From Schleiferilactobacillus shenzhenensis LY-73 (GTDB taxonomy: Bacteria; Bacillota; Bacilli; Lactobacillales; Lactobacillaceae): 64,000 nt of DNA. Within the stretch, counting starts at the first letter, position 1; every line of letters begins with the position of its first letter. The position numbers were made by a program, and so were the translations under genes. The stretch spans positions 55,601 to 119,600 of the forward strand of contig NZ_KI271587.1 in the NCBI RefSeq assembly GCF_000469325.1, read 5' to 3'. Under the pieces are notes generated by a model that saw only the letters and a list, made by a program, of their open reading frames with translations, made no database searches and had not been told where the DNA came from. Positions 1 to 64,000 of the stretch are shown piece by piece.

Positions 1-19
1 CCGGGGACAAATTTTGTAG

Positions 20-47
20 TTCTCACATCTCCCGCACTTGCTATAAT
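20..47 (+). promoter_or_regulatory. Probable sigma-A promoter of fbp
   Basis: A perfect -10 hexamer TATAAT lies at 42-47. A weaker -35 (TTCTCA, 20-25) sits 16 bases upstream. Transcription would begin about 25 bases before the fbp start codon, leaving room for the ribosome site AAGGA at 64-68. Confidence 0.6.
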
Positions 48-77
48 GAAAGCATCTCAAACGAAGGACGTGGCAGT

Positions 78-2021
78 ATGCGTGCACTGGAACGAGCCGA
101 GCTGCAAGAAAAGTTCCCCACCAAAGAAGCCTTGACCACCGAGATCATCAACCTGGAAGCCATTTTGAACCTGCCCAAGAGCACCGAAGCGTTCATGAGC
201 GACATCCACGGAGAGTTCGATGCCTTTGACCATATTCTCAGGAACGCCTCCGGCAACATCGTCATCAAGATCCAAGACCTGTTCAGCGGCCAGATGACAC
301 CCCAGCGGCAGAAGGTCTTTGCCTTTCTCATCTATTACCCCGCCGACCGGATCAAGATCGTCCAGCAACATCTGACCGACCCGGACGACCTGCGCCAGTG
401 GTACCTGGACACGTTCCGTCACCTGCTGGAGATGCTGCGGTACTGTGCCACGAAGTACACCCGGTCGAAGGTGCGCAAAGCGTTGGACCCGAAGTTCGTC
501 TACATCACCGAAGAACTGCTCTACGGCGACTTCAGCACGGAAGATAAGAAGAAATACTACGCCCAGATCACCGATGACCTGATTGCCCTGCACACGGCGG
601 ACGACTTCATCATCGCTCTCTGCCACACGATCCAGCGGTTGGTGGTCGATCACCTGCACGTGGTCGGCGACATCTACGACCGCGGCCCAGCCCCGGACAA
701 GATCATGGACCGCTTGATGCGCCACCACTCCGTCGACCTGCAGTGGGGCAACCACGACATCCTCTGGCTGGGGGCGGCCGCCGGTTCCCAGCTGTGCATC
801 GCCAACCTGCTGCGCATCTGCGCCCGCTACAATAACCTGGCGATCGTGGAAGATGCGTACGGCATCAATCTCCGCCACCTTTCTCTCTTAGCCGAGAAAT
901 ACTACCAGGACAATCCCGGCTTCGCGCCGAAGATCATACGCGCTGACCGCCAGCCGAACCCGGCGGAACTGAGCCAGTTGACCAAGATCCACCAGGCCAT
1001 CGCCATCATTCAGTTCAAGCTGGAGGGCCAAGCCATCGACCGCCGGCCGGAGTTCAAGATGCAAGCGCGCAAGCTGCTGGACAAGATCAGCCCGGACCGC
1101 CAGACCATTACCCTGGGCGGGCACACGTATCCCTTGATCCACGGCTGCTTCCAGACCGTGGACGCCAAGGATCCTTACGCCCTGCTGCCGGAGGAACAGG
1201 ACGTCATCGACCAGCTCACCCGGGCCTTCGTCAACTCCGAGAAGCTCCACCGCCACATGGACTTCTTCATGGCCCACGGCAGTATGTACCTGGCCTATAA
1301 CGGCAACCTGCTCATCCACGGCTGCGTCCCCGTCACGCCGGCCGGCGAGATGGAGGGCCTGGCCCTGGACGGCCACCTGTACAAGGGCAAGGTCCTGTTC
1401 GACATGCTGGAAGAAAACCTGCGGGAGAGTTACGCCACCCCCAGTCAGGGCGACGACCTCTCCACCGACCTGCTCTGGTACTTGTGGACTGGTCCGGAAT
1501 CGCCCCTCTTCGGCAAGCGGGCAATGACCACCTTCGAGCGCTACTTCATCGCCGATCAGGCGACCCATGAGGAAGTGCCCAACAGTTACTACACCTTGCG
1601 CCACCAGCCCGAGTTCATCGAACACATCCTCACCGAATTCGGCCTGAACCCGACGAACGGCCGGGTGATCAATGGCCACACCCCGGTGAAGAAAGGCCAG
1701 TCGCCGATCCTCGCCGACGGCAAGATGCTGATCATCGACGGCGGCTTCGCCCGCGCCTATCAGCCCACCACCGGTATCGGCGGCTACACCCTGCTCTATA
1801 ACTCCTACGGGCTCCAACTGGTCACCCTCCAGCCCTTCACCACCCGCGCTCAGGCCATCGCTGATTTGACCGACATCGTCACCACCAAGCGCATCGTGGA
1901 ACAGGCCCGGGCCCGCCAGACCGTCGCCGAGACCGATGTGGGCCGCCGGCTGAGAGATGAGGTACAGACGTTGCTGAGTCTGCTGCAAGAAAAATCCGGC
2001 GGCTCGGAACCCAGCGCGTGA
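78..2021 (+). CDS. fbp: Fructose-1,6-bisphosphatase, class III
   Basis: 647 residues, matching the large Firmicutes class III fructose-1,6-bisphosphatases (family length about 640-670). The enzyme hydrolyses fructose-1,6-bisphosphate to fructose-6-phosphate in gluconeogenesis, in the cytoplasm. The metallophosphatase signature is visible in order: SDIHGEFDAFDHIL at about 41-54, GDIYDRG at about 197-203, GNHD at about 225-228 and GHT at about 533-535. These supply the metal ligands of the calcineurin-like fold. The ATG start is set by AAGGA eight to ten bases upstream. It appears monocistronic: the next operon begins after a 188-base gap holding a strong hairpin. No internal damage is seen. 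Confidence 0.95.
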   Translation: MRALERAELQEKFPTKEALTTEIINLEAILNLPKSTEAFMSDIHGEFDAFDHILRNASGNIVIKIQDLFSGQMTPQRQKVFAFLIYYPADRIKIVQQHLTDPDDLRQWYLDTFRHLLEMLRYCATKYTRSKVRKALDPKFVYITEELLYGDFSTEDKKKYYAQITDDLIALHTADDFIIALCHTIQRLVVDHLHVVGDIYDRGPAPDKIMDRLMRHHSVDLQWGNHDILWLGAAAGSQLCIANLLRICARYNNLAIVEDAYGINLRHLSLLAEKYYQDNPGFAPKIIRADRQPNPAELSQLTKIHQAIAIIQFKLEGQAIDRRPEFKMQARKLLDKISPDRQTITLGGHTYPLIHGCFQTVDAKDPYALLPEEQDVIDQLTRAFVNSEKLHRHMDFFMAHGSMYLAYNGNLLIHGCVPVTPAGEMEGLALDGHLYKGKVLFDMLEENLRESYATPSQGDDLSTDLLWYLWTGPESPLFGKRAMTTFERYFIADQATHEEVPNSYYTLRHQPEFIEHILTEFGLNPTNGRVINGHTPVKKGQSPILADGKMLIIDGGFARAYQPTTGIGGYTLLYNSYGLQLVTLQPFTTRAQAIADLTDIVTTKRIVEQARARQTVAETDVGRRLRDEVQTLLSLLQEKSGGSEPSA

Positions 2022-2128
2022 CCTTGCCGCTGCTCTGGCCAGCCCGTTTCAGTTGAAATTGACCCCATTTTCCGTTAAAGTATTGGTTACTTATCGTAAC
2101 CAACTCCGAATCAGCTTTCTGCGGGATT

Positions 2129-2167
2129 GGACATTCAGCCAGCGTCAGCGACGCGGGCTGAATGTCC
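2129..2167. promoter_or_regulatory. 39-nt hairpin in the leader of the peptide-transport operon
   Basis: GGACATTCAGCC (2129-2140) pairs perfectly with GGCTGAATGTCC (2156-2167). Inside it GCGTC (2142-2146) pairs with GACGC (2150-2154) around a three-base loop, so one stem of about 17 pairs forms with one mismatch. No T-run follows directly, so it is a poor intrinsic terminator for fbp. A T-rich stretch occurs only at 2191-2196, just before the ribosome site. A shorter repeat GTTAC-N5-GTAAC lies at 2086-2100. Role unknown; it could be a leader structure, an operator or a weak terminator. Confidence 0.5.
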
Positions 2168-2209
2168 GGTCCTTTCGTCTGTCCGCCATTATTTTTGGAA
2201 GGAGCCGAA

Positions 2210-3139
2210 ATGATCAAATATGTTCTGAAACGCCTGGGCTACCTCGTCCTGACCCTCTTCATTGTCGCCACGTTCACGTTTTTCTTGATGAAACTGCTGC
2301 CCGGGACGCCGTTCAACAACCCGAAGATTGCCCCGGACCAAATCGCTGTCCTGCGCAAACAGTACGGGTTGGACCTGCCCGTCTGGCAGCAGTACCTCAA
2401 CTACATGGTGGGCGTGGTCCACGGCCGTTTTGGCGAATCCTATCAGTTCACCGGCCAGAGCGTTTCTTATCTTATTTCTACCCGCATCGGCCCGTCGCTG
2501 CAACTGGGTGTCCAGGCGATGCTCATCGGCACCTTGCTGGGCATCCTGTTGGGGGCGGTCGCCGCGATGCGCAAGAACAGCTGGGTCGACGCCACCGCCA
2601 CCATCTTCGCCATCATCGGCCGGTCGATCCCCAACTTCGTGATTGCCGCCCTGCTCCAATTCTGGCTGGCCTACAAGCTGCACTGGTTCCCCATCGCGCT
2701 GTGGACCGGCTTCTCGTCCAGCATTCTGCCCACCCTGGCCCTGGCCATGGCCCCACTGGCGAACACCGCCCGGTTCATGCGGACAGAAATGGTGGACGTC
2801 TTGAATTCCGACTATATCGAAGTGGCGCGGGCCAAGGGAAATTCTCAATGGCAGCTGGTCGCCCGCCACGCCCTACGCAATTCCATGATCCCCGTCGTGA
2901 CGATCATTGGGCCGATGGCGGTCGACTTGATGCTGGGGTCCCTGGTGGTGGAAAACGTCTTTGCCATTCCCGGCATCGGCCAGCAATTCGTCCAGTCCAT
3001 CACCACCAATGACTATCCCGTTATCATGGGACTGACGATGCTGTATTCCGCCATGCTCACCGGGGTCATTCTCATCGTCGACATTCTGTACGGCATCATT
3101 GATCCGCGTATCCGCTTGTCCGGGGAGGTGAACGCATGA
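2210..3139 (+). CDS. Di/oligopeptide ABC transporter permease, DppB/OppB type
   Basis: 309 residues from the ATG at 2210, chosen because GGAAGGAG lies five bases upstream; a longer frame opens at 2162 without a ribosome site. The protein starts with a short basic segment and a first membrane helix, then a periplasm-facing loop and five more helices, as in DppB/OppB. The cytoplasmic EAA loop that docks on the ATPases is visible near residues 200-220 (EVARAKGNSQ and following). It is the first gene of a four-gene operon with a second permease and two ATPases and overlaps the next gene by four bases (ATGA). No binding-protein gene lies in this operon, so the solute-binding partner must be encoded elsewhere. 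Substrate class (peptide) is known for the family; the exact peptide is not evident. Confidence 0.9.
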   Translation: MIKYVLKRLGYLVLTLFIVATFTFFLMKLLPGTPFNNPKIAPDQIAVLRKQYGLDLPVWQQYLNYMVGVVHGRFGESYQFTGQSVSYLISTRIGPSLQLGVQAMLIGTLLGILLGAVAAMRKNSWVDATATIFAIIGRSIPNFVIAALLQFWLAYKLHWFPIALWTGFSSSILPTLALAMAPLANTARFMRTEMVDVLNSDYIEVARAKGNSQWQLVARHALRNSMIPVVTIIGPMAVDLMLGSLVVENVFAIPGIGQQFVQSITTNDYPVIMGLTMLYSAMLTGVILIVDILYGIIDPRIRLSGEVNA

Positions 3140-4152
3140 CGCCTCAATCACCAAGCAGGCCCCTCGGTCCGGAAGCCTTTAAGCCGGTGCCGGTGAATAC
3201 CCAAGCCCAGGAACAGATTGCCGCGCCCTCCCTGACGTTCAGCCAAGACGCCCGCAGCCGGCTTAAGCAAAACAAGCTGGCGCTGGTGTCCTTTTGGCTC
3301 CTTGTTTTCATCGGCAGCGCCGCTTTGCTGTCCCTCTGGTTCTCTCCGGCGAATCCCAACACGCAGCATTTGGCGTATACCCACCTGCCGCCGAAGTGGG
3401 GCAATTTGAACGTGCCGTTTTTTAACGGGTACCGGGACGGCGTGGATTTGTATGCCCGCAGCGGGGTGCCCCGGGGGACGTATTTCTTCCTGGGCACCGA
3501 CTACTTAGGCCGGGACCTGCTCGCGCGTATCCTGGTGGGCACCCGGGTCTCCTTGTTCATTGCCCTGCTGGCCACCTTCTTTGACCTGACGATCGGCGTC
3601 TTCTACGGCCTCATCGCCGGCTGGCGAGGCGGCCGCACGGATACGATCATGCAGCGCCTCATCGAAATCATTTCGTCGGTGCCCAACCTGATCGTGGTCA
3701 TCTTGATGCTGCTGGTGTTTAAGCCCGGCTTGACCTCCATCATTCTGGCCATCGCCATGACCGGCTGGGTCACCATGGCCCGGCTGGTGCGGGCAGAAAC
3801 GCTGCAGCTGAAGAACCAGGAATTCATTCTGGCCGCCCGCACCCTGGGCGAAACCAGCCGCCGCATCGCCGTCAAGCACTTGCTGCCCAACCTCAGCTCG
3901 ACCATTATCATTCAGACCATGTTCACGATCCCGTCGGCCATCTTCTTTGAGGCCTTTCTCAGCTACATCGGCATCGGCTTGCCGGCACCGACAGCGAGTC
4001 TGGGCACGCTGCTGGCGGACGGGCAGAAAGTTCTCCAGCTCTATCCCAGCGAGCTGGTCTTCCCGGCCATCATCATCGTGGTGCTCATGCTGGCCTTCAA
4101 CTTGCTGGCGGACGGCTTGCGGGATGCCTTCGATCCCCGCAGCAGCAGATAA
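3136..4152 (+). CDS. Di/oligopeptide ABC transporter permease, DppC/OppC type
   Basis: 338 residues. The start ATG overlaps the stop of the upstream permease, with GGGGAGGTG just before it, which indicates translational coupling. A cytoplasmic N-terminal extension of about 50 residues precedes the first membrane helix, typical of OppC/DppC. A long extracellular loop follows, then the core helices. The EAA motif region (ILAARTLGETSRRIAVKHL) lies at about 235-253 and the family C-terminus ends in DGLRDAFDPR. It forms the second half of the transmembrane channel of the importer. The following ATPase gene starts 12 bases downstream, with its ribosome site overlapping this stop codon. Confidence 0.9.
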   Translation: MTPQSPSRPLGPEAFKPVPVNTQAQEQIAAPSLTFSQDARSRLKQNKLALVSFWLLVFIGSAALLSLWFSPANPNTQHLAYTHLPPKWGNLNVPFFNGYRDGVDLYARSGVPRGTYFFLGTDYLGRDLLARILVGTRVSLFIALLATFFDLTIGVFYGLIAGWRGGRTDTIMQRLIEIISSVPNLIVVILMLLVFKPGLTSIILAIAMTGWVTMARLVRAETLQLKNQEFILAARTLGETSRRIAVKHLLPNLSSTIIIQTMFTIPSAIFFEAFLSYIGIGLPAPTASLGTLLADGQKVLQLYPSELVFPAIIIVVLMLAFNLLADGLRDAFDPRSSR

Positions 4153-4163
4153 GGAGGATATGT

Positions 4164-5216
4164 ATGGTTCAACCAACAGATAGTCCGATATTGTCCGTTG
4201 AAAATCTCCGGGTCGACTTCGCGACCTTCGCTGGTCCGGTGCACGCCATTCGCGACGTCAGCTTCACCCTGAATAAGGGAGAAACGTTGGCCATCGTCGG
4301 CGAATCCGGCTCGGGCAAGTCCGTCACCGTCCGCTCGATCATGGGTCTGCTGGCCAACAATGCCCGCATCGTGGCGGGCCGTATCATGTTCCAAGACGCG
4401 GATATACTTAAAAACACCAAGCGGCAGCTGAATGCACTGCGGGGCAACGACATTGCGATGATCTTTCAAGACCCCATGACCAGTCTGGATCCGACGATGC
4501 CCATCGGTAAGCAGGTCGCTGAACCGCTCCGCCTGCATACCTCGATATCAGAGAAGAAAGCCCTGGCGGAGGCGGTCCGGGTGCTCCAGCTGGTGGGCAT
4601 CCAGGATGCCGCTGAACGGTTGAAGGATTATCCCCACCAATTTTCTGGCGGCCAGCGGCAGCGAATCGTCATTGCCATGGCCATCATCACCCAGCCCCAG
4701 ATCCTGCTGGCCGATGAACCGACCACGGCCTTGGACGTCACGATTCAGGCGCAGATCATCCACTTGTTGAAGGAAATCCAGGCCACGACCGGCACGTCGA
4801 TTATCTTCATTACCCATGATTTGGGTGTCGTGGCCGGTATTGCGGACCGGGTCGCCGTCATGTATGCCGGCAAAATCGTCGAATACGGCATGGTTGACGA
4901 GATTTTCTACAACCCCCAGCATCCCTATACGTGGGGGCTGCTCGAAGCGATGCCGACGCTGACGACGAGTGCGGACCGGCTGTACACCATCCCCGGTACG
5001 CCGCCGGACCTTTTGGCGCCGCCGCCTGGTGATGCCTTTGCTCCGCGCAATCCCTTTGCCATGCAGATTGACTTGGCGGAGCAGCCGCCTTTCTTCCCCG
5101 TCTCCCCGACCCACGCGGCGGCGACCTGGCTGCTGCATCCGGCAGCGCCCCAGGTCACCCTGCCGCCGGAAATCGCCCGCCGCCGCCAAATCTGGGCGGC
5201 GCGGTTCGCTCATTAG
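4164..5216 (+). CDS. Di/oligopeptide ABC transporter ATP-binding protein, DppD/OppD type
   Basis: 350 residues. Walker A is GESGSGKS at 46-53, the ABC signature FSGGQ near 160-164 and Walker B ILLADEP at 180-186. The C-terminal oligopeptide-transporter extension with NPQHPYTWGLLEA follows, which is diagnostic of the OppD/DppD branch. It hydrolyses ATP to drive peptide import and should form a heterodimer with the product of the next gene. AAGGAGGAT overlaps the stop of the upstream permease gene, so the four genes read as one operon. A second ATG at 4160 is out of frame. Confidence 0.93.
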   Translation: MVQPTDSPILSVENLRVDFATFAGPVHAIRDVSFTLNKGETLAIVGESGSGKSVTVRSIMGLLANNARIVAGRIMFQDADILKNTKRQLNALRGNDIAMIFQDPMTSLDPTMPIGKQVAEPLRLHTSISEKKALAEAVRVLQLVGIQDAAERLKDYPHQFSGGQRQRIVIAMAIITQPQILLADEPTTALDVTIQAQIIHLLKEIQATTGTSIIFITHDLGVVAGIADRVAVMYAGKIVEYGMVDEIFYNPQHPYTWGLLEAMPTLTTSADRLYTIPGTPPDLLAPPPGDAFAPRNPFAMQIDLAEQPPFFPVSPTHAAATWLLHPAAPQVTLPPEIARRRQIWAARFAH

Positions 5217-5232
5217 GAGGTGTCCCTGTGAA

Positions 5233-6213
5233 ATGACCAATGATTCTGTCACGACGTCCGCCAAGCGGCCCGTGCTGGTGCAAGTTGACCACTTAGTGCA
5301 AACATTTAACCCGGGAAAGAAGGATGAAGTCAAAGCCGTCCAGGACATTTCTTTTTCCATCTACCAAGGCGAGACCCTGGGGCTGGTGGGCGAGTCCGGA
5401 TCCGGCAAGACTACCACAGGACGCTCGCTGATCCGCTTATACCAGCCCACCGGCGGCGACGTACTTTTTGCCGGCCAAAACATTGCCCGGCTGCGCACCG
5501 GTTCCCCGGCCATGCGGGACTTTCGCCGCAAGGTGCAGATGATTTTCCAAGACCCTTACGCTTCTTTGAATCCGCGGATGAAGGTCAAAGACATCATCGC
5601 TGAGGGGATCGATATCCACCACTTGGCCGCCAGCGCCGCCGACCGGGACAACCGGGTCAACGCCCTGCTCGCTCAGGTGGGTCTGAACCAGGACCACGCC
5701 AACCGCTATCCCCACGAATTCTCCGGCGGCCAGCGGCAGCGCATCGGGATTGCCCGGGCACTGGCCGTGGAACCGGAATTCATCATCGCCGATGAACCGA
5801 TTTCTGCGCTGGACGTTTCCATCCAAGCCCAGGTGGTGAACTTGTTGAAGGACATTCAGGCCAAACAGGGTCTGACCTATTTGTTCATCGCCCACGACCT
5901 CGCGATGGTCAAATACATTTCTGACCGGATCGCCGTCATGCACAATGGCCGGCTGGTCGAACTGGCCAGCGCCGATGAGGTCTACAACCATCCCTTGCAC
6001 CCGTATACGAAAAGCTTGCTGTCGGCGATTCCCATTCCGGACCCAGCAATCGAGCGGCAGCGGACACCGCTGGTTTACGATCCCCGAGAGGCGGAAGATA
6101 ATCGGCCGCGGCAGCTGGTGGCGGTCTATCCCGAGCACTATGTCTGGGCCGCGGCGGACGAGGTGGCCGCGTATCAGGCTGCTGCGGTGCGGCAACATAG
6201 AGAAGAGCGCTAA
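5233..6213 (+). CDS. Di/oligopeptide ABC transporter ATP-binding protein, DppF/OppF type
   Basis: 326 residues from ATG 5233. AGGAGGT ends 11 bases upstream and overlaps the preceding stop codon. A GTG at 5228 leads directly into a stop, and the frame upstream of 5233 only shadows the previous gene. Walker A GESGSGKT, signature FSGGQRQR and Walker B FIIADEP are all present, followed by the HPYTKSLLSAIP segment of the oligopeptide subfamily. It is the partner ATPase of the importer and the last gene of the operon; a strong terminator follows within 20 bases. Confidence 0.93.
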   Translation: MTNDSVTTSAKRPVLVQVDHLVQTFNPGKKDEVKAVQDISFSIYQGETLGLVGESGSGKTTTGRSLIRLYQPTGGDVLFAGQNIARLRTGSPAMRDFRRKVQMIFQDPYASLNPRMKVKDIIAEGIDIHHLAASAADRDNRVNALLAQVGLNQDHANRYPHEFSGGQRQRIGIARALAVEPEFIIADEPISALDVSIQAQVVNLLKDIQAKQGLTYLFIAHDLAMVKYISDRIAVMHNGRLVELASADEVYNHPLHPYTKSLLSAIPIPDPAIERQRTPLVYDPREAEDNRPRQLVAVYPEHYVWAAADEVAAYQAAAVRQHREER

Positions 6214-6227
6214 GAGGCGCAGATACC

Positions 6228-6268
6228 AAAAAGTTCCGTGGAAAGCGTAGGCTTCTGCGGAACTTTTT
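6228..6268 (+). terminator. Terminator of the peptide transporter operon
   Basis: AAAAAGTTCCG (6228-6238) pairs perfectly with CGGAACTTTTT (6258-6268), giving an A-run/T-run flanked stem that can end transcription in both directions. Confidence 0.85.
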
Positions 6269-6284
6269 GTCATCGGATGCGCAA

Positions 6285-6312
6285 CAAAAAGAGCCTTGCC
6301 GCGGCAAGGCTC
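6285..6312 (-). terminator. Terminator of the aldo/keto reductase gene
   Basis: A perfect 22-base palindrome (arms GAGCCTTGCC and its complement, 6291-6312) is followed on the minus strand by TTTTTG. It lies about 40 bases after the reductase stop codon. Confidence 0.85.
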
Positions 6313-6353
6313 TCGGGTGATGCATGATGATTGATTCTCAAAAGAATTGGTCG

Positions 6354-7328
6354 CTAAACGTATGCCGGGGCATCAGACCCGCCTGCCGCTTCCGGGAACG
6401 CGTTGGCAATCGTCTGATATTCCGCTGGGCTCAATCGCACATCCAAAGCCTTAATGTTCTGAACGACTTGCTCCGGCTTACGGGCGCCGGGGATAACGAC
6501 GCTCACGTTGGGGTTAGCCAGGTACCAGGCAAGAAAGACGTCGACCAAACTGGTGTGGTGTGCTTGGGCAATCGGCCTGATTTGGTCAATCGCCGCAACA
6601 TTTTTCTTGAACCGTTCTGGGCCGAAGTTCACCGGATCATGGTCGAATTGCCAGTCCCCCTTCTGGAAGACCTGGTCGGCTTGGTACTTGCCGGTCAGGA
6701 GGCCCAGAGCCAGCGGCTCATAAGGTACGAAAGAAATGTGATTGGCTTTCAGATACGCAAACTCCTCCGCCTCAGGGTTACGGTGGATCAGACTGTACTT
6801 CCCCTCGACAATATCCACATAACCGTCCTGGTTAGCCTCTTTGATCTGGTCGAGAGAAAAGTTGGAGACCCCAATCGCGCGAATCTTACCAGCCTCCCGG
6901 GCCTCTTCCAAGGCGCCGACTGCCTCGTACTTCGGTGTGTCTTCGTCGGGAAAGTGAATGTAGAAGACATCAATATAGTCTGTCTGCAGCCGCAGCAGCG
7001 CATCATCCACGGCTTTTTTTAGAAATTCCGGTCGATTATTGTGAGCCATGTTCTGGGCCGGGTCGTGGGAGGCCTTAGTTGCCAGCACAACCTGGTGCCG
7101 GTCGTAGTCCTTCAATACCTGCCCGATAATTTCTTCCGAACGGCCATTACCGTAACGGAAAGCCGTGTCCAGCATCTGAATGCCGTTGTCCAGGGCCGTG
7201 CGGACGACCTCAGCGCCCTGCTTGTCATCCAAGTCAGGGAACAGGTTATGCCCGCCCACTTTGTTGGTGCCCAAGCCCAAGGGCATGGACGTAACATCAC
7301 TTTTGCCGATTGTTACTGTTTTTGCCAT
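6354..7328 (-). CDS. Aldo/keto reductase family oxidoreductase
   Basis: 324 residues, the usual length of the NADPH-dependent aldo/keto reductase barrel. The catalytic tetrad is readable: D54 and Y59 in MLDTAFRYGN, K85 in VLATKAS and H125 in VFYIHFP. The conserved GVSNF strand lies at 153-157. The start ATG follows GAGGTGATC. The gene stands alone, divergent from an XRE regulator whose twin operator lies within 75-140 bases of this start, so shared control is possible. Substrate cannot be read from sequence; relatives reduce aldehydes, ketones or sugars. Confidence 0.9.
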   Translation of the reverse strand: MAKTVTIGKSDVTSMPLGLGTNKVGGHNLFPDLDDKQGAEVVRTALDNGIQMLDTAFRYGNGRSEEIIGQVLKDYDRHQVVLATKASHDPAQNMAHNNRPEFLKKAVDDALLRLQTDYIDVFYIHFPDEDTPKYEAVGALEEAREAGKIRAIGVSNFSLDQIKEANQDGYVDIVEGKYSLIHRNPEAEEFAYLKANHISFVPYEPLALGLLTGKYQADQVFQKGDWQFDHDPVNFGPERFKKNVAAIDQIRPIAQAHHTSLVDVFLAWYLANPNVSVVIPGARKPEQVVQNIKALDVRLSPAEYQTIANAFPEAAGGSDAPAYV

Positions 7329-7401
7329 GTGATCACCTCATGTCCATTATCTCGCAAAACATCCTGGTCGTGGTAATCGAGAGCGACGACCCTTCACGCC
7401 T

Positions 7402-7470
7402 TGTCATATATAATTGACATTCCCCCTGACCCATGAGACAATATCGTTAGGATGTCAATTATATGTGACA
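7402..7470 (+). promoter_or_regulatory. Twin operator and promoter of the XRE regulator gene
   Basis: Two sites of the form TGTCA-N8-TGACA lie at 7402-7419 and 7453-7470. Extended to 19 bases (7402-7420 and 7452-7470) they are inverted copies of each other with one mismatch. A promoter TTGACA (7414-7419), 17-base spacer, GACAAT (7437-7442) lies between them, and the first operator covers the -35. This is the arrangement expected for autoregulation by the adjacent HTH protein. Confidence 0.7.
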
Positions 7471-7488
7471 TATCCCAAGGAGGCCGTC

Positions 7489-7713
7489 ATGAATCGCGTC
7501 CGAGAGTTCCGGAAAGCACTGCATTTGTCACAACTCGCGCTGGCGAATGAAATTGGGGTTGCCCGACAGACCGTGAATTTGATTGAAAATGCCAAATACA
7601 ACCCCAGCTTGGACTTATGCATCAGCCTCGCTCAAGCTTTACACACGGATCTGAACACGTTGTTTTGGCCGCCCACACTGGCGGCCGCCAAGGAGGATGA
7701 GCAGGATGGATAG
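7489..7713 (+). CDS. Small XRE-family HTH transcriptional regulator
   Basis: 74 residues from ATG 7489 (AAGGAGG five bases upstream); the open frame extends further upstream but without a ribosome site and across the operator. Almost the whole protein is one Cro/CI-type helix-turn-helix domain: SQLALANEIGVARQTVNLIE at about 18-37, then NPSLDLCISLAQAL. Small stand-alone regulators of this kind commonly sit upstream of a membrane protein of unknown function, as here. The next gene overlaps its 3' end by eight bases, so the two are coupled. It probably binds the TGTCA-N8-TGACA sites in front of it and represses its own transcription (inference). Confidence 0.85.
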   Translation: MNRVREFRKALHLSQLALANEIGVARQTVNLIENAKYNPSLDLCISLAQALHTDLNTLFWPPTLAAAKEDEQDG

Positions 7714-8221
7714 ACTCAATCGGTTGGTCTTTGGCATCTCACCGGCGGACGAATATCAGCAGCGGACATTTGACCGGATTGGCGGCCGTTATGCGGCCAT
7801 TGGCGATCTCGCTCTCAGTCTCGCTACACTAGCTTCTGTCGTCTGGGATTGCTTCTTCTACCACTACATTTCGCTGGGCTCTTGGCTTTTGTTTGGTCTT
7901 CTGGCGGCCTTCGAGATCGGGATGATCCGCAGTATTCGGAAAAGCGCTCTCGACCAAGTGGATGCGGCCAGCGAAGCCGATGTGGTTCGCCTCCGTCAAG
8001 GCTTTAAGGATCGCCGCTTCGGGAATTTTCTTAAATTCACGCTCTTAGCCACTGCCGGCTGGCTGGCATCATTCTATTTCCTTCGGGACGGGGACCGGTA
8101 CAGTTTCAATATCAATCTTCTCACCGCGCTTATCCCCGGAGCCATTTTCGGGTTCTTTTATGCCCGGTGGGTATACAAAAACGACTTGCGCCGCATTCAC
8201 CGCAGTTGGGAAGACGATTAA
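7706..8221 (+). CDS. Four-helix membrane protein paired with the XRE regulator
   Basis: 171 residues from ATG 7706. An ATG at 7697 is in frame but directly abuts AAGGAGG, so the later start has better spacing. Two pairs of hydrophobic helices are visible (about 33-70 and 110-160) separated by a charged cytoplasmic segment rich in R, K and D. The organisation (XRE regulator, then an approximately 170-residue four-helix protein) resembles the DUF3278-type pairs of lactobacilli, but that assignment is from memory of the architecture, not from a search. Function unknown. Confidence 0.7.
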   Translation: MDRLNRLVFGISPADEYQQRTFDRIGGRYAAIGDLALSLATLASVVWDCFFYHYISLGSWLLFGLLAAFEIGMIRSIRKSALDQVDAASEADVVRLRQGFKDRRFGNFLKFTLLATAGWLASFYFLRDGDRYSFNINLLTALIPGAIFGFFYARWVYKNDLRRIHRSWEDD

Positions 8222-8229
8222 CCCGTGCA

Positions 8230-8285
8230 AAAAAGCAGCGGAACGCACCACGCAATCTGCGTGGCGTCGCTCCGCTGCTTTTCTT
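8230..8285. terminator. Bidirectional terminator
   Basis: AAAAGCAGCGGA (8231-8242) pairs with TCCGCTGCTTTT (8271-8282). An inner stem CCACGC/GCGTGG caps it. It serves the membrane protein gene on plus and nagB on minus. Confidence 0.85.
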
Positions 8286-8298
8286 TTCTGTCAGTAAA

Positions 8299-9006
8299 TT
8301 ACTTGCTCAGCTTGCTCGCTGCGGCCTCGTCCACGATCACGGTCACGTGGTTGTGGTTCTGCAGCGCGCTGGCCGGCACGTGGTTCGTGACCGGACCCTC
8401 GACCATCTTCTGAATGGCATCGGCCTTGTTCTCGCCGTAAGCCATCAGCAGGATGTGCTTGGCCGTCATGATGGAGCCGATGCCCATCGAATAGGCGAAG
8501 CGGGGCACGTCTTCTTCGTTGTCGAAGAAGCGGGCGTTGGCGTCGATCGTCGACTGAGTCAGCGGTACCTTGTGAGTCTTACCGTTGAGCGGAGAGCCGG
8601 GCTCGTTGAAGCCGATGTGGCCGTTGCGGCCGATGCCCAGGATCTGCAGGTCAATGGGATTAGCGGCAATGATGTCGTCATATCGCTGCGTCTCAGCGTC
8701 CGCATCCTTCGCCAAGCCGTTAGGCACATAACTCGTCTTGAATGGCTTCTGGTTGAACAAGTGCTGCTGCATGAAGTAATGGTAAGATTGCGGATTGTCC
8801 GGCGCCAAACCGACGTACTCATCCAGGTTAATGGAGATCTTCTGGGAGAAATCCAAGTCGGACGCTGTCAACGCATTGTACAGCGTGATCGGCGTAGAAC
8901 CCGTCGCCAAACCAAAGACCTTGGCATCTGCCGCTAAGGCTTCCTTGAAAATGTTGAACGCCTTTTGGCCGCCCTCTTGCGCATCCTTCACCGTAATAAT
9001 ATTCAT
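8299..9006 (-). CDS. nagB: Glucosamine-6-phosphate deaminase
   Basis: 235 residues from ATG 9006 (a TTG at 9009 is an alternative; AGGGG lies eight bases before the ATG). The enzyme converts glucosamine-6-phosphate to fructose-6-phosphate and ammonia. Visible motifs are GLATGSTP near 33-40, NLDEYVGL near 60-67 and [14 protein letters not shown] near 125-140, which hold the phosphate site and catalytic Asp/His/Glu residues. The short C-terminus without the allosteric extension fits Gram-positive NagB. It stands alone with its own promoter and terminator; nagA is not in this window. Confidence 0.95.
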
Positions 9007-9066
9007 CAATGATTCCCCTTTTCCGAAAAAGTCAGTGTTTTTCTTCGTTCTTACTGGTCTAGTCCA

Positions 9067-9094
9067 ATTTTAACACGTTCGTTGGCGCTGTCAA
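9067..9094 (-). promoter_or_regulatory. Promoter of nagB
   Basis: On the minus strand a perfect -35 TTGACA (9094-9089) is followed after 16 bases by TAAAAT (9072-9067), about 60 bases upstream of the nagB start. Confidence 0.7.
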
Positions 9095-9222
9095 TATTGC
9101 AGATTGGGGATTTGTGGGACTTTTTACGGTTTTTTGAATCCTGCGCGGAAGAAAACAATTTCTAACCCGGTAACGTCCACTGCACTGTACTCATGAGGGC
9201 GAAGATTCCTTCCCCTGTTAGT

Positions 9223-9355
9223 GCTCTAGCCAAAACGGGCTCCGGCCGACAGCGGCACACGGTCTGAGGACCTTAAGCCACAAATCCCAAGTGCGGGGAT
9301 TTCCGGCTTAGGGCCCCTTAGCCCAGGCGGCCTAACCGCTCAGCGCCGCCCTCTA
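9223..9355. repeat. Structured intergenic repeat, copy A
   Basis: Copy A of a dispersed element also found at 14880-15018 and 60044-60262. It shares the core GTCTGAGGACC, the hairpin CCTTAAGCC (9271-9279) with GGCTTAGGG (9305-9313), the inner stem AAATCCC (9282-9288) with GGGATTT (9296-9302) and loop AAGTGC, then CCCAGGCGGCCTAACCGCT. AGCGG (9251-9255) can pair with CCGCT (9336-9340). It lies between the divergent nagB and coiled-coil genes. No reading frame is conserved. The rest of this 420-base gap holds only the two promoters. Confidence 0.75.
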
Positions 9356-9361
9356 GAATTC

Positions 9362-9391
9362 TTACCAATTTCCTTAAATCTTTAGTACAAT
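9362..9391 (+). promoter_or_regulatory. Possible promoter of the coiled-coil/GT2 operon
   Basis: TACAAT (9386-9391) with a weak TTACCA (9362-9367) 18 bases upstream, about 40 bases before the first start codon of the operon. Confidence 0.45.
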
Positions 9392-9431
9392 GTGGTAGAG
9401 ACTATCGTCGTGCGCACAGAGGGGTATGATC

Positions 9432-11387
9432 ATGAGATTATTCAAGAGTAAGGAAAAGACGGAGCAGTCAGCACTAACGACGCTGCTCAGCGTCAATAAA
9501 CAAGAGGCGGCAGCTGATCCGCAACCGGCAGCGCCGGAGCAGACCAGTGCAGCACCTGCCGACCAATCCGGCACGGCCGCACCAGCAACGGCCCCGGCGG
9601 TCACTGCGGTCTCGACCGCCGTATCGACTGCCGATGCAACGGACCTGCCGGAAGCAATTGACCGCCTGAAGAAACAGATGAAGGGCCTGGCAACGCAATA
9701 CCAGGGACTGCGCCAGGAGCTGCAAACTAAGATGTTTGCCCGCCGGGACGCCATTAAGCAGGCCTTGCGGGAGGTCAGTGCCCGGGAGAAGCGGATCACG
9801 GTCCAGCTCGCCGACATTGCTGAACAGCAAAAGAAGCTGGCCGCAGAGGACGATACTGCCCTTAACCAGCAGCTCACCGACCTGAATACCGCCAAAGCCG
9901 ATCTGCAAAAACAAATCGCCAATTTGGAGCAGCAAGTGACGAACTTGCAAAAGGGCGTCGATGAGAACAACACGGCGCTGCAGGACAACGCGGCTGCCCA
10001 GAAGAAGAACCAGGCCGATAACGATAAGCTGTCCGCCGAGATCAAGGGTGAAAACGACCTGGTGGCCGTGGTCCAAATCATCGAGAAGAACAAAGACGAG
10101 GTCTACGCCCTGCACACCGCGGCTGAAAAGCTGCAAAAGGAAGCCACCCAGTTGCAGGATAAGAGCACGCGGTTAAAGGATGAACTGGCCAACACCCAAG
10201 ACGGACTGACTGCCACTAACGCCAAGATGGACGAGAACGCCCAGCAGATCCGCCAAGTCCAGCAGCAGATCGAGCAAGCTAAGCGGGAACGCCACGCCCA
10301 GCTCAACACACTGCAGACCCGGGAGAAAGAAGCGAGCCGGGAGCACCAGGAGATCGTCAGTCAATTCGAGGCCCAGCAGCGCGCACTGGCCGCGTTGCAA
10401 GACGACATTCAGCACATTTTCAAGGCGGACCACTTGATTCGTCTCTTCCAGCTGAAGGATAGTCACCAATACGGTGTCCTGGCCTCCGATTTTGGCGCGG
10501 CTCAAGAAAAGGACCTCGTCGCCATCTTCCAGTACCTGGAAGCGCACCTTAAACACCCCGCGACGCTCATCAGCTACGCCTACGACCCAGCCCTGGCCGA
10601 CCATGTCCAGACTTGGGCCGCCAAGCACGACCTGCATACCCCGACGGTCTACAACCTCTTCACCGAACTGCAGAAGAGCGCCCCGAATACCGCCCAGCAG
10701 ATCACGATTCCGGACAACGATCACTGGCGCTCTGTCTGGTCTGACGACCGCCGCACCCGGGATATCTACGATCATGACCAGCACCTGATGCACGTCGACT
10801 ACACAGACGCAGAACACATTGCCCAGATCGACTACTACTCAGAAGACCGCCTCTCCAAGCGCTCCGAGTTCAACGAGCACGGCCAGTTGTCCCGCACCAC
10901 CACCTTCGCCAAGGACGGCAAGATGCAGCAAGTCGACTACTACCGCATTGAAGGCACCCTGGTCCTTTCTTTCCATTATGTGGATGAGAAAGTGGACAAC
11001 ATTCAGATGTACGACACCAACGGTCTGCTCTATACCGTGTTCAACAGCACCCACGACCTGGCCTACTGGTGGCTGTCCTCCTTCTGGCAGCAGCACAGCG
11101 ACTTGTTCGTCATCGGCGACCCCCGCGATCCGATCTTTACCCGGCTCGCCGGCGACTTCGCCGACCGCGAGCTGCCGTACTTCAGTGCGGTCGCCGCGAA
11201 GCCGGCGCCCGTGAAGAAAGCCCTGCAGACTTATCCGTGGGACCAGCTGCTGGTCAGCACCCCAGCCGACCAGCAGGCGCTGGGCAAGATCACCAACCGG
11301 GACCTGTCTGTGGATTACGTCGCTACCGGAGCGGCCGACGCGCTGCCGGAGGCGTTGACCCTGACGCCCGCGGCGGCTAAAGGATGA
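9432..11387 (+). CDS. Large coiled-coil protein with C-terminal beta-repeat region
   Basis: 651 residues from ATG 9432. An ATG at 9426 is only one base from AGAGGGG, so the second is preferred. The N-terminus is Ala/Pro/Thr-rich with no signal peptide. A long coiled coil runs from about 72 to 330 (repeated KxxLxxQ heptads). From about 430 to 540 short aromatic repeats of the type DYY..G.LS....F occur, resembling the beta-meander of accessory-Sec Asp1 and glycosyltransferase proteins, then a region with VIGDPRDPIF near 560. Those resemblances are weak and are not proof of function. It overlaps the GT2 gene by four bases (ATGA), so the two products are made together; an envelope-polymer role is inferred from that context. 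Confidence 0.75.
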   Translation: MRLFKSKEKTEQSALTTLLSVNKQEAAADPQPAAPEQTSAAPADQSGTAAPATAPAVTAVSTAVSTADATDLPEAIDRLKKQMKGLATQYQGLRQELQTKMFARRDAIKQALREVSAREKRITVQLADIAEQQKKLAAEDDTALNQQLTDLNTAKADLQKQIANLEQQVTNLQKGVDENNTALQDNAAAQKKNQADNDKLSAEIKGENDLVAVVQIIEKNKDEVYALHTAAEKLQKEATQLQDKSTRLKDELANTQDGLTATNAKMDENAQQIRQVQQQIEQAKRERHAQLNTLQTREKEASREHQEIVSQFEAQQRALAALQDDIQHIFKADHLIRLFQLKDSHQYGVLASDFGAAQEKDLVAIFQYLEAHLKHPATLISYAYDPALADHVQTWAAKHDLHTPTVYNLFTELQKSAPNTAQQITIPDNDHWRSVWSDDRRTRDIYDHDQHLMHVDYTDAEHIAQIDYYSEDRLSKRSEFNEHGQLSRTTTFAKDGKMQQVDYYRIEGTLVLSFHYVDEKVDNIQMYDTNGLLYTVFNSTHDLAYWWLSSFWQQHSDLFVIGDPRDPIFTRLAGDFADRELPYFSAVAAKPAPVKKALQTYPWDQLLVSTPADQQALGKITNRDLSVDYVATGAADALPEALTLTPAAAKG

Positions 11388-12619
11388 CACTGCTGCACGT
11401 TGTTTCGGTGATCTTTTGGATCATCGCCGTCAGCGGGTTCACGGTGAATGCCCTCTTACTGGCGGTGAAAGTGCCGCCCCGGCCAGTAGGGCAACCAGTT
11501 GACCGGCCCCAAGATATTTTCTTACTGATGCCCATGCACGACGAAGAGGCCATTGTTCAGGCAGCGATCGAACGCTTCACCCGCCTGCAATGGCCCTTGG
11601 CGTATGGTCGCCTGCATCTGGTCGTGGTGGAAGACGGCAGCGCGGATGACACCAACGACTTGCTCACCCAGGCGGCCAAGCGCCATCCGAATATCCACAT
11701 TCTCTACCGCCGGCCCGACGTCGGCGGCCGGGGGAAGGGCCGGGCGCTGAACACCGCCCTGGCCTACATACGTCAGCACGCGCCCCACGCAGCTGACCGC
11801 ACCGTGGTCGGGGTGCTCGACGCGGACGGCGAGATCAGTGCCGCTGACCTGTGCCAAGTGGCCGACGCCTTCGCCGGCGACCCGGCCGTGGCAATGGTCC
11901 AGACCGGCGTGACGGTGCTGGGGACCAGTCACTGGCTGGCGCGGGTGCAGGACTTCGAGTTTTCTGTCCTGAACGCCCTCACCCAGAACGTCCGCAGCCA
12001 TCTGGGGGATGCCGCCGGCAGCGGCAACGGCCAGTTCTTCCGGCTCACGGCGCTGAGCCGGATCCAGTGGGGCACGACGCTGCTGGAGGACTTCGAGATC
12101 TCTACCCGTCTGCTTCTTGCCGGTCACCGCACCGCCTATCTCATGACGGCCCGCGTGCGCCAAGAACCGACGATCACCCTGCGCACGTACTTCCGCCAGC
12201 GGGTCCGCTGGGCTACCGGCGGCCTGCAAGTAGCCCGGGCCTTTGCCGCCCCGGTCCGGCGAAGCCGTGCCCTCCGTTGGCCGGCGAAGTTAGAAATGCT
12301 CTGGTTCATGGCCCTGCCCTTGACCGGACTGCTACTCTGGCTGGGCGGCCTGGCCATGCTGGCCTGGCAAATCTTTGCTATCGCCACCGGCCACCTGAGC
12401 ATCGCGGTGGTGGTCGTGCTGGCGCTGATGCTGGCCGAGTATTTGTTCTACATCGGTGTCTACACCCGGATGGTCCAGGGCGGCTGGGCCACGGCCTGGG
12501 GCTTGTTTTGGTCCCTGCCGCTGGTTGCCTTGCTGACGATCCCCATCACCCTCACCGCCATCGCCCATTTCTTACGGCATGATACCGACTGGGTGAAGAC
12601 GACCCACGGTGTCTTATGA
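11384..12619 (+). CDS. Membrane glycosyltransferase family 2, processive synthase type
   Basis: 411 residues. One N-terminal membrane helix (about 5-27), a cytoplasmic GT-A domain, and three C-terminal helices (about 309-400). The GT2 signature is complete: DADG at 146-149, SGNGQFFR near 212-219, ED at about 235-236 and the QxxRW motif QRVRW at 272-276. This matches processive enzymes such as poly-N-acetylglucosamine or cellulose synthases, which polymerise a nucleotide-sugar and export the chain. Polymer identity cannot be read. It is translationally coupled to the upstream coiled-coil gene and followed 61 bases later by a small gene and a TPM-domain gene. Confidence 0.9.
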   Translation: MTLLHVVSVIFWIIAVSGFTVNALLLAVKVPPRPVGQPVDRPQDIFLLMPMHDEEAIVQAAIERFTRLQWPLAYGRLHLVVVEDGSADDTNDLLTQAAKRHPNIHILYRRPDVGGRGKGRALNTALAYIRQHAPHAADRTVVGVLDADGEISAADLCQVADAFAGDPAVAMVQTGVTVLGTSHWLARVQDFEFSVLNALTQNVRSHLGDAAGSGNGQFFRLTALSRIQWGTTLLEDFEISTRLLLAGHRTAYLMTARVRQEPTITLRTYFRQRVRWATGGLQVARAFAAPVRRSRALRWPAKLEMLWFMALPLTGLLLWLGGLAMLAWQIFAIATGHLSIAVVVVLALMLAEYLFYIGVYTRMVQGGWATAWGLFWSLPLVALLTIPITLTAIAHFLRHDTDWVKTTHGVL

Positions 12620-12680
12620 CTGCAACCACCCGGGCAATTTGGTAGAATGTAGGCACGTCCCGCAGAAAGAAGACGATCAA

Positions 12681-13004
12681 ATGACGGTATTCGATATGTT
12701 GAAAATGATTCAAATCGACCACCAGCCCCTCACTTCCCCGGTGGTCGTCATGACCGACCACAGCGGCAAGCCCAACGCGGTCTTGACCGACCTGCTCCAC
12801 GATGTGCTGAACAAGATGGAACTATTCGTCGACCTGAGTGAGTCCCCTGACGCCGACGCGGTCATCCAAGACCTGCACAACTCGACGCCCTTGCGCGCCG
12901 ATGTCCTGGACGAGTACCACAAGATCCTCACCCAGCCGGTGAGCGGTCTGAACATCGCCCGGCGCAAGCAGCTGGTCGAGATCATCTATGATGAATTTGT
13001 TTAA
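12681..13004 (+). CDS. Small acidic protein of unknown function
   Basis: 107 residues from ATG 12681. The ribosome site is weak (AGAAAGAAG), and a -10-like TAGAAT at 12643-12648 could give it extra transcription. The protein is soluble, acidic and helix-rich, with no signal peptide, membrane segment or familiar motif. It lies between the GT2 and TPM genes in the same orientation, so a role in the same process is plausible but not shown. The frame overlaps nothing else credible, which supports it being real. Confidence 0.65.
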   Translation: MTVFDMLKMIQIDHQPLTSPVVVMTDHSGKPNAVLTDLLHDVLNKMELFVDLSESPDADAVIQDLHNSTPLRADVLDEYHKILTQPVSGLNIARRKQLVEIIYDEFV

Positions 13005-13053
13005 GCAGAAAACCGACCATCCAGCAGTACCCAAAGGAGGCCGTTCTTTTTCG

Positions 13054-14568
13054 ATGCCTATTCACCAATCGAACCAACCCAAGCGGGGCGTGCCGGCCCT
13101 TGTTTTAATTCTCTTGACGCTGATCTTGGCTGCCTGGTTCGGCTTTCAGGCCGCCACGCCGGTCCACGCTGCTGACCAAGTGTACGTGGAAGATAACGCC
13201 GGCGTGCTTAGCGCTCAGACCAAAAACTACATCAACGACATTTCTAACCACCAGCTGACCAAGCTGAACGGCAAACCCCAGTATGCCGTCATTACCGAGA
13301 AGCACCTGCCGGCGGATACCGACATCGAGACCCAGGGTGCCGACCTGTTCCAGAAGTGGGGCATCGGCCACAAGGGCTGGGATAACGGCCTGCTGTTCCT
13401 GATTGCCACCGACGACCGCAAGTACCATCTGGAAGTCGGCTATGGTCTAGAGCCGGTGATTACCGACAGTGCCAAGGACGACTTGATCACGGCCGATGTC
13501 ACCGCAGACTTGAAAGCCAAGGATTACGATGCGGCGATCACCAAGATCAGCCAGCGAATCGTTCAGAAATTGCAGAACGCCAAGCTGGACACCCCCGCGC
13601 AGGTGGCTGAGCGGCGCCAGCAAGACGCCGCCAAAAAGCGCTTCTGGCGGACAGTGATGATTGCCACGGCAGCCGTCGTCGGCTTGATCATTATTTTCTT
13701 CGTGCTGCAATCCTTATTGCGTCACTGGCAGCGTCGGCGGCGCTTCCTGGCCTTGACCAAGGACCGTTACACCGGCGTGCTGGCCCCTTACTTCCGCGGT
13801 GTCGATACTTGGCAAGCCGTGAAGAGTGCGGGCTTGGATCGTCATGCCGATGACGACGAAATGCTGGAGTACGCCGACCAAAATGTGGTCCTCAATTATT
13901 TGGAGAACCAAGAGCCGGGTATCGTGCGGAAGGGCCGCGGGGGCAAACCTCTGGACTATGCCGACATTATCTCGGACATGGACTTGGCGCCCCTCATCCC
14001 CCACTTCACCATGGCGGCGCTGCTCACCGCCATTCAAGAACACATCGCTCAACGGGAACAGCGGCGGGCGGCGAATCAGCAGATGATCCGGCAAGCTGTG
14101 AACCAGTATTTGGCGGAACATAACGACTTGCACGTCGCAGCAGAAGACGTCGCCAACCGGGTGAACCGCACGGTGGATTTGGACAAGCCCAGCGATGTCA
14201 TTGCCCGCCGGCTGACGCCGGCCATCAAAGAAGCGGCGCTGCGGGAAAACGTCGCCGACCGCTACAGTCAGCTCGCTGACGAACATCCAGAAAAGGTGCC
14301 GGACTACGACGTCTTTCTCGCCCGCTTGAACGGCTTGCCTGACAGCAGTCTGGAACGGCTGAGCCGGGTCAACGATATGGAGTTTTACGCCATTTTGGCG
14401 TTGTTAATGTCAAATAATGATCACCACAATGATGATTCTGGTCCTTTCGGCGGCTTCTGGGGCGGCGGTTCTTCCGGCGGTTCCAGTGGCGGCGGGGACG
14501 GCGGCAGTTTTGGCGGCGGCTTCGGCGGTGGTTCCTCCGGCGGCGGCGGCTTCTCCGGCGGCTGGTGA
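13054..14568 (+). CDS. TPM-domain membrane protein with glycine-rich tail (YgcG family)
   Basis: 504 residues from ATG 13054, which follows AAAGGAGG at a rather long 13 bases. An ATG at 12988 is in frame but has no ribosome site and would spoil the signal peptide. A signal peptide ends at PVHA. The TPM (PF04536-type) domain spans about 45-180, starting VYVEDNAGVLS. A membrane helix lies at about 197-217, then a charged cytoplasmic region, and the C-terminus is an almost pure Gly/Ser tract ending in SGGW. This is the standard layout of the family. Function is poorly known; relatives are tied to membrane and photosystem quality control. Last gene of the operon. Confidence 0.85.
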   Translation: MPIHQSNQPKRGVPALVLILLTLILAAWFGFQAATPVHAADQVYVEDNAGVLSAQTKNYINDISNHQLTKLNGKPQYAVITEKHLPADTDIETQGADLFQKWGIGHKGWDNGLLFLIATDDRKYHLEVGYGLEPVITDSAKDDLITADVTADLKAKDYDAAITKISQRIVQKLQNAKLDTPAQVAERRQQDAAKKRFWRTVMIATAAVVGLIIIFFVLQSLLRHWQRRRRFLALTKDRYTGVLAPYFRGVDTWQAVKSAGLDRHADDDEMLEYADQNVVLNYLENQEPGIVRKGRGGKPLDYADIISDMDLAPLIPHFTMAALLTAIQEHIAQREQRRAANQQMIRQAVNQYLAEHNDLHVAAEDVANRVNRTVDLDKPSDVIARRLTPAIKEAALRENVADRYSQLADEHPEKVPDYDVFLARLNGLPDSSLERLSRVNDMEFYAILALLMSNNDHHNDDSGPFGGFWGGGSSGGSSGGGDGGSFGGGFGGGSSGGGGFSGGW

Positions 14569-14697
14569 GTTTTTCCCACACTACTTTCAAAAACTGTGAA
14601 TTAATGGGAAGATATTGAAAGTTCATAAGCCCACTTTTCTTGGTACTATAGAGTTGTTCCGAGGAGCAATTTATCCCAAATCCTCCCAAACCCCTAG

Positions 14698-14736
14698 CCT
14701 CGTGGTAGCCCCACTACTACGAGGCCCTTTTTTCCT
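14698..14736 (+). terminator. Terminator after the TPM gene
   Basis: CCTCGTGGTAG pairs with CTACTACGAGG (one G-T pair) around a short C-rich loop and is followed by CCCTTTTTT. Confidence 0.8.
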
Positions 14737-14759
14737 AAAGTACCTCGTACCACGTTGGC

Positions 14760-14807
14760 GCGGCCGCCGTAGAAACCACACACTCTCCACAAAGCAGCGG
14801 CGGCCGC
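14760..14807. repeat. 10-bp inverted repeat
   Basis: GCGGCCGCCG (14760-14769) and CGGCGGCCGC (14798-14807) form a perfect stem around a 28-base loop, just downstream of the operon terminator. No T-run follows. Role unknown. Confidence 0.4.
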
Positions 14808-14855
14808 CCTTACCTAGCTTACTGATCGCAGCGTAAAAGGCTGCATAAGAAACGG

Positions 14856-15018
14856 GTGGCGTCTAATCGCCCGCCTGCGCCCTCTGATATAAACAGGCTC
14901 TGGCGGGCAGGCCACCCTGGTCTGAGGACCTTAAGCCATCACTCCCAAATGCAGGGATTGACGGCTTAAGGCCACTCCGCCCAGGCGGCCTAATCGCCCG
15001 CCTGCGCCCTCTGATATA
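14856..15018. repeat. Structured intergenic repeat, copy B, with a partial second copy
   Basis: The full copy occupies 14880-15018. Stems: GGCGGGC (14902-14908) with GCCCGCC (14996-15002), AGGCC (14909-14913) with GGCCT (14987-14991), CCTTAAGCC (14929-14937) with GGCTTAAGG (14963-14971). The 29 bases that end it (14990-15018) occur identically at 14863-14891, so the 3' end of another copy lies directly upstream in tandem. It sits between the 3' ends of the TPM gene and the RpiR gene. The rest of 14569-15250 holds terminators and no gene that I can see. Confidence 0.75.
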
Positions 15019-15020
15019 CA

Positions 15021-15062
15021 AAAACGAGCACCGCTTCCTCCCCTGGAAACGGTGCTCGTTTT
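15021..15062. terminator. Bidirectional terminator
   Basis: AAAACGAGCACCG (15021-15033) pairs perfectly with CGGTGCTCGTTTT (15050-15062). It could end the minus-strand RpiR transcript about 190 bases past its stop, or plus-strand readthrough of repeat B. Confidence 0.75.
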
Positions 15063-15250
15063 CTACCCGCGCGGGTGATCCGGACTCCCCAGCAAGCCCC
15101 CAGCCTGCTCGTGGACCAAACTTTTTTGTGATTTTCTTCCCATGGCTAGAATAGCATCTGCCACCGGCGGTGAACAAGGGCCGCGGCCACCAATCTCATG
15201 CAGAGATAACAACAATTATTGAAATTGACACGTTCATACAGCGGCTCAAT

Positions 15251-16099
15251 CTAGTTCTTCTCTCGCGTTTGATCAATGACGGCCCGTATTTCCTGGTACA
15301 GCGGCGCGGTCTGGCTGCCAGTGCGCAGGGCACTGAGCATGAACAGGGTATCCATCAGCGTCATCTCCGCAATCAGCGCGTGCAGTGCCTCCGGCCGGTA
15401 CTGAGATTCTTCAGCCACCGCCACCAGGACCACCGCGGCTTGCTTAGCCACTGTACTGTGGGGAGCGCCGGTGATCACGATCAGCGGCACGTGATGCTGG
15501 CTGGCAATGGCGGTCAAAGCCAAGGCGTCGCGGTCTTCCCCCGAGTGGGAGATGACGACGGCAGCATCCCGTTTGGTCAAGTGAGTGATGCTCATCAGCT
15601 GCATGTGAAAATCAGCGGCGTAGGCCACCGGCAGAGCGGTTCGTAAAAATTTATGGTAGCCGTCCAGGGCGACCAGATTGCTGGCGCCTAAGCCGTATAA
15701 CCCGAGCTGCCGAGCGCCGGTAATCATTTTGACCGCCGCCGCCAGCGCCGCGGGGTCCAAGTTTTCGCTGGTTGCCTGGAGCGCGTCGATATTCGCCGCA
15801 AAAATTTTGCGGGCTTGGGTAGCAATATCGTCATCCGGGCTGAACTCCTGGAACAGCGGCGGGTCACCCGCCGCTGGCGCTTGGGCCAGGGCTAGGCGCA
15901 GCGCCTGGAAGTTATCGTAGCCCAGAGCCTTGGCAAAACGGGAGATGGTGGCAGCGGAAACCCCCGTGGCTGCCGCCAGCTGTCCGATCGACAGCTCACT
16001 GGCCGCCCGCTGATGGGCCAGTAAATAGTCGGCCAAGCGTTTCTCCTGTCCGCGCAAGCGCGGCTTATACGTCTGTAACTGCAATGCAAACTGGGTCAT
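15251..16099 (-). CDS. RpiR-family transcriptional regulator (HTH plus SIS domain)
   Basis: 282 residues. The N-terminal helix-turn-helix (about 1-77) contains ELSIGQLAAATGVSAATISRFAKALG, and a sugar-phosphate-binding SIS domain fills about 120-260 (GLGASNL, ISHSGED, VITG). The family controls sugar catabolism by sensing phosphosugars. It is divergent from gnd-gntK-gntP, and the 155-base spacer has a perfect inverted repeat and the gnd promoter, so it very likely regulates gluconate use; 6-phosphogluconate is a natural ligand candidate (inference). The ATG at 16099 follows AAAGGTGGGAG. Confidence 0.9.
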   Translation of the reverse strand: MTQFALQLQTYKPRLRGQEKRLADYLLAHQRAASELSIGQLAAATGVSAATISRFAKALGYDNFQALRLALAQAPAAGDPPLFQEFSPDDDIATQARKIFAANIDALQATSENLDPAALAAAVKMITGARQLGLYGLGASNLVALDGYHKFLRTALPVAYAADFHMQLMSITHLTKRDAAVVISHSGEDRDALALTAIASQHHVPLIVITGAPHSTVAKQAAVVLVAVAEESQYRPEALHALIAEMTLMDTLFMLSALRTGSQTAPLYQEIRAVIDQTREKN

Positions 16100-16119
16100 C
16101 CCACTCCCACCTTTCGCCA

Positions 16120-16227
16120 GAATTATACCATAATTCGACGGGGATAAAAATTATTTTCATTTTCCACACTTGCATTATGGAAATATTTTGCATATACTAG
16201 CCTCAACAGTTGACGAAAGCGTTTCAA
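16120..16227 (+). promoter_or_regulatory. Divergent control region of the gluconate locus
   Basis: GAATTA-N5-TAATTC (16120-16136) is a perfect inverted repeat close to the rpiR start. TTTCCA-N11-TGGAAA lies at 16161-16183. A promoter for gnd is TTGCAT (16170-16175), 17 bases, TATACT (16193-16198). A cre-like site CGAAAGCGTTTCAA lies at 16214-16227 just downstream of the start point, with two departures from the CcpA consensus, so glucose repression by roadblock is plausible. Confidence 0.6.
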
Positions 16228-16254
16228 GACCACCACCAAGAGAGGAAAATCGTA

Positions 16255-17160
16255 ATGACAACACTGCACATTGGCATGATCGGCTTAGGCAAAATGGGCA
16301 TGAACCTGGTCCAGAATATGCGCGATCGCGGCATCGCCGTGACCGCCTATGACCTGAATACGGCGGCCCGCACCCAGGTTGCGGCATACGGCGCGACCGC
16401 GGTCGATTCCCTGGCAGCCCTGGTCCAGGCCCTCACCCCGCCCCGCATCGTTTGGCTCATGGTACCGGCTGGCACCCCGACGGAACAATCCATCGAAACT
16501 TTGACCGGCCTGCTCAGCCCCGACGACATTCTCATCGACGGCGGCAATTCCTTCTACAAGGACTCCCGGCGCCGGGCCGCTGCGCTGAGTGCCCAAGGCA
16601 TCCACTTCTTCGATGCCGGCACCTCCGGCGGCATGGCCGGGGCCCGCCGCGACGGCAATTTCATGATTGGCGGCGAGGAAGACGTCTTCCCCCGCATTGC
16701 AGCGCTCTTCCAAGCCATCGCCGCCCCCGACGGCTACTTGTTCACCGGCCCCGCCGGCAGCGGCCATTACCTGAAGATGGTCCACAACGGCATCGAATAC
16801 GGTATGATGCAGGCCATCGGCGAAGGCTTCGAGGTCCTGGCGAAGAGCGAATACGACTACGACAACGCCGCCGTCGCCAAGATGTGGAACCACGGCTCCG
16901 TCATCCGCGGCTGGCTGATGGGCCTGGCCGAGAATGCCTTCACCGCCGACCCCAACCTGACCGCCATCAAGGGGGTCATGCACTCCTCCGGCGAGGGTGC
17001 CTGGACCGTCGAAGAAGCCATCCGCCTCCACGTGCCCACGCCCGCCATCAGCGCCGCCCTCATGGCCCGTTACCGTTCCGAAGCCCCCGACGCCATGAGC
17101 GGCAAGGTCGTCGCCGCCCTGCGCAACCAGTTCGGCGGCCACGCAGTGGATCATCAGTAA
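16255..17160 (+). CDS. gnd: 6-phosphogluconate dehydrogenase, decarboxylating (short form)
   Basis: 301 residues from ATG 16255 (AGAGGAAA six bases upstream); upstream in-frame codons lack a ribosome site. The length matches the short GntZ/YqeC type, not the approximately 470-residue form. The enzyme oxidises 6-phosphogluconate to ribulose-5-phosphate and CO2. The nucleotide-binding GLGKMG is at 10-15, GTSGG at 122-126, and the catalytic segment has K174, N178 and E181 in LKMVHNGIEY. First gene of the gluconate operon, 18 bases before gntK. Confidence 0.93.
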   Translation: MTTLHIGMIGLGKMGMNLVQNMRDRGIAVTAYDLNTAARTQVAAYGATAVDSLAALVQALTPPRIVWLMVPAGTPTEQSIETLTGLLSPDDILIDGGNSFYKDSRRRAAALSAQGIHFFDAGTSGGMAGARRDGNFMIGGEEDVFPRIAALFQAIAAPDGYLFTGPAGSGHYLKMVHNGIEYGMMQAIGEGFEVLAKSEYDYDNAAVAKMWNHGSVIRGWLMGLAENAFTADPNLTAIKGVMHSSGEGAWTVEEAIRLHVPTPAISAALMARYRSEAPDAMSGKVVAALRNQFGGHAVDHQ

Positions 17161-17178
17161 GGCAGAAAGGACCGCGTT

Positions 17179-18744
17179 ATGACAAACTACCTCATCGGTG
17201 TCGACCTCGGCACCACCAGTACGAAAGTCGTTCTTTTTGACACCCGCGGCCAAGTCGTCGCCAGTGCCAACACCCCCTATCCGCTCTATCAAGATACGCC
17301 GGATATGGCTGAGGAGGACCCGGAAGAAATCTTCGACGCCACCATTGCCGGCCTGACCGCCGTGATGCGCCGGGCGCACCTGAAGCCCGGGGAACTGGCT
17401 GGGGTTTCTTTCTCTGCCGCCATGCACAGCCTAATCTTGATGGGCCAAGACAATACCCCCCTGACGCGGGTCATCACCTGGGCCGATAACCGGGCGGCTC
17501 AATATGCAACAGAGTTGAAAGACAGTGGTCTAGGTATGCAGCTGTTCAAAAACACCGGCGTGCCCACCCACCCCATGTCCCCGTTGGTCAAGCTGCGCTG
17601 GCTGAATGCGGAACACCCCGACTTGATGCGGCAGACGGCCCATGTCATCGGAATCAAAGACTATATCCTGCACCGCCTCTTCGGCCGCTACGTTCAGGAC
17701 TATTCCCTGGCCAACGCCACCGGCCTGTTCAACATCCACACCATGGATTGGGACGATCAGGCCTTAGCCGTCGCCCAGGTTACCCGGGACCAGCTGCCTG
17801 AGTTAGTCGATACCGATTACCAGCTCACCGGCCTGAACCCCGCCTACGCCGACGTCATCGGAATCGATTCGTCCGTACCATTCATCATCGGTGCCAGCGA
17901 CGGCACCCTCAGCAACTTGGGCGTCAACGCGATCGATCCCGGCGTCCTCGCCGTCACCATCGGCACGTCCGGCGCCGTCCGGGTGGTCACCGATAAGCCC
18001 GTGGTCGATCCCCAGGGCCGGCTGTTCACTTACTACCTGGCCCCCGGCCGCTGGGTCGTGGGCGGCCCCGTGAACAACGGCGGCATCGTCTTCCGCTGGG
18101 TGCGGGACCAGCTCTTTGCCCCGGAGAAACTCACGGCGGAACAGATGGATGTCGATTCCTATGAATTGCTCACCACGATTGCCAGCAAGATCCCCGCCGG
18201 TGCCGATGGCCTCCTGTTCCACCCCTACCTGGGCGGGGAACGGGCGCCCATCTGGGACGCTAACGCCCGGGGCAGCTTCTTCGGCCTCACCCGCCAGCAC
18301 ACCCGCGCCCACATGGTCCGGGCCACCCTGGAAGGCATCGTCTACAATCTTTACATGGTAATGCTGATGATTGAAGGCATTACCGGCAAGCCCCAGGCCA
18401 TCCAGGCCACCGGCGGCTTCGCCCGCAGCGCGTTGTGGCGCCAGATGCTGGCCGACATCTTCGAGCAGGACGTGAACATCCCCGAGAGTTTCGAAAGCTC
18501 CGCCCTGGGGGCCGTCGTCATTGCCATGAAGCGCCTGGGCCTGATCGACGACCTCAGCGCCGTCAAGGATATGGTGGGCGTCACCAACACCCACCACCCG
18601 GATCCCAGCGTCTTCCCAATCTACCGCGAACTGCTGCCGATTTGGATCCGGCTGACCCGGGAACTGTCTACCGAATACACCGCCATCGCCGACTTCCAGC
18701 GCCGCCACCCGGACCCCACGGCCCGGATCGCGCCGGAGGACTAG
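17179..18744 (+). CDS. gntK: Gluconokinase (FGGY family)
   Basis: 521 residues, typical of Gram-positive gluconokinases of the FGGY fold. It phosphorylates gluconate to 6-phosphogluconate with ATP, the substrate of the preceding enzyme. The N-terminal phosphate-binding motif GVDLGTTSTKVVLFD is at about 5-19, the sugar-contacting FSAAMHSL near 75-82 and WADNRA near 98-103. The second ATPase half has IGTSGAVR and a GGFARS segment. AGAAAGGA precedes the ATG. Assignment to gluconate rather than xylulose or glycerol rests on the gnd and gntP neighbours. Confidence 0.93.
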   Translation: MTNYLIGVDLGTTSTKVVLFDTRGQVVASANTPYPLYQDTPDMAEEDPEEIFDATIAGLTAVMRRAHLKPGELAGVSFSAAMHSLILMGQDNTPLTRVITWADNRAAQYATELKDSGLGMQLFKNTGVPTHPMSPLVKLRWLNAEHPDLMRQTAHVIGIKDYILHRLFGRYVQDYSLANATGLFNIHTMDWDDQALAVAQVTRDQLPELVDTDYQLTGLNPAYADVIGIDSSVPFIIGASDGTLSNLGVNAIDPGVLAVTIGTSGAVRVVTDKPVVDPQGRLFTYYLAPGRWVVGGPVNNGGIVFRWVRDQLFAPEKLTAEQMDVDSYELLTTIASKIPAGADGLLFHPYLGGERAPIWDANARGSFFGLTRQHTRAHMVRATLEGIVYNLYMVMLMIEGITGKPQAIQATGGFARSALWRQMLADIFEQDVNIPESFESSALGAVVIAMKRLGLIDDLSAVKDMVGVTNTHHPDPSVFPIYRELLPIWIRLTRELSTEYTAIADFQRRHPDPTARIAPED

Positions 18745-18768
18745 GCGTTCAACAAGGAGTGAGTAGAA

Positions 18769-20120
18769 ATGGACTTAATCGTGCTCGTCATCGGCATCGC
18801 CCTGTTGCTCCTATTGATCATCAAATTCAAGATGAACACCTACGTGGCGCTGATCATCACCGCCGTGGCCGTCGCCCTGGGCCTCGGTATGCCGCCGGCG
18901 AAGATCGCCACCAGTATTCAAAATGGGATCGGCGCCCAGCTGGGCGAACTGGCCCTGGTCTTCGGCTTCGGCGCCATGCTCGGCCGCTTGGTGGCCGACG
19001 CCGGCGGCGCTTACCGCATTGCCCACACGCTGATCAATGCGTTTGGTAAGAAACGTATCCAAATCGCCGTGGTGTTGGCGTCCTTCATCATCGGGATTGC
19101 CCTCTTCTTCGAAGTCGGCATTGTCCTGTTGATCCCGATCATCTTCGCCATTGCGGCTGAAGCCGGCGTGCCGATCCTCACGCTGGGTATCCCCATGGCC
19201 GCCGCCCTCTCCGTGACCCACGGCTTCCTGCCGCCCCACCCGGCACCAACCGCCATCGCCACCGCTCTGGGCGCGCCCGCCGGGACGGTCCTGGCCTACG
19301 GTATCCTGGTGGCCATCCCAGCGGTCTACATCGCCGGCCCGCTCTTTTCTCGGTTCGCCAAGAAAATCGTCCCGGATGCGTTCGCACGCCGGGGAACCTT
19401 TCTGCCCTGGGTCCGCAAAAAGAATTCACCCTGAACCAGACGCCCAGCTTCGGGCTGTCCACGCTGACTTCCCTATTCCCCGTGATTCTCATGGCCATCG
19501 CCACGGTCTACCAGATGATCGTCCACGGCGGCCGGGCGCCGAAGTCCCCGGGGACGCTGGATAACATCATCAGCTTCATCGGCTCGCCCAGTATTGCGAT
19601 GCTCATCTCGCTGCTCTTCGCCATGTGGGCGATGGGCTGGCACCGGCACATTGCGTCGAAGGACATCATGAGCACGCTGGAAGAGGCCGTGAAGTCCATC
19701 GCCATGCTCCTGCTGGTCATCGGCGGGGGCGGCGCGTTCAAGCAGGTGCTGATCGACGGCGGCGTCGGCGATTCCGTGAAGAATTTGTTCATGGGCAGCA
19801 ACATCTCGCCGCTGATCCTGGGCTGGCTCATCGCCGTCGTGCTGCGCGTCGCCCTGGGCAGTGCCACCGTCGCAGCGATGACCGCTTCCGGCCTGGTGCT
19901 GCCGCTGATGCAGAGTGCCGGGGTCAATCCGGCGTTAATGGTCCTGGCCATCGGCGCGGGCTCCCTGGCGGCCAGCCACGTGAACGATGCGGGGTTCTGG
20001 ATGTTCCGGGAGTACTTCGACCTGACCATCAAGCAGACGCTGCTGACGTGGACGTTGTTGGAGACCATTATTTCGGTGGTGGGGCTGGGCGGCGTGCTGT
20101 TGTTGAGTTTGGTGGTGTAG
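18769..20120 (+). pseudogene. gntP: Gluconate permease, frameshifted
   Basis: The N-terminal half reads from ATG 18769 (AAGGAGTGAG upstream) to a stop at 19434. The C-terminal half continues in another frame to 20120. The two join if the run of four G at 19391-19394 had five: residues then read DAFARRGNLSALGPQKEF, and the total would be about 450 residues, the normal GntP length. GntP is a multi-helix H+ symporter for gluconate. Both halves are otherwise well conserved, so this is either a recent mutation or a homopolymer sequencing error. If real, gluconate import would need another carrier. Confidence 0.85.
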
Positions 20121-20256
20121 TTTGCCGTGAGAAAGGCGTGGCGGGGACTGCCTGGCTTGGGGGCCGGGATAAGCCGCTAAACTTGTCTCTCACGCGAACC
20201 ATCCCACATTACCATCTATCCTTAGCTGTCAAGACCCGTGCAGAACAAAAAAGAAA

Positions 20257-20336
20257 ACAAGGCTAGGACCAACTTCACTGATCAGCCCCGCCGAATCGTG
20301 CGCAGACAGTGAGTGCGGTCCTAGCTTTTGTTTTTA
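20257..20336 (+). terminator. Terminator of the gluconate operon
   Basis: AAGGCTAGGACC (20259-20270) pairs with GGTCCTAGCTTTT (20317-20329). An inner CACTG/CAGTG stem extends it, and TTTTGTTTTT follows. A 16-base palindrome TATATCA-TC-TGATATA (20335-20350) lies directly after and could be an operator for the next gene. Confidence 0.75.
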
Positions 20337-20411
20337 TATCATCTGATATATCACTTGCCAGTTATCTCTTCGACCGAGATAATAGAGACCGAAAGAGAAA
20401 GGAAGGCGGCC

Positions 20412-21083
20412 ATTATCGTTAATACATTACCGGAGCGCTGGACCGGCCTGATTGTGGGGCTGTTACTGAACGCGATGGGCCAGGGTCTATGTATCGTGGG
20501 CGCGATGGGCAGTGGGATTTGGACGGCGGCAGCGATCAATCTGAATGCCTGGCAAGGGTGGAATATTGGCATCATTCTGTTTGTCAGCGGTATTCTCAGT
20601 GCCCTGACCAACCAGTTTCTGATTCACCGCGTCGACCTGCCCCGTTTTGTCGCCGAAGTGGCCTATGCCTTCCTCTACGGCTATTTCGTCAACATCTTCA
20701 CCTGGCTGTTCACGGCGCTGGGTGTGGGCAGCTGGCCCGTGCTGGCGCGTGCGTTCGTGTCGTGCTTCGGGGTGGTCACCTTTGGCATCGCCATCTCCCT
20801 CTATCAGCGGGCGAACTTGATCATGCACCCCAACGACGATACGAGCAACATCCTCCGCTTCCGGTACCTCCACGGCAACGCCACCGCTTCCCAGCTGGTA
20901 GACTTCATCCCGCCGATCATCGCGATTATTATCACCTGGGCGTTCTCCGGTAAGCTTTTGGGCATCAACGTCGCCACCGTCTTCTCCATGCTCTTCAACG
21001 GTGTCATCATCGCCTGGTCCGATACCCACATTTGGCCCCGTCTGAAGCACAACTTCAAGATTCAGCCGGCGGGCAGAAAATAG
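20412..21083 (+). CDS. YczE/YyaS/YitT-type integral membrane protein
   Basis: 223 residues if translation starts at the ATT codon at 20412, five bases after AAGGAAGG. There is no in-frame ATG, GTG or TTG nearby except a TTG inside the upstream terminator and a GTG (20454) that would cut into the first helix. About five membrane helices are visible. The opening LPERWTGLIVGLLLNAMGQGL and the later TFGIAISLYQRANLIMHPNDD are characteristic of the YczE/YitT-like family. Transport substrate unknown. Likely monocistronic, with a terminator immediately after. Confidence 0.8.
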   Translation: MIVNTLPERWTGLIVGLLLNAMGQGLCIVGAMGSGIWTAAAINLNAWQGWNIGIILFVSGILSALTNQFLIHRVDLPRFVAEVAYAFLYGYFVNIFTWLFTALGVGSWPVLARAFVSCFGVVTFGIAISLYQRANLIMHPNDDTSNILRFRYLHGNATASQLVDFIPPIIAIIITWAFSGKLLGINVATVFSMLFNGVIIAWSDTHIWPRLKHNFKIQPAGRK

Positions 21084-21124
21084 ACCAGTCCCAACGTTTT
21101 CCAAACGTCAGGACTGGTCTTTCT
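21082..21124. terminator. Bidirectional terminator
   Basis: GACCAGTCC (21083-21091) and GGACTGGTC (21111-21119) with an inner ACGTTT/AAACGT stem, followed by TTTCTTT. It overlaps the stop of the YczE-like gene. Confidence 0.85.
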
Positions 21125-21136
21125 TTACTTTTCAAG

Positions 21137-21481
21137 TTATTCCGCGTCCGCCGCCAGCTCGGCCACCCGCAGCGGCACCTGAATCGTCTCCGTCCGCGGT
21201 CCCTGCACATCGGGGTACACCACGGTCAGGGTCAATGTGACATCATTGGTCTCACTGACATGGGTGGCCTTCAGTTCAACGGCACTGGCTTCCGGGTAGT
21301 AGCCGATGATCTCAGCCAGTTCGTCCTGGACGCCGCTGGCGGTGAGGCGCTCGGCGACACCTTCGTAGCGGTCCGTCGTGCGGGAGAACTGTTTCCCGGG
21401 GAAGGTTTTTTCTAAGTACATACCCAAGTCAGCGGTCAGCTTGGTTTTGTCGGTGGTAATCACGGTGGTTTGAATCGTCAT
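21137..21481 (-). CDS. Hypothetical protein, 114 residues
   Basis: A soluble, threonine- and valine-rich small protein starting MTIQTTVITTDKTKL. No signal peptide, membrane helix or known catalytic motif is seen. AGAAAGGA lies nine bases before the ATG. The alternation of charged and beta-branched residues suggests a mostly beta/alpha fold. It has some resemblance in style to ribosome-hibernation or ribosome-associated small proteins, but I cannot support that. It stands alone between a terminator and the divergent flavin module. Confidence 0.65.
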   Translation of the reverse strand: MTIQTTVITTDKTKLTADLGMYLEKTFPGKQFSRTTDRYEGVAERLTASGVQDELAEIIGYYPEASAVELKATHVSETNDVTLTLTVVYPDVQGPRTETIQVPLRVAELAADAE

Positions 21482-21645
21482 GGGTGAGGGTCCTTTCTTC
21501 CATTCAGCATGTCTTCAGGGTACTGGTTTTGGCCGAGCAGTGCAACCGTACCGCGGTCGCCGCGGTCATCATTCAGACGAGCAAAAATAACAAATAATTC
21601 GCAATTCTCCAGTATACTGAAAGCACTTCAATGGAGGTGGACGCG

Positions 21646-22128
21646 ATGTATCGGAAAATCGTGGGTTTGCTCCTGACGGTTGCTGTGGCTCTGGCCATGA
21701 TCATTGATACGTATCTGGTATTCTTCAAGAAAAGCGAGACCGCTGCGCCGGCGGCGAGTGCAACTAAAAATAACACAACGGGTGATTCTGGCACGACCGG
21801 TAACACAACGGCCACGACGAAAACTGCAGGCCTGAAAGACGGTACTTATACCGGCAAATCAGTGGACACGCCCCATGGGGCGGTCCAATTGCAGATTGTC
21901 GTCAAGTCTGGGCAAATCAGCACGGTCAACGTGCTGGCGTATCCCAATGAAGAGCGGCGTTCAGAGCAGATCAATGCCCAGGCACTGCCCGTTCTAAAAG
22001 AAGAGGCGTTGAAGGCCCAAAGCGGAGCCATCCAGCAAGTTTCCGGGGCGACCGAGACCAGCGACGGCTTCCAGGAATCCCTGCAAAACGCGGTGACCTT
22101 GGCCCAGGAAGGGAGGACGACCCAATGA
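21646..22128 (+). CDS. Membrane-anchored FMN-binding domain protein
   Basis: 160 residues from ATG 21646 (GGAGGTGG five bases upstream; an earlier ATG lies before that site). One N-terminal membrane helix (about 5-28), a Thr/Ala/Gly-rich linker, then an FMN_bind domain (about 65-155) on the outer face. The covalent flavin motif SGAT is at 133-136, so T136 is the probable flavinylated threonine. The next gene encodes the flavin transferase and overlaps by four bases, which supports covalent FMN loading. It should carry electrons outside the membrane, fed by the reductase two genes on. Confidence 0.88.
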   Translation: MYRKIVGLLLTVAVALAMIIDTYLVFFKKSETAAPAASATKNNTTGDSGTTGNTTATTKTAGLKDGTYTGKSVDTPHGAVQLQIVVKSGQISTVNVLAYPNEERRSEQINAQALPVLKEEALKAQSGAIQQVSGATETSDGFQESLQNAVTLAQEGRTTQ

Positions 22129-22910
22129 CTGCACCGGTCTTGCTTCACCGCCTGATTCACCAGATGAACGTGCCTTTCATCGTGAGTCTAGCCGTTACCG
22201 ACCGGGCCGCCGGTGAAGCACTGCTCGGCCCGGCCGCCGCCCAAGTGGCCGCTGAGCTGGCACGGATCGATCGCGCCTATTCGCCCTTCCGGTCAGACTC
22301 GCTGGTGCGCCGGTACCAGGCTGGTGACCAAAGTATTCTGTTGAATGATCCAGAATTTCAGCAGATCTACGCGGCGGTGCTGGCGGCCACCGAGACCACG
22401 CAAGGCGATTTCGACCCGTTCTTCAACGGTCCCTTTGATCCCACCGGCTACGTGAAGGGCTGGGCAGTGGCCCAGGTCACCCGAGCCTTTCTCACCCCCT
22501 TGCTGAACGACCCGGCCGTCGTGGCGGTGGGAGTCAACGGCGGCGGCGACATGCAGCTGGCGACACGGCCGGGAAGCACCTTCCAGTGGCACGTGGGCAT
22601 CGAGGATCCGGCCGACCCCCAGCGGCTGATTGCTGCCTATACCGTCGCTACCGGCGCCGTCGCCACGTCGGGGACCAGCAAGCGGGGCGAGCACATCCTG
22701 CGCCGCGGCCCGGCGGACTTGGCCCAGGTGACGATTCTGGCCCCGAACCTGACCGCCGCCGATGTTTGGGCCACCGCCGGCTTGGCGGGCGGGCAGGTGC
22801 GGCTGCTTGACCATATTGCCCAGGCCCAGCTGACCGGGCTGTTCGTCACCGCCGCCCACCGCGTGCAGCCATTCGCAAAGGGGGTGCTGGCCAATGCTCA
22901 AACGGCATAA
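22125..22910 (+). CDS. apbE: ApbE-family FAD:protein FMN transferase
   Basis: 261 residues, shorter than the usual 300-340 because there is no lipoprotein signal or N-terminal extension, so it looks cytoplasmic or peripheral. ApbE transfers FMN from FAD to a Thr in partner proteins. Family segments are visible: FDPFFNGPFDPTGYVKGWAV near 92-111, a GVNGGGDM near 133-140 (the NLGGDI region) and VATSGTSKRGEHI near 182-194. It overlaps the FMN-binding gene upstream (ATGA) and the reductase gene downstream by 17 bases, so the three are tightly coupled. Confidence 0.85.
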   Translation: MTAPVLLHRLIHQMNVPFIVSLAVTDRAAGEALLGPAAAQVAAELARIDRAYSPFRSDSLVRRYQAGDQSILLNDPEFQQIYAAVLAATETTQGDFDPFFNGPFDPTGYVKGWAVAQVTRAFLTPLLNDPAVVAVGVNGGGDMQLATRPGSTFQWHVGIEDPADPQRLIAAYTVATGAVATSGTSKRGEHILRRGPADLAQVTILAPNLTAADVWATAGLAGGQVRLLDHIAQAQLTGLFVTAAHRVQPFAKGVLANAQTA

Positions 22911-24180
22911 CTTCGCCCTCGGCCTGGCCTGGCTGACGGTGCTCTTCCTCGTGCCTCTGCCCTTCCTTCAGACGGTGAGCACCGGCCTGCCCGCCATCTA
23001 TAACGACCAGCGCCAAGCCATTCTTTACGGCACCATCGCCTATGCCTGGATGCTCGCCGCCATCTACCTGAGCACCCGGCCTCGCTGGCTTGACCGGCTC
23101 ATTGGCCTGCCCGAGATGTATATGATCCATGGGTTGGTCAGCATCGCGGCCATCGCCTTGGCTTACCTGCACAAGACGGGCACGACCTCCGAGGGCTGGA
23201 CCAAGACCACCGGCGACTGGGCATTCAACCTCTTCCTGGCGGTGATGCTCTATTCCCTGATTTTTCTCGCCAGCTGGCTGACCAGCCGGATCCCGCCCCT
23301 GGCCCAGCTCAAGACCTGGTTAGAAAAGGTGTTCCACCATGAATTCAACGTCTGGGTGCACCGGCTCAATCTGGTCGCCACGGTCCTGGTATTCATCCAC
23401 GTTCTGCTGATTTCGTACATCCGGGCGATCATACCCTTCATGGCCTGGTTCTTAGGGGCATCAGTCCTGGTGGCCGGCAGCTACCTCTGGGCCAAGCTAG
23501 GGCCCAGGGCCGCGGGCGAGTTGGTAGCGAATGTCCCCTTGGCGCCGAACTTGCAAGAATTAACGATTCGGCTGCCCCGCCGTCCGCGCGGCCTGGATTT
23601 GTATCCGGGGGATTTCATCTTTCTCAGCTTTCCCGAATTGGTCGGCTTGAGCGAACCGCATCCGTTCTCGCTGGCCAATGACCCCCAGGCCGACGGACAC
23701 CGCATTCGGCTGGCCATTCGCGGTGACGGGGACTTCACTCGCTTACTGGCCGCCGTACCGGTCCCCCAGGCCGTCCAGGTGCAGGGCGGGTACGGCCGCT
23801 ACCACGCCTTTCTGCAAGAACAACGGCCGGCCCACGTGGTGATGATCGCCGGCGGGACCGGGGTGGTGCCGCTGCTGTCGCTGCTGGCGGCGCCCCCTGC
23901 CCCAGCGGTGCCGACAACGGTCTTCTATAACGCCAGCACGGTGGCCAGTATGCTCTATCCGGACCAATTCACGGCATGGGAAAAGCGCCCGGCCCTCACC
24001 GTGTATCGGCGGGTCGGACGCTTCTCGGACGACGATGTGCTCAGCCGGCTGCCCGCCGACCTGCACGATGTGGCCGTCCTCATCGGCGGTCCGGCTGTGA
24101 TGGCCCGCCACTGGATCAAGGTATTGACCCAGCAAGGCATCGGCCGCGGGCAGATCTACTATGAGGCCTTCACTTGGTAA
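22894..24180 (+). CDS. Ferric-reductase-like transmembrane flavoprotein (heme/FAD/NAD(P)H)
   Basis: 428 residues. Six N-terminal membrane helices carry two histidine pairs spaced as heme ligands: H79/H93 and H156/H169. A cytoplasmic ferredoxin-reductase-like part follows, with the FAD-contacting HPFS at 256-259 and the NAD(P)-binding GGTG at 320-323. This is the NOX/ferric-reductase superfamily layout. With the flavinylated protein and ApbE upstream it forms a module that could pass electrons from cytoplasmic NAD(P)H through heme to an outer FMN domain. The final acceptor (iron, quinone, peptide-bound disulfide or other) is not shown. Confidence 0.88.
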   Translation: MLKRHNFALGLAWLTVLFLVPLPFLQTVSTGLPAIYNDQRQAILYGTIAYAWMLAAIYLSTRPRWLDRLIGLPEMYMIHGLVSIAAIALAYLHKTGTTSEGWTKTTGDWAFNLFLAVMLYSLIFLASWLTSRIPPLAQLKTWLEKVFHHEFNVWVHRLNLVATVLVFIHVLLISYIRAIIPFMAWFLGASVLVAGSYLWAKLGPRAAGELVANVPLAPNLQELTIRLPRRPRGLDLYPGDFIFLSFPELVGLSEPHPFSLANDPQADGHRIRLAIRGDGDFTRLLAAVPVPQAVQVQGGYGRYHAFLQEQRPAHVVMIAGGTGVVPLLSLLAAPPAPAVPTTVFYNASTVASMLYPDQFTAWEKRPALTVYRRVGRFSDDDVLSRLPADLHDVAVLIGGPAVMARHWIKVLTQQGIGRGQIYYEAFTW

Positions 24181-24186
24181 ACAGGA

Positions 24187-25293
24187 CTAAGCAGTTAGGG
24201 TAAGCAGGAACCAGCCCACCGCTCCCATGACCACCAGACCGATGCCGTTGAGCGCGGCAAACCCGGCGAAGAATCGCCGCGGACTGGCGCTGCCCTCAGC
24301 ACAATACTGCTTGAACGTCAACAGGTTGGCCATGGAGGCCACCAGGCTGCCTAAGCCGCCCAGATTGGCACCGTAAATCAAGGCTTGGGCATGGCCGGTG
24401 AAGCGGGCCAGCAGGATCGTCGCCGGCACGTTGCTGATGAATTGACTGACCCCCAAAGCGCTGAAGTAGACCGACAGATGGTCGCCTTCCAGCGCCTTTA
24501 ACGTGTCAGAAATCACGCTCACCTGGGAGATGTTGCTGACGACGACGAAGAACAGCACGAAGGTGAGCACCAAGGCGTAGTCCACATTCGCCATGATGCG
24601 GGGCGCCACCCCCAGGGCGACGATGATCGCCACGCAGGTTCCCACATACGGCGGGATAATTTTGAACACGCCCAAGAAGATGAGCAGCGCGACGCCCAAG
24701 GCAACAATGAACGGCCGCGGCGCAATCTGCACGTTGGCGATGCTGATGGTCGGCACTGGCCGGGGTTCGACGAAGAAGCTCAAAGCGAAGAGAAAGAGGA
24801 TGCTGCACACCGCCAGCGGCAGTGACCAGCGGAAGAACGTGCTGGGAGCCACCGTGAAGTGGGAGACCAGAAAGATGTTATGGGGATTGCCGAAGGGCGT
24901 CACCGCACTGCCCAGGTTGGCCGTCATGCCGATCAGCGACACCGGCAGGATCTGGGGCAGCTGGTGCTTGCGGGCAATCCGCAGGTACAGCGGCACCAGG
25001 GTCAGCACGGTGATATCGTTGGTCAAAAACATGCCAGACCCAAACGCCAGCAGCATGAACATCCACGTCAGCCGCCGGGCATCCGGCGCGTGGCTGGTCA
25101 AATGGTACGCGGCCACGTCCAATACGTGCAGGTACTCAAAGATCTGAATCAGCGTGAGCATCCCCAGCACCGACCACAGGGTGGCGAAGTGAATATCCGC
25201 TAAGCGCGGCCGCGCCAAAAGCAGGCTCAGGCCCGCGATCACCGTGGTGATCTGCAAGACCCGGTCGCTGGCGATCCTTTTCCAAACAGCCAT
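24187..25293 (-). CDS. SLC13/CitMHS-type anion transporter (ArsB/NhaD superfamily)
   Basis: 368 residues with about ten hydrophobic helices. The repeated hairpin signatures of the ion transporter superfamily are visible: FLTNDITVLTLVPL near 95-108 with ANLGSAVTPFGNPHN near 130-144, and QFISNVPATILLARF near 290 with GANLGGLGSLVASMANLL near 318. These mark sodium- or proton-coupled carriers of the arsenite/anion/dicarboxylate group. Substrate is not clear. The start ATG follows GAGAGG. It is convergent with the reductase gene, with six bases between stops and no obvious terminator. Confidence 0.85.
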   Translation of the reverse strand: MAVWKRIASDRVLQITTVIAGLSLLLARPRLADIHFATLWSVLGMLTLIQIFEYLHVLDVAAYHLTSHAPDARRLTWMFMLLAFGSGMFLTNDITVLTLVPLYLRIARKHQLPQILPVSLIGMTANLGSAVTPFGNPHNIFLVSHFTVAPSTFFRWSLPLAVCSILFLFALSFFVEPRPVPTISIANVQIAPRPFIVALGVALLIFLGVFKIIPPYVGTCVAIIVALGVAPRIMANVDYALVLTFVLFFVVVSNISQVSVISDTLKALEGDHLSVYFSALGVSQFISNVPATILLARFTGHAQALIYGANLGGLGSLVASMANLLTFKQYCAEGSASPRRFFAGFAALNGIGLVVMGAVGWFLLTLTA

Positions 25294-25418
25294 GGCAAAC
25301 CTCTCTCAACCCAGATAACGCGTGCGGGTCCCAAACCAGACCGCCCGTGCAAGTAAAAACCGAACGTTTCCATTTTGCACCTTTTTGGGCGGGGGTACAA
25401 GGTAGGGTAAATGCTCGC

Positions 25419-25454
25419 TTGTAACAGGAATCTATAAATGGTTACAACTATAAT
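25419..25454. promoter_or_regulatory. Inverted repeat and -10-like sequence upstream of the anion transporter
   Basis: TTGTAAC (25419-25425) and GTTACAA (25441-25447) form a perfect 7-bp inverted repeat with a 15-base spacer. A plus-strand TATAAT lies at 25449-25454, but no credible plus gene follows. On the minus strand the repeat sits about 130 bases before the transporter start, and a cre-like TGGAAACGTTCGGT lies between them near 25360. Operator role is a guess. Confidence 0.35.
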
Positions 25455-25579
25455 CTGAGTAAAAAAAGGAACGAAATAACCCCCTTCTCCTGCACGTCAC
25501 ACCAAGGTTCTGGATTAGTACTGAGTGCGCCAGGAGTGGGAGGTTATCCCAGTTCCTCTCGTTTGTGCGAGAACCGAAC

Positions 25580-25759
25580 TCAATGTCGCGGTTTCAACAT
25601 TGCCCAGATGAAAGTCACTACCGCACATATAGAAATGATAATCGCACACCAATCGTGCACAATTCTCGGCATGCCGGCCAGGTCGCCAAAAAGGACCAAG
25701 AGTGCGGCCAAGAGTAACGTCAAATAGATTACTACTAACATGGCTTTTTTTGAATGCAT
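25580..25759 (-). CDS. Small two-helix membrane protein downstream of a secreted protein
   Basis: 59 residues, starting MHSKKAMLVVIYLTLLLAAL with GAGGTG five bases before the ATG. Two hydrophobic helices (about 6-26 and 36-53) flank a short polar turn, and the C-terminus is basic (KPRH). It begins 23 bases after the stop of the secreted-protein gene, so the two are an operon. A small membrane partner directly after a secreted protein is the usual position of an immunity or anchoring protein, but there is no sequence proof. The region is AT-richer than its neighbours. Confidence 0.65.
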   Translation of the reverse strand: MHSKKAMLVVIYLTLLLAALLVLFGDLAGMPRIVHDWCAIIISICAVVTFIWAMLKPRH

Positions 25760-25782
25760 GATATCACCTCAAATTTATGGGT

Positions 25783-26424
25783 CTATCCGATAGACACTGT
25801 TTGTTGGGGGATACTGCTCTTCACTGCGTATGCCAATTTTGTATAGCTGGAGTCTTCATACATATAGTAATCGTCCTCGATATACACCTTTCCGTTTCCA
25901 GCCGGAGCGACATACCTCTTTCTCATAACATAGTAGGGTGAGACATAGCCATCACTAACCAGGTCATGAATGGCCGCTGCACCACTTGCACCTGTTAAAA
26001 CTACTCCGGCGATGCCCAGTGCAGCCTTGATCTTAGCGGCTTTGACAACGATTGAAAGGCCTGTAACGCCAAGGCCGGCAATTGACAGAATGTCACCTGC
26101 CACTGCCGCTTCCCGAGCTGTTGCACGCCCGTCATAATAGTTCCGTTCAAACTGCCAATCATAGCTATAGGTGGAACCACTAAATTCGCCAGTCTTAGAT
26201 TCTCCATATTGCATTTGTTGTTTGCGGGCATCTGACAACACGGGTGCGTTGTCGATGATAGTTTTCTGTTGCGGTGTGAGAGCTACCGCTTTACTACCGC
26301 CTTTTACGTTTTCGGTTGTAGCCTGCTGCTCAGTTGCAGTGTCCGCTGCCGCAATTGTTGGTGCAATTGTACCAATAATCAATGCTGTGGCAGAAGTGGC
26401 AATCATACTTTTGATAAGCTTCAT
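25783..26424 (-). CDS. Secreted protein of unknown function with hydrophobic glycine-rich core
   Basis: 213 residues from ATG 26424 (AAGGAG nine bases upstream). A signal peptide ends near TIAAA. The mature part has a polar N-terminal region, an aromatic patch (YSYDWQFERNYYDGR), then a long hydrophobic Gly/Ala-rich stretch (about 105-155, VAGDILSIAGLGVTGLSIVVKAAKIK and on) and a tyrosine-rich C-terminus (YYVMRKRY, DDYYMYED). The layout resembles the secreted protein at 62807-63349. A membrane-active peptide or cell-surface role is possible. Base composition is AT-rich compared with the flanks, suggesting acquisition. Confidence 0.7.
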   Translation of the reverse strand: MKLIKSMIATSATALIIGTIAPTIAAADTATEQQATTENVKGGSKAVALTPQQKTIIDNAPVLSDARKQQMQYGESKTGEFSGSTYSYDWQFERNYYDGRATAREAAVAGDILSIAGLGVTGLSIVVKAAKIKAALGIAGVVLTGASGAAAIHDLVSDGYVSPYYVMRKRYVAPAGNGKVYIEDDYYMYEDSSYTKLAYAVKSSIPQQTVSIG

Positions 26425-26470
26425 AAGTAGACACTCCTTAATATGCAAGTACCGAGGTTCCAACACACAA

Positions 26471-26499
26471 AGAATATATGTTTACATTCTTACAGTCAA
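26471..26499 (-). promoter_or_regulatory. Promoter of the secreted-protein operon
   Basis: On the minus strand TTGACT (26499-26494), 17-base spacer, TATTCT (26476-26471), about 45 bases upstream of the start codon. The rest of the 26425-26660 gap is AT-rich and holds nothing else I can name. Confidence 0.6.
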
Positions 26500-26660
26500 C
26501 CCTCAGAGCCGAATGTGCTTTACTCCATTCTTTCAAATATATATAGAATTCACAAAAAATTCATTTTTCATCCTTCTACACCGGGGAGCGATGAGTCCTT
26601 CACTGTTTTGTTGAACACTTTAAGATCTTTTTGTGAAGACTTGTTGACTGCTGTGATGAA

Positions 26661-29420
26661 CTACCGCCTGGTACTGCTGCTCGCACTGTTGTCGCTGGGT
26701 ACGTTCAGCGTCACGTCCGGCGCACTGCCGCCGTAAGACCGAATCTCGTTCATGATGCTGATGAGCTTCTGCCGCTGGGTCTCCTTGTCGCTGGCGTTGG
26801 TCTCATAGGCTTGGCGGGTGGCGGCCAGCTGCGTGTCGTATTGGCTCTGCAGTTCCGCCAGCTTGGCCTGGCGCTCCTTGTCCCGCTCGCTTTCGATGGC
26901 TGCTTTCTGCTGGTTATACTTCGCCAGTTTAGCGTTGCTTTCTTCTTCTTGCAGCAGGGCCTGCTGGTAATTCAGATCCCGCACCAGGTGATTCAGCTGG
27001 TCGTCGAAACTGCGCTTGGCACTTTGCCGGCGCACTTTTTGATTCTTATAACGAATATCTTGGATCTGCTTGAGCCAGGTGTCGTACTTCTTCAGACTGG
27101 GCAGCTCGCCCTGGTCGTTGAAGTCGGCAATAGCCGTGCGCACAACTTTCTCCCGCTTGTCTTCTTCTTTCTTCGACAGGTGGTAGATGAGCCGATAATC
27201 CAGGTTGGTCAAGCGGTCAGCATTGGCCTGCTTGCGCTCGCTGGCGAGCTGGCTGAGGTCGGCCGTGATGACGTCATTGGCGGTCTTCTTCTGCTTCTCC
27301 GGCAAGGCTTCCAGATTATTATTCCCCACCTTGCGGATCGTGCTGGGCATCGGGAAGTCCGTCTTGGTCTCCTTCAGCGCCGAGACCAGGTACTGCCCCT
27401 CCGCTTTGAACAGGGCCATCGGCAGCATCTGCATACTTTCGGTGAGTTCTCCGTTATTACCCGAATTATTGGAATCATAGCCCGTCCAATTCGCGATGGT
27501 GAAGCGCGGGGTCAGACCGACGAAGCTGATGTCGTGGTAGTTATCGGTGGTCCCGGTCTTGCCGGCGGTGTACGGGTAATTGTTCAGCGCCGCCGCCTTG
27601 CCCAGACCATTCTTCAAGACGCCCTGCATCGTGTTGATCATCATGTAACTGGCATTGGCAGAAAAGACGTTCTTTTTCTCGTGGCCGTTCTGGAACACCG
27701 TCCGCCGGTTGTAACTGTCGTACAGGGTGGTCAGGTTGCTGGGGGCGATGAACTGGCCGCTGCGGGAGAACGTACTGTAGGCGCCGGCCATCTCAGTGGT
27801 ATTGGTGCGGAAGCTGCCCAGGGCCATGGCCGGACCATTGGCCAGGTCGCTCGGCGTGATGGCGGAGAACTGCATCTGACCGAGCTTTTCATAATAAGAC
27901 TTCTGCGTATCCTGGGCGGCCAGTTGGAAGGCGACCGTGTTGACGGAATCTTCCAGGGCGTGGCGCAGGGTCATACTACCATGGTAACCAGCGTAATAGT
28001 TCTGCAACGGCTGCCCATTGACGTTAGTGACGGGCTTATCGACCATCGTACTCATCGGCGTATACCCCCGGCTGAAGGCTTCGGCGTAGGCCACGATCGG
28101 CTTGGCCGTGGAACCGAAGGGCCGGGCACTGAGCGCCCGGTTGACCTGGTCGTTCTGGGGAGAGCGGCCGCCGATGATGGCCAGCACATCCCCCGTCTGG
28201 TTGTCGACCACAGTGCTGGCCACTTGCGGCTGCAGGCGGCCCTGGCTGTCCTTGGCCGTGTACGGCGCATAAGTTTGACTGGCGAGCTGCTCAATCTTCT
28301 GCTGGATACCCATATCGATGGTGGTATTGATCACGTAGCCGCCGTTCAATAATTGGGCATAGTCCTGCTGATAGAGCCGATTATATTGCGCGTTATAGTT
28401 CTGCTGCGCCTTCGTATCTTTGAAGGCATACTGGAACGTGAAGCCGTTGGCCGACATCAACGCCTCGGTGGCATTGGTCAAGGCATACGACACGGCATAA
28501 TTGTCCGTGATGTTGCTATTGGTATTGGTGTTCGTTACGTTCAGCCCCAGCGGCTTGGCCGACTCCCGAGCGAAGACCTTGCTACCAATCAGGCCCTGCT
28601 GCTGCCAGACGTAGAGCACCGTATTGCGCCGGTTGCGCGCCCCGGTGGGATTATTCAACGGGTCGTACAGCGTCGGGTTGTTGGGAATCCCCACCAGCAG
28701 CGCAATCTGGTTCAGTGTCAGCTTGCTTTGGTCCGTGTTGAAGTAATACTTGGCGGCGCTGCCGATGCCGTATTGGCCATGGCCGAAGTACGTGTCGTTC
28801 AGATAGAATTCCAGGATATCGTGCTTGCTGAATTTTTTCTCCAGTTCCTGGGCGATGACCATCTCCCGCACCTTGCGCATGGGGGTCTGGCTCTGGTCCT
28901 TGAGAATATCGTTCTTCACCAATTGCTGGGTGAGCGTAGAGCCGCCTTGGACCTGGCGCCGGCGCAGCACGCTGACCAGTGAGCGGACTACGGCGTAAGG
29001 ATCGACTCCGTGGTGTTCATAGAACCGGCGGTCTTCCACCGCCACCAGTCCCTTGGTGATCCCCGGATTGATTTGGGCATACTTCAAGTAGATGGGCTGG
29101 TTCGGCGACAGCGTCCGAATGACCTGACCATTTTTGTCCTTGACCACGGTGGGCTGTTTAGGCGAAAAGTCCGCCCGTTTCACGGTAGCGGCAATGGTGT
29201 AGCCGTCGGTAATGGCCTGCTTGGCCTGGCCGCCGTACTTGGCCCAGGCCACGCCCGCCGCTGTCCCCGCCAGGACCAGCAGGGTGAGCAGGACCAGGAG
29301 AAAGATCTTCCAGCCGCGGTGCTTCTTATGCGGCTGGTGCCCGTGATGGTGCCGGCGCGCGGCTTCAGCGGCTTGGCGGCGGGCGGTGCGGGATAATACC
29401 CCGGGCTGTTGCTCATCCAC
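26661..29420 (-). CDS. Class A penicillin-binding protein (PBP1A type)
   Basis: 919 residues with a GTG start at 29420 set by AAAGGAG ten bases upstream. A His-rich cytoplasmic tail (about 22-35) precedes one membrane helix (about 38-60). The GT51 transglycosylase domain follows, with EDRRFYEHHGVD near 127 and GGSTLTQQLVKN. The transpeptidase has STAK at 437-440 (catalytic S437), SVN at 492-494 and KTG at 621-623. It polymerises and cross-links peptidoglycan outside the membrane. The last 220 or so residues form a charged coiled coil (many KxxE and QQ repeats), unusual for the family. It follows the bitopic protein gene by 28 bases. Confidence 0.95.
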   Translation of the reverse strand: MDEQQPGVLSRTARRQAAEAARRHHHGHQPHKKHRGWKIFLLVLLTLLVLAGTAAGVAWAKYGGQAKQAITDGYTIAATVKRADFSPKQPTVVKDKNGQVIRTLSPNQPIYLKYAQINPGITKGLVAVEDRRFYEHHGVDPYAVVRSLVSVLRRRQVQGGSTLTQQLVKNDILKDQSQTPMRKVREMVIAQELEKKFSKHDILEFYLNDTYFGHGQYGIGSAAKYYFNTDQSKLTLNQIALLVGIPNNPTLYDPLNNPTGARNRRNTVLYVWQQQGLIGSKVFARESAKPLGLNVTNTNTNSNITDNYAVSYALTNATEALMSANGFTFQYAFKDTKAQQNYNAQYNRLYQQDYAQLLNGGYVINTTIDMGIQQKIEQLASQTYAPYTAKDSQGRLQPQVASTVVDNQTGDVLAIIGGRSPQNDQVNRALSARPFGSTAKPIVAYAEAFSRGYTPMSTMVDKPVTNVNGQPLQNYYAGYHGSMTLRHALEDSVNTVAFQLAAQDTQKSYYEKLGQMQFSAITPSDLANGPAMALGSFRTNTTEMAGAYSTFSRSGQFIAPSNLTTLYDSYNRRTVFQNGHEKKNVFSANASYMMINTMQGVLKNGLGKAAALNNYPYTAGKTGTTDNYHDISFVGLTPRFTIANWTGYDSNNSGNNGELTESMQMLPMALFKAEGQYLVSALKETKTDFPMPSTIRKVGNNNLEALPEKQKKTANDVITADLSQLASERKQANADRLTNLDYRLIYHLSKKEEDKREKVVRTAIADFNDQGELPSLKKYDTWLKQIQDIRYKNQKVRRQSAKRSFDDQLNHLVRDLNYQQALLQEEESNAKLAKYNQQKAAIESERDKERQAKLAELQSQYDTQLAATRQAYETNASDKETQRQKLISIMNEIRSYGGSAPDVTLNVPSDNSASSSTRR

Positions 29421-29448
29421 GGGCAGTTTTCTCCTTTCTTCCTTCAAC

Positions 29449-30753
29449 TCAGTAAACGTAAACGACGGTGCTGGGGGTGATCTGGTTGGCAATGGTATTG
29501 TAACCGGCACTGGTACTGATCATGTTGCTCAGAGTGCTCGCGCCAGCGGCAATGAAGCCGATGGTGGTCCGGCCCTTGAGCAGGATGCTGGTCTGGAGGT
29601 CGGTGTTGTTGCGCAGCCAGAAAACCGGGGTGGCGGCGTTGAAGTCGCTGGTGTCGTTGCTGTTGGCGGTGTCGGCGACGGGACTGGTGCTGGGGGCGGC
29701 ACTGGTCTGGGCGTAGTACGTGCCGAAGTCGCTGGCGCTGGGGTCGGTGACGACAGCGCCCTGGCCGCCGTCGATGGTGGCGCTGACGCTGTACTGCCCG
29801 CCGCTCAAGCTGAGGCTGTCCAGCGTGATGGTGTTGCCGTCGGCGGAATAGTGGCCGCTGGTCCGGGTGAGGAAACGGGCCGCTTGGGTCGCCTGGTCCA
29901 CCAGCAGGACCCGGCTGGCCGTGATGCCGGCGTTGCTCAAAATGGCGTCATAATCGCTGCCGCTGTTCCCGGCCACCGTGGACCCGCCCTGGGTGATGGT
30001 CACCTGAGCGGGGGTATAGCCCTGGGTCAGCGGGGCGTTCTTCAAGGCGTCCAGGGCTTTTTGCTCCGCGGCCGACTGGGCGGCGTTGGTCTCCGAGGTG
30101 TTCTTCTCGAAGGCGGCATCCAAGTCCTTCACCGGCTGGCGCCAGCGGTTCGCCACGGTGCGGTTACGGATCAGGCTGTAATACGCCTTGGTCTGGGCAA
30201 TCTGCTGAAGTGTGGGGGCGGTCTTCGTGGCTTGGTAATCCCCGTAGATCTTCTGGATAAACGTGTTGGCGTCCGTGGTCTGCTGGAACCAGACCTGGAC
30301 CGTGTCCAGCTTGTTCTTCTGGTCTTGGTAAACGGTCTGATTCTTCTCTTGGAGCAGCGTCTGGTCCAGCTTGCTCAAGCCGGCCGCCGTCACGCTATCC
30401 CGGTAATCGCCTTGACCGTCGTACAGCGCCGCCACCTGCTTCGCCCGGTCTTGGCGGCGGGCGTAATCCGTGGCAAAATGCTGCCAAAGGGTTTGGCTGC
30501 GGTCCGTGAAGGCCCATTGCCAGGTCGCCCGGGTACCGGCCAGCTGCCGTCGGTCACTGGGCGCGACGTCCGTCTTCAGCGCCCGCTGTTCCAGATTGGT
30601 GTACTGGGCTTCCACCGTGCTGCTGAAGTGGTGGTTCAAGAACCACCAGCCCATCAAAGCGACCACAAAGAGGGCCATCACTAAACTCGCAATGACCAGC
30701 ATAATCCGTTTGGCACGCTGATACTGCGGCGAACGCCGCGCCCCCTGGGCCAC
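29449..30753 (-). CDS. Bitopic membrane protein, cell-wall operon, unknown function
   Basis: 434 residues from GTG 30753 (AAAGGA upstream). A short basic N-terminus, one membrane helix (about 17-40) and a large outer domain. That domain starts helical (about 45-245, many Q, K, A), then turns into a beta-rich Ser/Thr/Gly region (about 255-434) ending in VVYVY. It is the first gene of an operon with the class A PBP, so it may assist that enzyme or septal wall synthesis. No recognised motif; not a known MapZ or GpsB by what can be seen. Confidence 0.7.
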   Translation of the reverse strand: MAQGARRSPQYQRAKRIMLVIASLVMALFVVALMGWWFLNHHFSSTVEAQYTNLEQRALKTDVAPSDRRQLAGTRATWQWAFTDRSQTLWQHFATDYARRQDRAKQVAALYDGQGDYRDSVTAAGLSKLDQTLLQEKNQTVYQDQKNKLDTVQVWFQQTTDANTFIQKIYGDYQATKTAPTLQQIAQTKAYYSLIRNRTVANRWRQPVKDLDAAFEKNTSETNAAQSAAEQKALDALKNAPLTQGYTPAQVTITQGGSTVAGNSGSDYDAILSNAGITASRVLLVDQATQAARFLTRTSGHYSADGNTITLDSLSLSGGQYSVSATIDGGQGAVVTDPSASDFGTYYAQTSAAPSTSPVADTANSNDTSDFNAATPVFWLRNNTDLQTSILLKGRTTIGFIAAGASTLSNMISTSAGYNTIANQITPSTVVYVY

Positions 30754-30802
30754 CCCAATCGTCCTTTCTGCGTTACAATCTGTTCCTATTGTACCGAGAC
30801 AA

Positions 30803-30835
30803 GGGATGATTCGCCAGGGGCGGGCGAATCATCCC
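30803..30835. promoter_or_regulatory. 13-bp perfect hairpin upstream of the PBP operon
   Basis: GGGATGATTCGCC (30803-30815) pairs with GGCGAATCATCCC (30823-30835) around seven bases. No T-run on either side. It lies about 50 bases upstream of the minus-strand start codon, just beyond a -10-like TACAAT (30794-30789 on minus), and about 190 bases before the plus gene. Confidence 0.5.
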
Positions 30836-30965
30836 GGGATCAGGGCCGGTTAGTTGTGCCGCGGTCTGGCTGGGCAGATGCTTGTGCGGTTGACATTGTG
30901 ACCGTTTTTTGCCGTGATTGATGTATAGAAGAAAGGCGGGCGGTCGCCGAGAACGACCGCAGTTT

Positions 30966-30994
30966 TTGCGCTCCCCCGGCCAATCAGTTAAGCT
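30966..30994 (+). promoter_or_regulatory. Possible promoter
   Basis: TTGCGC (30966-30971), 17 bases, TAAGCT (30989-30994), about 30 bases before the next plus-strand start. Confidence 0.4.
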
Positions 30995-31027
30995 AGAGAA
31001 AGAAATTGTGGGGGAAGGAACGGCCGG

Positions 31028-31960
31028 ATGAGTAAGAAAGCGAAACGGCGGATTTTACGCTGGAGTATTGTACTGATCGTGTTGATCGTCATCGGGGTGT
31101 TTGGCTTTGTCCGCCGGACGGAAATCGCCAACGGCTTGTCCACGTGGCTGACGAAGCAGACGATCCCATTCAACCTGGTGGTCAGCCCCGATGCCGCGGC
31201 GGCGCAGGAAACGGTCAAGGGCGTCGACCTGGACGGGAACGACAGCAAGCGTCGGAATGCCGCCGTGGCCGCTTTTACCGTGGCTCAGCAGCGTTTCTCG
31301 GTCGCGGACCAAAACTATACGACTTTCCTTTCTCCCACCGAAGCAAAGCGCTTGAAAAAGTGGGTCAACGACAAGCCTTACCAATATATTAGCGACTTAA
31401 CGATGCTGGGCTATGGCCGCGACACTCAGGGCAGTTTCTTGTATCTGAGCGCGAACCGGTATCAGGACACGCCCGCCATCTGGTCGTACCGCTACCGCAT
31501 CTACTACCGGGGCGATCAGCTGCTCTCGTCATACTTCGCCGGCCGCTTCCAGGGGACCGTTCAGCCGCAATTCATCGTCCCCAAGGTGGGGCTGGGGACG
31601 CCGGGGAACGCGACGGCTGTCAACTTTCTGACCCAGATCAAGAACGGGCTGGGGCGGGCCGACCTCTACGAGAAAATCAACGATCGGTCCCTCTTCGTCG
31701 GCATCGCCCGCCAGCTCGGGCTGGACGACGCCAGCGCTGCCGGCTTGCAGATGTACCTGCGCCGGAGCAACGGCAAGTTCAACAATTCCGCCATTACCAG
31801 TTACGTCGTCACCGACGCGCCGCGAGTGACCCGCTTCACCCTGGTGGTCAAAAAAGAGGGCAAGCGGCAGCCGCTCACCCTCGTGTTCGATCGGAACAAG
31901 AGTAAATTCACACAATTACGGGTCGGGGACCAAAATCCAGGCAACCAGCGAAACGGATGA
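31028..31960 (+). CDS. Membrane-anchored protein of unknown function
   Basis: 310 residues, GGAAGGAA upstream of the ATG. A basic start (MSKKAKRRILRW), a single membrane helix at about 12-31, then an outer domain of about 270 residues. The domain contains tyrosine-rich strands (YQYISDLTMLGYGRD, YRYRIYYRGD) and ends polar. No catalytic signature is recognised. It is divergent from the PBP operon and followed by its own hairpin and terminator. It might serve the cell surface like its neighbours, which is only context. Confidence 0.7.
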   Translation: MSKKAKRRILRWSIVLIVLIVIGVFGFVRRTEIANGLSTWLTKQTIPFNLVVSPDAAAAQETVKGVDLDGNDSKRRNAAVAAFTVAQQRFSVADQNYTTFLSPTEAKRLKKWVNDKPYQYISDLTMLGYGRDTQGSFLYLSANRYQDTPAIWSYRYRIYYRGDQLLSSYFAGRFQGTVQPQFIVPKVGLGTPGNATAVNFLTQIKNGLGRADLYEKINDRSLFVGIARQLGLDDASAAGLQMYLRRSNGKFNNSAITSYVVTDAPRVTRFTLVVKKEGKRQPLTLVFDRNKSKFTQLRVGDQNPGNQRNG

Positions 31961-32014
31961 TAAGCGGGAAAGCGCCGCTTATCGGGAGCGGGAGCAGTGA
32001 GCGCCGCGCACAAT

Positions 32015-32047
32015 GGGGCAGTCAATTGCGATATTGACGCCCTTTTT
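32015..32047 (+). terminator. Terminator
   Basis: GGGC(A)GTCAAT pairs with ATTGACGCCC (one bulged base) and is followed by TTTTT at 32043-32047. An extra hairpin GATAAGCGG/CCGCTTATC overlaps the upstream stop codon at 31959-31983. Confidence 0.75.
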
Positions 32048-32061
32048 GTCTGCCCGATACC

Positions 32062-32337
32062 TTACTTTTTGTGTTTGAGGCGGTGCAGGTGGTAGGCAAT
32101 CACGCCGGCACTGACCAGGAACAGAATGAGCAGGACGCCGTCCATCCCTAAGTAAAGTTGACCATCCTGGGGCGTGGCGAAGATGTGCGGGGATTGAACC
32201 AGTTGGCGGTCGCTGACAGTGAGGCGATATAGCATGATGGCGGCGCCGATGACTGCGCAGGTGAAGGTGGTGCGGTAGGCATTTCTCGAAAAGCGCTGCG
32301 AGGGATGCCCTTGGATGAGATCTTTGAGCAGGGACAT
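32062..32337 (-). CDS. Small two-helix membrane protein of the QGH/NAYR type
   Basis: 91 residues, GGAGGAGC upstream of the ATG. The N-terminal segment LLKDLIQGHPSQRFSRNAYR is closely matched by the protein at 62428-62772 (LIKSIVQGHSSLRFTLNAYR), so the two are paralogs. Two helices follow (about 27-45 and 66-84) and the C-terminus is basic (HRLKHKK). It lies directly after a damaged ABC-transporter gene, in the same direction. Function unknown; the shared motif marks an apparent family of small membrane proteins. Confidence 0.7.
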   Translation of the reverse strand: MSLLKDLIQGHPSQRFSRNAYRTTFTCAVIGAAIMLYRLTVSDRQLVQSPHIFATPQDGQLYLGMDGVLLILFLVSAGVIAYHLHRLKHKK

Positions 32338-32390
32338 GGTGGTGCTCCTCCTTTACAGTAGGGAATAAGCAATGTGCCGTTCTGGCGGAA

Positions 32391-32679
32391 TTACTCGGCC
32401 AGCGATTGTACTTGGCGGAAGGTTCTGTCGGCAACCCGATAGATTTTATCGAATTGGGCGGCATACCGTGCCGTCGCAGCATGTTCGATTTCGATTTGCG
32501 GGACGGCCGCAAACCGGCCCTGCGGTGACAGCGTTCGTCAACTGCCCCACAAACGCCGGGGAAACAATGCCGTCCAGTGCCATGAGCGCACAAAACACGA
32601 TGCTCAAGAAGAGCCATCTTTTCGCATCGTGGAACAAGTACCGATAGAACTGGCGCTTACTGGTCGTTGGCTGGGGCAT
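32391..32679 (-). pseudogene. Remnant of an ABC exporter membrane domain
   Basis: From ATG 32679 (AGGTGAG upstream) the first 52 residues look like the start of an ABC-type exporter: a cytoplasmic lead, a membrane helix (RWLFLSIVFCALMALDGIVSP) and AFVGQLTNAVTAG. At GCAGGGCC near 32525 the frame breaks. One G fewer would continue as GRFAAVPQI, then about 32 more residues to a stop at 32391. Everything else of a normal 570-residue exporter is missing. So it is a truncated and frameshifted relic preceding the QGH/NAYR gene. Confidence 0.6.
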
Positions 32680-32872
32680 GGCGCTCACCTGCGTTTTCGG
32701 CGAGATGCACGTATGTGGAAAAAGTGCTCTCGCGCTGAGATAAGGCCAGTCTAATCTTGCCCCCCCAAATGTCAATATGATGATTGACAAATGTGCACGG
32801 CTCATTTTGATCGGTGCTTCTCAGCTCTTTACACGCCACGGTCCCCCCCTTCCTTCTTTTTCCGGGAGAAAT

Positions 32873-32910
32873 AAAAAGCTGGCGCAAGCCTTAACGGCTC
32901 TTGCCAGTTT
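32873..32910 (-). terminator. Terminator of manA
   Basis: On the minus strand ACTGGCAAG pairs with CTTGCGCCAGC (one bulge), then TTTTTATTTC. It lies 16 bases past the manA stop codon. Confidence 0.75.
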
Positions 32911-32925
32911 TCTCAAAATGTCAGA

Positions 32926-33900
32926 CTATTCTTGCTGTCCTGGTTCTGACGCAATGATCTGCATGTCGCCGTCCACGGTCCAGTCCTTGATCTGGGCTGG
33001 GATGATGAAGTGCATCCCCTTGTGCAGTTCGTACGGGTCGCCGTCAGCGGTCAAGGTGCCGTCGCCGGCCAGCACAGAGACCAGGGTGTAGGGGGCACTG
33101 ACGTGGTGCAGTGCCTGCTTATCCTTGATCCGCCACTGCCAGACGCTGAAGAACGGGGAGATGGGCGGCTGGACGTAGGTGGTGAAGGTGGACGCCCCGC
33201 GCTGTTCGGTCTGAATGTCGAGCTTGGGGTCGTGGTGCGGCACGTTGGTCACGTCGATGGACTGCTGCAGGTGCAGATCGCGCTTCTTGCCGGTCTTCGC
33301 GTCCACCCGGTCGTAATCGTAGAGCCGGTATGTGGTATCGCTGGACTGCTGGGTCTCCAGGACCATGATGCCCTTATTCAAGGCGTGGATGGTACCGCTG
33401 GGGACGAAGATGAAGTCGCCGGTCTTGACCGGCACCTTGCGCAGCAGCTTGTCCCACTCGCCGGCGTGGATCATGTCCGCCAGCTCCTGGCGGGTCTGGG
33501 CGTGGTGCCCGTAGATGAGGTAAGAGCCCGGGTCGGCTTGGATCACGTACCAGCACTCCGTCTTGCCCAGCTCGTGCTCGTGTTCCTCAGCGTAGGCATC
33601 GTCCGGGTGGACTTGGACAGAAAGGCTCGCTTCCGCATCCAGGATCTTCGTCAGCAGCGGGAAGACTTTCTCACTGGGATCGCCGAAGTATTCCGGGTGC
33701 AGCTTATACGCGTCATCCAGCGCCAAGCCGGCCAAGGGTCCGTTGATCACCCGGCTGGGACCGTGGGGATGGGCTGAGATGGCCCAGCATTCCCCAATCT
33801 TGCCGTCGGGGATCTTATAGCCGAATTCGCTGGCCAGCTTGCGTCCGCCCCAGATCTTGGGTTGGAAATACGGGTGCAGAAATAATGGTTCGATTGCCAT
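32926..33900 (-). CDS. manA: Mannose-6-phosphate isomerase, class I
   Basis: 324 residues from ATG 33900 (GGAGG eight bases upstream); a longer frame exists without a ribosome site. The cupin zinc site is visible: Q96 and H98 in QVHPDD, E115 in TECWYV and H172 in PSGTIHAL. It interconverts mannose-6-phosphate and fructose-6-phosphate, joining mannose imported by the PTS at 38.7-41.5 kb to glycolysis. Length matches the short Gram-positive ManA. Monocistronic with its own terminator. Confidence 0.95.
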   Translation of the reverse strand: MAIEPLFLHPYFQPKIWGGRKLASEFGYKIPDGKIGECWAISAHPHGPSRVINGPLAGLALDDAYKLHPEYFGDPSEKVFPLLTKILDAEASLSVQVHPDDAYAEEHEHELGKTECWYVIQADPGSYLIYGHHAQTRQELADMIHAGEWDKLLRKVPVKTGDFIFVPSGTIHALNKGIMVLETQQSSDTTYRLYDYDRVDAKTGKKRDLHLQQSIDVTNVPHHDPKLDIQTEQRGASTFTTYVQPPISPFFSVWQWRIKDKQALHHVSAPYTLVSVLAGDGTLTADGDPYELHKGMHFIIPAQIKDWTVDGDMQIIASEPGQQE

Positions 33901-34075
33901 GGACACTGCCTCCAATAGTAGTTTCCCTTTCATTATACCAAGATGAATCGCCAGAAACCGGCGATTCCGGGGATTGGGCCGAGAAGTCGTTGGTTAACGA
34001 TATACCAAGTTTTGCGGGTTGAGGTCAGGCGGCGGCGAAACCACGGTATAATAAACGCAAAAGGAGGCGGCCGTG

Positions 34076-34582
34076 ATGGTCAAATGGATACCGGCAAGTC
34101 TCTTACTGCTGCTGTGGCTGGGCAGTTTGCTGCGGGTGCGGCCCTGGCGGCAAGCAGCGACCTGGTCGCAAAAGTTGGCTCAATTTGCCCTGTGGAGCTA
34201 CCTGCTCCTGCTCATTCCCCTGTGCTTCACGCCGTTTGCCACCCACCATGGGGCGTGGAGCGGGATGCAGCCGATCATGGTGGGGACGGCCCCCACCAAC
34301 CCGATCCCCTTCCGCGGGGCGTTCACCCCGGATTTCTGGCTCAACATTCTGATGACGGTCCCCTTCGGTTGGCTTCTGCGCCAGCTGTATCACTGGCGCT
34401 GGTCGCAGATCTTCCTCGCCGGTCTAGCGCTGACCGTCCTCATTGAGGGCGGTCAGTTCCTGGCCGGCCTGACCGTCCAGCTCAACCGCTGGGCCGACGC
34501 CAACGATATCATCACCAACGTCACCGGTACCCTGTTGGGAAGTCTCTTGCGTGGACTATGGGAGCGATTCCGGGTACAATGA
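34076..34582 (+). CDS. VanZ-family membrane protein
   Basis: 168 residues from ATG 34076 (a GTG directly before it at 34073 is an alternative; AAGGAGG lies at 34061-34067). Four or five helices. The VanZ-like signature is clear in the second half: NILMTVPFGWLL, IEGGQFL and RWADANDIITNVTGTLLG. VanZ of enterococci gives low teicoplanin resistance, but most family members have no known role. A TATAAT at 34047-34052 gives it a promoter. The TetR gene starts 52 bases after its stop. Confidence 0.88.
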   Translation: MVKWIPASLLLLLWLGSLLRVRPWRQAATWSQKLAQFALWSYLLLLIPLCFTPFATHHGAWSGMQPIMVGTAPTNPIPFRGAFTPDFWLNILMTVPFGWLLRQLYHWRWSQIFLAGLALTVLIEGGQFLAGLTVQLNRWADANDIITNVTGTLLGSLLRGLWERFRVQ

Positions 34583-34634
34583 TGGCATACCGTGGTACGG
34601 AGTTTCTTTTCTCAATTAAAGGAGGACATTGGCA

Positions 34635-35207
34635 ATGAAAGTTACCCGAGCCGAACTGGCCGGCCGTGCGCTGGATATGTTCCGCAAGAAGGGCTTCGAC
34701 AACGTGTCGGTGAACGACATCTCCGGGTCGTTCAACGTCACCAAGGGGTCGTTCTATCACTACTTCAAGAGTAAGGACGACATCTTGTTGGACTACTATA
34801 ACAACTTGCTGCTGAACTCGAATGTGCTGCTGGACCAGATCTTAGCCGGCCCGGCGCCGCTCACCGGCAAGATCAAGACCCTCACGGACATCGCGGTCAA
34901 CGCGACCGTCACCCTGGGGCCGGACCTGCTCAAGCGGCTGCTGGTGCTGTACCTCACCCAGGCCAGCGACTTGAAACTGCTCCAAGAGGGCGGCTACCTG
35001 GTCAACTACCTGGCCGCGCTGCACACGCTGTTCACCCAAGGCAAGGACCAGGGGCTGTGGACCGTGGACATGCCCGGTGAAGACTTGTACCAGAATTACG
35101 TCCATGACCTGCTGGGCCTGATCAGCGAGTGGGCATCGACCAACGGCGGCTTCGACCTGAAGGAAGCCGCCGGCAAGATGCGCGCCCTGCTGCCGGTCAA
35201 GGCGTGA
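34635..35207 (+). CDS. TetR-family transcriptional regulator
   Basis: 190 residues from ATG 34635; TTG 34629 is too close to GGAGG. The N-terminal helix-turn-helix is typical: ALDMFRKKGFDNVSVNDISGSFNVTKGSFYHYFKSKDDIL at about 12-52. The C-terminal ligand domain is helical and poorly conserved. A TACAAT just upstream, at the end of the VanZ gene, may give it its own promoter. Its target could be the VanZ gene or a distant pump. The 3' end overlaps the convergent SGNH gene by 11 bases. Confidence 0.88.
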   Translation: MKVTRAELAGRALDMFRKKGFDNVSVNDISGSFNVTKGSFYHYFKSKDDILLDYYNNLLLNSNVLLDQILAGPAPLTGKIKTLTDIAVNATVTLGPDLLKRLLVLYLTQASDLKLLQEGGYLVNYLAALHTLFTQGKDQGLWTVDMPGEDLYQNYVHDLLGLISEWASTNGGFDLKEAAGKMRALLPVKA

Positions 35208-36024
35208 AGAGCGGCTTGACCTGCTGGTAAACCGCCCGAGCGATGAGGGTGTGCCCCGTATCGCTGGGGTGGAAGCCGTCCCCATAACCTAAGAATGACG
35301 CGGCGCCTTTGACAGAAAGGGCGCCGTTTTGTTGTGCCTGCTGCCAAATCGGCTGGAGGTTGGCCACCGGCAGATGGTCCGCCTTGGCCACCGCCTGAAT
35401 ACGGGCATCGTAGGTCAGCGAGCGAGGCTGATTCCACGTCGTCAGAAGCACGATGCGGGCGTGGGTGTTGGCCCGCAAGTCGCTGATCAGCTTCCGCAGA
35501 TTCTTCTCGAACTTCGCCGGCGTCGCAGAATGGGGCGGATCGTCGTACACCGACTCGTTCGTTCCGAATTCGATCGTCACCAAGTCCGGCTGAGTATTAT
35601 AGATTTCCGTCAATTGGGGGAACGCCACCGTGTTGATGCTGCCGCCGTTTTCGCTGAAGTTGTGGACAGTCACCGGCACGTGCTGCTGGGTCTTGACCTG
35701 CTGGGCGACTTGGGCCACATACCCCCTGCTGCTGGCCGTGGCGAAGTAGCCCGCGGCTAAGCTGTCCCCCAGGGCCGTATAGACGAAGGGCCGCCGGGCA
35801 GAAAAGTCGGACCAGCGTTTGGCCGCCGGCTTGTCGGCCAATGGCGCCCGTTTCTTCTGCCGCGCAGTCGAGGCAGTGGCTGCCGGGGCGGTCAGTCCCC
35901 ACTCCGCCGCGTGAGTATGGAGCAGGCTGCCCAGCCCGATCACGCCGGCCAACACAAATAACACCGCGGCGGCCCCGAGAAAGAACCGGGCGGCGTGGTG
36001 CTGCGGCTGCGGGCGGCGTCTCAT
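35197..36024 (-). CDS. SGNH/GDSL hydrolase, membrane-anchored
   Basis: 275 residues. An N-terminal helix (about 13-35) anchors or exports it. Block I is GDSLAAGYF near 86-94, GTNES near 153-157 holds block III, and the catalytic Asp-His pair is in DGFHPSDTGH near 250-259. Such enzymes deacylate or deacetylate lipids, glycans or peptidoglycan outside the cell. The start overlaps the stop of the upstream TIM-barrel gene (ATGA), so the two are coupled. The 3' end overlaps tetR by 11 bases in opposite direction. Confidence 0.88.
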   Translation of the reverse strand: MRRRPQPQHHAARFFLGAAAVLFVLAGVIGLGSLLHTHAAEWGLTAPAATASTARQKKRAPLADKPAAKRWSDFSARRPFVYTALGDSLAAGYFATASSRGYVAQVAQQVKTQQHVPVTVHNFSENGGSINTVAFPQLTEIYNTQPDLVTIEFGTNESVYDDPPHSATPAKFEKNLRKLISDLRANTHARIVLLTTWNQPRSLTYDARIQAVAKADHLPVANLQPIWQQAQQNGALSVKGAASFLGYGDGFHPSDTGHTLIARAVYQQVKPLFTP

Positions 36025-36848
36025 GACCGGGCCGCTTTCTGCTTGATGCGTTCTAAGTACGCGTGGCTCTCCCGTTGGGCCGTACTGTCCAGCTGGTCGG
36101 CCAAGGTGATCTCATAAATGTTCGTGGCCTGGGGATTCAACAGCGGCCAGACGCGGGCCCATTCAATCTTGCCCTGCCCCAGCGGCAAGCTGTCGTGGCG
36201 CAGGCCCTGGGAATCCACCAAGTGATAGTGGACAACGGCCGGGGCCAGCTGACGCAACGACGCAGCGAGCACGTCATTACTGCCGTGGGCAGCAATGAAC
36301 GTGTGACTCGTATCGTAGGCCAAGCGGTAGTGATGGGCCAGCAGTACCGCGTTGAACGCGGGGTCCGTGTACGGAAATGTGGGCGAGATGGAGTTCTCGA
36401 ACATGATGCGGTCACCGCCCACGTCCCGCCAATGGTCCAGCTGGGCGAGAACGGCCGCCCGGCCGGCCGCCACGCTGCCAAATTCTGCCTGAATCCGCGC
36501 GGCGGGTTCATTATAGGACCCATGCAGCAAGAGCTGGGTATCCGTGTCCCGGGCCACCTGTAATAGGGCCGTCGTGCTGGCTTCCACGAAGGCTTGCAAA
36601 GCGGCGTCGTCACTGGCGATTTCTACGTGACCGCCGTGCCAGCTCATCGGGTGGTGGATGACGATCCGCCGAGTGGTCTGCTGGACCCAGGCAATCATCG
36701 CCCGCAGATGAGCCACCCCGGCTGGGGTCACGTCCGCCGGGGTGGTAAAGAACTCAAAAACCTGCGGCTGGCAGCGCAGCCGTTCGGCGATCTGATCTGG
36801 ATCCGTGCTGGCCTTGAGGCCAAGGTAAGGAAATTCTGTCTGTGTCAT
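36021..36848 (-). CDS. Sugar phosphate isomerase/epimerase-like TIM-barrel protein
   Basis: 275 residues from the second of two tandem ATG codons (36851, 36848). The xylose-isomerase/AP-endonuclease-2 fold is suggested by ordered strands with metal-type residues: VIHHPM near 64-69, LLLHGSYNEP near 107-116, IMFENS near 149-154, LAYDTSH near 178-184 and VVHYHLVDSQG near 206-216. The E/D/H positions match that superfamily. No good ribosome site is present, and a TACAAT lies only nine bases before the ATG, so the message may be nearly leaderless. Substrate unknown. Coupled to the SGNH gene. Confidence 0.75.
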   Translation of the reverse strand: MTQTEFPYLGLKASTDPDQIAERLRCQPQVFEFFTTPADVTPAGVAHLRAMIAWVQQTTRRIVIHHPMSWHGGHVEIASDDAALQAFVEASTTALLQVARDTDTQLLLHGSYNEPAARIQAEFGSVAAGRAAVLAQLDHWRDVGGDRIMFENSISPTFPYTDPAFNAVLLAHHYRLAYDTSHTFIAAHGSNDVLAASLRQLAPAVVHYHLVDSQGLRHDSLPLGQGKIEWARVWPLLNPQATNIYEITLADQLDSTAQRESHAYLERIKQKAARS

Positions 36849-36896
36849 CATACCTATATTGTAGCGATTACTGTGTCAGGGCTCCAGTGGCTGCGG

Positions 36897-37445
36897 TCAC
36901 TTGGCATCGCTGAGCATTTCTGCCAGCTCATCCCGGTCGATCAGGCGCACGCCGACGCCGGCAGCCAGTTCCTTAGCGCTCGCGGTATAGTATGAATTCG
37001 AGATCACCACAGGATGGTCCAGATGGTAGAAGGCGCAGCCGGTGAAGACCTGCTGAACGGCGCTATTGTCCACATCGTGGTTGTACCGCTTGCACTGGAT
37101 GCCGAAGCTCTCGTTGTCTGCGCGGGCGATAATGTCCACACCCTGGTCCCGGCTGGCCGGCGTCACCTTGACGTCAGTGAAGCCGAGGTGGACCAGCAGC
37201 TGGGCCGTATACTCTTCGAAGGCGATACCGTCCATCCGGTCAATGCGCGCCAACCCGCCGCTGAAGCGGAGCAGGAAGTGCACCAGCACGATACCCCAGC
37301 CCAGCACCAGCAGCCCAACAGCGCCCAAGAAGTAAGGATCGTACTGCTGGGCGGTGAACAGCGGCAGACTCGGCCGCACGAAGACCCGGTAGCCGACTAG
37401 CGCGGCCGCCAGGAGAACACTGATGATGATGCCAATGCGGCGCAT
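36897..37445 (-). CDS. Membrane-anchored Mrr-like endonuclease domain protein
   Basis: 182 residues from ATG 37445 (AAAGGAG nine bases upstream). Two N-terminal helices (about 3-20 and 37-57) precede a restriction-endonuclease fold (about 75-175). The Mrr_cat core is visible: GIAFEEYTAQLLVHLGF, SRDQGVDIIA with the catalytic Asp, and FGIQCKRY with the Q-x-K part of the PD-(D/E)xK site. Membrane-tethered Mrr-like proteins are widespread and mostly uncharacterised; roles in defence or DNA uptake are speculative. It stands alone. Confidence 0.82.
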   Translation of the reverse strand: MRRIGIIISVLLAAALVGYRVFVRPSLPLFTAQQYDPYFLGAVGLLVLGWGIVLVHFLLRFSGGLARIDRMDGIAFEEYTAQLLVHLGFTDVKVTPASRDQGVDIIARADNESFGIQCKRYNHDVDNSAVQQVFTGCAFYHLDHPVVISNSYYTASAKELAAGVGVRLIDRDELAEMLSDAK

Positions 37446-37550
37446 GGACCCGGTCTCCTTTCCGAAGGTGTCATTATCCTCATTGTACGGGCGCGGGCCA
37501 GGTCTTCGCAATCGGCCCCAGGGCGTACTTTTAACAGAAAGGCGCCCACG

Positions 37551-37580
37551 AAAAAAGCCGCCGCCCAGACTGGCGACGAC
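37551..37580 (-). terminator. Terminator of the second DUF956 gene
   Basis: On the minus strand CGTCGCC pairs with GGCGGCG (one G-T pair) and is followed by GCTTTTTT. Confidence 0.7.
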
Positions 37581-37595
37581 CCATTGTGTATTGTC

Positions 37596-37955
37596 TTATT
37601 CAGCGGTATTTGTTGGCCGCCACGTGCGGCCGTCCTGCAACAGTTGACGACTGGTCAAGTGCCGAGCCATGTAATCCAGCACTGCTTGGCTGTGACTCAC
37701 GGTAAAGTCCCACTGGCTGCCGTCCACAGTGGTCACTTGAAAGCCCTTGGTCATCCGGCCGCCGAAGAACGTCTCAATCCAGACATACTGGATCTGGGCC
37801 CAGGGCAGCCAGGTAAAATTCTTGGCGTGAGCGGCCCGGGTGATAAATTCGATGCCAGCATTACCCAACGCCAGCATCCCTGCCCGATACTTGCCCGTCA
37901 TGTTGGTGCGGGCGCGCACGGTCAATTCGATTTCTTGATTTAGCGGTTGATCCAT
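37596..37955 (-). CDS. DUF956-like protein, diverged ManO paralog
   Basis: 119 residues, GAAAGGAG nine bases before the ATG. It shares the shape of the ManO gene next upstream: RARTNMTGKYRAGMLALGNAGIEFI...LPWAQIQYVWIETFFGGRMTKGFQVTT corresponds to the YGKIMVGDKGFEFY...IPWDEVRLVIVSFVFWNKWIPRYAVET segment. It lacks the long basic tail. Two DUF956 genes in tandem behind a mannose PTS suggests duplication. Biochemical role unknown; relatives are linked to control of the mannose PTS. Confidence 0.75.
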   Translation of the reverse strand: MDQPLNQEIELTVRARTNMTGKYRAGMLALGNAGIEFITRAAHAKNFTWLPWAQIQYVWIETFFGGRMTKGFQVTTVDGSQWDFTVSHSQAVLDYMARHLTSRQLLQDGRTWRPTNTAE

Positions 37956-38087
37956 AGGGACCGCTCCTTTCTCGCTGCCAGTCTCCTGACAACGGTGCCG
38001 CCACCAGCCGGCAGGGCCGATGACCAGTCGTCACTTCATCGATGCGTCGAGGTTACCACAACATCGGGTTTCTGCCAACGAATACGC

Positions 38088-38537
38088 TCATTTCTTACCC
38101 GCTCTTTTTTTCTTTTTCTTGGTGAGCTTGCTTGTCTTTACGGCCGGCCCAGAAGCCGTCTGGCCCGCCGGCTGTTTGCGCCGGTGGAACGCCCGGCCGA
38201 TGACCTGGAAGAAGCTCAGCGACTTGACGATGTGGTCTGCCGGGATGTACTCCCGTATCGCCCGCAGGACGCGCTTAGGTTCCTTGGAGGAGAAAGAATA
38301 CGTGCCGGCTTTCTGGGTTTCCACGGCGTAACGGGGAATCCACTTATTCCAGAAAACGAACGAGACGATCACCAGACGCACTTCGTCCCAAGGGATTTGG
38401 ATATAATGGTTCAGGTTTTTCTCGTTGTAGAACTCGAAACCTTTGTCGCCCACCATGATCTTGCCGTATTCCGGCATGCCCAGGTACGATGTGGCATCTA
38501 CCACCAAGTCGACTTTTGTGTTCAATGATTCAACCAT
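38088..38537 (-). CDS. manO: ManO, DUF956 family, mannose PTS accessory protein
   Basis: 149 residues. The conserved DUF956 block runs from the N-terminus to about residue 115 (VDATSYLGMPEYGKIMVGD, IPWDEVRLVIVSF, YSFSSKEPKRVLRAIREYIPADHIVKSLSFFQV). A Lys-rich tail follows, ending KKKKKRAGKK. In lactic acid bacteria manO follows the manXYZ PTS genes and influences their expression. Here it lies 156 bases after the IID gene behind a hairpin, and has a -10-like TACAAT (38582-38577 on minus), so it may be transcribed both with and apart from the PTS. Confidence 0.88.
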   Translation of the reverse strand: MVESLNTKVDLVVDATSYLGMPEYGKIMVGDKGFEFYNEKNLNHYIQIPWDEVRLVIVSFVFWNKWIPRYAVETQKAGTYSFSSKEPKRVLRAIREYIPADHIVKSLSFFQVIGRAFHRRKQPAGQTASGPAVKTSKLTKKKKKRAGKK

Positions 38538-38623
38538 ATCGTGCTCGCTTTCTCCTCTGCTTGATGTTATTTCTATTGTAACACGCCCGGTTCAACCCGC
38601 GCTGGCCGGGGGCTGAACGCAAT

Positions 38624-38657
38624 GAAGCTGCATATCCGGTAAGGGGTATGCAGCTTC
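38624..38657 (-). terminator. Hairpin between PTS genes and manO
   Basis: GAAGCTGCATA (38624-38634) pairs perfectly with TATGCAGCTTC (38647-38657). The T-run on the minus strand is weak, so it may act as a leaky terminator or processing site that lowers manO expression. Confidence 0.6.
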
Positions 38658-38693
38658 ACTTGTTTGCGTACTGACGCTGATTAGGTGATTGAA

Positions 38694-39600
38694 TTACATC
38701 CAGCCAACAACGTGGAGCACAACACCAACCACGAACAGGCCGAGGATGATGACGATGGGTGAAACCTTCTTCTTCAGTAACCACATGCAGAGGAAGGTCA
38801 GGCCCAAGGCTGCCAACCCAGGAATCAAGCTGTCCAGGTTTTGCTGCAAGGTCGTGACTTTGTCTCGGGTAAGAGACAAGCCTTGCTGCTGCAGCTGCAG
38901 TGCCTTTTGAATTCCTTTGGCACCGCTGGGCAACTTGCTCCAGTCAATGTAAGCACCGGCTTGGTTCGGCACAGTGGAAACGACAGGTGTGAATTTCACT
39001 GCGACCCACCGGTTGACCAACGATCCCAGGATAAACATACCCAAAATCGTGGCGCCCTTCGTGACATCCTGCAGCAAGCCGCCGGATAAGTCATCGGTAA
39101 TACGAGATCCCACCCGGTAGCCGAACTCCTGTGTATACCAGGTGAAGGCCATCCGGATGATGTTCCAAGCAAAGAAGTAAATCAGCGGGCCGAGGATATT
39201 CCCAGTCATGGCCAGGGAAGCGGCCAGGGCACCGATGATCGGCTTGATGGTGAACCAGAATACTGGGTCCCCAATACCGGCCAACGGACCCATCATGCCG
39301 ACCTTGACCCCTTGAATGGCGACATCATCGACTGGTGCGCCGTTGGCCCGGTCTTGTTCCAAGGGTGACCCCGATAATCGGGGAGGCCAAGTACGGGTGC
39401 GTGTTGAAGAATTCCAAGTGGCGCTTCAGTGCTGCCGCCCGGTCTTCCTTTGTCTTGTATAATTTCTTAAGTGCCGGAATCATGGAATAGGCGAAGCCGC
39501 CGTTCTGCATCCGCTCGTAGTTCCAAGACCCTTGAATGAACGTCGACCGCCACCAAACGTGCAGCCGGTCGGCTTTAGATAACGTAATACGATCTGCCAT
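38694..39600 (-). pseudogene. manZ: Mannose-class PTS component IID, frameshifted
   Basis: The N-terminal part reads from ATG 39600 to PIIGVTL and then leaves frame. The rest (EQDRANGAPVDDVAIQGVKVG and the membrane segments to the C-terminal GWM) reads in another frame from about 39360 to 38694. Restoring a LALEQ-type sequence, as I recall it in relatives, needs five bases, and the sequence CTTGGAA fits a 5-base loss between two TTG repeats. Otherwise the gene is well conserved and would give about 303 residues. IID is an essential membrane part of the permease, so if real the transporter is dead. Check reads first. Confidence 0.85.
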
Positions 39601-39617
39601 TGGTTAGCCCCCCTTTC

Positions 39618-40436
39618 TCAATAATCGTCAATCAGCTTACCGACGGGATCACCGGTATTGTTGTTACCAGAACCGTTGCCGCTGTTTGAACTGCCGCCCA
39701 TCTTGGACAGTGTCAAGTAGATCAACGCCAAGGCAACACCAATAGCCCCTAAGCCGATCAAGGTCAAGTCTTTCACCGTCGCCATCACGAAGCCGATGGC
39801 GAAGAACGGCCAAACTTCCTTCGTGGCCATCATGTTGATGATCATCGCGTACCCAACGGCCACGACCATGCCGCCGCCGACGCCCAGGCCATCGGTCAGC
39901 CAAGCCGGCATCATGTGCAGCAAGTCGCTCACCCGAGACGCCCCGACGGCCAGAATCAACCCGGCCGGAATGGCGATCCGCAGGCCCTGCATGATAATGG
40001 CAACGATTTGCCACATATCGACCTTCGCGAAGCTGCCCTCTTCAGCAGCCCGGTCCATCAGGTGGACAACACCAGTGGCCAAGGTCCGGACAACAGTCGT
40101 CAGCAGCAAGCCGGCGACGGCCAGCGGGATGGCAATAGCGATGGCCGCGTGGACACCGTTTTGGCCTTGACCGCCTAGAACCAGAATAATAGCAGATGCA
40201 ACAGATGCCAAGGCGGCATCAGGCGCAACGGCGGCACCAATGTTGGCCCACCCTAAGGCGATCATTTCCAATTGACCGCCCAAAATGACACAGGGAATCA
40301 AGTTCCCAGTGACTAAGCCAATCAGCGTGCAGGCAATAATCGGCTGATGGAAGTGGAATTCATCCAAAATACCTTCCATCCCCGCCAAAAACGACACGCC
40401 GATGACTAATACGATCTGAATCCAGTTCAAATTCAT
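39618..40436 (-). CDS. manY: Mannose-class PTS component IIC
   Basis: 272 residues. Family hallmarks are present: LAGMEGILDEFHFHQPIIACTLIGLVTGN near 19-47, GGQLEMIALGWANIGAAVAPD near 53-73 and the G-rich later helices (GLGVGGGMVVAVGYAMIINMMA). It forms the sugar channel with IID. The C-terminus is an unusual Ser/Asn/Gly linker (GGSSNSGNGSGNNN) and an acidic end. It lies 45 bases after IIAB and 17 bases before IID in one operon. Confidence 0.95.
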   Translation of the reverse strand: MNLNWIQIVLVIGVSFLAGMEGILDEFHFHQPIIACTLIGLVTGNLIPCVILGGQLEMIALGWANIGAAVAPDAALASVASAIILVLGGQGQNGVHAAIAIAIPLAVAGLLLTTVVRTLATGVVHLMDRAAEEGSFAKVDMWQIVAIIMQGLRIAIPAGLILAVGASRVSDLLHMMPAWLTDGLGVGGGMVVAVGYAMIINMMATKEVWPFFAIGFVMATVKDLTLIGLGAIGVALALIYLTLSKMGGSSNSGNGSGNNNTGDPVGKLIDDY

Positions 40437-40481
40437 GGGTATTAGTCCTCTCTTTCTCTCTCAATGAAATAGGATATTCAA

Positions 40482-41477
40482 TTATTTCTGCTGATCCAGC
40501 ATGGACTGGGCTTTCTTCAAGATGTTGTCCATATTGTCGGCATTGTCGCCCGGCACTTTACGCACATCGAACTTGACGCCCATGTCCTTCAACTTCTTGA
40601 ATGTATCGATATCTTCCTGGTTGAAGGCCAGCACCTTGTTGGGCTGGACCTTGCCGACGGAGTGAGCCATGGAACCGATGTTCAGTTCCTTCAGCGGCAC
40701 GCCGCCTTCGATAGCCTTCAATGCGTCTTCTGGATTCTCGAATAACAGCAATGCTTTTTGCCCGCCGAAATGCTGGTCGTCTTTGGCCAGCTTGATCATT
40801 TGGTCAATCGGCACCACATGGGCATGCACACCCACTGGTGCTGCTTCCATGATCAGCTTCTTGCGCAACTCGTCGTGCGCGACGGCATCCGATACCACGA
40901 TGATGCGGTTTGCCCCGGATGTCTTTGTCCAAGTCGTGGCAACCTGGCCGTGGAGGAGCCGGGAATCGATCCGGGCCAGCACGTACTGCATCGACCCAGG
41001 TGCCCCCACCTGACCGTTGGTGGTCGTCGGTGCCGCATCGGCAGCCGGCGCGGCGGCATTCCCAGTACTCTTCGGTTCCAAGTCTTCGGGCTTGATCTTC
41101 ACACCGTCGCGACCCGCCTCAACGATATGCGCTGCAATCTCTTGCGCGGAATTCATCGTCAACCGTGAGCCGTATGCCTCCACCAGCATGGGCAGATTCA
41201 ACCCGGTGACGATCGCCCATTTATCTTTGTGGGCCTCATACAAGCCATTGGCCTGATTGAACGGAGAACCGCCCCACAAATCAATCAGGAAGAGCACTTC
41301 ATCGTCCGGATCGAACTTGCTGATGGCTTCTTCCAAGTGGGCCTTCAAATCAGCCGGTCCTTCGTTGGGCATGAAGGTCACTGCTTCGACCTTCTCCTGC
41401 TCACCGAAAATCATTTGCCCGGATTGCTTGATCCCGGCGGCAAATTGACCGTGACTTGCAAGAATGATGCCAACCAT
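40482..41477 (-). CDS. manX: Mannose-class PTS component IIAB
   Basis: 331 residues from ATG 41477 (AGGAGG seven bases upstream). The IIA domain (about 1-135) has the phosphorylated H9 in ASHGQF. A Pro/Ala/Thr linker (about 145-170) follows, then the IIB domain with H176 in RLLHGQ. It passes phosphate from HPr to the incoming sugar (mannose, glucose, glucosamine in relatives). First gene of the operon; its leader has two hairpins. No sigma-54 -24/-12 sequence is apparent upstream, although some mannose-class operons use one. Confidence 0.95.
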
Positions 41478-41518
41478 AACTTCGCCTCCTATAAACTTCT
41501 GTGCGGAACAGCCGCGAG

Positions 41519-41585
41519 GCCGTTCCAAACGGCACTAGCAATGGGCACGAAACCGGCAAAACCCCATCACGCAGGGCTTTGCCGA
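41519..41585 (-). promoter_or_regulatory. Two stem-loops in the leader of the mannose PTS operon
   Basis: GCCGTT-CCA-AACGGC at 41519-41533, and CGGCAAA(A)CCC with GGG(C)TTTGCCG at 41553-41585, one mismatch. Both lie within 110 bases of the manX start. The upstream part of the 41478-41750 gap has a TATGAT-like -10 near 41616 on the minus strand but no clear -35. Confidence 0.5.
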
Positions 41586-41750
41586 GGAAAATTCCCATCT
41601 GTAAATATCATAGCATCTTGACCAGGGCACCTGTTAGCAATAACACTTGTCAATGCATGGCGAACGCCCAACTGGTCTAGACAACTTCGACCTCAATTAT
41701 TTTAACCGCTTTCGAACGATTTGTGAAGCCTTTTTTCTAAAAAGTGAATA

Positions 41751-42002
41751 TTACTGCAACCGATTGCTGAAGTGGAGGGCGGCTAGTAAGATGCCCACCG
41801 CCGCCAGGGCCGCCAGAGTGCCGGCGACGGCGGCCCAAGAGGCCCCCAGCAGGAGGAAGACCAGCCCTAAGCCGGCACACCAGCCCACGAATTTCATCCC
41901 CGCGGGTTTGATGCGGTGCAGTAAGCCCACTTCCCGGGCGAGGATAATGATGGCCACTAGGCCGAGGAGAAAAATGCCGATCGTTGCTGCTGCTGCCCGC
42001 AT
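41751..42002 (-). CDS. Small three-helix membrane protein
   Basis: 83 residues, AAGGAGG upstream of the ATG. Three hydrophobic helices fill most of the chain (about 3-22, 36-55, 56-77) with few charges. It starts 14 bases after the mutY stop in the same direction, so it is probably cotranscribed. No recognised family. Confidence 0.6.
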   Translation of the reverse strand: MRAAAATIGIFLLGLVAIIILAREVGLLHRIKPAGMKFVGWCAGLGLVFLLLGASWAAVAGTLAALAAVGILLAALHFSNRLQ

Positions 42003-42016
42003 GGCTGGCCGCCTCC

Positions 42017-43120
42017 TTAATCTGTCTTGTTCTTATTATAGTACGCCGCCATCTTCCTCTGCAGTGTGGGTTCAGCCAGCGTCTGCTGAGCCAGCGGCAG
42101 CCAGCGGGCATTGGCCGGGAGTGCTGTTGGCGCCGCCAAGGTCAAGTGCCGCAGATACACCGTCCAGTGCTGGTGGGTGAACACGTGAGTGACGCTGCCG
42201 GCGCCCACCGACTGGTCCCGCAGCACTGCCGCTGACGCCATGGTGATGGCGTGAGCGGCCGCCAATTGCGTCAGCAGCTCCGGTACGGTCGCTGCCCGCT
42301 GGTCCCCGGTCAGCAGCGGCCACGTCCACAAACTGGCCAACAGCCCTCGACTGGGCCGCTGCTGCCACACTGCTTGCCCGTCCGGTGTCGTCAGGACCAG
42401 GGCGGTGTATGTCTTTGCCACTGGCTTTTTCTTCGCGCTCTTCACGGGATACTGATCTGTGACGCCCTGCTGGTACGCAGCGTCGAAAGCGGCCACCGGA
42501 GAATGGGCACTATCCGGATGCTTCGCCGTCATGTAGCTGGACCCTAGATCCATGACCGCCTGGTTGAAATCCCCTGGCCGGTCCTGGGGGATCAGGGGGG
42601 TGATGGCTGCCCGGAACACCCTCTGGGCGGCGCCGCTGCGGATGTCTGTATCGATCAGCAGCAGCCGGGCAAAGACCCGGTAGGCATTCCCGTCAATGGC
42701 CGGGACGGGTTCGCCGAAGGCAATGGAGGCTACGGCGCCGGCGACGTAATCGCCGATGCCCGGCAATTGCTTCAGCCCCGCTGCCGTCGTCGGCCACTGA
42801 CCACCCCGTTCTTGGGTGATGATCTGGGCGGTCTTCAACAGGTTGCGGGCCCGGGAATAATAGCCCAGGCCGGCCCACTCTTTGAGAACGGCTGCCTCAT
42901 CCGCGGCGGCTAGATCCGTCAGGGTGGGCCAATGGGCCAGCCACCGCTCATAGTAAGGAATCACGGTCTGCACCCCGGTCTGCTGGAGCATCACTTCGGA
43001 CAGCCAGACGTGGTATGGCGCGTGGTCCCGCCGCCAGGGCAAAGCCCGGCCATGGGCATCGTACCAGCCCAGTAAGGTGTCTTGAAATTGCTTAATGGTT
43101 GCTGCATCCCATTGGATCAT
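42017..43120 (-). CDS. mutY: A/G-specific adenine glycosylase MutY, lacking the iron-sulfur cluster cysteines
   Basis: 367 residues from ATG 43120 (weak AAGGGCGG upstream). MutY removes adenine opposite 8-oxoguanine. The helix-hairpin-helix LPGIGDYVAGAV, catalytic Asp in PAIDGNAYRV and a C-terminal NUDIX-like recognition domain (from about 235) are present. At the place of the Cys-x6-Cys-x2-Cys-x5-Cys [4Fe-4S] loop the sequence is MTAKHPDSAHSPVAAFDA: the four cysteines appear as M, S, S and D. Cluster-less MutY proteins are known in lactobacilli, so this is probably functional without iron. Confidence 0.92.
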   Translation of the reverse strand: MIQWDAATIKQFQDTLLGWYDAHGRALPWRRDHAPYHVWLSEVMLQQTGVQTVIPYYERWLAHWPTLTDLAAADEAAVLKEWAGLGYYSRARNLLKTAQIITQERGGQWPTTAAGLKQLPGIGDYVAGAVASIAFGEPVPAIDGNAYRVFARLLLIDTDIRSGAAQRVFRAAITPLIPQDRPGDFNQAVMDLGSSYMTAKHPDSAHSPVAAFDAAYQQGVTDQYPVKSAKKKPVAKTYTALVLTTPDGQAVWQQRPSRGLLASLWTWPLLTGDQRAATVPELLTQLAAAHAITMASAAVLRDQSVGAGSVTHVFTHQHWTVYLRHLTLAAPTALPANARWLPLAQQTLAEPTLQRKMAAYYNKNKTD

Positions 43121-43203
43121 TTTGAATCCGCCCTTCGCTTTTCTTGCTCCATCATGGTACCATGGATATGTAAAGATACCTCGGTATATTCCCATCTCCA
43201 CGC

Positions 43204-43232
43204 TTGCATTCCTAATTTAGAATGATTATAAT
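43204..43232 (+). promoter_or_regulatory. Promoter of the P-type ATPase with a PerR/Fur-like box
   Basis: TTGCAT (43204-43209), 17 bases, TATAAT (43227-43232). Covering the -10 is TTAGAATGATTATAA (43217-43231), which differs at one position from the PerR box consensus TTATAATNATTATAA. A metal-sensing repressor could block this promoter. Confidence 0.7.
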
Positions 43233-43263
43233 TTAGGAGTAGTTACAGAAAGGGGCGTTTCTT

Positions 43264-45123
43264 ATGTCACACAAAACCAAGCTGCTGACCACCATTGCCA
43301 TTGGTGTCCTGGCACTCGTCCTGCAATTCGTCTTCCATCTGAATATTGCTGCCCAAGTCATCGTCACCCTCATGGGGTCAGTCATTGCGTTCACCATGCT
43401 TATTGAAATGATCAAAACATTACGGTCCGGCAAGTACGGGGTCGATATCCTGGCCATCACCGCCATCATCGCCACCCTGGCGATCAGTGAATACTGGGCC
43501 GCGCTGATGATTCTGGTGATGCTCACCGGCGGCGATGCACTGGAGGATTATGCCCAGCATAAAGCCGGCTCTGAGCTGAAGAGCTTACTCGATAATTCAC
43601 CATCCACGGCCCATCGCTTCGAAGGGGACCGGCTGAAGGACATTACCATTGAAGATGTGCACATCGACGATCATCTGCTGGTCAAGCCCGGCGAAGTCGT
43701 TCCTGTCGACGGCATCATCATTAACGGGCGCTCCACGCTGGACGAATCATCGCTGACCGGGGAATCCCGGCCGGTGGAGCGGCGCACCGGCGACGAAGTG
43801 ATGTCCGGGGCGGTCAACGGCGATACGGCGCTGACGATTCGGGCCACGAAGGCCGCCGCCGACAGTCAGTATCAGAAGATCGTTGCGCTGGTTAAAGAGT
43901 CCGAAGCCCGGCCAGCCCACTTTGTCCGTTTAGCTGACCGGTACGCCGTGCCCTTTACCCTCGTTGCGTACTTGATCGCCGGCATTGCCTGGGCGGTCAG
44001 CGGCGACCCCCACCGGTTCGCTGAAGTGCTGGTCGTCGCCTCACCCTGCCCGCTGATCTTGGCCGCGCCAGTGGCCCTGGTTTCTGGCATGAGCCGGGCC
44101 AGCCGCAACGGCATTATCGTCAAGACGGGGACCGTGATTGAGAAATTGGCCGGCGCCAAGACGATTGCCTTCGATAAGACCGGCACAATTACCCGCGGTG
44201 TATTGGCCGTGGACAAAGTACGGCCCACGGACCACATTTCTGCCACCCATCTGCTCCAAGCGGCCGCCAGTGCTGAGCAGCAGTCTAACCATATTCTCGC
44301 CCGCTCGCTGGTCAAGAGTGCCCGCCGGGATAAGCTGCTGGCCACCGATAGTATTGAAGAAACCACTGGCGCCGGGGTCACCGCCAAGGTCGGCGGCGAG
44401 ACCATCCGCGTCGGCAAGGCCGACTTCGCGGGCGCACCGGCTAGTGCCGTCGTGGACGGGACCGCGGTCTACGTCAGCATCAATGGCACCTATGCCGGTC
44501 TGATCACCTTCAATGACGAACTGCGGCCCGAAGCGAAGGACACCATTGCCGACTTGCATACCCTGGGCATCAATCACGTCATGATGCTCACGGGGGATAA
44601 GAAGGAGACCGCCCAGGCGATTGCCGACGAGGTGGGCATTGACGACCTGCAGGCCGAGTGCCTGCCCCAGGATAAGATCGACATGCTGAACAGTCTCCCT
44701 GACGATCAGCGGCCCAGCGTGATGGTCGGTGACGGGGTCAATGACGCCCCGTCCCTGTCCGTAGCCGATGTCGGGATCGCCATGGGCGCCCACGGCTCCA
44801 CCGCGGCCAGTGAATCGGCCGACATGGTCATTCTCAAGGACGACTTGGGCCGAGTGACCCGTGCCGTCCGCATCTCCCGGGACACCATGAACGTGGCCAA
44901 GCAGTCCGTTCTGCTGGGCATCTTCATTTGTACCGCACTGATGCTGGTGGCCTCGACTGGCGCCATCCCCGCCCTCTTCGGCGCGATGCTCCAGGAAGTC
45001 ATCGACACCGTCTCCATTCTCTGGGCACTGCGGGCGCGTCACGGCAAGTCCCTAGCGCCCAGCGACAGCAACAACCGGCCCCAGCACCGGGTGGTCGGCA
45101 AGGCCAACGCTGTGCGGGAATAA
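43264..45123 (+). CDS. Heavy-metal P1B-type ATPase, candidate iron(II) efflux pump
   Basis: 619 residues, no N-terminal metal-binding domain. Motifs: SPCPL at 260-264 (metal site), phosphorylated Asp in DKTGT at 304-308, TGES near 168 and GDGVND at 489-494. SPC in place of CPC is typical of the P1B-4 group (Co/Fe; PfeT, FrvA). The usual HP of the nucleotide domain is HI (SNHILAR), and the final helix reads QEVIDTVSILWALR where P1B-4 enzymes have HEGGT. With the PerR-like box this points to PerR-regulated Fe(II) export as in PfeT of Bacillus, but metal specificity is inferred. Confidence 0.85.
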   Translation: MSHKTKLLTTIAIGVLALVLQFVFHLNIAAQVIVTLMGSVIAFTMLIEMIKTLRSGKYGVDILAITAIIATLAISEYWAALMILVMLTGGDALEDYAQHKAGSELKSLLDNSPSTAHRFEGDRLKDITIEDVHIDDHLLVKPGEVVPVDGIIINGRSTLDESSLTGESRPVERRTGDEVMSGAVNGDTALTIRATKAAADSQYQKIVALVKESEARPAHFVRLADRYAVPFTLVAYLIAGIAWAVSGDPHRFAEVLVVASPCPLILAAPVALVSGMSRASRNGIIVKTGTVIEKLAGAKTIAFDKTGTITRGVLAVDKVRPTDHISATHLLQAAASAEQQSNHILARSLVKSARRDKLLATDSIEETTGAGVTAKVGGETIRVGKADFAGAPASAVVDGTAVYVSINGTYAGLITFNDELRPEAKDTIADLHTLGINHVMMLTGDKKETAQAIADEVGIDDLQAECLPQDKIDMLNSLPDDQRPSVMVGDGVNDAPSLSVADVGIAMGAHGSTAASESADMVILKDDLGRVTRAVRISRDTMNVAKQSVLLGIFICTALMLVASTGAIPALFGAMLQEVIDTVSILWALRARHGKSLAPSDSNNRPQHRVVGKANAVRE

Positions 45124-45174
45124 TGCCCGGGTGAGGTAAGAAACGCCCCGTTTCTGAATTCTATTACGATCAGA

Positions 45175-45212
45175 AAATATCCCTGACTGGGATGATCCGG
45201 TCAGGGGTATTT
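45175..45212. terminator. Bidirectional terminator
   Basis: AAATATCCCTGAC pairs with GTCAGGGGTATTT (one G-T pair), between the convergent ATPase and membrane protein genes. Confidence 0.8.
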
Positions 45213-45221
45213 GTATGCCGT

Positions 45222-45881
45222 CTAGAAGTCATTGGTGCGGATACGGTGACGGAGTACCAGGATACTTGCCAGAAATGAAAGGAGCATCAGGCCCGCCGAG
45301 GCTGCGCTCACGGTGACCAACATCATCACCCGGCGGGCCGGTGCGGTGAACGCCGTAATGACCTGAGGCGGAATAACGAACTGGACCAGCGCGTAGGCAC
45401 CGCCGAAAAGGAGCAGCATACCGCCCACGGGTCCATTGGGCGACCCGGAGAACAGAAACGGCATTAACCAGAAAAGCAGCCACCAAAAAATCACAATGGC
45501 TGCACCGCCAATAACGGCCACTGCCCGGGCAGAGACGACCGCCGGCTCAAACCGGTGCAGCAGGGCTAAATAGCCCAGTGCGACGGCCCCAGCGACCACC
45601 AAAGCCAACAGAGCGCTGAGACAGCGCACGGCGGCGACGGTCAGCGGGGACTGGCCGGCGGCCAATTCCCCCGCCAGTTGCTGGTGCTGGGTGTCAAGCG
45701 CAAAAAGGTGATAGACCGCGGCAATAATGGCGACTATGGCCACAATAACTGCGCCAAGCCACCAGCCGCCTTGACTAAAAATCGCCCCGGCGGCCAGGAC
45801 GACGGCCACCCCCGCGAGGCCCCACCAATGAAACCAATCCCGGCCCATTTGACACCATTCAGACCACAGTAGAGTGCCCAT
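45222..45881 (-). CDS. Six-helix membrane protein, unknown
   Basis: 219 residues from ATG 45881 (GGAG eight bases upstream). Six clear hydrophobic helices. The short amphipathic start MGTLLWSEWCQMGRDWFHWWG is Trp-rich and recalls ABC-2-type permeases, but no ATPase gene is nearby, so that remains open. It follows a small membrane protein gene by 22 bases, suggesting a two-gene unit. Confidence 0.65.
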   Translation of the reverse strand: MGTLLWSEWCQMGRDWFHWWGLAGVAVVLAAGAIFSQGGWWLGAVIVAIVAIIAAVYHLFALDTQHQQLAGELAAGQSPLTVAAVRCLSALLALVVAGAVALGYLALLHRFEPAVVSARAVAVIGGAAIVIFWWLLFWLMPFLFSGSPNGPVGGMLLLFGGAYALVQFVIPPQVITAFTAPARRVMMLVTVSAASAGLMLLSFLASILVLRHRIRTNDF

Positions 45882-45903
45882 GATATTTTCTCCAATCTGC
45901 CGA

Positions 45904-46083
45904 TCAGTGCGGCCGCGGGGTTCTGTTGACCAGCTGGCCGGCAATACCGGCAACGCCAGCCAAAACGATTGCTACCGGCAAAAACTGACGCAGTGACTGC
46001 ACGAAGAACGTGACCACTGCAAGCAACAGCCCAATCAATGCGACGATACGCAGAATGCCTTGAATTCCTTTGAAATTTTGCAT
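45904..46083 (-). CDS. Small two-helix membrane protein
   Basis: 59 residues from ATG 46083 (GGAGGAGG eight bases upstream). Starts MQNFKGIQGILRIVALIGLLLA, two helices, basic end (VNRTPRPH). Same direction as the six-helix membrane protein, 22 bases before it. No family recognised. Confidence 0.6.
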   Translation of the reverse strand: MQNFKGIQGILRIVALIGLLLAVVTFFVQSLRQFLPVAIVLAGVAGIAGQLVNRTPRPH

Positions 46084-46176
46084 GCCAGCAACCTCCTCCA
46101 TATTGCCCATAGTGTACCGCTTACATGTGCCAGCGTGAACAAAACTGTCTCACAATTTGTCAGATTAGCAAAACCG

Positions 46177-46205
46177 TTGACTTGACTGCCTGCCGTGCCC
46201 ACAAT
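46177..46205 (+). promoter_or_regulatory. Promoter of the DUF2252 gene
   Basis: TTGACT (46177-46182), 17 bases, CACAAT (46200-46205), about 30 bases before the start codon. Confidence 0.5.
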
Positions 46206-46238
46206 GGAAGTAATCATTGTACGCAAAGGGGTCTTAGT

Positions 46239-47699
46239 ATGGCGAACGAAACGAAACCGCTCACGACACCTAAAAAGGTGTCCCGTTTGCGGTATGACCT
46301 AAGTCAGATCCGCATCAAGAACACGGTCAGCGAGCTGCAGAATATGGGCAAGGACATCCGGGACAAGGTGCCCTTCAGTGCGCTCGCAGAGTTCAAGCCC
46401 GTCCACCGGGATGTCGTCCAAGGCATCCAGCACGTGGAACGGGCCTTCATTAAGGAATTGGTCCCGCTGCGTCACGAGCGGATGGCGGCCTCGCCCTTTT
46501 CTTTCTTTCGCGGTACCGATGAACTGATGGCTTACGACTTGACCAAGCAGACGGCCACGAATATTCCCGTCGTCATCTCCGGTGATGCCCACGTCGGCAA
46601 CTTCGGCTTCTATGCCTCGCCGGAACGCAAGCTGCTCTTCGACCTCAACGACTTCGATGAGTCGACCATCGGCAGCTGGGATTGGGACGTCCGCCGGCTG
46701 CTCGTCAGCATTATCTTGGCGGGGGAGCAGATCAAGCTGGACGAGGACGATCTGGAAGATATCATGACCCACACCGTCCAGACCTACCAGCAGATCATCA
46801 TCGAGTGCTTCGACGACCATAGTGCCCTGGAACGCTATTACTTCTCCACTGAAGTCGAGAGCTTCCTGACGGCCCAGGCCGAGGGGGCGTCACTGCCCAA
46901 GTTGTGGCGCAAGATCAAGGACAACGCCCCCGCCCGGGATTCCGAGCAAGTCGTCCGCAAGTTCACGACGCTGGACGACCGCGGTCACCTGATCTTCAAG
47001 GAGAACGCACCGAGGACGGTACATGTTTCTGACAAACGGTTCAAGGAGATCGCCACCCATCTGCGGACCTATATTCAGACCGTCAAGCCCGACGTGGCGG
47101 TGCTCCTGTCCCAGTTCCACGTCAGCGACATCGTCCGCCACAGCGTCGGGGTCGGCAGCTTCGGCACCCGCTGCTACCTGGTCCTGCTCACCGCCATCGA
47201 CGGCAGCCACCTGGTCCTGCAGATCAAGGAAGCCCTGCCCACTCGCCGGTTCCAAGGCTTCGACGTGACCACCCGCTTCAGCCAGGACGGCCCCGACAAC
47301 GGCGAGCGTATCGTCACCTGCCAGCAGATCCTGCAGCGCGCCTCCGACCCGTTCCTGGGCTTCTACCATAACGACGACACCGGCCGCAGTTTCTACGTCC
47401 GCCAATTCCGCGACATGAAGGAATCCATGGATATTGAGAAAATGGACAAGGACGACTTCGATACCTACGCCCGCATCTGTGCGCTGCTGCTGGCCCGGGG
47501 CCACGCCCAGAGTCCCACCGGGGCCCTGGTCCGGGGTTACGCCGGTCAGAAGAGGAAGCTGGTCAGTGCGCTGATCGACTGGTCCCAGGCCTATGCCCAG
47601 CAAGTCCACGCCGACTACGACGCCTTCATGGCGGCCATCAACGACCAGACGCTGGCGCTGCCGGCTGCCGAAGATGAGGAGGACGATGACGATGACTAA
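46239..47699 (+). CDS. DUF2252 family protein
   Basis: 486 residues from ATG 46239 (AAAGGGG seven bases upstream); an earlier in-frame codon lacks a ribosome site. The family core is readable: FFRGTDELMAYDL near 88-100, ISGDAHVGNFGFY near 111-123 and LFDLNDFDES near 134-143, which recall the catalytic loops of aminoglycoside-phosphotransferase-like kinases. No substrate is known. The C-terminus is strongly acidic (EDEEDDDDD). The next gene starts inside its last codons. Confidence 0.88.
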   Translation: MANETKPLTTPKKVSRLRYDLSQIRIKNTVSELQNMGKDIRDKVPFSALAEFKPVHRDVVQGIQHVERAFIKELVPLRHERMAASPFSFFRGTDELMAYDLTKQTATNIPVVISGDAHVGNFGFYASPERKLLFDLNDFDESTIGSWDWDVRRLLVSIILAGEQIKLDEDDLEDIMTHTVQTYQQIIIECFDDHSALERYYFSTEVESFLTAQAEGASLPKLWRKIKDNAPARDSEQVVRKFTTLDDRGHLIFKENAPRTVHVSDKRFKEIATHLRTYIQTVKPDVAVLLSQFHVSDIVRHSVGVGSFGTRCYLVLLTAIDGSHLVLQIKEALPTRRFQGFDVTTRFSQDGPDNGERIVTCQQILQRASDPFLGFYHNDDTGRSFYVRQFRDMKESMDIEKMDKDDFDTYARICALLLARGHAQSPTGALVRGYAGQKRKLVSALIDWSQAYAQQVHADYDAFMAAINDQTLALPAAEDEEDDDDD

Positions 47700-48030
47700 G
47701 GTCGTATTCCATGTGGATGAGTTAGAAAAGTGGGACCACGCACTAAGCAACGTCCAGAACCTGCTGGCTTACGGCAAAAGCAGCGGCACGTCCTACACCA
47801 TCGTTGTGCTGATCAACGGCGACGCCATCATGGGTTATTTGGTAGCCCGTTTGCGGGACCAGGTGGATACCTTGCAAAGCGCCGGTGTGGCCTTCCACGC
47901 CTGCCATAACTCGATGCAGAGCCATGGCTTAGCAGACAGCCAGCTGCCGGCGGGCGTGACGGTGGTGCCGGCGGGGGTGGCTGACCTGGCGGCGCTGCAG
48001 GATGACGGGTACCGATACATCAAGCCCTAG
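47692..48030 (+). CDS. DsrE/DsrF-like small protein
   Basis: 112 residues from ATG 47692, overlapping the DUF2252 stop by eight bases, with GAGGAGG nine bases upstream. Alpha/beta layout: VVFHVDELEKWDHALSNVQNLL, YTIVVLINGDAIMGY, and VAFHACHNSMQSHG with the cysteine seen in DsrE-like sulfur-relay and peroxide-related proteins. Coupled to the DUF2252 gene, so the two may act together; the pairing does not tell the function. Confidence 0.75.
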   Translation: MTKVVFHVDELEKWDHALSNVQNLLAYGKSSGTSYTIVVLINGDAIMGYLVARLRDQVDTLQSAGVAFHACHNSMQSHGLADSQLPAGVTVVPAGVADLAALQDDGYRYIKP

Positions 48031-48036
48031 AATAGA

Positions 48037-48074
48037 AAAAGAGAGGGCGAACAAAATCCGCGCTCTCTTTTTTT
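48037..48074 (+). terminator. Terminator
   Basis: AAAGAGAG pairs with CTCTCTTT followed by seven T. It lies directly after the DsrE-like gene and abuts the end of the convergent gene. Confidence 0.8.
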
Positions 48075-48153
48075 CTATTTCTGATTGACGTCTTGAGTCT
48101 GGTTATCGCTTGGCGGTAATTGATGCACTTGGTTTACCGCACGGTCGATATCA

Positions 48154-48402
48154 TTACCACCGGTTGGTGAGTGGGTGTCGGTGTTTTTGCTCGTAATTAT
48201 TCAGCACCTTAAAGAGGTCATTTCCAATTGCTCGAAAATCACCAGAAATTTTCGCTTCATCGCTTTTCTTTGACATGGCTGGGTAGTAAGAGCGCTTTTT
48301 GGCCGCCACAGGCTGCATCACTTTAGTAATGATGCGGCTAACACCAGTAACTGTTTGGACGAAGGGCCTCGTCACTACAGTCAAAAGGTTTAGGAAACTC
48401 AT
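48154..48402 (-). CDS. Small basic protein, C-terminus probably frameshifted
   Basis: 82 residues from ATG 48402 (GGGGTG six bases upstream). N-terminus hydrophobic (MSFLNLLTVVTRPFVQTVTGV), then basic residues (AAKKRSYYPAMSKKSDE), then a helical part ending NNYEQKHRH. The run of five A at 48183-48187 looks one too long. With four, the frame continues QNTDTHSPTGGNDIDRAV and on to a stop at 48075, giving about 108 residues and ending at the terminator. Function unknown. Confidence 0.6.
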   Translation of the reverse strand: MSFLNLLTVVTRPFVQTVTGVSRIITKVMQPVAAKKRSYYPAMSKKSDEAKISGDFRAIGNDLFKVLNNYEQKHRHPLTNRW

Positions 48403-48537
48403 CGTCAACACCCCAATCTTTGACCCTGAAGAAATTGTATCACAGTAAGAACGTATATCTCTACATTGGCAGTTCTCAATTCGGGATTGGGTCTGCTCTG
48501 TCACCCGTGCGTACTGACACATCAATGAGAAGCGCCA

Positions 48538-49209
48538 TTATTTCCCAGGTAATAATGTCCTCGGCAAATCCACCGGAGCTTCGCGGGCCCAGCCATGATC
48601 TGCCCGCCACGACCGCTTCGCCGTCTTCGACACCCACGGGTTCCCGGCAACGTAAAACCGATACGGCCGGTCATGCCAGCCGCCGGCGCGGACGCCAACC
48701 CGGGCAGAATCCGCGATCGTCCGGGGAAGGCTGCGCCATTCATCGGCCAGCACCACCGTCAGCGGCGCCGTCGCTAAATGATGTAAGTTCAAGCTTTTGT
48801 CGCGCACGCCGAACGCCCGAAACAGCTTGCCTGGCCCATTGGTCAGCTCGCCCAAGGACCGGCCGGCACGGTTGGCCTGCATGATGTCGATCCCCCAGAC
48901 GGGCTGAATGCCGCGCAGCAGCACCCCCTGGGGGACCTCTGCGGCTTGCACGGCAATATCGCACATAAACAAGCCGCGCCGCTCATAGATATAAATCGTC
49001 CCCGGCGGGCCGTACAGGGCCTCGTTGGCGGGTGACCGGTGGCCTTGGTAGGCGTGAGCCGCATTATCGGCCTGACCGAGATAGGCCTCGGTCTCAACGA
49101 TCCAGCCGCCTACGAGCCCTGCCGGTGAATGGTACAGCAGCGGCCGGCCTAACAAGTCCTGGGCAATGGCCTGCGTTGAACGTCCGGTGAAAAAGTCGGC
49201 GTATGCCAT
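48538..49209 (-). CDS. DNA-3-methyladenine glycosylase, AAG/MPG family
   Basis: 223 residues, within the normal length of bacterial AAG-type enzymes. It excises alkylated purines. Visible features are the catalytic Glu in GGWIVETEAYLGQ (about 34-46), DNAAHAYQGHRSPANEALYGPPGTIYIY near 48-75, and NGPGKLFRAFGV near 124-135. GAAAGGAG precedes the ATG. Single gene, divergent from the DUF488 gene. Confidence 0.92.
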   Translation of the reverse strand: MAYADFFTGRSTQAIAQDLLGRPLLYHSPAGLVGGWIVETEAYLGQADNAAHAYQGHRSPANEALYGPPGTIYIYERRGLFMCDIAVQAAEVPQGVLLRGIQPVWGIDIMQANRAGRSLGELTNGPGKLFRAFGVRDKSLNLHHLATAPLTVVLADEWRSLPRTIADSARVGVRAGGWHDRPYRFYVAGNPWVSKTAKRSWRADHGWAREAPVDLPRTLLPGK

Positions 49210-49262
49210 TTGCTCCGCTCCTTTCTTCCTGAAATGCTAAACTTATCTTAGAGGTGAGTCCG

Positions 49263-49634
49263 ATGAGTGTCAAAATCAAACGTATCTACGGGGACTTGTT
49301 ACCCGACCCGAAGGATGGCTACCGGATTCTGGTGGACCGGCTGTGGCCCCGGGGTGTGTCGAAGGTCAAGGCGGAATTGGACGAATGGGATAAGCAGATT
49401 GGCCCGAGCACCGAACTGCGCCAGTGGTTCGGCCATGACCCGGAGAAGTACCCGGAGTTCAAGCAGCGCTACATTGCAGAACTGGACGCCAATCCGGCGA
49501 CCCCGGACTTCTTGCAGCTGGTCAAGGATAAGGCCGCAACCGGTCCGGTGGTCCTGCTCTTCGGCGCCAAGGACGAGACGCACAACCAAGCCGTCGTCCT
49601 GCAAGACTACTTAGCGGCTAAAGGCATCCAATAA
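49263..49634 (+). CDS. DUF488 family protein
   Basis: 123 residues from ATG 49263 (GAGGTGA five bases upstream; a GTG at 49254 lies inside that site). The family signature DGYRILVDRLWPRGVSK is at about 18-34, followed by LDEWDKQIGPSTELRQWFGHDPEKY. DUF488 proteins are small, soluble and of unknown role. The gene is flanked by its own terminator. Confidence 0.85.
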   Translation: MSVKIKRIYGDLLPDPKDGYRILVDRLWPRGVSKVKAELDEWDKQIGPSTELRQWFGHDPEKYPEFKQRYIAELDANPATPDFLQLVKDKAATGPVVLLFGAKDETHNQAVVLQDYLAAKGIQ

Positions 49635-49642
49635 CAACGACG

Positions 49643-49688
49643 AAAAAATGCCGGTTCTCTGCTCACGCGCAGGGATCCGGCATTTTAA
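49643..49688. terminator. Bidirectional terminator
   Basis: AAAATGCCGG (49645-49654) pairs perfectly with CCGGCATTTT (49677-49686), with A- and T-runs on either side. Confidence 0.85.
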
Positions 49689-49695
49689 ATAACAA

Positions 49696-50079
49696 TCAAA
49701 CGTTGCCGATTTCGTTGATTTCTTCCTCGGCTTGCTTGGTGATTTTGATTTCTTTCTCGCCCAGTTCGGCGCTCAAGGTATCCATGGCGTCGTCCCGGGA
49801 CTTGATAATATCCATGTTGAAGATGATGTTCTTAATGTCGCCCTTTTGGTAGTCGAAGCTCTCGAACTGGATGAACGGGTCTTTTTCTTCACTCCGTACT
49901 TCCTTGTCGATAGCCTTGGCGAGTGCCTTGGCGTATACGGCATCCTTCATGTTCGGGGTGTCCTTCTCGGTAATGTAGCCGCGGGTCATCAGCTTTTCGC
50001 CAAGGGCCTTCACGTCGTCTTTGATTTCGACTTTGGGTGCTGTGTTCTTTGCAGTGTCTTTCTTTTCGCTATCTGCCAT
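49696..50079 (-). CDS. Hypothetical acidic protein, 127 residues
   Basis: A soluble, Lys/Glu/Asp-rich, mostly helical protein: MADSEKKDTAKNTAPKVEIKD, then ALGEKLMTRGYITEKDTPNMKDAVY and FIQFESFDYQKGDIKNIIF. No known domain. GAGGCG precedes the ATG. It has its own terminator shared with the convergent DUF488 gene. Confidence 0.65.
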   Translation of the reverse strand: MADSEKKDTAKNTAPKVEIKDDVKALGEKLMTRGYITEKDTPNMKDAVYAKALAKAIDKEVRSEEKDPFIQFESFDYQKGDIKNIIFNMDIIKSRDDAMDTLSAELGEKEIKITKQAEEEINEIGNV

Positions 50080-50124
50080 AATTCATCGCCTCGTACACCA
50101 TTATAGCGCGTTTGGTAAGCCGGG

Positions 50125-50156
50125 GTGAAAAAAATCCCCAGACCGCAGCCTGGAGA
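50125..50156 (-). terminator. Terminator of the 3D-domain gene
   Basis: On the minus strand TCTCCAG pairs with CTGGGGA (one G-T pair) around eight bases, then TTTTTTT. Confidence 0.8.
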
Positions 50157-50172
50157 ATGAAAGTTTCATTGA

Positions 50173-51258
50173 TTATTCGACGGTAACGACCGCAGTGGTC
50201 ACCCCGTAAGAGGGTACTGACGCGTTGGGCCAAGCGACATCCAACTGGTTCGGATTGCTGTAGGCGAACGTACCGGTATCGTTGACGACCCGGTGGATCT
50301 CGGTACCATCGGCGAAGACGATCTTCAACCGAGTGCCCTTCGGATAGATGGACAGTGCGGCGGCAACACCGCCGTAGCCCATACTGGACCCGAGAACGGC
50401 GGGGTCATAGAACGAAATCTTCATGACCCGCATACCGGATGAACTGCTGCTGGTACCGGTGCTGGTGCTGGTATTCGTCGGCGCGGCGCTCGTATTGCTC
50501 GCGGCGGTACTGCTGGACTGTTTCGCCGCTAAGGCTTCCTGCTGGGCCTTTTGGGCAGCCAGGGCAGAAGTCAGCTGGGCTTGCAGGCCGGACAGCTGGG
50601 ACTTATTGTCATTCAATTCTTGCTGGAGCTTCGTTTGCTGGTCTTGCGCGGCTTTTTGCGCCGCCTGCAAGTCATTCTGGTCTTGCACGATCTGCTGCTT
50701 CTGGCTCTGCAGCTGGGTTTCTTTCTGCTGCTGCTCAGTCTTCAGACTGGCCAGCTGCTTCTGGGCGTCCTGGACGGCCGTTAAGGCATCCTTGGTGGCC
50801 CCAGAGATCTTGTTGACGGTGAAGGTCCGGCTGATCAAGTCGGACAAGTTGTCGCTCTTGAGCAGAAAGTCGATGTAGATATTACCGGTTACGGTATCGG
50901 CGTTCTGTTTCTGTAAAGCAATCAGCTGCTGTTTCAGCGTGTCTTTACGCTGCGCAATCTGGGTCTGCATGGCACTGATCTTCCCCGACAGTTCACTGAT
51001 CCGCGCCTGGGCGGTGTCGATCGCCTCTTCGGTACTGTCTAACTCGCTTTGCTTGGCGACGACTTGCTTGTTTAAATCGTTCAACTTGTTGGTCTGGTCA
51101 TTGATTTCATTGACCAGCTTGTTCGAAATATCCTTCTTGCTGCTGATGGCGGACTTCGCATCGGAGACCGAATCAGCGTGTACATTCACGGGAGTGACGA
51201 GACTGCCGAGCATCATAAGGGCGGCAATCCCTGCTAAAACGCGTGAAATTTTCTTCAT
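50173..51258 (-). CDS. Secreted coiled-coil peptidoglycan-acting protein with 3D domain
   Basis: 361 residues from ATG 51258 (AGGAGG upstream). A signal peptide ends at NVHA. A long coiled coil (about 32-250) resembles the CwlO/PcsB N-terminal region, then a Ser/Thr-rich linker (about 255-280) and a C-terminal 3D domain (about 283-361). That domain shows SMGYGGVAAALSIYPKGTRL, and Asp residues in FADGTEIHRVVNDTGTF and QLDVAW that match the three-aspartate motif. It should act on cell wall outside the membrane, as a lytic enzyme or wall-processing factor. Related genes are often under WalR; TGTAA half-sites occur upstream but no clean pair. Confidence 0.85.
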   Translation of the reverse strand: MKKISRVLAGIAALMMLGSLVTPVNVHADSVSDAKSAISSKKDISNKLVNEINDQTNKLNDLNKQVVAKQSELDSTEEAIDTAQARISELSGKISAMQTQIAQRKDTLKQQLIALQKQNADTVTGNIYIDFLLKSDNLSDLISRTFTVNKISGATKDALTAVQDAQKQLASLKTEQQQKETQLQSQKQQIVQDQNDLQAAQKAAQDQQTKLQQELNDNKSQLSGLQAQLTSALAAQKAQQEALAAKQSSSTAASNTSAAPTNTSTSTGTSSSSSGMRVMKISFYDPAVLGSSMGYGGVAAALSIYPKGTRLKIVFADGTEIHRVVNDTGTFAYSNPNQLDVAWPNASVPSYGVTTAVVTVE

Positions 51259-51554
51259 GTTTGATGACCTCCTGAACTCTGTACACGATAACACGGTGAT
51301 TGTTACAGTTTCGTAACGAGATCTTTACAGGTTGCCACATTCAACTTGTAAGGTCAACAAATCTGTAATAAAGGAGGGCCTATAAGCAATATTGACAGGG
51401 CCTGAATGTCATGAAACCCGCTAGATACGCGTATCAACACGGGTTCAGCAAATAATGTAAACGGTCTATGAATGTCATACAAGCTGTTCTATAATATACG
51501 TAACTTGCCGTTATTGTATTAATGCAAGCAATACAACCCAAGGCGGTGATTTTC

Positions 51555-51956
51555 GTGCAGTTCCACATCACGGAAGACAGTGCCCAACCTATCTACATCC
51601 AGCTGGCCCAACAGATCATTATCGGCGTGGCCACGGGCGAGCTGCACCCCGGCGAGCAGCTCCCTGCCACCCGGATACTCGGCACCAGTCTGAACATCGA
51701 TCCGATGACCGTCTCCAAGTGTTACCAGTTACTTAAGACGGACGGCTACGTGGAGGGCGACCGCCACCGCGGCACCCGCATCAGCACCCAGCTGCCCATC
51801 ACCACAGACGAGATCATCACGCCGGAATTGACCGTGGCGTTGGCGAAGGGATTATTGCAGGGTCTGACCATTCGACAGCTGCAAGACCTTTGCCAGCAGA
51901 TCCTGCTCCATTTCCACCCGCTGCCGCAATCGACACCGAAGATGCCCCAATCCTAG
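51555..51956 (+). CDS. GntR-family regulator, YtrA type
   Basis: 133 residues from GTG 51555 (AAGGCGGTGA five bases upstream). The winged helix is clear: PIYIQLAQQIIIGVATGELHPGEQLPATRILGTSLNIDPMTVSKCYQLLKTDGYVEGDRHRGTRIS at about 13-78. Only a short C-terminal helix follows, as in the YtrA group, which usually control ABC exporter genes. No such genes follow here, so the target is elsewhere. A TATAAT at 51490-51495 may be its -10; TGAATGTCAT occurs twice upstream (51402-51411 and 51469-51478) as a possible operator. The upstream gap 51259-51554 holds no gene. Confidence 0.88.
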   Translation: MQFHITEDSAQPIYIQLAQQIIIGVATGELHPGEQLPATRILGTSLNIDPMTVSKCYQLLKTDGYVEGDRHRGTRISTQLPITTDEIITPELTVALAKGLLQGLTIRQLQDLCQQILLHFHPLPQSTPKMPQS

Positions 51957-52009
51957 CCATCATTCCCGTATTCGTGTCATCCCCCTATCCCCATCCTTAC
52001 CAGCATACG

Positions 52010-52055
52010 AGAAAAGCGCCTGCCCGGACCGAATCGTCCGCACAGGCGCTTTTCT
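52010..52055. terminator. Bidirectional terminator
   Basis: AGAAAAGCGCCTG (52010-52022) pairs perfectly with CAGGCGCTTTTCT (52043-52055), between gntR and the convergent oxidase gene. Confidence 0.85.
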
Positions 52056-52087
52056 ATCTATATTATGTTGTCCGAATGTTGTCCGAA

Positions 52088-53197
52088 TTAAGCTGGGAAA
52101 TGGGCCAGGCGGGTGTTCTTCACATCAGCAATGGTCTTCGTCCCTGCCAGCTGCATGTCGATCTTCAGCTCGTCGGCCAAGTGCTCGAAGACGCTCTGGA
52201 CACCTTGGGCACCGCCCAAAGCCAAGCCGTAGACGACCGGCCGGCCCAAAGCAACCAGATCAGCACCGGCGGCCAGGGCCTTGAAGATGTGGGAACCGCG
52301 GCGAACGCCGGAATCGAAGATGATCGGTACCTTGTGGTTGACCGCCTGGGCGATGCTCGGCAGCACGTCGAAGGAGGCCGGGCCGCCGTTCAGCTGACGG
52401 CCGCCATGGTTAGAAACGTAGATCCCGGCCGCGCCGGCGCCAATGGCCTTCATCGCATCGTCCGGGCTCATGATGCCCTTGGCGATGACGGGCAAATCGG
52501 TGTACTCGGCGATCCGCTCGATATCCTTCGGGCCGATCTTCTGGGCCGCTGCGGCGTAAATCTCCGCAATACCCTTGCCGGAACCATCGCCCTCAGAGTA
52601 CTCCGTTAGGTTGGCCATGGGAATCGGGAACTGGAAGTGATTGCGCAAATCGTCTTCCCGGAAGCCGTCCACCGGTGCGTCAAGGGTCAAGATGATGCCC
52701 TTCACGCCGGCCTTCTTGGCTTCGTCCAACAGATGGTGATTGAAGTCCCAATCCTTGCTCATGTAGAGCTGGAAGAACTGCGGGGCCCCGTTGCCGGCCG
52801 CCGCTGTGTCCGCAATGGACGTGGACGAGTAAGTACTTTGGGCCATCAAGCCGCCGACAGCTGCGACGCCGCGGGCCGTGTCGGTCTCACCCTTGGCGTG
52901 GGCCAAGCCCTGGGCCGCCAGCGGCGCCATCATCAGCGGGGTCTTCAGCTTCAAGCCGAAGACTTCGGTGTCGGTGGCGGGGTTCTCCATGTCCGTCAGC
53001 GCCCGGGGAATGATCTGGGCGTGGTTGAAGGCCAGCGTGTTCTCCCGCAACGTCCACTCGTCCTCGGAGCCGCCGCGGATATAACCGTAGCCGCCCTTAG
53101 GGATGATGGCTTGGGCCTCTTTGGCCAAGTCGTTGACATTAATGAAATCCAGTTTTTGTTCACGATCACTTTGCTCGTAACCATTGGTCATTGTCAT
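52088..53197 (-). CDS. lctO: L-lactate oxidase (FMN-dependent alpha-hydroxy acid oxidase)
   Basis: 369 residues from ATG 53197 (GGAGG 12 bases upstream; other in-frame codons nearby are less well placed). The FMN barrel has Y39 in GGYGYI, the catalytic H264 and R267 in SNHGGRQL, and FDSGVRRG in the phosphate site. Length and the AAQGLAH segment match lactic-acid-bacterial lactate oxidases, which convert L-lactate and O2 to pyruvate and H2O2. Monocistronic. Related enzymes oxidise other 2-hydroxy acids, so lactate is the best but not the only candidate. Confidence 0.9.
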   Translation of the reverse strand: MTMTNGYEQSDREQKLDFINVNDLAKEAQAIIPKGGYGYIRGGSEDEWTLRENTLAFNHAQIIPRALTDMENPATDTEVFGLKLKTPLMMAPLAAQGLAHAKGETDTARGVAAVGGLMAQSTYSSTSIADTAAAGNGAPQFFQLYMSKDWDFNHHLLDEAKKAGVKGIILTLDAPVDGFREDDLRNHFQFPIPMANLTEYSEGDGSGKGIAEIYAAAAQKIGPKDIERIAEYTDLPVIAKGIMSPDDAMKAIGAGAAGIYVSNHGGRQLNGGPASFDVLPSIAQAVNHKVPIIFDSGVRRGSHIFKALAAGADLVALGRPVVYGLALGGAQGVQSVFEHLADELKIDMQLAGTKTIADVKNTRLAHFPA

Positions 53198-53287
53198 AAG
53201 TAAAATCAACCTCCAATTTCAATGCGGCACCTGCACCGCTACAAGACCCATTATATCCACTTACAAAAAGTAAGCAAGGCTTTCTGC

Positions 53288-53327
53288 AAAAAAATACCAG
53301 GACAACCCCAAACCGGGACTCCCCTGG
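53288..53327 (-). terminator. Probable terminator of the phosphomevalonate kinase gene
   Basis: On the minus strand CCAGG (53327-53323) pairs with CCTGG (53301-53297) with a partly paired interior, then TATTTTTTT. Confidence 0.55.
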
Positions 53328-53348
53328 ATGCGAATGTGGACTAATTAG

Positions 53349-54452
53349 CTACCGTGCTTCCCGCAGGGCCGTGACCGCCGGCGCCGGAATCAGATGAACG
53401 CTGAGCGGCAAGTGCTGGACACCGATTTGGTGCCACTGAGCGATCAGTGTCTCCGGGTCGATATGCCGGTCGAGGATCACGATGCCGCAATCGCCGCCGC
53501 CGGCACCGGAGGTCTTCGCCGCCCCGCCGGCCGCAATGGCCAGGTCGCAGAGCTGGGTCAGTTTGGCGGTCTCAATATGGACGTGGCTGAACTGACTCAG
53601 TTGCTGGAGTAAGAAACGGTTGCGGCCAATCTGCTGCTTGATGAGGGCCAAGTTGCCCTCCCGGAAACCCTGGACCAGTTTCTCCACAACGGCCCGGCTG
53701 CGGTGCAAGAAATGCTTGTACTCGGTCCGGGAGCGGGACGTGGCCGCCTTGATCTGGTCCACCAAGTGGGAGGTAGAAGCCGGCGAACCGGTCCAGCCGA
53801 TGAGCAAGCGAAGGCTCTCCGGTGGGGTGAGCAGTTCGATATCCAGCCCCGGCCAGGGCATCGCCAGCAGTTCGCTGAGCGAGGCCAGGTTGCGCTGGGC
53901 CCGCAGCCATTCCCGGTCGAAGGACCGGTAAGCGATCCAGCCGCCGAAAACACTGGCGGCGATGTCGCCCAGCGACCCGTTTCCTTGGATGTCCAAGTGA
54001 GCGATGGCGGCCAGCTTATAGATCTGTTCCTGACTGAGGGCCAGGCCGTAGAACTGCAGCAGAGCCTTGACCGTGCCGACGGTCACCGCCGCTGAGCTGC
54101 CCAAACCGAACTTACGGCCGTCGGCAGAATCCAAGTCGGAATCAACATACAGATTGAACAGCCGTAAGGCCTTGCCCTGCTCGCTAGCGTACGCTTCCGT
54201 CAGCCGAATCGCCGAAAGGATGTAATGGAAGGGATTGTCCCGGTTATCGAAGACCATTTCGTCGCCCTGGCGCTGCCAGGTGATCGAGTTTTCTTGGTAC
54301 TGCTTCGATTGGATACGGCCCATCCCGTGGGCGGCTTCGATGCGCACCGTGACGAATTGGTTCAGGGCCACGATGACTGCGGGTTCGCCCGCTTCCACAA
54401 CAGCGTACTCGCCGGCAATATATAACTTTCCTGGTGCTTTGACAGTAATCAC
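53349..54452 (-). CDS. mvaK2: Phosphomevalonate kinase
   Basis: 367 residues with a GTG start (AAGGACGGG seven bases upstream). GHMP kinase motifs: APGKLYIAGEYAVVEAGEPA at the N-terminus, FGLGSSAAVTVGTVKALL near 114-131 (ATP loop) and KTSGAGGGDCGIV near 315-327. It phosphorylates mevalonate-5-phosphate in the mevalonate route to isopentenyl diphosphate. In many lactic acid bacteria it lies with mvaK1 and mvaD; here it is alone between lactate oxidase and bcaT. Confidence 0.92.
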   Translation of the reverse strand: MITVKAPGKLYIAGEYAVVEAGEPAVIVALNQFVTVRIEAAHGMGRIQSKQYQENSITWQRQGDEMVFDNRDNPFHYILSAIRLTEAYASEQGKALRLFNLYVDSDLDSADGRKFGLGSSAAVTVGTVKALLQFYGLALSQEQIYKLAAIAHLDIQGNGSLGDIAASVFGGWIAYRSFDREWLRAQRNLASLSELLAMPWPGLDIELLTPPESLRLLIGWTGSPASTSHLVDQIKAATSRSRTEYKHFLHRSRAVVEKLVQGFREGNLALIKQQIGRNRFLLQQLSQFSHVHIETAKLTQLCDLAIAAGGAAKTSGAGGGDCGIVILDRHIDPETLIAQWHQIGVQHLPLSVHLIPAPAVTALREAR

Positions 54453-54552
54453 GTAATAGCCCGTCCTTGTCTATGTGACATTATCGTAAGTCTAGGGAAA
54501 ATAGTACCAGTCACCACCCCTGCGGCGCAACCGCGGTCCGCCATCTTTCCCA

Positions 54553-54567
54553 AATCATCAGAAATTC
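54553..54567 (+). promoter_or_regulatory. CodY-like box upstream of bcaT
   Basis: AATCATCAGAAATTC matches 11 of 15 positions of the CodY consensus AATTTTCWGAAAATT. A weaker match overlaps CATCTCAGAAAGTG at 54641-54654. CodY control would fit an amino-acid gene. No T-box was seen. A clear -35/-10 pair is not visible. Confidence 0.35.
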
Positions 54568-54697
54568 TCGGCCAGCGGGACTGGACCAGAGAAATGGACA
54601 ATGTTAAGAAACTTGCCAAAAATATTATGAAATCTCTGGACATCTCAGAAAGTGAGTGTATGATGTGTAGTAAATTACTGAAAAAGAGGGAATACCC

Positions 54698-55735
54698 ATG
54701 CTCACTGATCCCAAGACGATTGACTGGCAGCATCTCGGCTTCGAGTACATGCAGACACCTTACCGCTTTGAAGCACACTGGCGGGATGGGGCCTGGGAAC
54801 CGGGCCAGCTCACCAAAGACCCTAATATGACAATGAACGAAAGCTCACCGATTCTCCACTATGGTCAAGGCGCTTTCGAAGGCATGAAGGCTTACCGGGC
54901 CAAGGACGGTCGCATCTTGCTGTTCCGCCCGGACCAAAATGCCCAGCGCTTGCAGCATTCCGCTGACCGGCTGCTGATGCCGGAATACCCCACCGACGAC
55001 TTTCTCAACGCCGTCAAATTGGTCGTGGCGGCCAACGCCGATTACGTCCCGCCTTACGGCACCGGTGCCACGCTCTACATTCGCCCGCTGCTCATCGGGG
55101 TCGGTGAAAACATTGGCGTGCACCCAGCGCCCGAGTATGTCCTGCGCATCTTCGCCATGCCGGTCGGCCCCTACTTCAAGGGCGGCTTGACTCCCACCAG
55201 CTTCCTGGTCGTGGACTACGACCGCGCGGCCCATAACGGCACCGGCCAAAGCAAGGTCGGCGGCAACTACGCCGCCAGCCTCCTGGCCGGCCAGGAGGCC
55301 CATACCCACCACTTCAGCGACGCCATCTACCTCGACCCGGTGCACCACCGCTACATCGAAGAAGTCGGTTCCGCCAACTTCCTGGCCTTCACGAAGGACG
55401 GCAAGACCCTGAAGACGCCCAAGTCGCCCTCGATCCTGCCCAGTATCACCAAGTACTCCAGCCTCTACCTGGCCGAGCACGTGCTGGGCATGAAGACGGA
55501 GGAGACCCGCATCAGCATCGACGAGCTGGACGAGTTCGGCGAAGCCGCTGCCTGCGGTACCGCCGCGGTCATCTCTCCCATTGCCGGCATTCAGTACGGC
55601 GACCACTACCACGTGTTCTACGACGAGAAGAAAGTCGGCCCGATCACCCACAAGCTGTATGACTTGCTGACGGGGATCCAGTTCGGCGATGTGGACGGCC
55701 CCGCTGGCTGGGTACAGGAAGTGCCTTTAACTTAG
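54698..55735 (+). CDS. bcaT: Branched-chain amino acid aminotransferase
   Basis: 345 residues. Class IV fold: HYGQGAFEGMKAYR near 53-66, RLLMPEY, the PLP lysine K186 in GQSKVGGNYAAS, and EVGSANFLAF near 222-231. It interconverts leucine, isoleucine and valine with their 2-oxo acids. AAAGAGGG precedes the ATG. The stop codon TAG lies inside the 7-base target duplication of the IS element that follows, and the gene's likely original terminator now lies on the far side of that element. Confidence 0.94.
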   Translation: MLTDPKTIDWQHLGFEYMQTPYRFEAHWRDGAWEPGQLTKDPNMTMNESSPILHYGQGAFEGMKAYRAKDGRILLFRPDQNAQRLQHSADRLLMPEYPTDDFLNAVKLVVAANADYVPPYGTGATLYIRPLLIGVGENIGVHPAPEYVLRIFAMPVGPYFKGGLTPTSFLVVDYDRAAHNGTGQSKVGGNYAASLLAGQEAHTHHFSDAIYLDPVHHRYIEEVGSANFLAFTKDGKTLKTPKSPSILPSITKYSSLYLAEHVLGMKTEETRISIDELDEFGEAAACGTAAVISPIAGIQYGDHYHVFYDEKKVGPITHKLYDLLTGIQFGDVDGPAGWVQEVPLT

Positions 55736-57337
55736 TTTCTGAAATGTGAAAGTTCAATCGGTCTTTTTTTGCTCTTCAAGCCCGTCGTTCTGGGCTTTAT
55801 GACTGCACAATAAAAGCGCAAGTTTTCTCCTGCGTTGTATACTGGATTCGACGAAAATCAGTAACAAAGGAGAGCTTGCGCCATGAGTAATATAACACAG
55901 AACCGGTCTCAGAAGCAGAACAAAGTTGAAAGTTGGCTAAAGAAGCCAATCCAGATGGCCTTTCACCTGGTCCACATAACCCGGTTGACCCGCCAAGTTA
56001 ATTATAAGCGGCGGTCGTCTCTTTCCTTCCCCGATGTCTTGGGGGCCATCCTTTCTTGGGTGAAATTTGCCGGTCGGTCGCTTTACCGGTCAGATTGGCC
56101 GGCCTGCTTTACCAAGCGGACCGCATATAACGTCTTAGAAGACGGACGTATCAACTGGTGTAAGCTGACCAGCGGATTCCTTGCCGGACTCCTGGTCAAC
56201 GCTGGTTTTATCTTCGACAACCGCGCCAACCTGGCCTTTATCCTGGATGATACGATCATGCCTCGTCCTCAGGGTAAGAAAACTGAGCTGCTCGCCAACG
56301 GATATGACCACGACTCCAGTCAGTACAAACGCAGCTTTCGCGATCTCACCCTGGGCCTGAGCGACGGGAAAAACTTCATGCCGGTCAATAACCTCCCACT
56401 GTCGAGCAAGGCGGCTAAGAATCGGGTCGGTGCACCAGCACAGACTATCGATTGCCGTTCCAATGCAGGCCAACGCCGGACCCTGGCGATGAGGCCGATG
56501 AATGAAGTCGCCCTTATTCTTCTTCAGAAAGCACAGGAGTGCGGTCTCCATGCATCGATTGTGTTATTTGACAGTTGGTTCAGCTCGCCTAAGATGTTCT
56601 TCCAATTGCGTCGGTTGGGTATGCACGGCTTGGGTATGGTCAAGCGCACCGAGAAAGTGTATTACCGGTTCCAGGGCAAATTGCGGAGCGTGAAAAACAT
56701 ATACGATACACTGCGCCGAGAGCATCACCGGAAGTATGCCAAGTACTTGTACAATGTCAAAGTGAAAGCCCATGTCGGTACTCAGGAGTTCCCGTTGCGG
56801 CTGATTTTCGTCACCGATCGGCACCGGCACGATACCTACTTGGTCCTCGCCACCACGAAAATCGGTTTGCGTCCTGACCAGATCGTCTCGTTATACGAGC
56901 GCCGCTGGCAGATTGAGGGCTATTTCAAGACAGCCAAGCAGTACCTGCGGCTGACCCAAACCAAGATCCAGGACTACGACGGCCTATGCGGTCATATCGC
57001 CATTGTAATGCTCACCTATGATTTGCTGGTCTGGCAAAAACGAATGGGGATGGATAAGGAGACGCTCGGTGACGTCTTCCTACGAATGGAGAAGGCCATG
57101 CCCACCATTACCTTGATCACGCTGTTAGCTGGGCTGATTGGAGCAGTCCGCCATCTCTGCAAGCAATACGGAGTGCCCAGAACCGCATTAAATAACACGA
57201 TCGACAATTATTTGGCTGGTCTGCCCAGGAGACTTGAAAATGCCCCTGATTTAACAGGATGTACTCAATTTTGGGGCACTTAAGCCCCGTCAGCCAAGGG
57301 GTTCAGCCAAATCTAGCTTTCATATTTCAGTTAGTTT
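55732..57337. mobile_element. IS4-type insertion sequence with 7-bp target duplication
   Basis: The element spans 55739-57330 (1592 bp). The terminal inverted repeats are CTGAAATGTGAAAGTT (55739-55754) and, read inward on the other strand, CTGAAATATGAAAGCT (57330-57315), 14 of 16 alike. TTAGTTT is directly repeated on both sides (55732-55738, 57331-57337). A single intact transposase gene fills it. The insertion hit the stop codon of bcaT without changing it. Confidence 0.9.
55883..57283 (+). CDS. IS4-family transposase
   Basis: 466 residues, intact. DDE catalytic residues: D122 in FILDDTI, D230 in LFDSWFS and E345. The IS4 signature Y-(2)-R-(3)-E-(6)-K is exact at Y338, R341, E345, K352 (YERRWQIEGYFKTAK). 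AAAGGAG lies upstream of the ATG. Being full length with matching ends, the element may still be active. Exact ISfinder group not assigned. Confidence 0.93.
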   Translation: MSNITQNRSQKQNKVESWLKKPIQMAFHLVHITRLTRQVNYKRRSSLSFPDVLGAILSWVKFAGRSLYRSDWPACFTKRTAYNVLEDGRINWCKLTSGFLAGLLVNAGFIFDNRANLAFILDDTIMPRPQGKKTELLANGYDHDSSQYKRSFRDLTLGLSDGKNFMPVNNLPLSSKAAKNRVGAPAQTIDCRSNAGQRRTLAMRPMNEVALILLQKAQECGLHASIVLFDSWFSSPKMFFQLRRLGMHGLGMVKRTEKVYYRFQGKLRSVKNIYDTLRREHHRKYAKYLYNVKVKAHVGTQEFPLRLIFVTDRHRHDTYLVLATTKIGLRPDQIVSLYERRWQIEGYFKTAKQYLRLTQTKIQDYDGLCGHIAIVMLTYDLLVWQKRMGMDKETLGDVFLRMEKAMPTITLITLLAGLIGAVRHLCKQYGVPRTALNNTIDNYLAGLPRRLENAPDLTGCTQFWGT

Positions 57338-57353
57338 CTATAGAAGTAAGAGA

Positions 57354-57415
57354 GAAAAAAACCGGGACAATCGTCACTGCGCTTCTGGCGGTGTGGCTGC
57401 TGCCCCGGTTTTTTT
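57354..57415 (+). terminator. Original terminator of bcaT, displaced by the IS element
   Basis: AAAACCGGG pairs with CCCGGTTTT with long A- and T-runs outside. It lies about 20 bases past the right target duplication. Removing the IS would put it about 25 bases after the bcaT stop. Confidence 0.75.
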
Positions 57416-57473
57416 GCGTAGGAAGCTTCGGGTACCCGGCGATTTGGGCCCTCCGGCTGGCTGGCGCTGGCAG

Positions 57474-57662
57474 TCAATGCCGCCGCGAGCGTACGTTCAC
57501 GATAATCAGCAGAGCCAGCCGCCAGAACACATAGCCAATGGTCAGGACGACTAATCCGGTGGTCATGTACCGGTAGATTGGCGAATCAGTAAACGACAGC
57601 GCAACAAACAGGCCCAACAAGAGCGCTAGTGCAATGGCAAGTGCTGGTTTCATCTTCGGCAC
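57474..57662 (-). CDS. Small two-helix membrane protein
   Basis: 62 residues from GTG 57662, six bases after GGGAGGG. Two helices (about 6-25 and 33-55) and a basic C-terminus (NVRSRRH). No family recognised. Alone, divergent from the antiporter. Confidence 0.6.
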   Translation of the reverse strand: MPKMKPALAIALALLLGLFVALSFTDSPIYRYMTTGLVVLTIGYVFWRLALLIIVNVRSRRH

Positions 57663-57807
57663 GACAATCCCTCCCTACTAAGCATCCCAATTATAGCAAA
57701 AAACGCTTACAAACTAGTAAACCGTCCTGTTTGATAAGGGCTCAGCAGCCCGTCCTAGTATGGTCTCAGCGCTTTATGTAAAGCTTTCCTCGTAGGGAGT
57801 GGTCGCA

Positions 57808-57872
57808 CAAAAAGAAGACCGCTAGTCCTCTCATTAGTCGCCAAACTAATCGCAGAGAGAAGCGGTCTTCCT
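57808..57872 (-). terminator. Terminator-like stem-loop with no upstream gene
   Basis: AAGACCGCT pairs with AGCGGTCTT, with inner CTCTC/GAGAG and ATTAGT/ACTAAT stems. On the minus strand it is followed by CTTTTTG. No gene ends here on either strand, so it may close a minus-strand small RNA lying opposite the antiporter leader. Confidence 0.5.
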
Positions 57873-57928
57873 CGGATGAGATAGTACCAGATTTTGCGTT
57901 GCGGTTAAAGGGTACCAATGCCGTTTCA

Positions 57929-58045
57929 TTGAATTGTCCCCAATTTTCTGGTATATTATCCGTAGGTGCCAAACCTATTGGGACGCAGAGCTGCTGGCGG
58001 CGTAAGCCGTTTCGAAAACAGTTTCTGCGCCCCTTCTTTTTTCTT
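57929..58045 (+). promoter_or_regulatory. Promoter and structured leader of the antiporter gene
   Basis: Promoter TTGAAT (57929-57934), 17 bases, TATATT (57952-57957). The leader begins with hairpin TAGGT-GCCAA-ACCTA (57963-57977). Then GGGACGCAG...CTG pairs with CAG...CTGCGCCCC (57980-58033), followed by TTCTTTTTTCTTC, so it resembles an attenuator. Further down, AAAGGA at the ribosome site can pair with TCCT just before the ATG. The rest of 57663-58080 holds only the stem-loop at 57808-57872. Confidence 0.6.
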
Positions 58046-58080
58046 CTCTTAGTCATGACAGAAAGGAACACGCTCCTCCT

Positions 58081-59241
58081 ATGGCCATTCTCCTCCCTAT
58101 TGTTCTTGTTCTTGCGACCACCACGATCCTCGCCCAAATCTCTCGTCGGCTGAATATGCCGGCCGTCGTTGGTCAGCTGCTCGCCGGGATCCTGCTCGGC
58201 CCGGCTGTCCTCGGCTGGCTGCGGCCCAGCGAAGTCATGTCGATCTTTTCTGAACTCGGCGTCATCGTTCTGATGTTCCTTGCCGGGCTGGAAAGCGACC
58301 TGCACTTGCTGCGCCGCTTCCTCAAGCCGTCGCTGTACGTCGCCTGCATCGGCGTGGCCGCTCCAGTCATTGCCCTGGGCGTCGCCAGCAAGCTGCTGGG
58401 GATGTCGGTGATCGAGAGTATTCTGGTGGGCATCGTCTTCTCCGCCACCTCCGTGAGTATCTCGGTGGATGTGCTGAAGGAAGAAAACGCGCTGAACCGG
58501 CCGGAGGGGGCCACGATTCTCGGGGCCGCGGTGGCCGACGACATCCTCGGCGTCCTGCTGCTAAGCTTCTTCATTAGTTTCGGCGGCGCGCAGAAAGCAG
58601 GAGAGCAGCCCAACCTGTTGCTGTCGATCGGTGAACAGCTGCTCTTCTTCGGCGGCATCGTTGTTCTCATTCGCTGGTTGGCACCGCTGCTGATGCGTTT
58701 CAGCGAACGCTTGCTGGTGATTGCTGGACCGACGCTGATGGCGATGGTCATCCTGCTGGGGACCGCTGCCTTGGCGGACTTTGTGGGCTTGTCCGATGTG
58801 GTCGGCGCCTTCTTCGCCGGCGTCGCCGTGGCCCAAACGCCCACAAAAAAAGAAGTGGACGCCAGCATCGAGCCCATGGGCTATGCCTTCTTCGTCCCCT
58901 TCTTCTTCGTTGGGATCGGTTTGCAGATGAAGCTCACCTTGAGCTGGGCCGACCTAGTGCTGATCGTCTTGTTCACCATCCTGGCTGTATTAACGAAACT
59001 CTATGGCGGTATGGCCGGCGCGATGCTGGGCGGCTTCACCAAGCAGCAAGGGCTGACCATCGGCGCGGGGATGGTGTCTCGGGGCGAGATGGCGCTCATC
59101 ACCGCTCAAATTGGCAACGACGCCCACCTCTTCCCAGCCGAGCAGTACCCGGCCATCGTCATCGTCATCCTGCTGACGACGCTGCTGTCGCCGTTTATCT
59201 TGAAGCACTACCTGCATCCGCAGCCAGCGCCTGCTGCCTGA
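58081..59241 (+). CDS. Na+/H+ antiporter, CPA2/NapA family
   Basis: 386 residues, about 12-13 helices, no regulatory C-terminal domain. The opening NMPAVVGQLLAGILLGPAVLGW and the ion site AVADDILGVLLLSF (paired aspartates, near 158-171) are typical of NapA-type electrogenic antiporters. It exports Na+ (or K+) in exchange for protons. The ribosome site AAAGGA is 13 bases from the ATG and faces a complementary TCCT. The 3' end overlaps the convergent GT2 gene by 47 bases. The leader suggests control by transcript attenuation. Confidence 0.92.
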   Translation: MAILLPIVLVLATTTILAQISRRLNMPAVVGQLLAGILLGPAVLGWLRPSEVMSIFSELGVIVLMFLAGLESDLHLLRRFLKPSLYVACIGVAAPVIALGVASKLLGMSVIESILVGIVFSATSVSISVDVLKEENALNRPEGATILGAAVADDILGVLLLSFFISFGGAQKAGEQPNLLLSIGEQLLFFGGIVVLIRWLAPLLMRFSERLLVIAGPTLMAMVILLGTAALADFVGLSDVVGAFFAGVAVAQTPTKKEVDASIEPMGYAFFVPFFFVGIGLQMKLTLSWADLVLIVLFTILAVLTKLYGGMAGAMLGGFTKQQGLTIGAGMVSRGEMALITAQIGNDAHLFPAEQYPAIVIVILLTTLLSPFILKHYLHPQPAPAA

Positions 59242-59959
59242 TCGCCGCCATCCGGGTGAACACATCGCCCTCTTGCTGGCTCATCTCCCACGTCCGGGAA
59301 TGGATCGTTGATCCTGGCCGGTTGATCTTGGTATACAGCACCACCGGGTTATACCAGAAATTCTCCCCGGCGGCCGCGGCCTCCGTGGCATACAGATAAT
59401 CCTCGGCAATTTTTAAACTCGTGTCATAGGTCACCCCGTGACTGGTCAGCATTGCCCGGGAGAACCCCTTGTTCCAAATGTAGCCGCCCACGGCCGTGCC
59501 GTGGTGGGTGACTTGGTCCAGCATGTCCGGCTTGCTGATCTGCTGCCAGCGGTCCCGGCCGCCTGTGCTGCCCCGCCGGAACCAGCCGCCGCCCCAGGTG
59601 TACCCGACGGAGACGATGTCGGCATGGTGCGCGCGGAAGCCTTCAATGAGCGTTGCCGCAAAAGCCGGCGCCACCTGATCATCGCCGTCCACGAAGGTGA
59701 CCAGCGGCGCTGTACCAGCCGCCACCCCGGCATTGCGAGCCGCCGATGTGCCCTCATGGTGCGGCAGCTGAACGACCTGGAAGCGGGCATCGGCCGCGGC
59801 CGTCTCCTGGGCCAGCCGCAGCGACCCATCGGTACTGCCGTCATCCACCAGCCAGACCGTGAAGTCGTCCGTGTCCTGCTGCCGCAAGCTGTTCAGTGAA
59901 TTCTTGAAGTACCCGCCCAGATTATCGAACGGGACCACGATATCTAATGTTTTGGCCAT
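59195..59959 (-). CDS. Glycosyltransferase family 2
   Basis: 254 residues, soluble. GT-A motifs: VVPFDNLGGYFKNSLNSLRQQ, VDDGSTDGS near 38-46, SAARNAG near 72-78 and the DxD-like VDGDDQ near 90-95. AAGGAGG lies nine bases before the ATG. Such enzymes add a sugar to teichoic acid, exopolysaccharide or protein; acceptor unknown. No polysaccharide genes adjoin it. It overlaps the antiporter gene tail to tail by 47 bases, and repeats C' and C lie upstream of it. Confidence 0.88.
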   Translation of the reverse strand: MAKTLDIVVPFDNLGGYFKNSLNSLRQQDTDDFTVWLVDDGSTDGSLRLAQETAAADARFQVVQLPHHEGTSAARNAGVAAGTAPLVTFVDGDDQVAPAFAATLIEGFRAHHADIVSVGYTWGGGWFRRGSTGGRDRWQQISKPDMLDQVTHHGTAVGGYIWNKGFSRAMLTSHGVTYDTSLKIAEDYLYATEAAAAGENFWYNPVVLYTKINRPGSTIHSRTWEMSQQEGDVFTRMAAIRQQALAADAGSASR

Positions 59960-60043
59960 CTCACTCAGCCTCCTTCGAAGTTGCGGTCATCTTAGACGCA
60001 TTGGGAGAGAAAGGCAAAGGATATGCTTGGCGGGGAGTGGGTG

Positions 60044-60132
60044 CCTCCGTAAACGGACTCCGGCCGACAGCCCCACACAGTCTAAGGACCCCAACAGCAA
60101 AAGCCCAAGTACGGGGCTGACCTCCTTGGCTA
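60044..60132. repeat. Structured intergenic repeat, partial copy C'
   Basis: Begins like the other copies (CCTCCGTAAACGGACTCCGGCC) but in pieces: CCTCCG at 60044-60049 and GTCTAAGGACC, then AGCCC-AAGTAC-GGGGCT, and stops after that apical hairpin. The 3' half is missing. It is joined directly to copy C in the same orientation. Confidence 0.65.
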
Positions 60133-60262
60133 CCTCTGGAAACGAGCTCCGCCGAGCAGGCCACCACAGTCTAAGGACCCTAACACCAAAAGCCCAAGTG
60201 CGGGGCTTTCGGTGTTAGGGCCACTTAGCCTGGGTGGCCTAACCGCTCGGCTCCGCTCTCTA
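60133..60262. repeat. Structured intergenic repeat, copy C
   Basis: The best-formed copy. GCCGAGC (60151-60157) pairs with GCTCGGC (60245-60251), AGGCCACC (60158-60165) with GGTGGCCT (60233-60240), CTAAG with CTTAG, CCCTAACACC (60178-60187) with GGTGTTAGGG (60211-60220), and AAAGCCC with GGGCTTT around AAGTGC. Several pairs differ from copies A and B while staying complementary. It lies between the GT2 start and the csbD end, so it is not a leader of any one gene class. Confidence 0.75.
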
Positions 60263-60265
60263 AAA

Positions 60266-60293
60266 AAGCCGCCAAGCCCACACAGCTTAGCGG
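60266..60293 (-). terminator. Terminator of abrB-csbD
   Basis: On the minus strand GCCGCTAAGC pairs with GCTTGGCGGC (one mismatch), then TTTTTT. A second hairpin GACTAGC/GCTAGTC (60299-60318) overlaps the csbD stop. Confidence 0.75.
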
Positions 60294-60311
60294 CAGCCGA
60301 CTAGCACCTGG

Positions 60312-60539
60312 CTAGTCTTTTTTTTCGTCTTTGTTCTTAACCCGATCGATGAGATCGCCGACCTTTTCGGAGACATTTTCTTTGATCTCAGAGACTTTAT
60401 CGCCAACATCAGCTTTCAAGTCTTGAGCTTTGCCTTCGGTTTCGGCCTGCTTATCACCGGTCACCTTACCATAGGTCTCCTTTGCCTTACCAGCGAGGTG
60501 GTCCTTGGCATTATGCATTTGATCTTCTGTCTTAGACAT
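60312..60539 (-). CDS. CsbD-family stress protein
   Basis: 75 residues, highly charged and helical: KDHLAGKAKETYGKVTGDKQAETEGKAQDLKADV is the CsbD signature. In Bacillus csbD belongs to the sigma-B stress regulon; lactobacilli lack sigma-B, so control differs. AAAGGAGTG precedes the ATG. It follows the AbrB-like gene by 21 bases and shares its direction, so they are an operon. Confidence 0.88.
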   Translation of the reverse strand: MSKTEDQMHNAKDHLAGKAKETYGKVTGDKQAETEGKAQDLKADVGDKVSEIKENVSEKVGDLIDRVKNKDEKKD

Positions 60540-60560
60540 TCACACCACTCCTTTAGGTGA

Positions 60561-60746
60561 TTAGGTTTCCCGATTGTGTGCACGCTGATCCGTCTCGGTG
60601 ACCGCGCGGATCACAAGTTGATGGCGCCGAGCCATATAATCAAACTCGATCATACTGCCGGGCTCAATACCCATTGCCTGGCGGATTTTCACCGGAATGA
60701 CAATGCGTCCTTTCCCATCTACTCGATTGTGTTTGCGGTGAACCAT
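60561..60746 (-). CDS. AbrB/SpoVT-type DNA-binding protein
   Basis: 61 residues, one swapped-hairpin domain: HNRVDGKGRIVIPVKIRQAMGIEPGSMIEFDY at about 6-37. GAAGGAGG precedes the ATG. Such proteins are either transition regulators or antitoxins. No toxin gene adjoins, and csbD follows, so a transcription regulator of this small operon is more likely. Confidence 0.85.
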   Translation of the reverse strand: MVHRKHNRVDGKGRIVIPVKIRQAMGIEPGSMIEFDYMARRHQLVIRAVTETDQRAHNRET

Positions 60747-60838
60747 TTGGGGCCTCCTTCATGCACACTCCCCACGCTTATAATGATACCAAGGTGGGCC
60801 CATTTTTCCTACTTTTTTGCCCACAAAATCGTGATTGC

Positions 60839-60866
60839 TGGACCCCGTCGCAATCCCATGTATAAT
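60839..60866 (+). promoter_or_regulatory. Promoter of pdxK
   Basis: TATAAT (60861-60866) with TGGACC (60839-60844) 16 bases upstream. Confidence 0.5.
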
Positions 60867-60908
60867 GGGCTCTAATCCATAAAAATATCAAGAAACGAGG
60901 GATTTGAG

Positions 60909-61727
60909 ATGGCAAATGAATTTCCCCAAGCACTGACCATTGCTGGCGCCGACTCCGACGGCTCCGCTGGCATGGAAGCCGATCTGACCACGATGTTTAC
61001 GTTAGGTGTGCACGGCATGTGTGTCCTCACGGCTGCGGTATCTGGCAACTCCTACGGTATTGACGCCGCCCACAACATGCCCACCGACTTCATTGCCCAG
61101 CAGTTCAAGACGCTGGCGGCGGACTTTAAGATTCGGGCAGCGAAGACCGGGATGCTTTCTGACTCCGAACTGATCCGCACCGTCGCAACGAACGTCAAGG
61201 CCGGCACCTTCGGCCCCCTGGTCCTGGACCCGGTGATCATCACCAAGCACGGCGCAATGCTGCTGGAAGAAAGTGCCTACGAGACCCTTCGCCAGGAGCT
61301 GATTCCTCTGGCCACCGTCATCACCCCGAACTTCTTCGAAGCCCAAAAACTAGCAGAAATGGATATCACCACCGACGCCGATATGGTCACCGCCGCCCAT
61401 AAGCTGCAAGACATGGGCGCCAAAAACGTTCTGGTCAAAGGCGCGCACCACGACGGCGACCAGGATGAGGTCCGCGACTTCGCCCTCTTGGCCGACGGCA
61501 CCAGCTTCTGGCTGAGTGCGCCCTATGTCGCCACCGAGCACATCAACGGCACCGGCGACACCCTCTCCGCCGCCATCACGGCGGAACTGGCCAAGGGCAA
61601 CGGCATGGCCGACGCCTTCCGCATCGCCAAACAGTATACTTACGAAGCCATCGCCGACCCCATCGCGGTGGGCCATAAGTTCGGTCCCATCAATCACTGG
61701 GCACCAAAAATGACGCGGCTCAAGTAG
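60909..61727 (+). CDS. pdxK: Pyridoxine/hydroxymethylpyrimidine kinase (ThiD/PdxK family)
   Basis: 272 residues. Ribokinase-fold motifs: IAGADSDGSAGMEADLTTMFTLGVHG near 11-36, KTGML near 81-85, LDPVIITKHGAMLL near 104-117 and the anion-hole NGTGDT near 217-222. In lactobacilli this branch is annotated as pyridoxal/pyridoxine kinase or as HMP kinase. No thiamine genes are near, which favours vitamin B6 salvage, but the two cannot be separated from sequence alone. GAGGG precedes the ATG. Monocistronic. Confidence 0.85.
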   Translation: MANEFPQALTIAGADSDGSAGMEADLTTMFTLGVHGMCVLTAAVSGNSYGIDAAHNMPTDFIAQQFKTLAADFKIRAAKTGMLSDSELIRTVATNVKAGTFGPLVLDPVIITKHGAMLLEESAYETLRQELIPLATVITPNFFEAQKLAEMDITTDADMVTAAHKLQDMGAKNVLVKGAHHDGDQDEVRDFALLADGTSFWLSAPYVATEHINGTGDTLSAAITAELAKGNGMADAFRIAKQYTYEAIADPIAVGHKFGPINHWAPKMTRLK

Positions 61728-61739
61728 GCTGCAACGAAC

Positions 61740-61806
61740 ATAAGGTTGCGACCCAATCTACGGACAGTGCATTGCGCTCGTCTTGTGAATTGGGTTCCAG
61801 CCTTAT
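61740..61806. repeat. Imperfect 18-bp inverted repeat after pdxK
   Basis: 61740-61757 and 61789-61806 are complementary at 15 of 18 positions (ATAAGG...ACCCAAT). It could be a weak terminator or the ends of a small inserted element. The following 61807-62020 shows no gene that I can support. Confidence 0.4.
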
Positions 61807-62028
61807 TTAGGTTGAAGAGACGTTTGCCACCTGGGAGTGGTTTGTGAAGATGCATCTGATTTCTCACGGGCAAATTGCCAATACCCAAAAGCCCATTCTT
61901 ACAGTGCGATTGTCCAAGAAAGCAGCAAGACTGAATCTTTCAATCTGAATCCAACTTGGACGTGTTTGCCCACTCCCTGTTTCTGTTTTGTGGAAGGCGT
62001 ACTGTGACAGCCGCTTAAAGCCTTAAAT

Positions 62029-62238
62029 TTGGAACGGTTACGGCTTTACACGCGGATTCTGAACGGTCACCTGCAATGGCCCCACTACCAAGCTGAGGTG
62101 AAATGGCTCCGGTATCAGCGGCCAGAACGTTTGCTCACCAGTATTGGTATTGAAGAACAACTTTCCATTCGGTCTGCCAAGCCCGGTTTGCCCAGTAACA
62201 CTCAGAGCTCGAATAATGAGAAGCAAGGCTCCTACTGA
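62029..62238 (+). pseudogene. Remnant resembling the C-terminus of an IS66 TnpB accessory protein
   Basis: The 69-codon frame reads LRLYTRILNGHLQWPHYQAEVKW and on, ending SNNEKQGSY. The LYxRxxNGxxxWP pattern followed by E-V-K and a later GIEEQ resembles the last third of IS66-type TnpB proteins. No start region, partner transposase or terminal repeats are seen, so it is a fragment if the match is right. It marks the AT-richer accessory end of the window. Confidence 0.4.
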
Positions 62239-62313
62239 TCCTGTAATCATCCGGGATGGTAGTAGCCTCGTCTGCGTACTGAATTATCCGACGTTTAACT
62301 TACGCTTCGTGTG

Positions 62314-62371
62314 GTAGAAGAAGCGACCAAATTGTACGATATCGTACGAATTTGGTCGCTTTCACTTCTAC
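62314..62371. terminator. Very long near-perfect palindrome after the QGH/NAYR operon
   Basis: AAGCGACCAAATT (from 62321) pairs with AATTTGGTCGCTT (to 62361), with TACGAT/ATCGTA at the tip and one bulged base. GTAGAAG (62314-62320) and CTTCTAC (62365-62371) extend the stem past a small bulge. No T-run. It probably ends the minus-strand operon or acts as a cruciform. Confidence 0.5.
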
Positions 62372-62427
62372 GTTTGTGGAAATGTTGGCCACACTCATGA
62401 AACTTAAGATGCCCACAACAGAAGTCT

Positions 62428-62772
62428 TTATCGTTTGATCCCTGGTTTATGAGGATAGTGATCGTTGTCAGAGGATGATTTTCTTTCAGCTCGTTTCACT
62501 GTGTGAATACGCAATCCGCAGTAAATTGCATCCCCCATTGCAATTATCCCAAATATAAGAATGAAGCCAAGCTCGGTGGGCATTGCGTTGAATAATTGAG
62601 AACCCTGCGGATGTCGCAGTACCTTGACAACCTGCCCTGCCACAGGGATGCCGATGACCAACGTCAGTATGTCAATGAATAGGTTAAACCGATACGCATT
62701 TAAGGTGAAGCGCAGAGAAGAATGCCCTTGGACGATACTTTTGATTAGGTTGGCTGTCTTTTTGTTTTTCAT
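62428..62772 (-). CDS. Small two-helix membrane protein of the QGH/NAYR type
   Basis: 114 residues. The N-terminal LIKSIVQGHSSLRFTLNAYR matches the protein at 32062-32337 at about half of 20 positions, including QGH, RF and NAYR. Two helices follow (about 30-52 and 68-88), then a polar, basic tail (KRAERKSSSDNDHYPHKPG). The ribosome site is weak. It starts 34 bases after the secreted-protein gene, same direction. An immunity, anchoring or export role for the secreted partner is a reasonable guess only. Confidence 0.7.
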   Translation of the reverse strand: MKNKKTANLIKSIVQGHSSLRFTLNAYRFNLFIDILTLVIGIPVAGQVVKVLRHPQGSQLFNAMPTELGFILIFGIIAMGDAIYCGLRIHTVKRAERKSSSDNDHYPHKPGIKR

Positions 62773-62806
62773 CGATGTGTGTTTCTGCTCTTTTGTGACA
62801 GTAGCA

Positions 62807-63349
62807 TTAGGAATAAAAAACGGCTTGTTCTTGTCGAATGAAATGCGTATGACTACTATTTGTGTAATAGTTAATCACATCCAAGAAATACGAATAGTTT
62901 GATGACACATCGTAGTATTCGTCTACCGTGTAATAGACATTGTGTGCGCCACCATTACCAAAGGCTAAAGCATCGTAAACGCCCTTAACTGCAATGGTAA
63001 TGCCGGCGATTTTTCCTACGCCATATGGGATTGGCAGTAAGTCGAGGATCAACGACGTTTCCGCACTGCGAATGAGAATATCGGTGGCCATGTCGCCACT
63101 CCAAGACTGTGAAAATTTCCAATTTCCTGCATACTTGAAATACGTGTCACCGCCACCGCCAGCAGGCACAATCATTTGTGTGCTGTTTGTCTGGTTCACA
63201 TTTGATGCCGTCTTTGAGCTCTGTTGAGTATCTGTGTTTGTTGTTGCAGCGTACGCCCGTGTTGCTGGCGCCAGAATACCTGCGAACAGCAATAAAGCAG
63301 AAGCCAAGACAATAATCCGAGCGAAGAACCCAATCTTTACATATTTCAT
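62807..63349 (-). CDS. Secreted protein of unknown function next to an Rgg-type regulator
   Basis: 180 residues from ATG 63349 (AAAGGAG eight bases upstream). A signal peptide ends at AYA. The mature part has a Thr/Gln/Ser-rich lead, an aromatic patch (YFKYAGNWKFSQSW), a hydrophobic Gly-containing stretch (LILDLLPIPYGVGKIAGITIAVKGVYDAL, about 95-125, given here in two parts: LILDLLPIPYGVG and KIAGITIAVKG) and a tyrosine-rich end (VYYTVDEYYDVS). The order of parts matches the protein at 25783-26424, although identity is low. Divergent from the Rgg-type gene, which probably controls it. Confidence 0.7.
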   Translation of the reverse strand: MKYVKIGFFARIIVLASALLLFAGILAPATRAYAATTNTDTQQSSKTASNVNQTNSTQMIVPAGGGGDTYFKYAGNWKFSQSWSGDMATDILIRSAETSLILDLLPIPYGVGKIAGITIAVKGVYDALAFGNGGAHNVYYTVDEYYDVSSNYSYFLDVINYYTNSSHTHFIRQEQAVFYS

Positions 63350-63508
63350 GTGAATCACTCCTTTGTTTTTTGCTGGCGCACGCTGCTCACAATCTCATGG
63401 GTGTGGAACAAAAGGATTTTATGGTTGTCATTAGACGACATGGCGCGTAAAATCATTTCAACCGTTAAACTGTTCCTTTCGCATACTTACCTTTTTGGAG
63501 GGATTATC

Positions 63509-64000
63509 ATGCGCTTTACGCCTGGCAAAACTTTTCACTGGTTCAGAGTCGACAATCGACATTTCAGTGCGACTGCAACCGCCGAGGGTCTCATCAATAC
63601 GTCAACGTTGCATCGTTTCGAGTCAGACACAACGTCCCCGTATCTGATCGATGTTCTCCCTTTGCTCGACCGTTTACGCATTGATCCGTCTGAATTTTTT
63701 TCTCGTGAACAAGGCTTTAATCACACACAGGTTGCACGCTTTTTTCAATCGATTAGCTCGGCTTACGAAAATCGTGATGTGTCGGCACTTCTCAGGTTAC
63801 AAAAGTTCTTCGAGTCTCCAGCGACACATGAAGCAGCATTGCCTTATCGCCACTTGGATGCGATTGTCGTAAATGCAGCCCTTGCGATGATGCACGACAA
63901 GCCACTGCCTGACACAGATGTTGCATTTGCTATGGCTTATTTTCATCAACAGCCTAATTGGCTGTCCTATGACTTGCACGTCTTGCGGTGGCTTCCTTCA
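63509..64000 (+). CDS. Rgg/GadR/MutR-type transcriptional regulator, cut by the window end
   Basis: 164 codons are open from ATG 63509 (GGAGGGA five bases upstream) to the window edge. The N-terminus is an XRE-like HTH: GKTFHWFRVDNRHFSATATAEGLI then STLHRFESDTTSPYLIDVLPLLDRLRIDPSEFF, the pattern of Rgg-type proteins. A helical repeat region follows, as in peptide-sensing members. These regulators usually act on a neighbouring gene, often with a short peptide pheromone. The divergent secreted-protein operon is the obvious target. No convincing pheromone gene lies in the 160-base spacer. Confidence 0.8.
   Translation, partial: MRFTPGKTFHWFRVDNRHFSATATAEGLINTSTLHRFESDTTSPYLIDVLPLLDRLRIDPSEFFSREQGFNHTQVARFFQSISSAYENRDVSALLRLQKFFESPATHEAALPYRHLDAIVVNAALAMMHDKPLPDTDVAFAMAYFHQQPNWLSYDLHVLRWLPS

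Follow-up and report, generated by a model that had tools for sequence, protein, structure and literature searches.

Enterobacterial ERIC sequences, or intergenic repeat units (RU-1, 127 bp), lie scattered between genes in copy numbers that depend on the species, and they can be co-transcribed (PMC2759123, PMC2267715). In Streptococcus pneumoniae the BOX and RUP elements are small modular hairpins that form expandable arrays, are enriched at gene ends and are probably both parasitic and non-autonomous (PMC3049150). A 2008 stem-loop survey lists Efa-1 of Enterococcus faecalis, a 163-bp double hairpin. Here we describe an element found in a window of 64,000 nucleotides from Schleiferilactobacillus shenzhenensis LY-73, the window being the whole stretch of DNA that was analysed. 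It apparently represents an undescribed family of short interspersed palindromic repeats, ERIC-, BOX- or REP-like and non-autonomous, which we set apart from BOX and RUP by their descriptions. An earlier note on this DNA, made from the letters alone, had read it as a dispersed structured element that was no conventional riboswitch and could be a MITE-like repeat, a transcribed small RNA or a DNA-structure element, and had recognized no named family in it. A dispersed structured element of the MITE or DNA-structure kind, without riboswitch character or a named family, was borne out. Rfam, searched with the window and 25 loci, gave no match at the gathering score, permissive settings adding chance hits to human miRNA models only, and a literature search with little reach into subscription journals found no description of the element and no lactobacillus family like it.

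The window contains three full-length copies, all on the plus strand, whose limits were set by a covariance model (R1) built from 78 copies. Copy A (9233-9354, 122 nt) scored 85.6 bits over model positions 1-121 and copy B (14891-15012) scored 103.8 bits, while copy C (60140-60261) is the best example in the window at 127.5 bits (E 8e-40, a rough value since the model was given a short calibration). These are the three sites at which the earlier note had placed the element; the second stem that it quoted is present in A, B and C, and its outer stems for B (GGCGGGC/GCCCGCC) and C (GCCGAGC/GCTCGGC) are both there and paired. The outer 7-bp stem of copy A is unpaired (GGCCGAC/GCTCAGC), and from its sequence this copy looks like a mosaic of two subtypes. 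Approximately 7 nt lie between the 3' end of copy B and the A-run of a bidirectional terminator-like hairpin, and an inverted repeat (15021-15062) adjoins the copy; an A-run and a hairpin also adjoin the 3' end of copy C. Either strand of copy C folds into one long hairpin, with folding z-scores for the two strands of -9.9 and -10.8 as RNA and of -8.8 and -10.8 as DNA.

Two remnants in the window, both on the plus strand, are absent from the earlier note. A collapsed copy of 36 nt (14850-14885; R1 match with a similarly rough E of 0.0036) has its hairpin deleted and both ends retained (AAACGGGTGGCG..CGCCCTCT), and together with the 3' end of copy B it makes a 29-nt direct repeat. Immediately upstream of copy C lies a 3'-truncated unit (60051-60139), comprised of the 5' arm and apical hairpin followed by a pyrimidine-rich spacer, that forms an 81-nt direct repeat with copy C at 80% identity. 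The units at site C were inserted together with a 5' tail (CGGGGAGTGGGTGCCTCCGT, 60031-60050, plus strand), which is missing from the aligned empty site of congener G001, where gatatgcttgg runs directly into tacaaaata.

The full element, AAACGGGC...GCCCTCT, is 118-123 nt long and forms a single long imperfect hairpin. On the plus strand its ends are fixed, with AAAC at the 5' end and TCT at the 3' end, and a pyrimidine-rich tail precedes AAAC. The outermost stem, located just inside AAAC, has 4 bp (GGGC/GCCC on the plus strand) and is followed by a 3x3 mismatch loop that reads TNC/TNC on the plus strand and GNA/GNA on the minus strand. Inside this loop is a 7-bp stem of free sequence. A conserved bulge places CAG opposite CTAACC, with CTAA kept in 123 of 149 elements, and the long inner stem, also free in sequence and interrupted by minor loops, is topped by a small apical hairpin (CCYAANNNCGGG). 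Among copies from the element's own genus, 97% of the outer 11 pairs are Watson-Crick, and a single position can show as many as 4 pair types. The ends and the loop are common to subfamilies with unrelated inner stems, and the architecture is conserved while the stem sequence is free. In arrays the upstream units often stop just past the apical hairpin, with loss of the 3' arm, and are followed by the pyrimidine-rich tail.

This anatomy works like that of ERIC in being one long imperfect intergenic hairpin of ~120-127 nt, without making the element a member of that family. Blastn detected no match in 5,426 E. coli genomes (20,395 records) at E 1e-3. In contrast to ERIC, the stems here covary freely while the ends, mismatch loops and bulge are fixed, truncated units build up arrays, and the hosts belong to another phylum. 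BOX and RUP are likewise small interspersed hairpins in Lactobacillales; however, BOX as described is nearly confined to mitis-group streptococci and S. suis, whereas the present element is found in at least six families. The resemblance to REP and BIMEs lies in palindromic units arranged in mosaic arrays, here joined with a second hairpin family (family B, described below). REP units are far shorter, at ~20-40 nt with a conserved tetranucleotide beside the hairpin, a description that these 118-123 nt units do not fit, and the RAYT transposase of REP is missing from genomes full of the element. MITEs are also short, non-coding, repeated, hairpin-forming and presumably moved in trans, but no consistent target duplication accompanies this element (164 elements), its ends do not look like long terminal inverted repeats of any described insertion sequence, and it is not known to have an autonomous partner. 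We rejected integron attC sites on anatomy, given that the conserved CTAAC is an internal bulge and there are no cassettes, and likewise CRISPR, given that there are no uniform spacers. What is unusual about the family is its order-wide structural conservation, its free stems and its visible arm-to-arm rewriting.

A BLAST search with copy C against its own genome returned 67 matches, the best after self at 1.3e-49, and reading of the loci yielded at least 46 distinct full-length copies in addition to many truncated units and several collapsed ones. The further genomic copies on which the earlier reading depended thus exist. These counts are lower bounds because the runs of N in this genome, which often occur at arrays of the element or of family B, are probably assembly gaps caused by the repeats. 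In three Schleiferilactobacillus genomes we counted 59, 17 and 67 occurrences of the end motif AAACGGGCTNCG, as compared with 0-1 of the reversed control. Since these ends are common to congeners that show no BLAST likeness, the ends have been kept and the stems replaced. BLAST with a window copy against 60 relatives, plasmids and phages gave no match, a blank outside the own genome that is explained by divergence of the stems, and relatives were detected solely with the end pattern and the covariance model.

Scanning the own genome and other Lactobacillaceae with the covariance model, a check that had been proposed at the outset, turned up many copies. Matches were obtained in 131 of 401 Lactobacillaceae genomes, covering 20 of 40 genera, with no match in the other 270 at the threshold used. 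Copy number ranges from none to more than 140 between species of this one family, and three genomes of a single genus (g12), each with one main contig, carry at least 139-144 copies apiece (150 candidates scored). Genera with the element include Schleiferilactobacillus, Lentilactobacillus (with very many copies in L. kisonensis), Secundilactobacillus, Levilactobacillus and Paucilactobacillus. Plasmid copies are present in L. plantarum, L. paracasei, L. rhamnosus and P. acidilactici, and none of the phages searched carries the element. In an order-wide draw the covariance model also detected it in five further families. In the 13 stretches that we read from them, some of which are tandem arrays, CAG and CTAA are preserved along with the mismatch loops, and the units measure close to 120 nt; hence these are not generic hairpins. 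A pattern match in Xylophilus, which had no covariance model match, was treated as chance. Among the non-coding repeats of lactic acid bacteria, the element probably ranks with the most abundant.

We compared the window sites with their orthologous gaps in two congeners. Both are empty at site C. Site A is empty in G001 and holds a collapsed element in S. perolens (G002), while site B is empty in G001 and in S. perolens holds a different subtype beside another terminator. The congeners that supply these empty sites are 75-80% identical, and among strains no pair was found in which exactly the same site is filled in one and empty in the other. The L. plantarum plasmids H2 and pMF1298-10 were rejected as such a pair because their shared flank stops near the element and the backbones differ beyond it. 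At several orthologous sites, two or three species carry elements of different subtypes, which identifies these sites as hot spots. Within a PTS operon, the gap between the IIB and IIC genes carries the element in two L. paracasei plasmids and one P. inopinatus plasmid; in L. plantarum the element at this gap is collapsed to 12 bases, and in P. acidilactici it is missing.

The CCCTCT end lies no more than a few bases from an opposite-strand intrinsic terminator or from a promoter -35 region, the latter recognized by eye, and it always faces the neighboring feature. Across 164 elements there was no consistent target duplication: exact duplications of 2-3 nt were near expectation, and a slight excess of 4-6 nt duplications (1-4 of the 164 elements) is probably due to tandem arrays. 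The closed genome G074 showed no clear replication-strand bias (42 vs 33, counted by hand with the origin assumed at base 1). On four L. plantarum plasmids the element starts at the edge of a shared block with a YafQ/RelB toxin-antitoxin pair (L202:1140-1625), which is found at ~99% identity on more than 100 lactobacillus plasmids; the element at this edge may mark a modular plasmid boundary.

Across the aligned copies 87.9% of cells pair, and 651 cells are changed on both sides as compared with 233 +/- 12 in shuffles. The covariation score of 0.477, which is not a probability, compares with 0.148 +/- 0.006 after shuffling and at most 0.161 with the partner slid, a very large effect. The earlier note had taken compensating changes as the mark of selected structure, and named significant covariation as a test of this. 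The covariation half of that claim is strongly supported by the two-sided changes, whereas the step from compensation to selection is not supported, given the mispairs and an overwritten arm. RNA selection acting on one strand would be expected to leave surviving mispairs that are mainly G-U on that strand. The residual mispairs on the plus strand are 16 G-T and 21 A-C (p 0.51; 1639 pair cells from 149 elements), so neither strand is favored as RNA, and the strand-specific G-U tolerance expected of a functional structured RNA is not seen.

The overwritten arm comes from two L. paracasei plasmids, p1 (L209) and pWX3 (L205), that are 96% identical at one locus. The pWX3 unit has the usual imperfect arms, in which the longest perfect inverted tract is 9 nt, while in the p1 unit the 3' arm has been turned into an exact reverse complement of the 5' arm over a 28-nt tract. 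There are three units in pWX3 and one in p1, with identical outer boundaries. To judge from the two sequences, the p1 arm is a product of hairpin-templated (quasipalindrome) correction, meaning that DNA template switching yields compensated changes without RNA selection. In 6 of the 149 elements the 3x3 loop has also become fully paired, the conversion having gone either way (TCC/GGA, GGA/TCC and GAA/TTC). Compensated changes are thus, at least in part, the work of the DNA copying machinery and, because arm-to-arm rewriting is seen, compensation is not by itself proof of a selected RNA. An RNA reading is possible for the transcribed copies but is not needed. Rematching by template switching has been argued generally for RNA hairpins (PMC8794818), and quasipalindrome template-switch mutation has been tested in E. 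coli (PMC7202029). In that mutation, as here, arm-to-arm copying restores perfect pairing; here, however, it acts on a mobile repeat family whose conserved mismatches persist against correction. We infer that selection, or else a recognition step, is needed to explain the conserved mismatches and ends, which survive in most copies despite correction. Self-primed snap-back synthesis alone was rejected as the source of the 3' arm since the conserved mismatches TNC/TNC and CAG/CTAACC are not templated.

A search for Y1_Tnp (RAYT) was positive in 5 control genomes and negative in 13 of 14 tested element-bearing genomes (all three Schleiferilactobacillus and 10 of 11 others), including G074, G271 and G255, each of which has at least 139 copies. 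The exception is a Lactobacillaceae genome of genus g21 (G185) with two Y1_Tnp genes (C4:50062-50424 and C3:182634-182996). RVT_1 was not found in 10 of the 14 genomes (S. perolens and 9 of the 11 others, G074, G271 and G255 among them). Single reverse transcriptase genes are present in the own genome (G000; a 474-aa frame, L106:1501-2121) and in G001 (a 325-aa frame, L107:1501-2064); by size they are of unrelated types, and they are not common to all element-bearing species. So RAYT is not a general mover, and nor is a reverse transcriptase. The element would be moved either by an enzyme acting in trans or else by ectopic exchange.

We believe that the copies probably constitute a single, ancient family of mobile palindromes, short, non-coding and non-autonomous, that spans Lactobacillales and acts as DNA hairpins, a reading that takes in the observed range, covariation, arm-to-arm copying, presence and absence at orthologous sites, and arrays of the family. 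On this reading a copy enters an intergenic gap so that its CCCTCT end abuts a promoter or an intrinsic terminator, and copies accumulate in arrays whose upstream units lack the 3' arm. The arms are free in sequence provided that they match: on replication of the DNA hairpin a template switch would rewrite one arm from the other, restoring the match at least partly. The conserved mismatches and ends would probably be recognized by an enzyme acting in trans, and structure rather than stem sequence would be what lets the element multiply. Copies within operons would fold in the mRNA and may alter its stability as a secondary effect. We infer mobilization in trans, with hairpin DNA as the likely substrate and the conserved mismatches as recognition features. 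Only tentatively do we propose the most specific form, an order-wide mobile DNA hairpin that is recognized by shape alone (ends, GNA/GNA loops and bulge), has its stems rematched by template switching and is moved by an enzyme other than a Y1 transposase or a reverse transcriptase.

A structured RNA, either a small RNA or a regulator embedded in mRNA, in which selection on the transcript maintains the pairing, would account for the very strong covariation. Both strands fold stably, the minus strand more so (-87.1 vs -77.3 kcal/mol) and with 3x3 GNA/GNA loops, a stabilizing motif, and some copies are located within operons as at PTS IIB-IIC. We nevertheless regard this as unlikely: the mispairs reveal no G-U excess, many of the copies near promoters and beyond terminators are probably untranscribed from the nearest gene, copy number differs from none to >140 between species of one family, and arm rewriting accounts for the compensated changes. 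It is still less probable that the element is a DNA structure serving the host in chromosome organization, protein docking or transcription insulation and spread through its usefulness, as 270 of the 401 Lactobacillaceae genomes lack it at the threshold applied, its sites are species-specific, collapsed and truncated copies are common, and copies occur on plasmids. Such a role does fit the siting of copies beside promoters and terminators, their CCCTCT end always turned to the neighboring feature, as well as the order-wide conservation of architecture, but a like pattern in pneumococcal BOX and RUP has been read as parasitic (PMC3049150).

Ectopic exchange, homologous or microhomology-mediated and combined with array slippage, would dispense with a dedicated enzyme. 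Arrays mix different subtypes, units are gained or lost between the sister plasmids pWX3 and p1 with outer boundaries fixed, copy A is a mosaic, and orthologous hot spots hold different subtypes in different species, all of which is in keeping with exchange. Yet where a single copy is new at a site that is empty in the congeners, a first insertion is required, and the ends are constant to the base while the stems are free, making exchange alone a rather unlikely account. The intergenic hairpins and BIME-like mosaic arrays also recall a REP/BIME-type element moved by RAYT, and a SINE-like element copied by a reverse transcriptase would explain why 3'-truncated units (5'-truncated on the minus strand) stand upstream of a full unit, as reverse transcription leaves them, with terminator-adjacent sites reminiscent of group IIC introns. 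Both of these movers are largely refuted and, in our estimate, highly improbable, as Y1_Tnp is missing from the three Schleiferilactobacillus and from G074, G271 and G255 with controls positive, and RVT_1 from S. perolens and the latter three genomes.

Read as a mobile DNA palindrome, the element offers a large natural experiment on the origin of compensated base changes. Covariation is routinely taken as proof of functional RNA, and here it is at least partly a product of DNA template switching. The family also poses the question of what moves a hairpin whose stem sequence is indifferent. It is widespread, including in close kin of probiotic species, and may tune adjacent genes; on the practical side, screens for non-coding RNA, genome assembly and rep-PCR in lactic acid bacteria are liable to be confused by it.

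Family B, the second dispersed structured repeat, is ~180-200 nt in length and has a branched head on a long stem that contains GGA/GGA loops, following the pattern GTGCCAATGC-GGA-...CGTTCCAGCCCC...GCATTGGCAC. It has no match in Rfam and was seen in three Schleiferilactobacillus species (L103, L071, L072, L091, L010, L066 and L077:2583-2863), where stretches of 260-280 nt fold with energies of about -130 to -155 kcal/mol. Its sequence varies while pairing is kept. Family B often lies immediately upstream of arrays of the element and in composites runs in the opposite sense, so that these arrays are mosaics like BIMEs.
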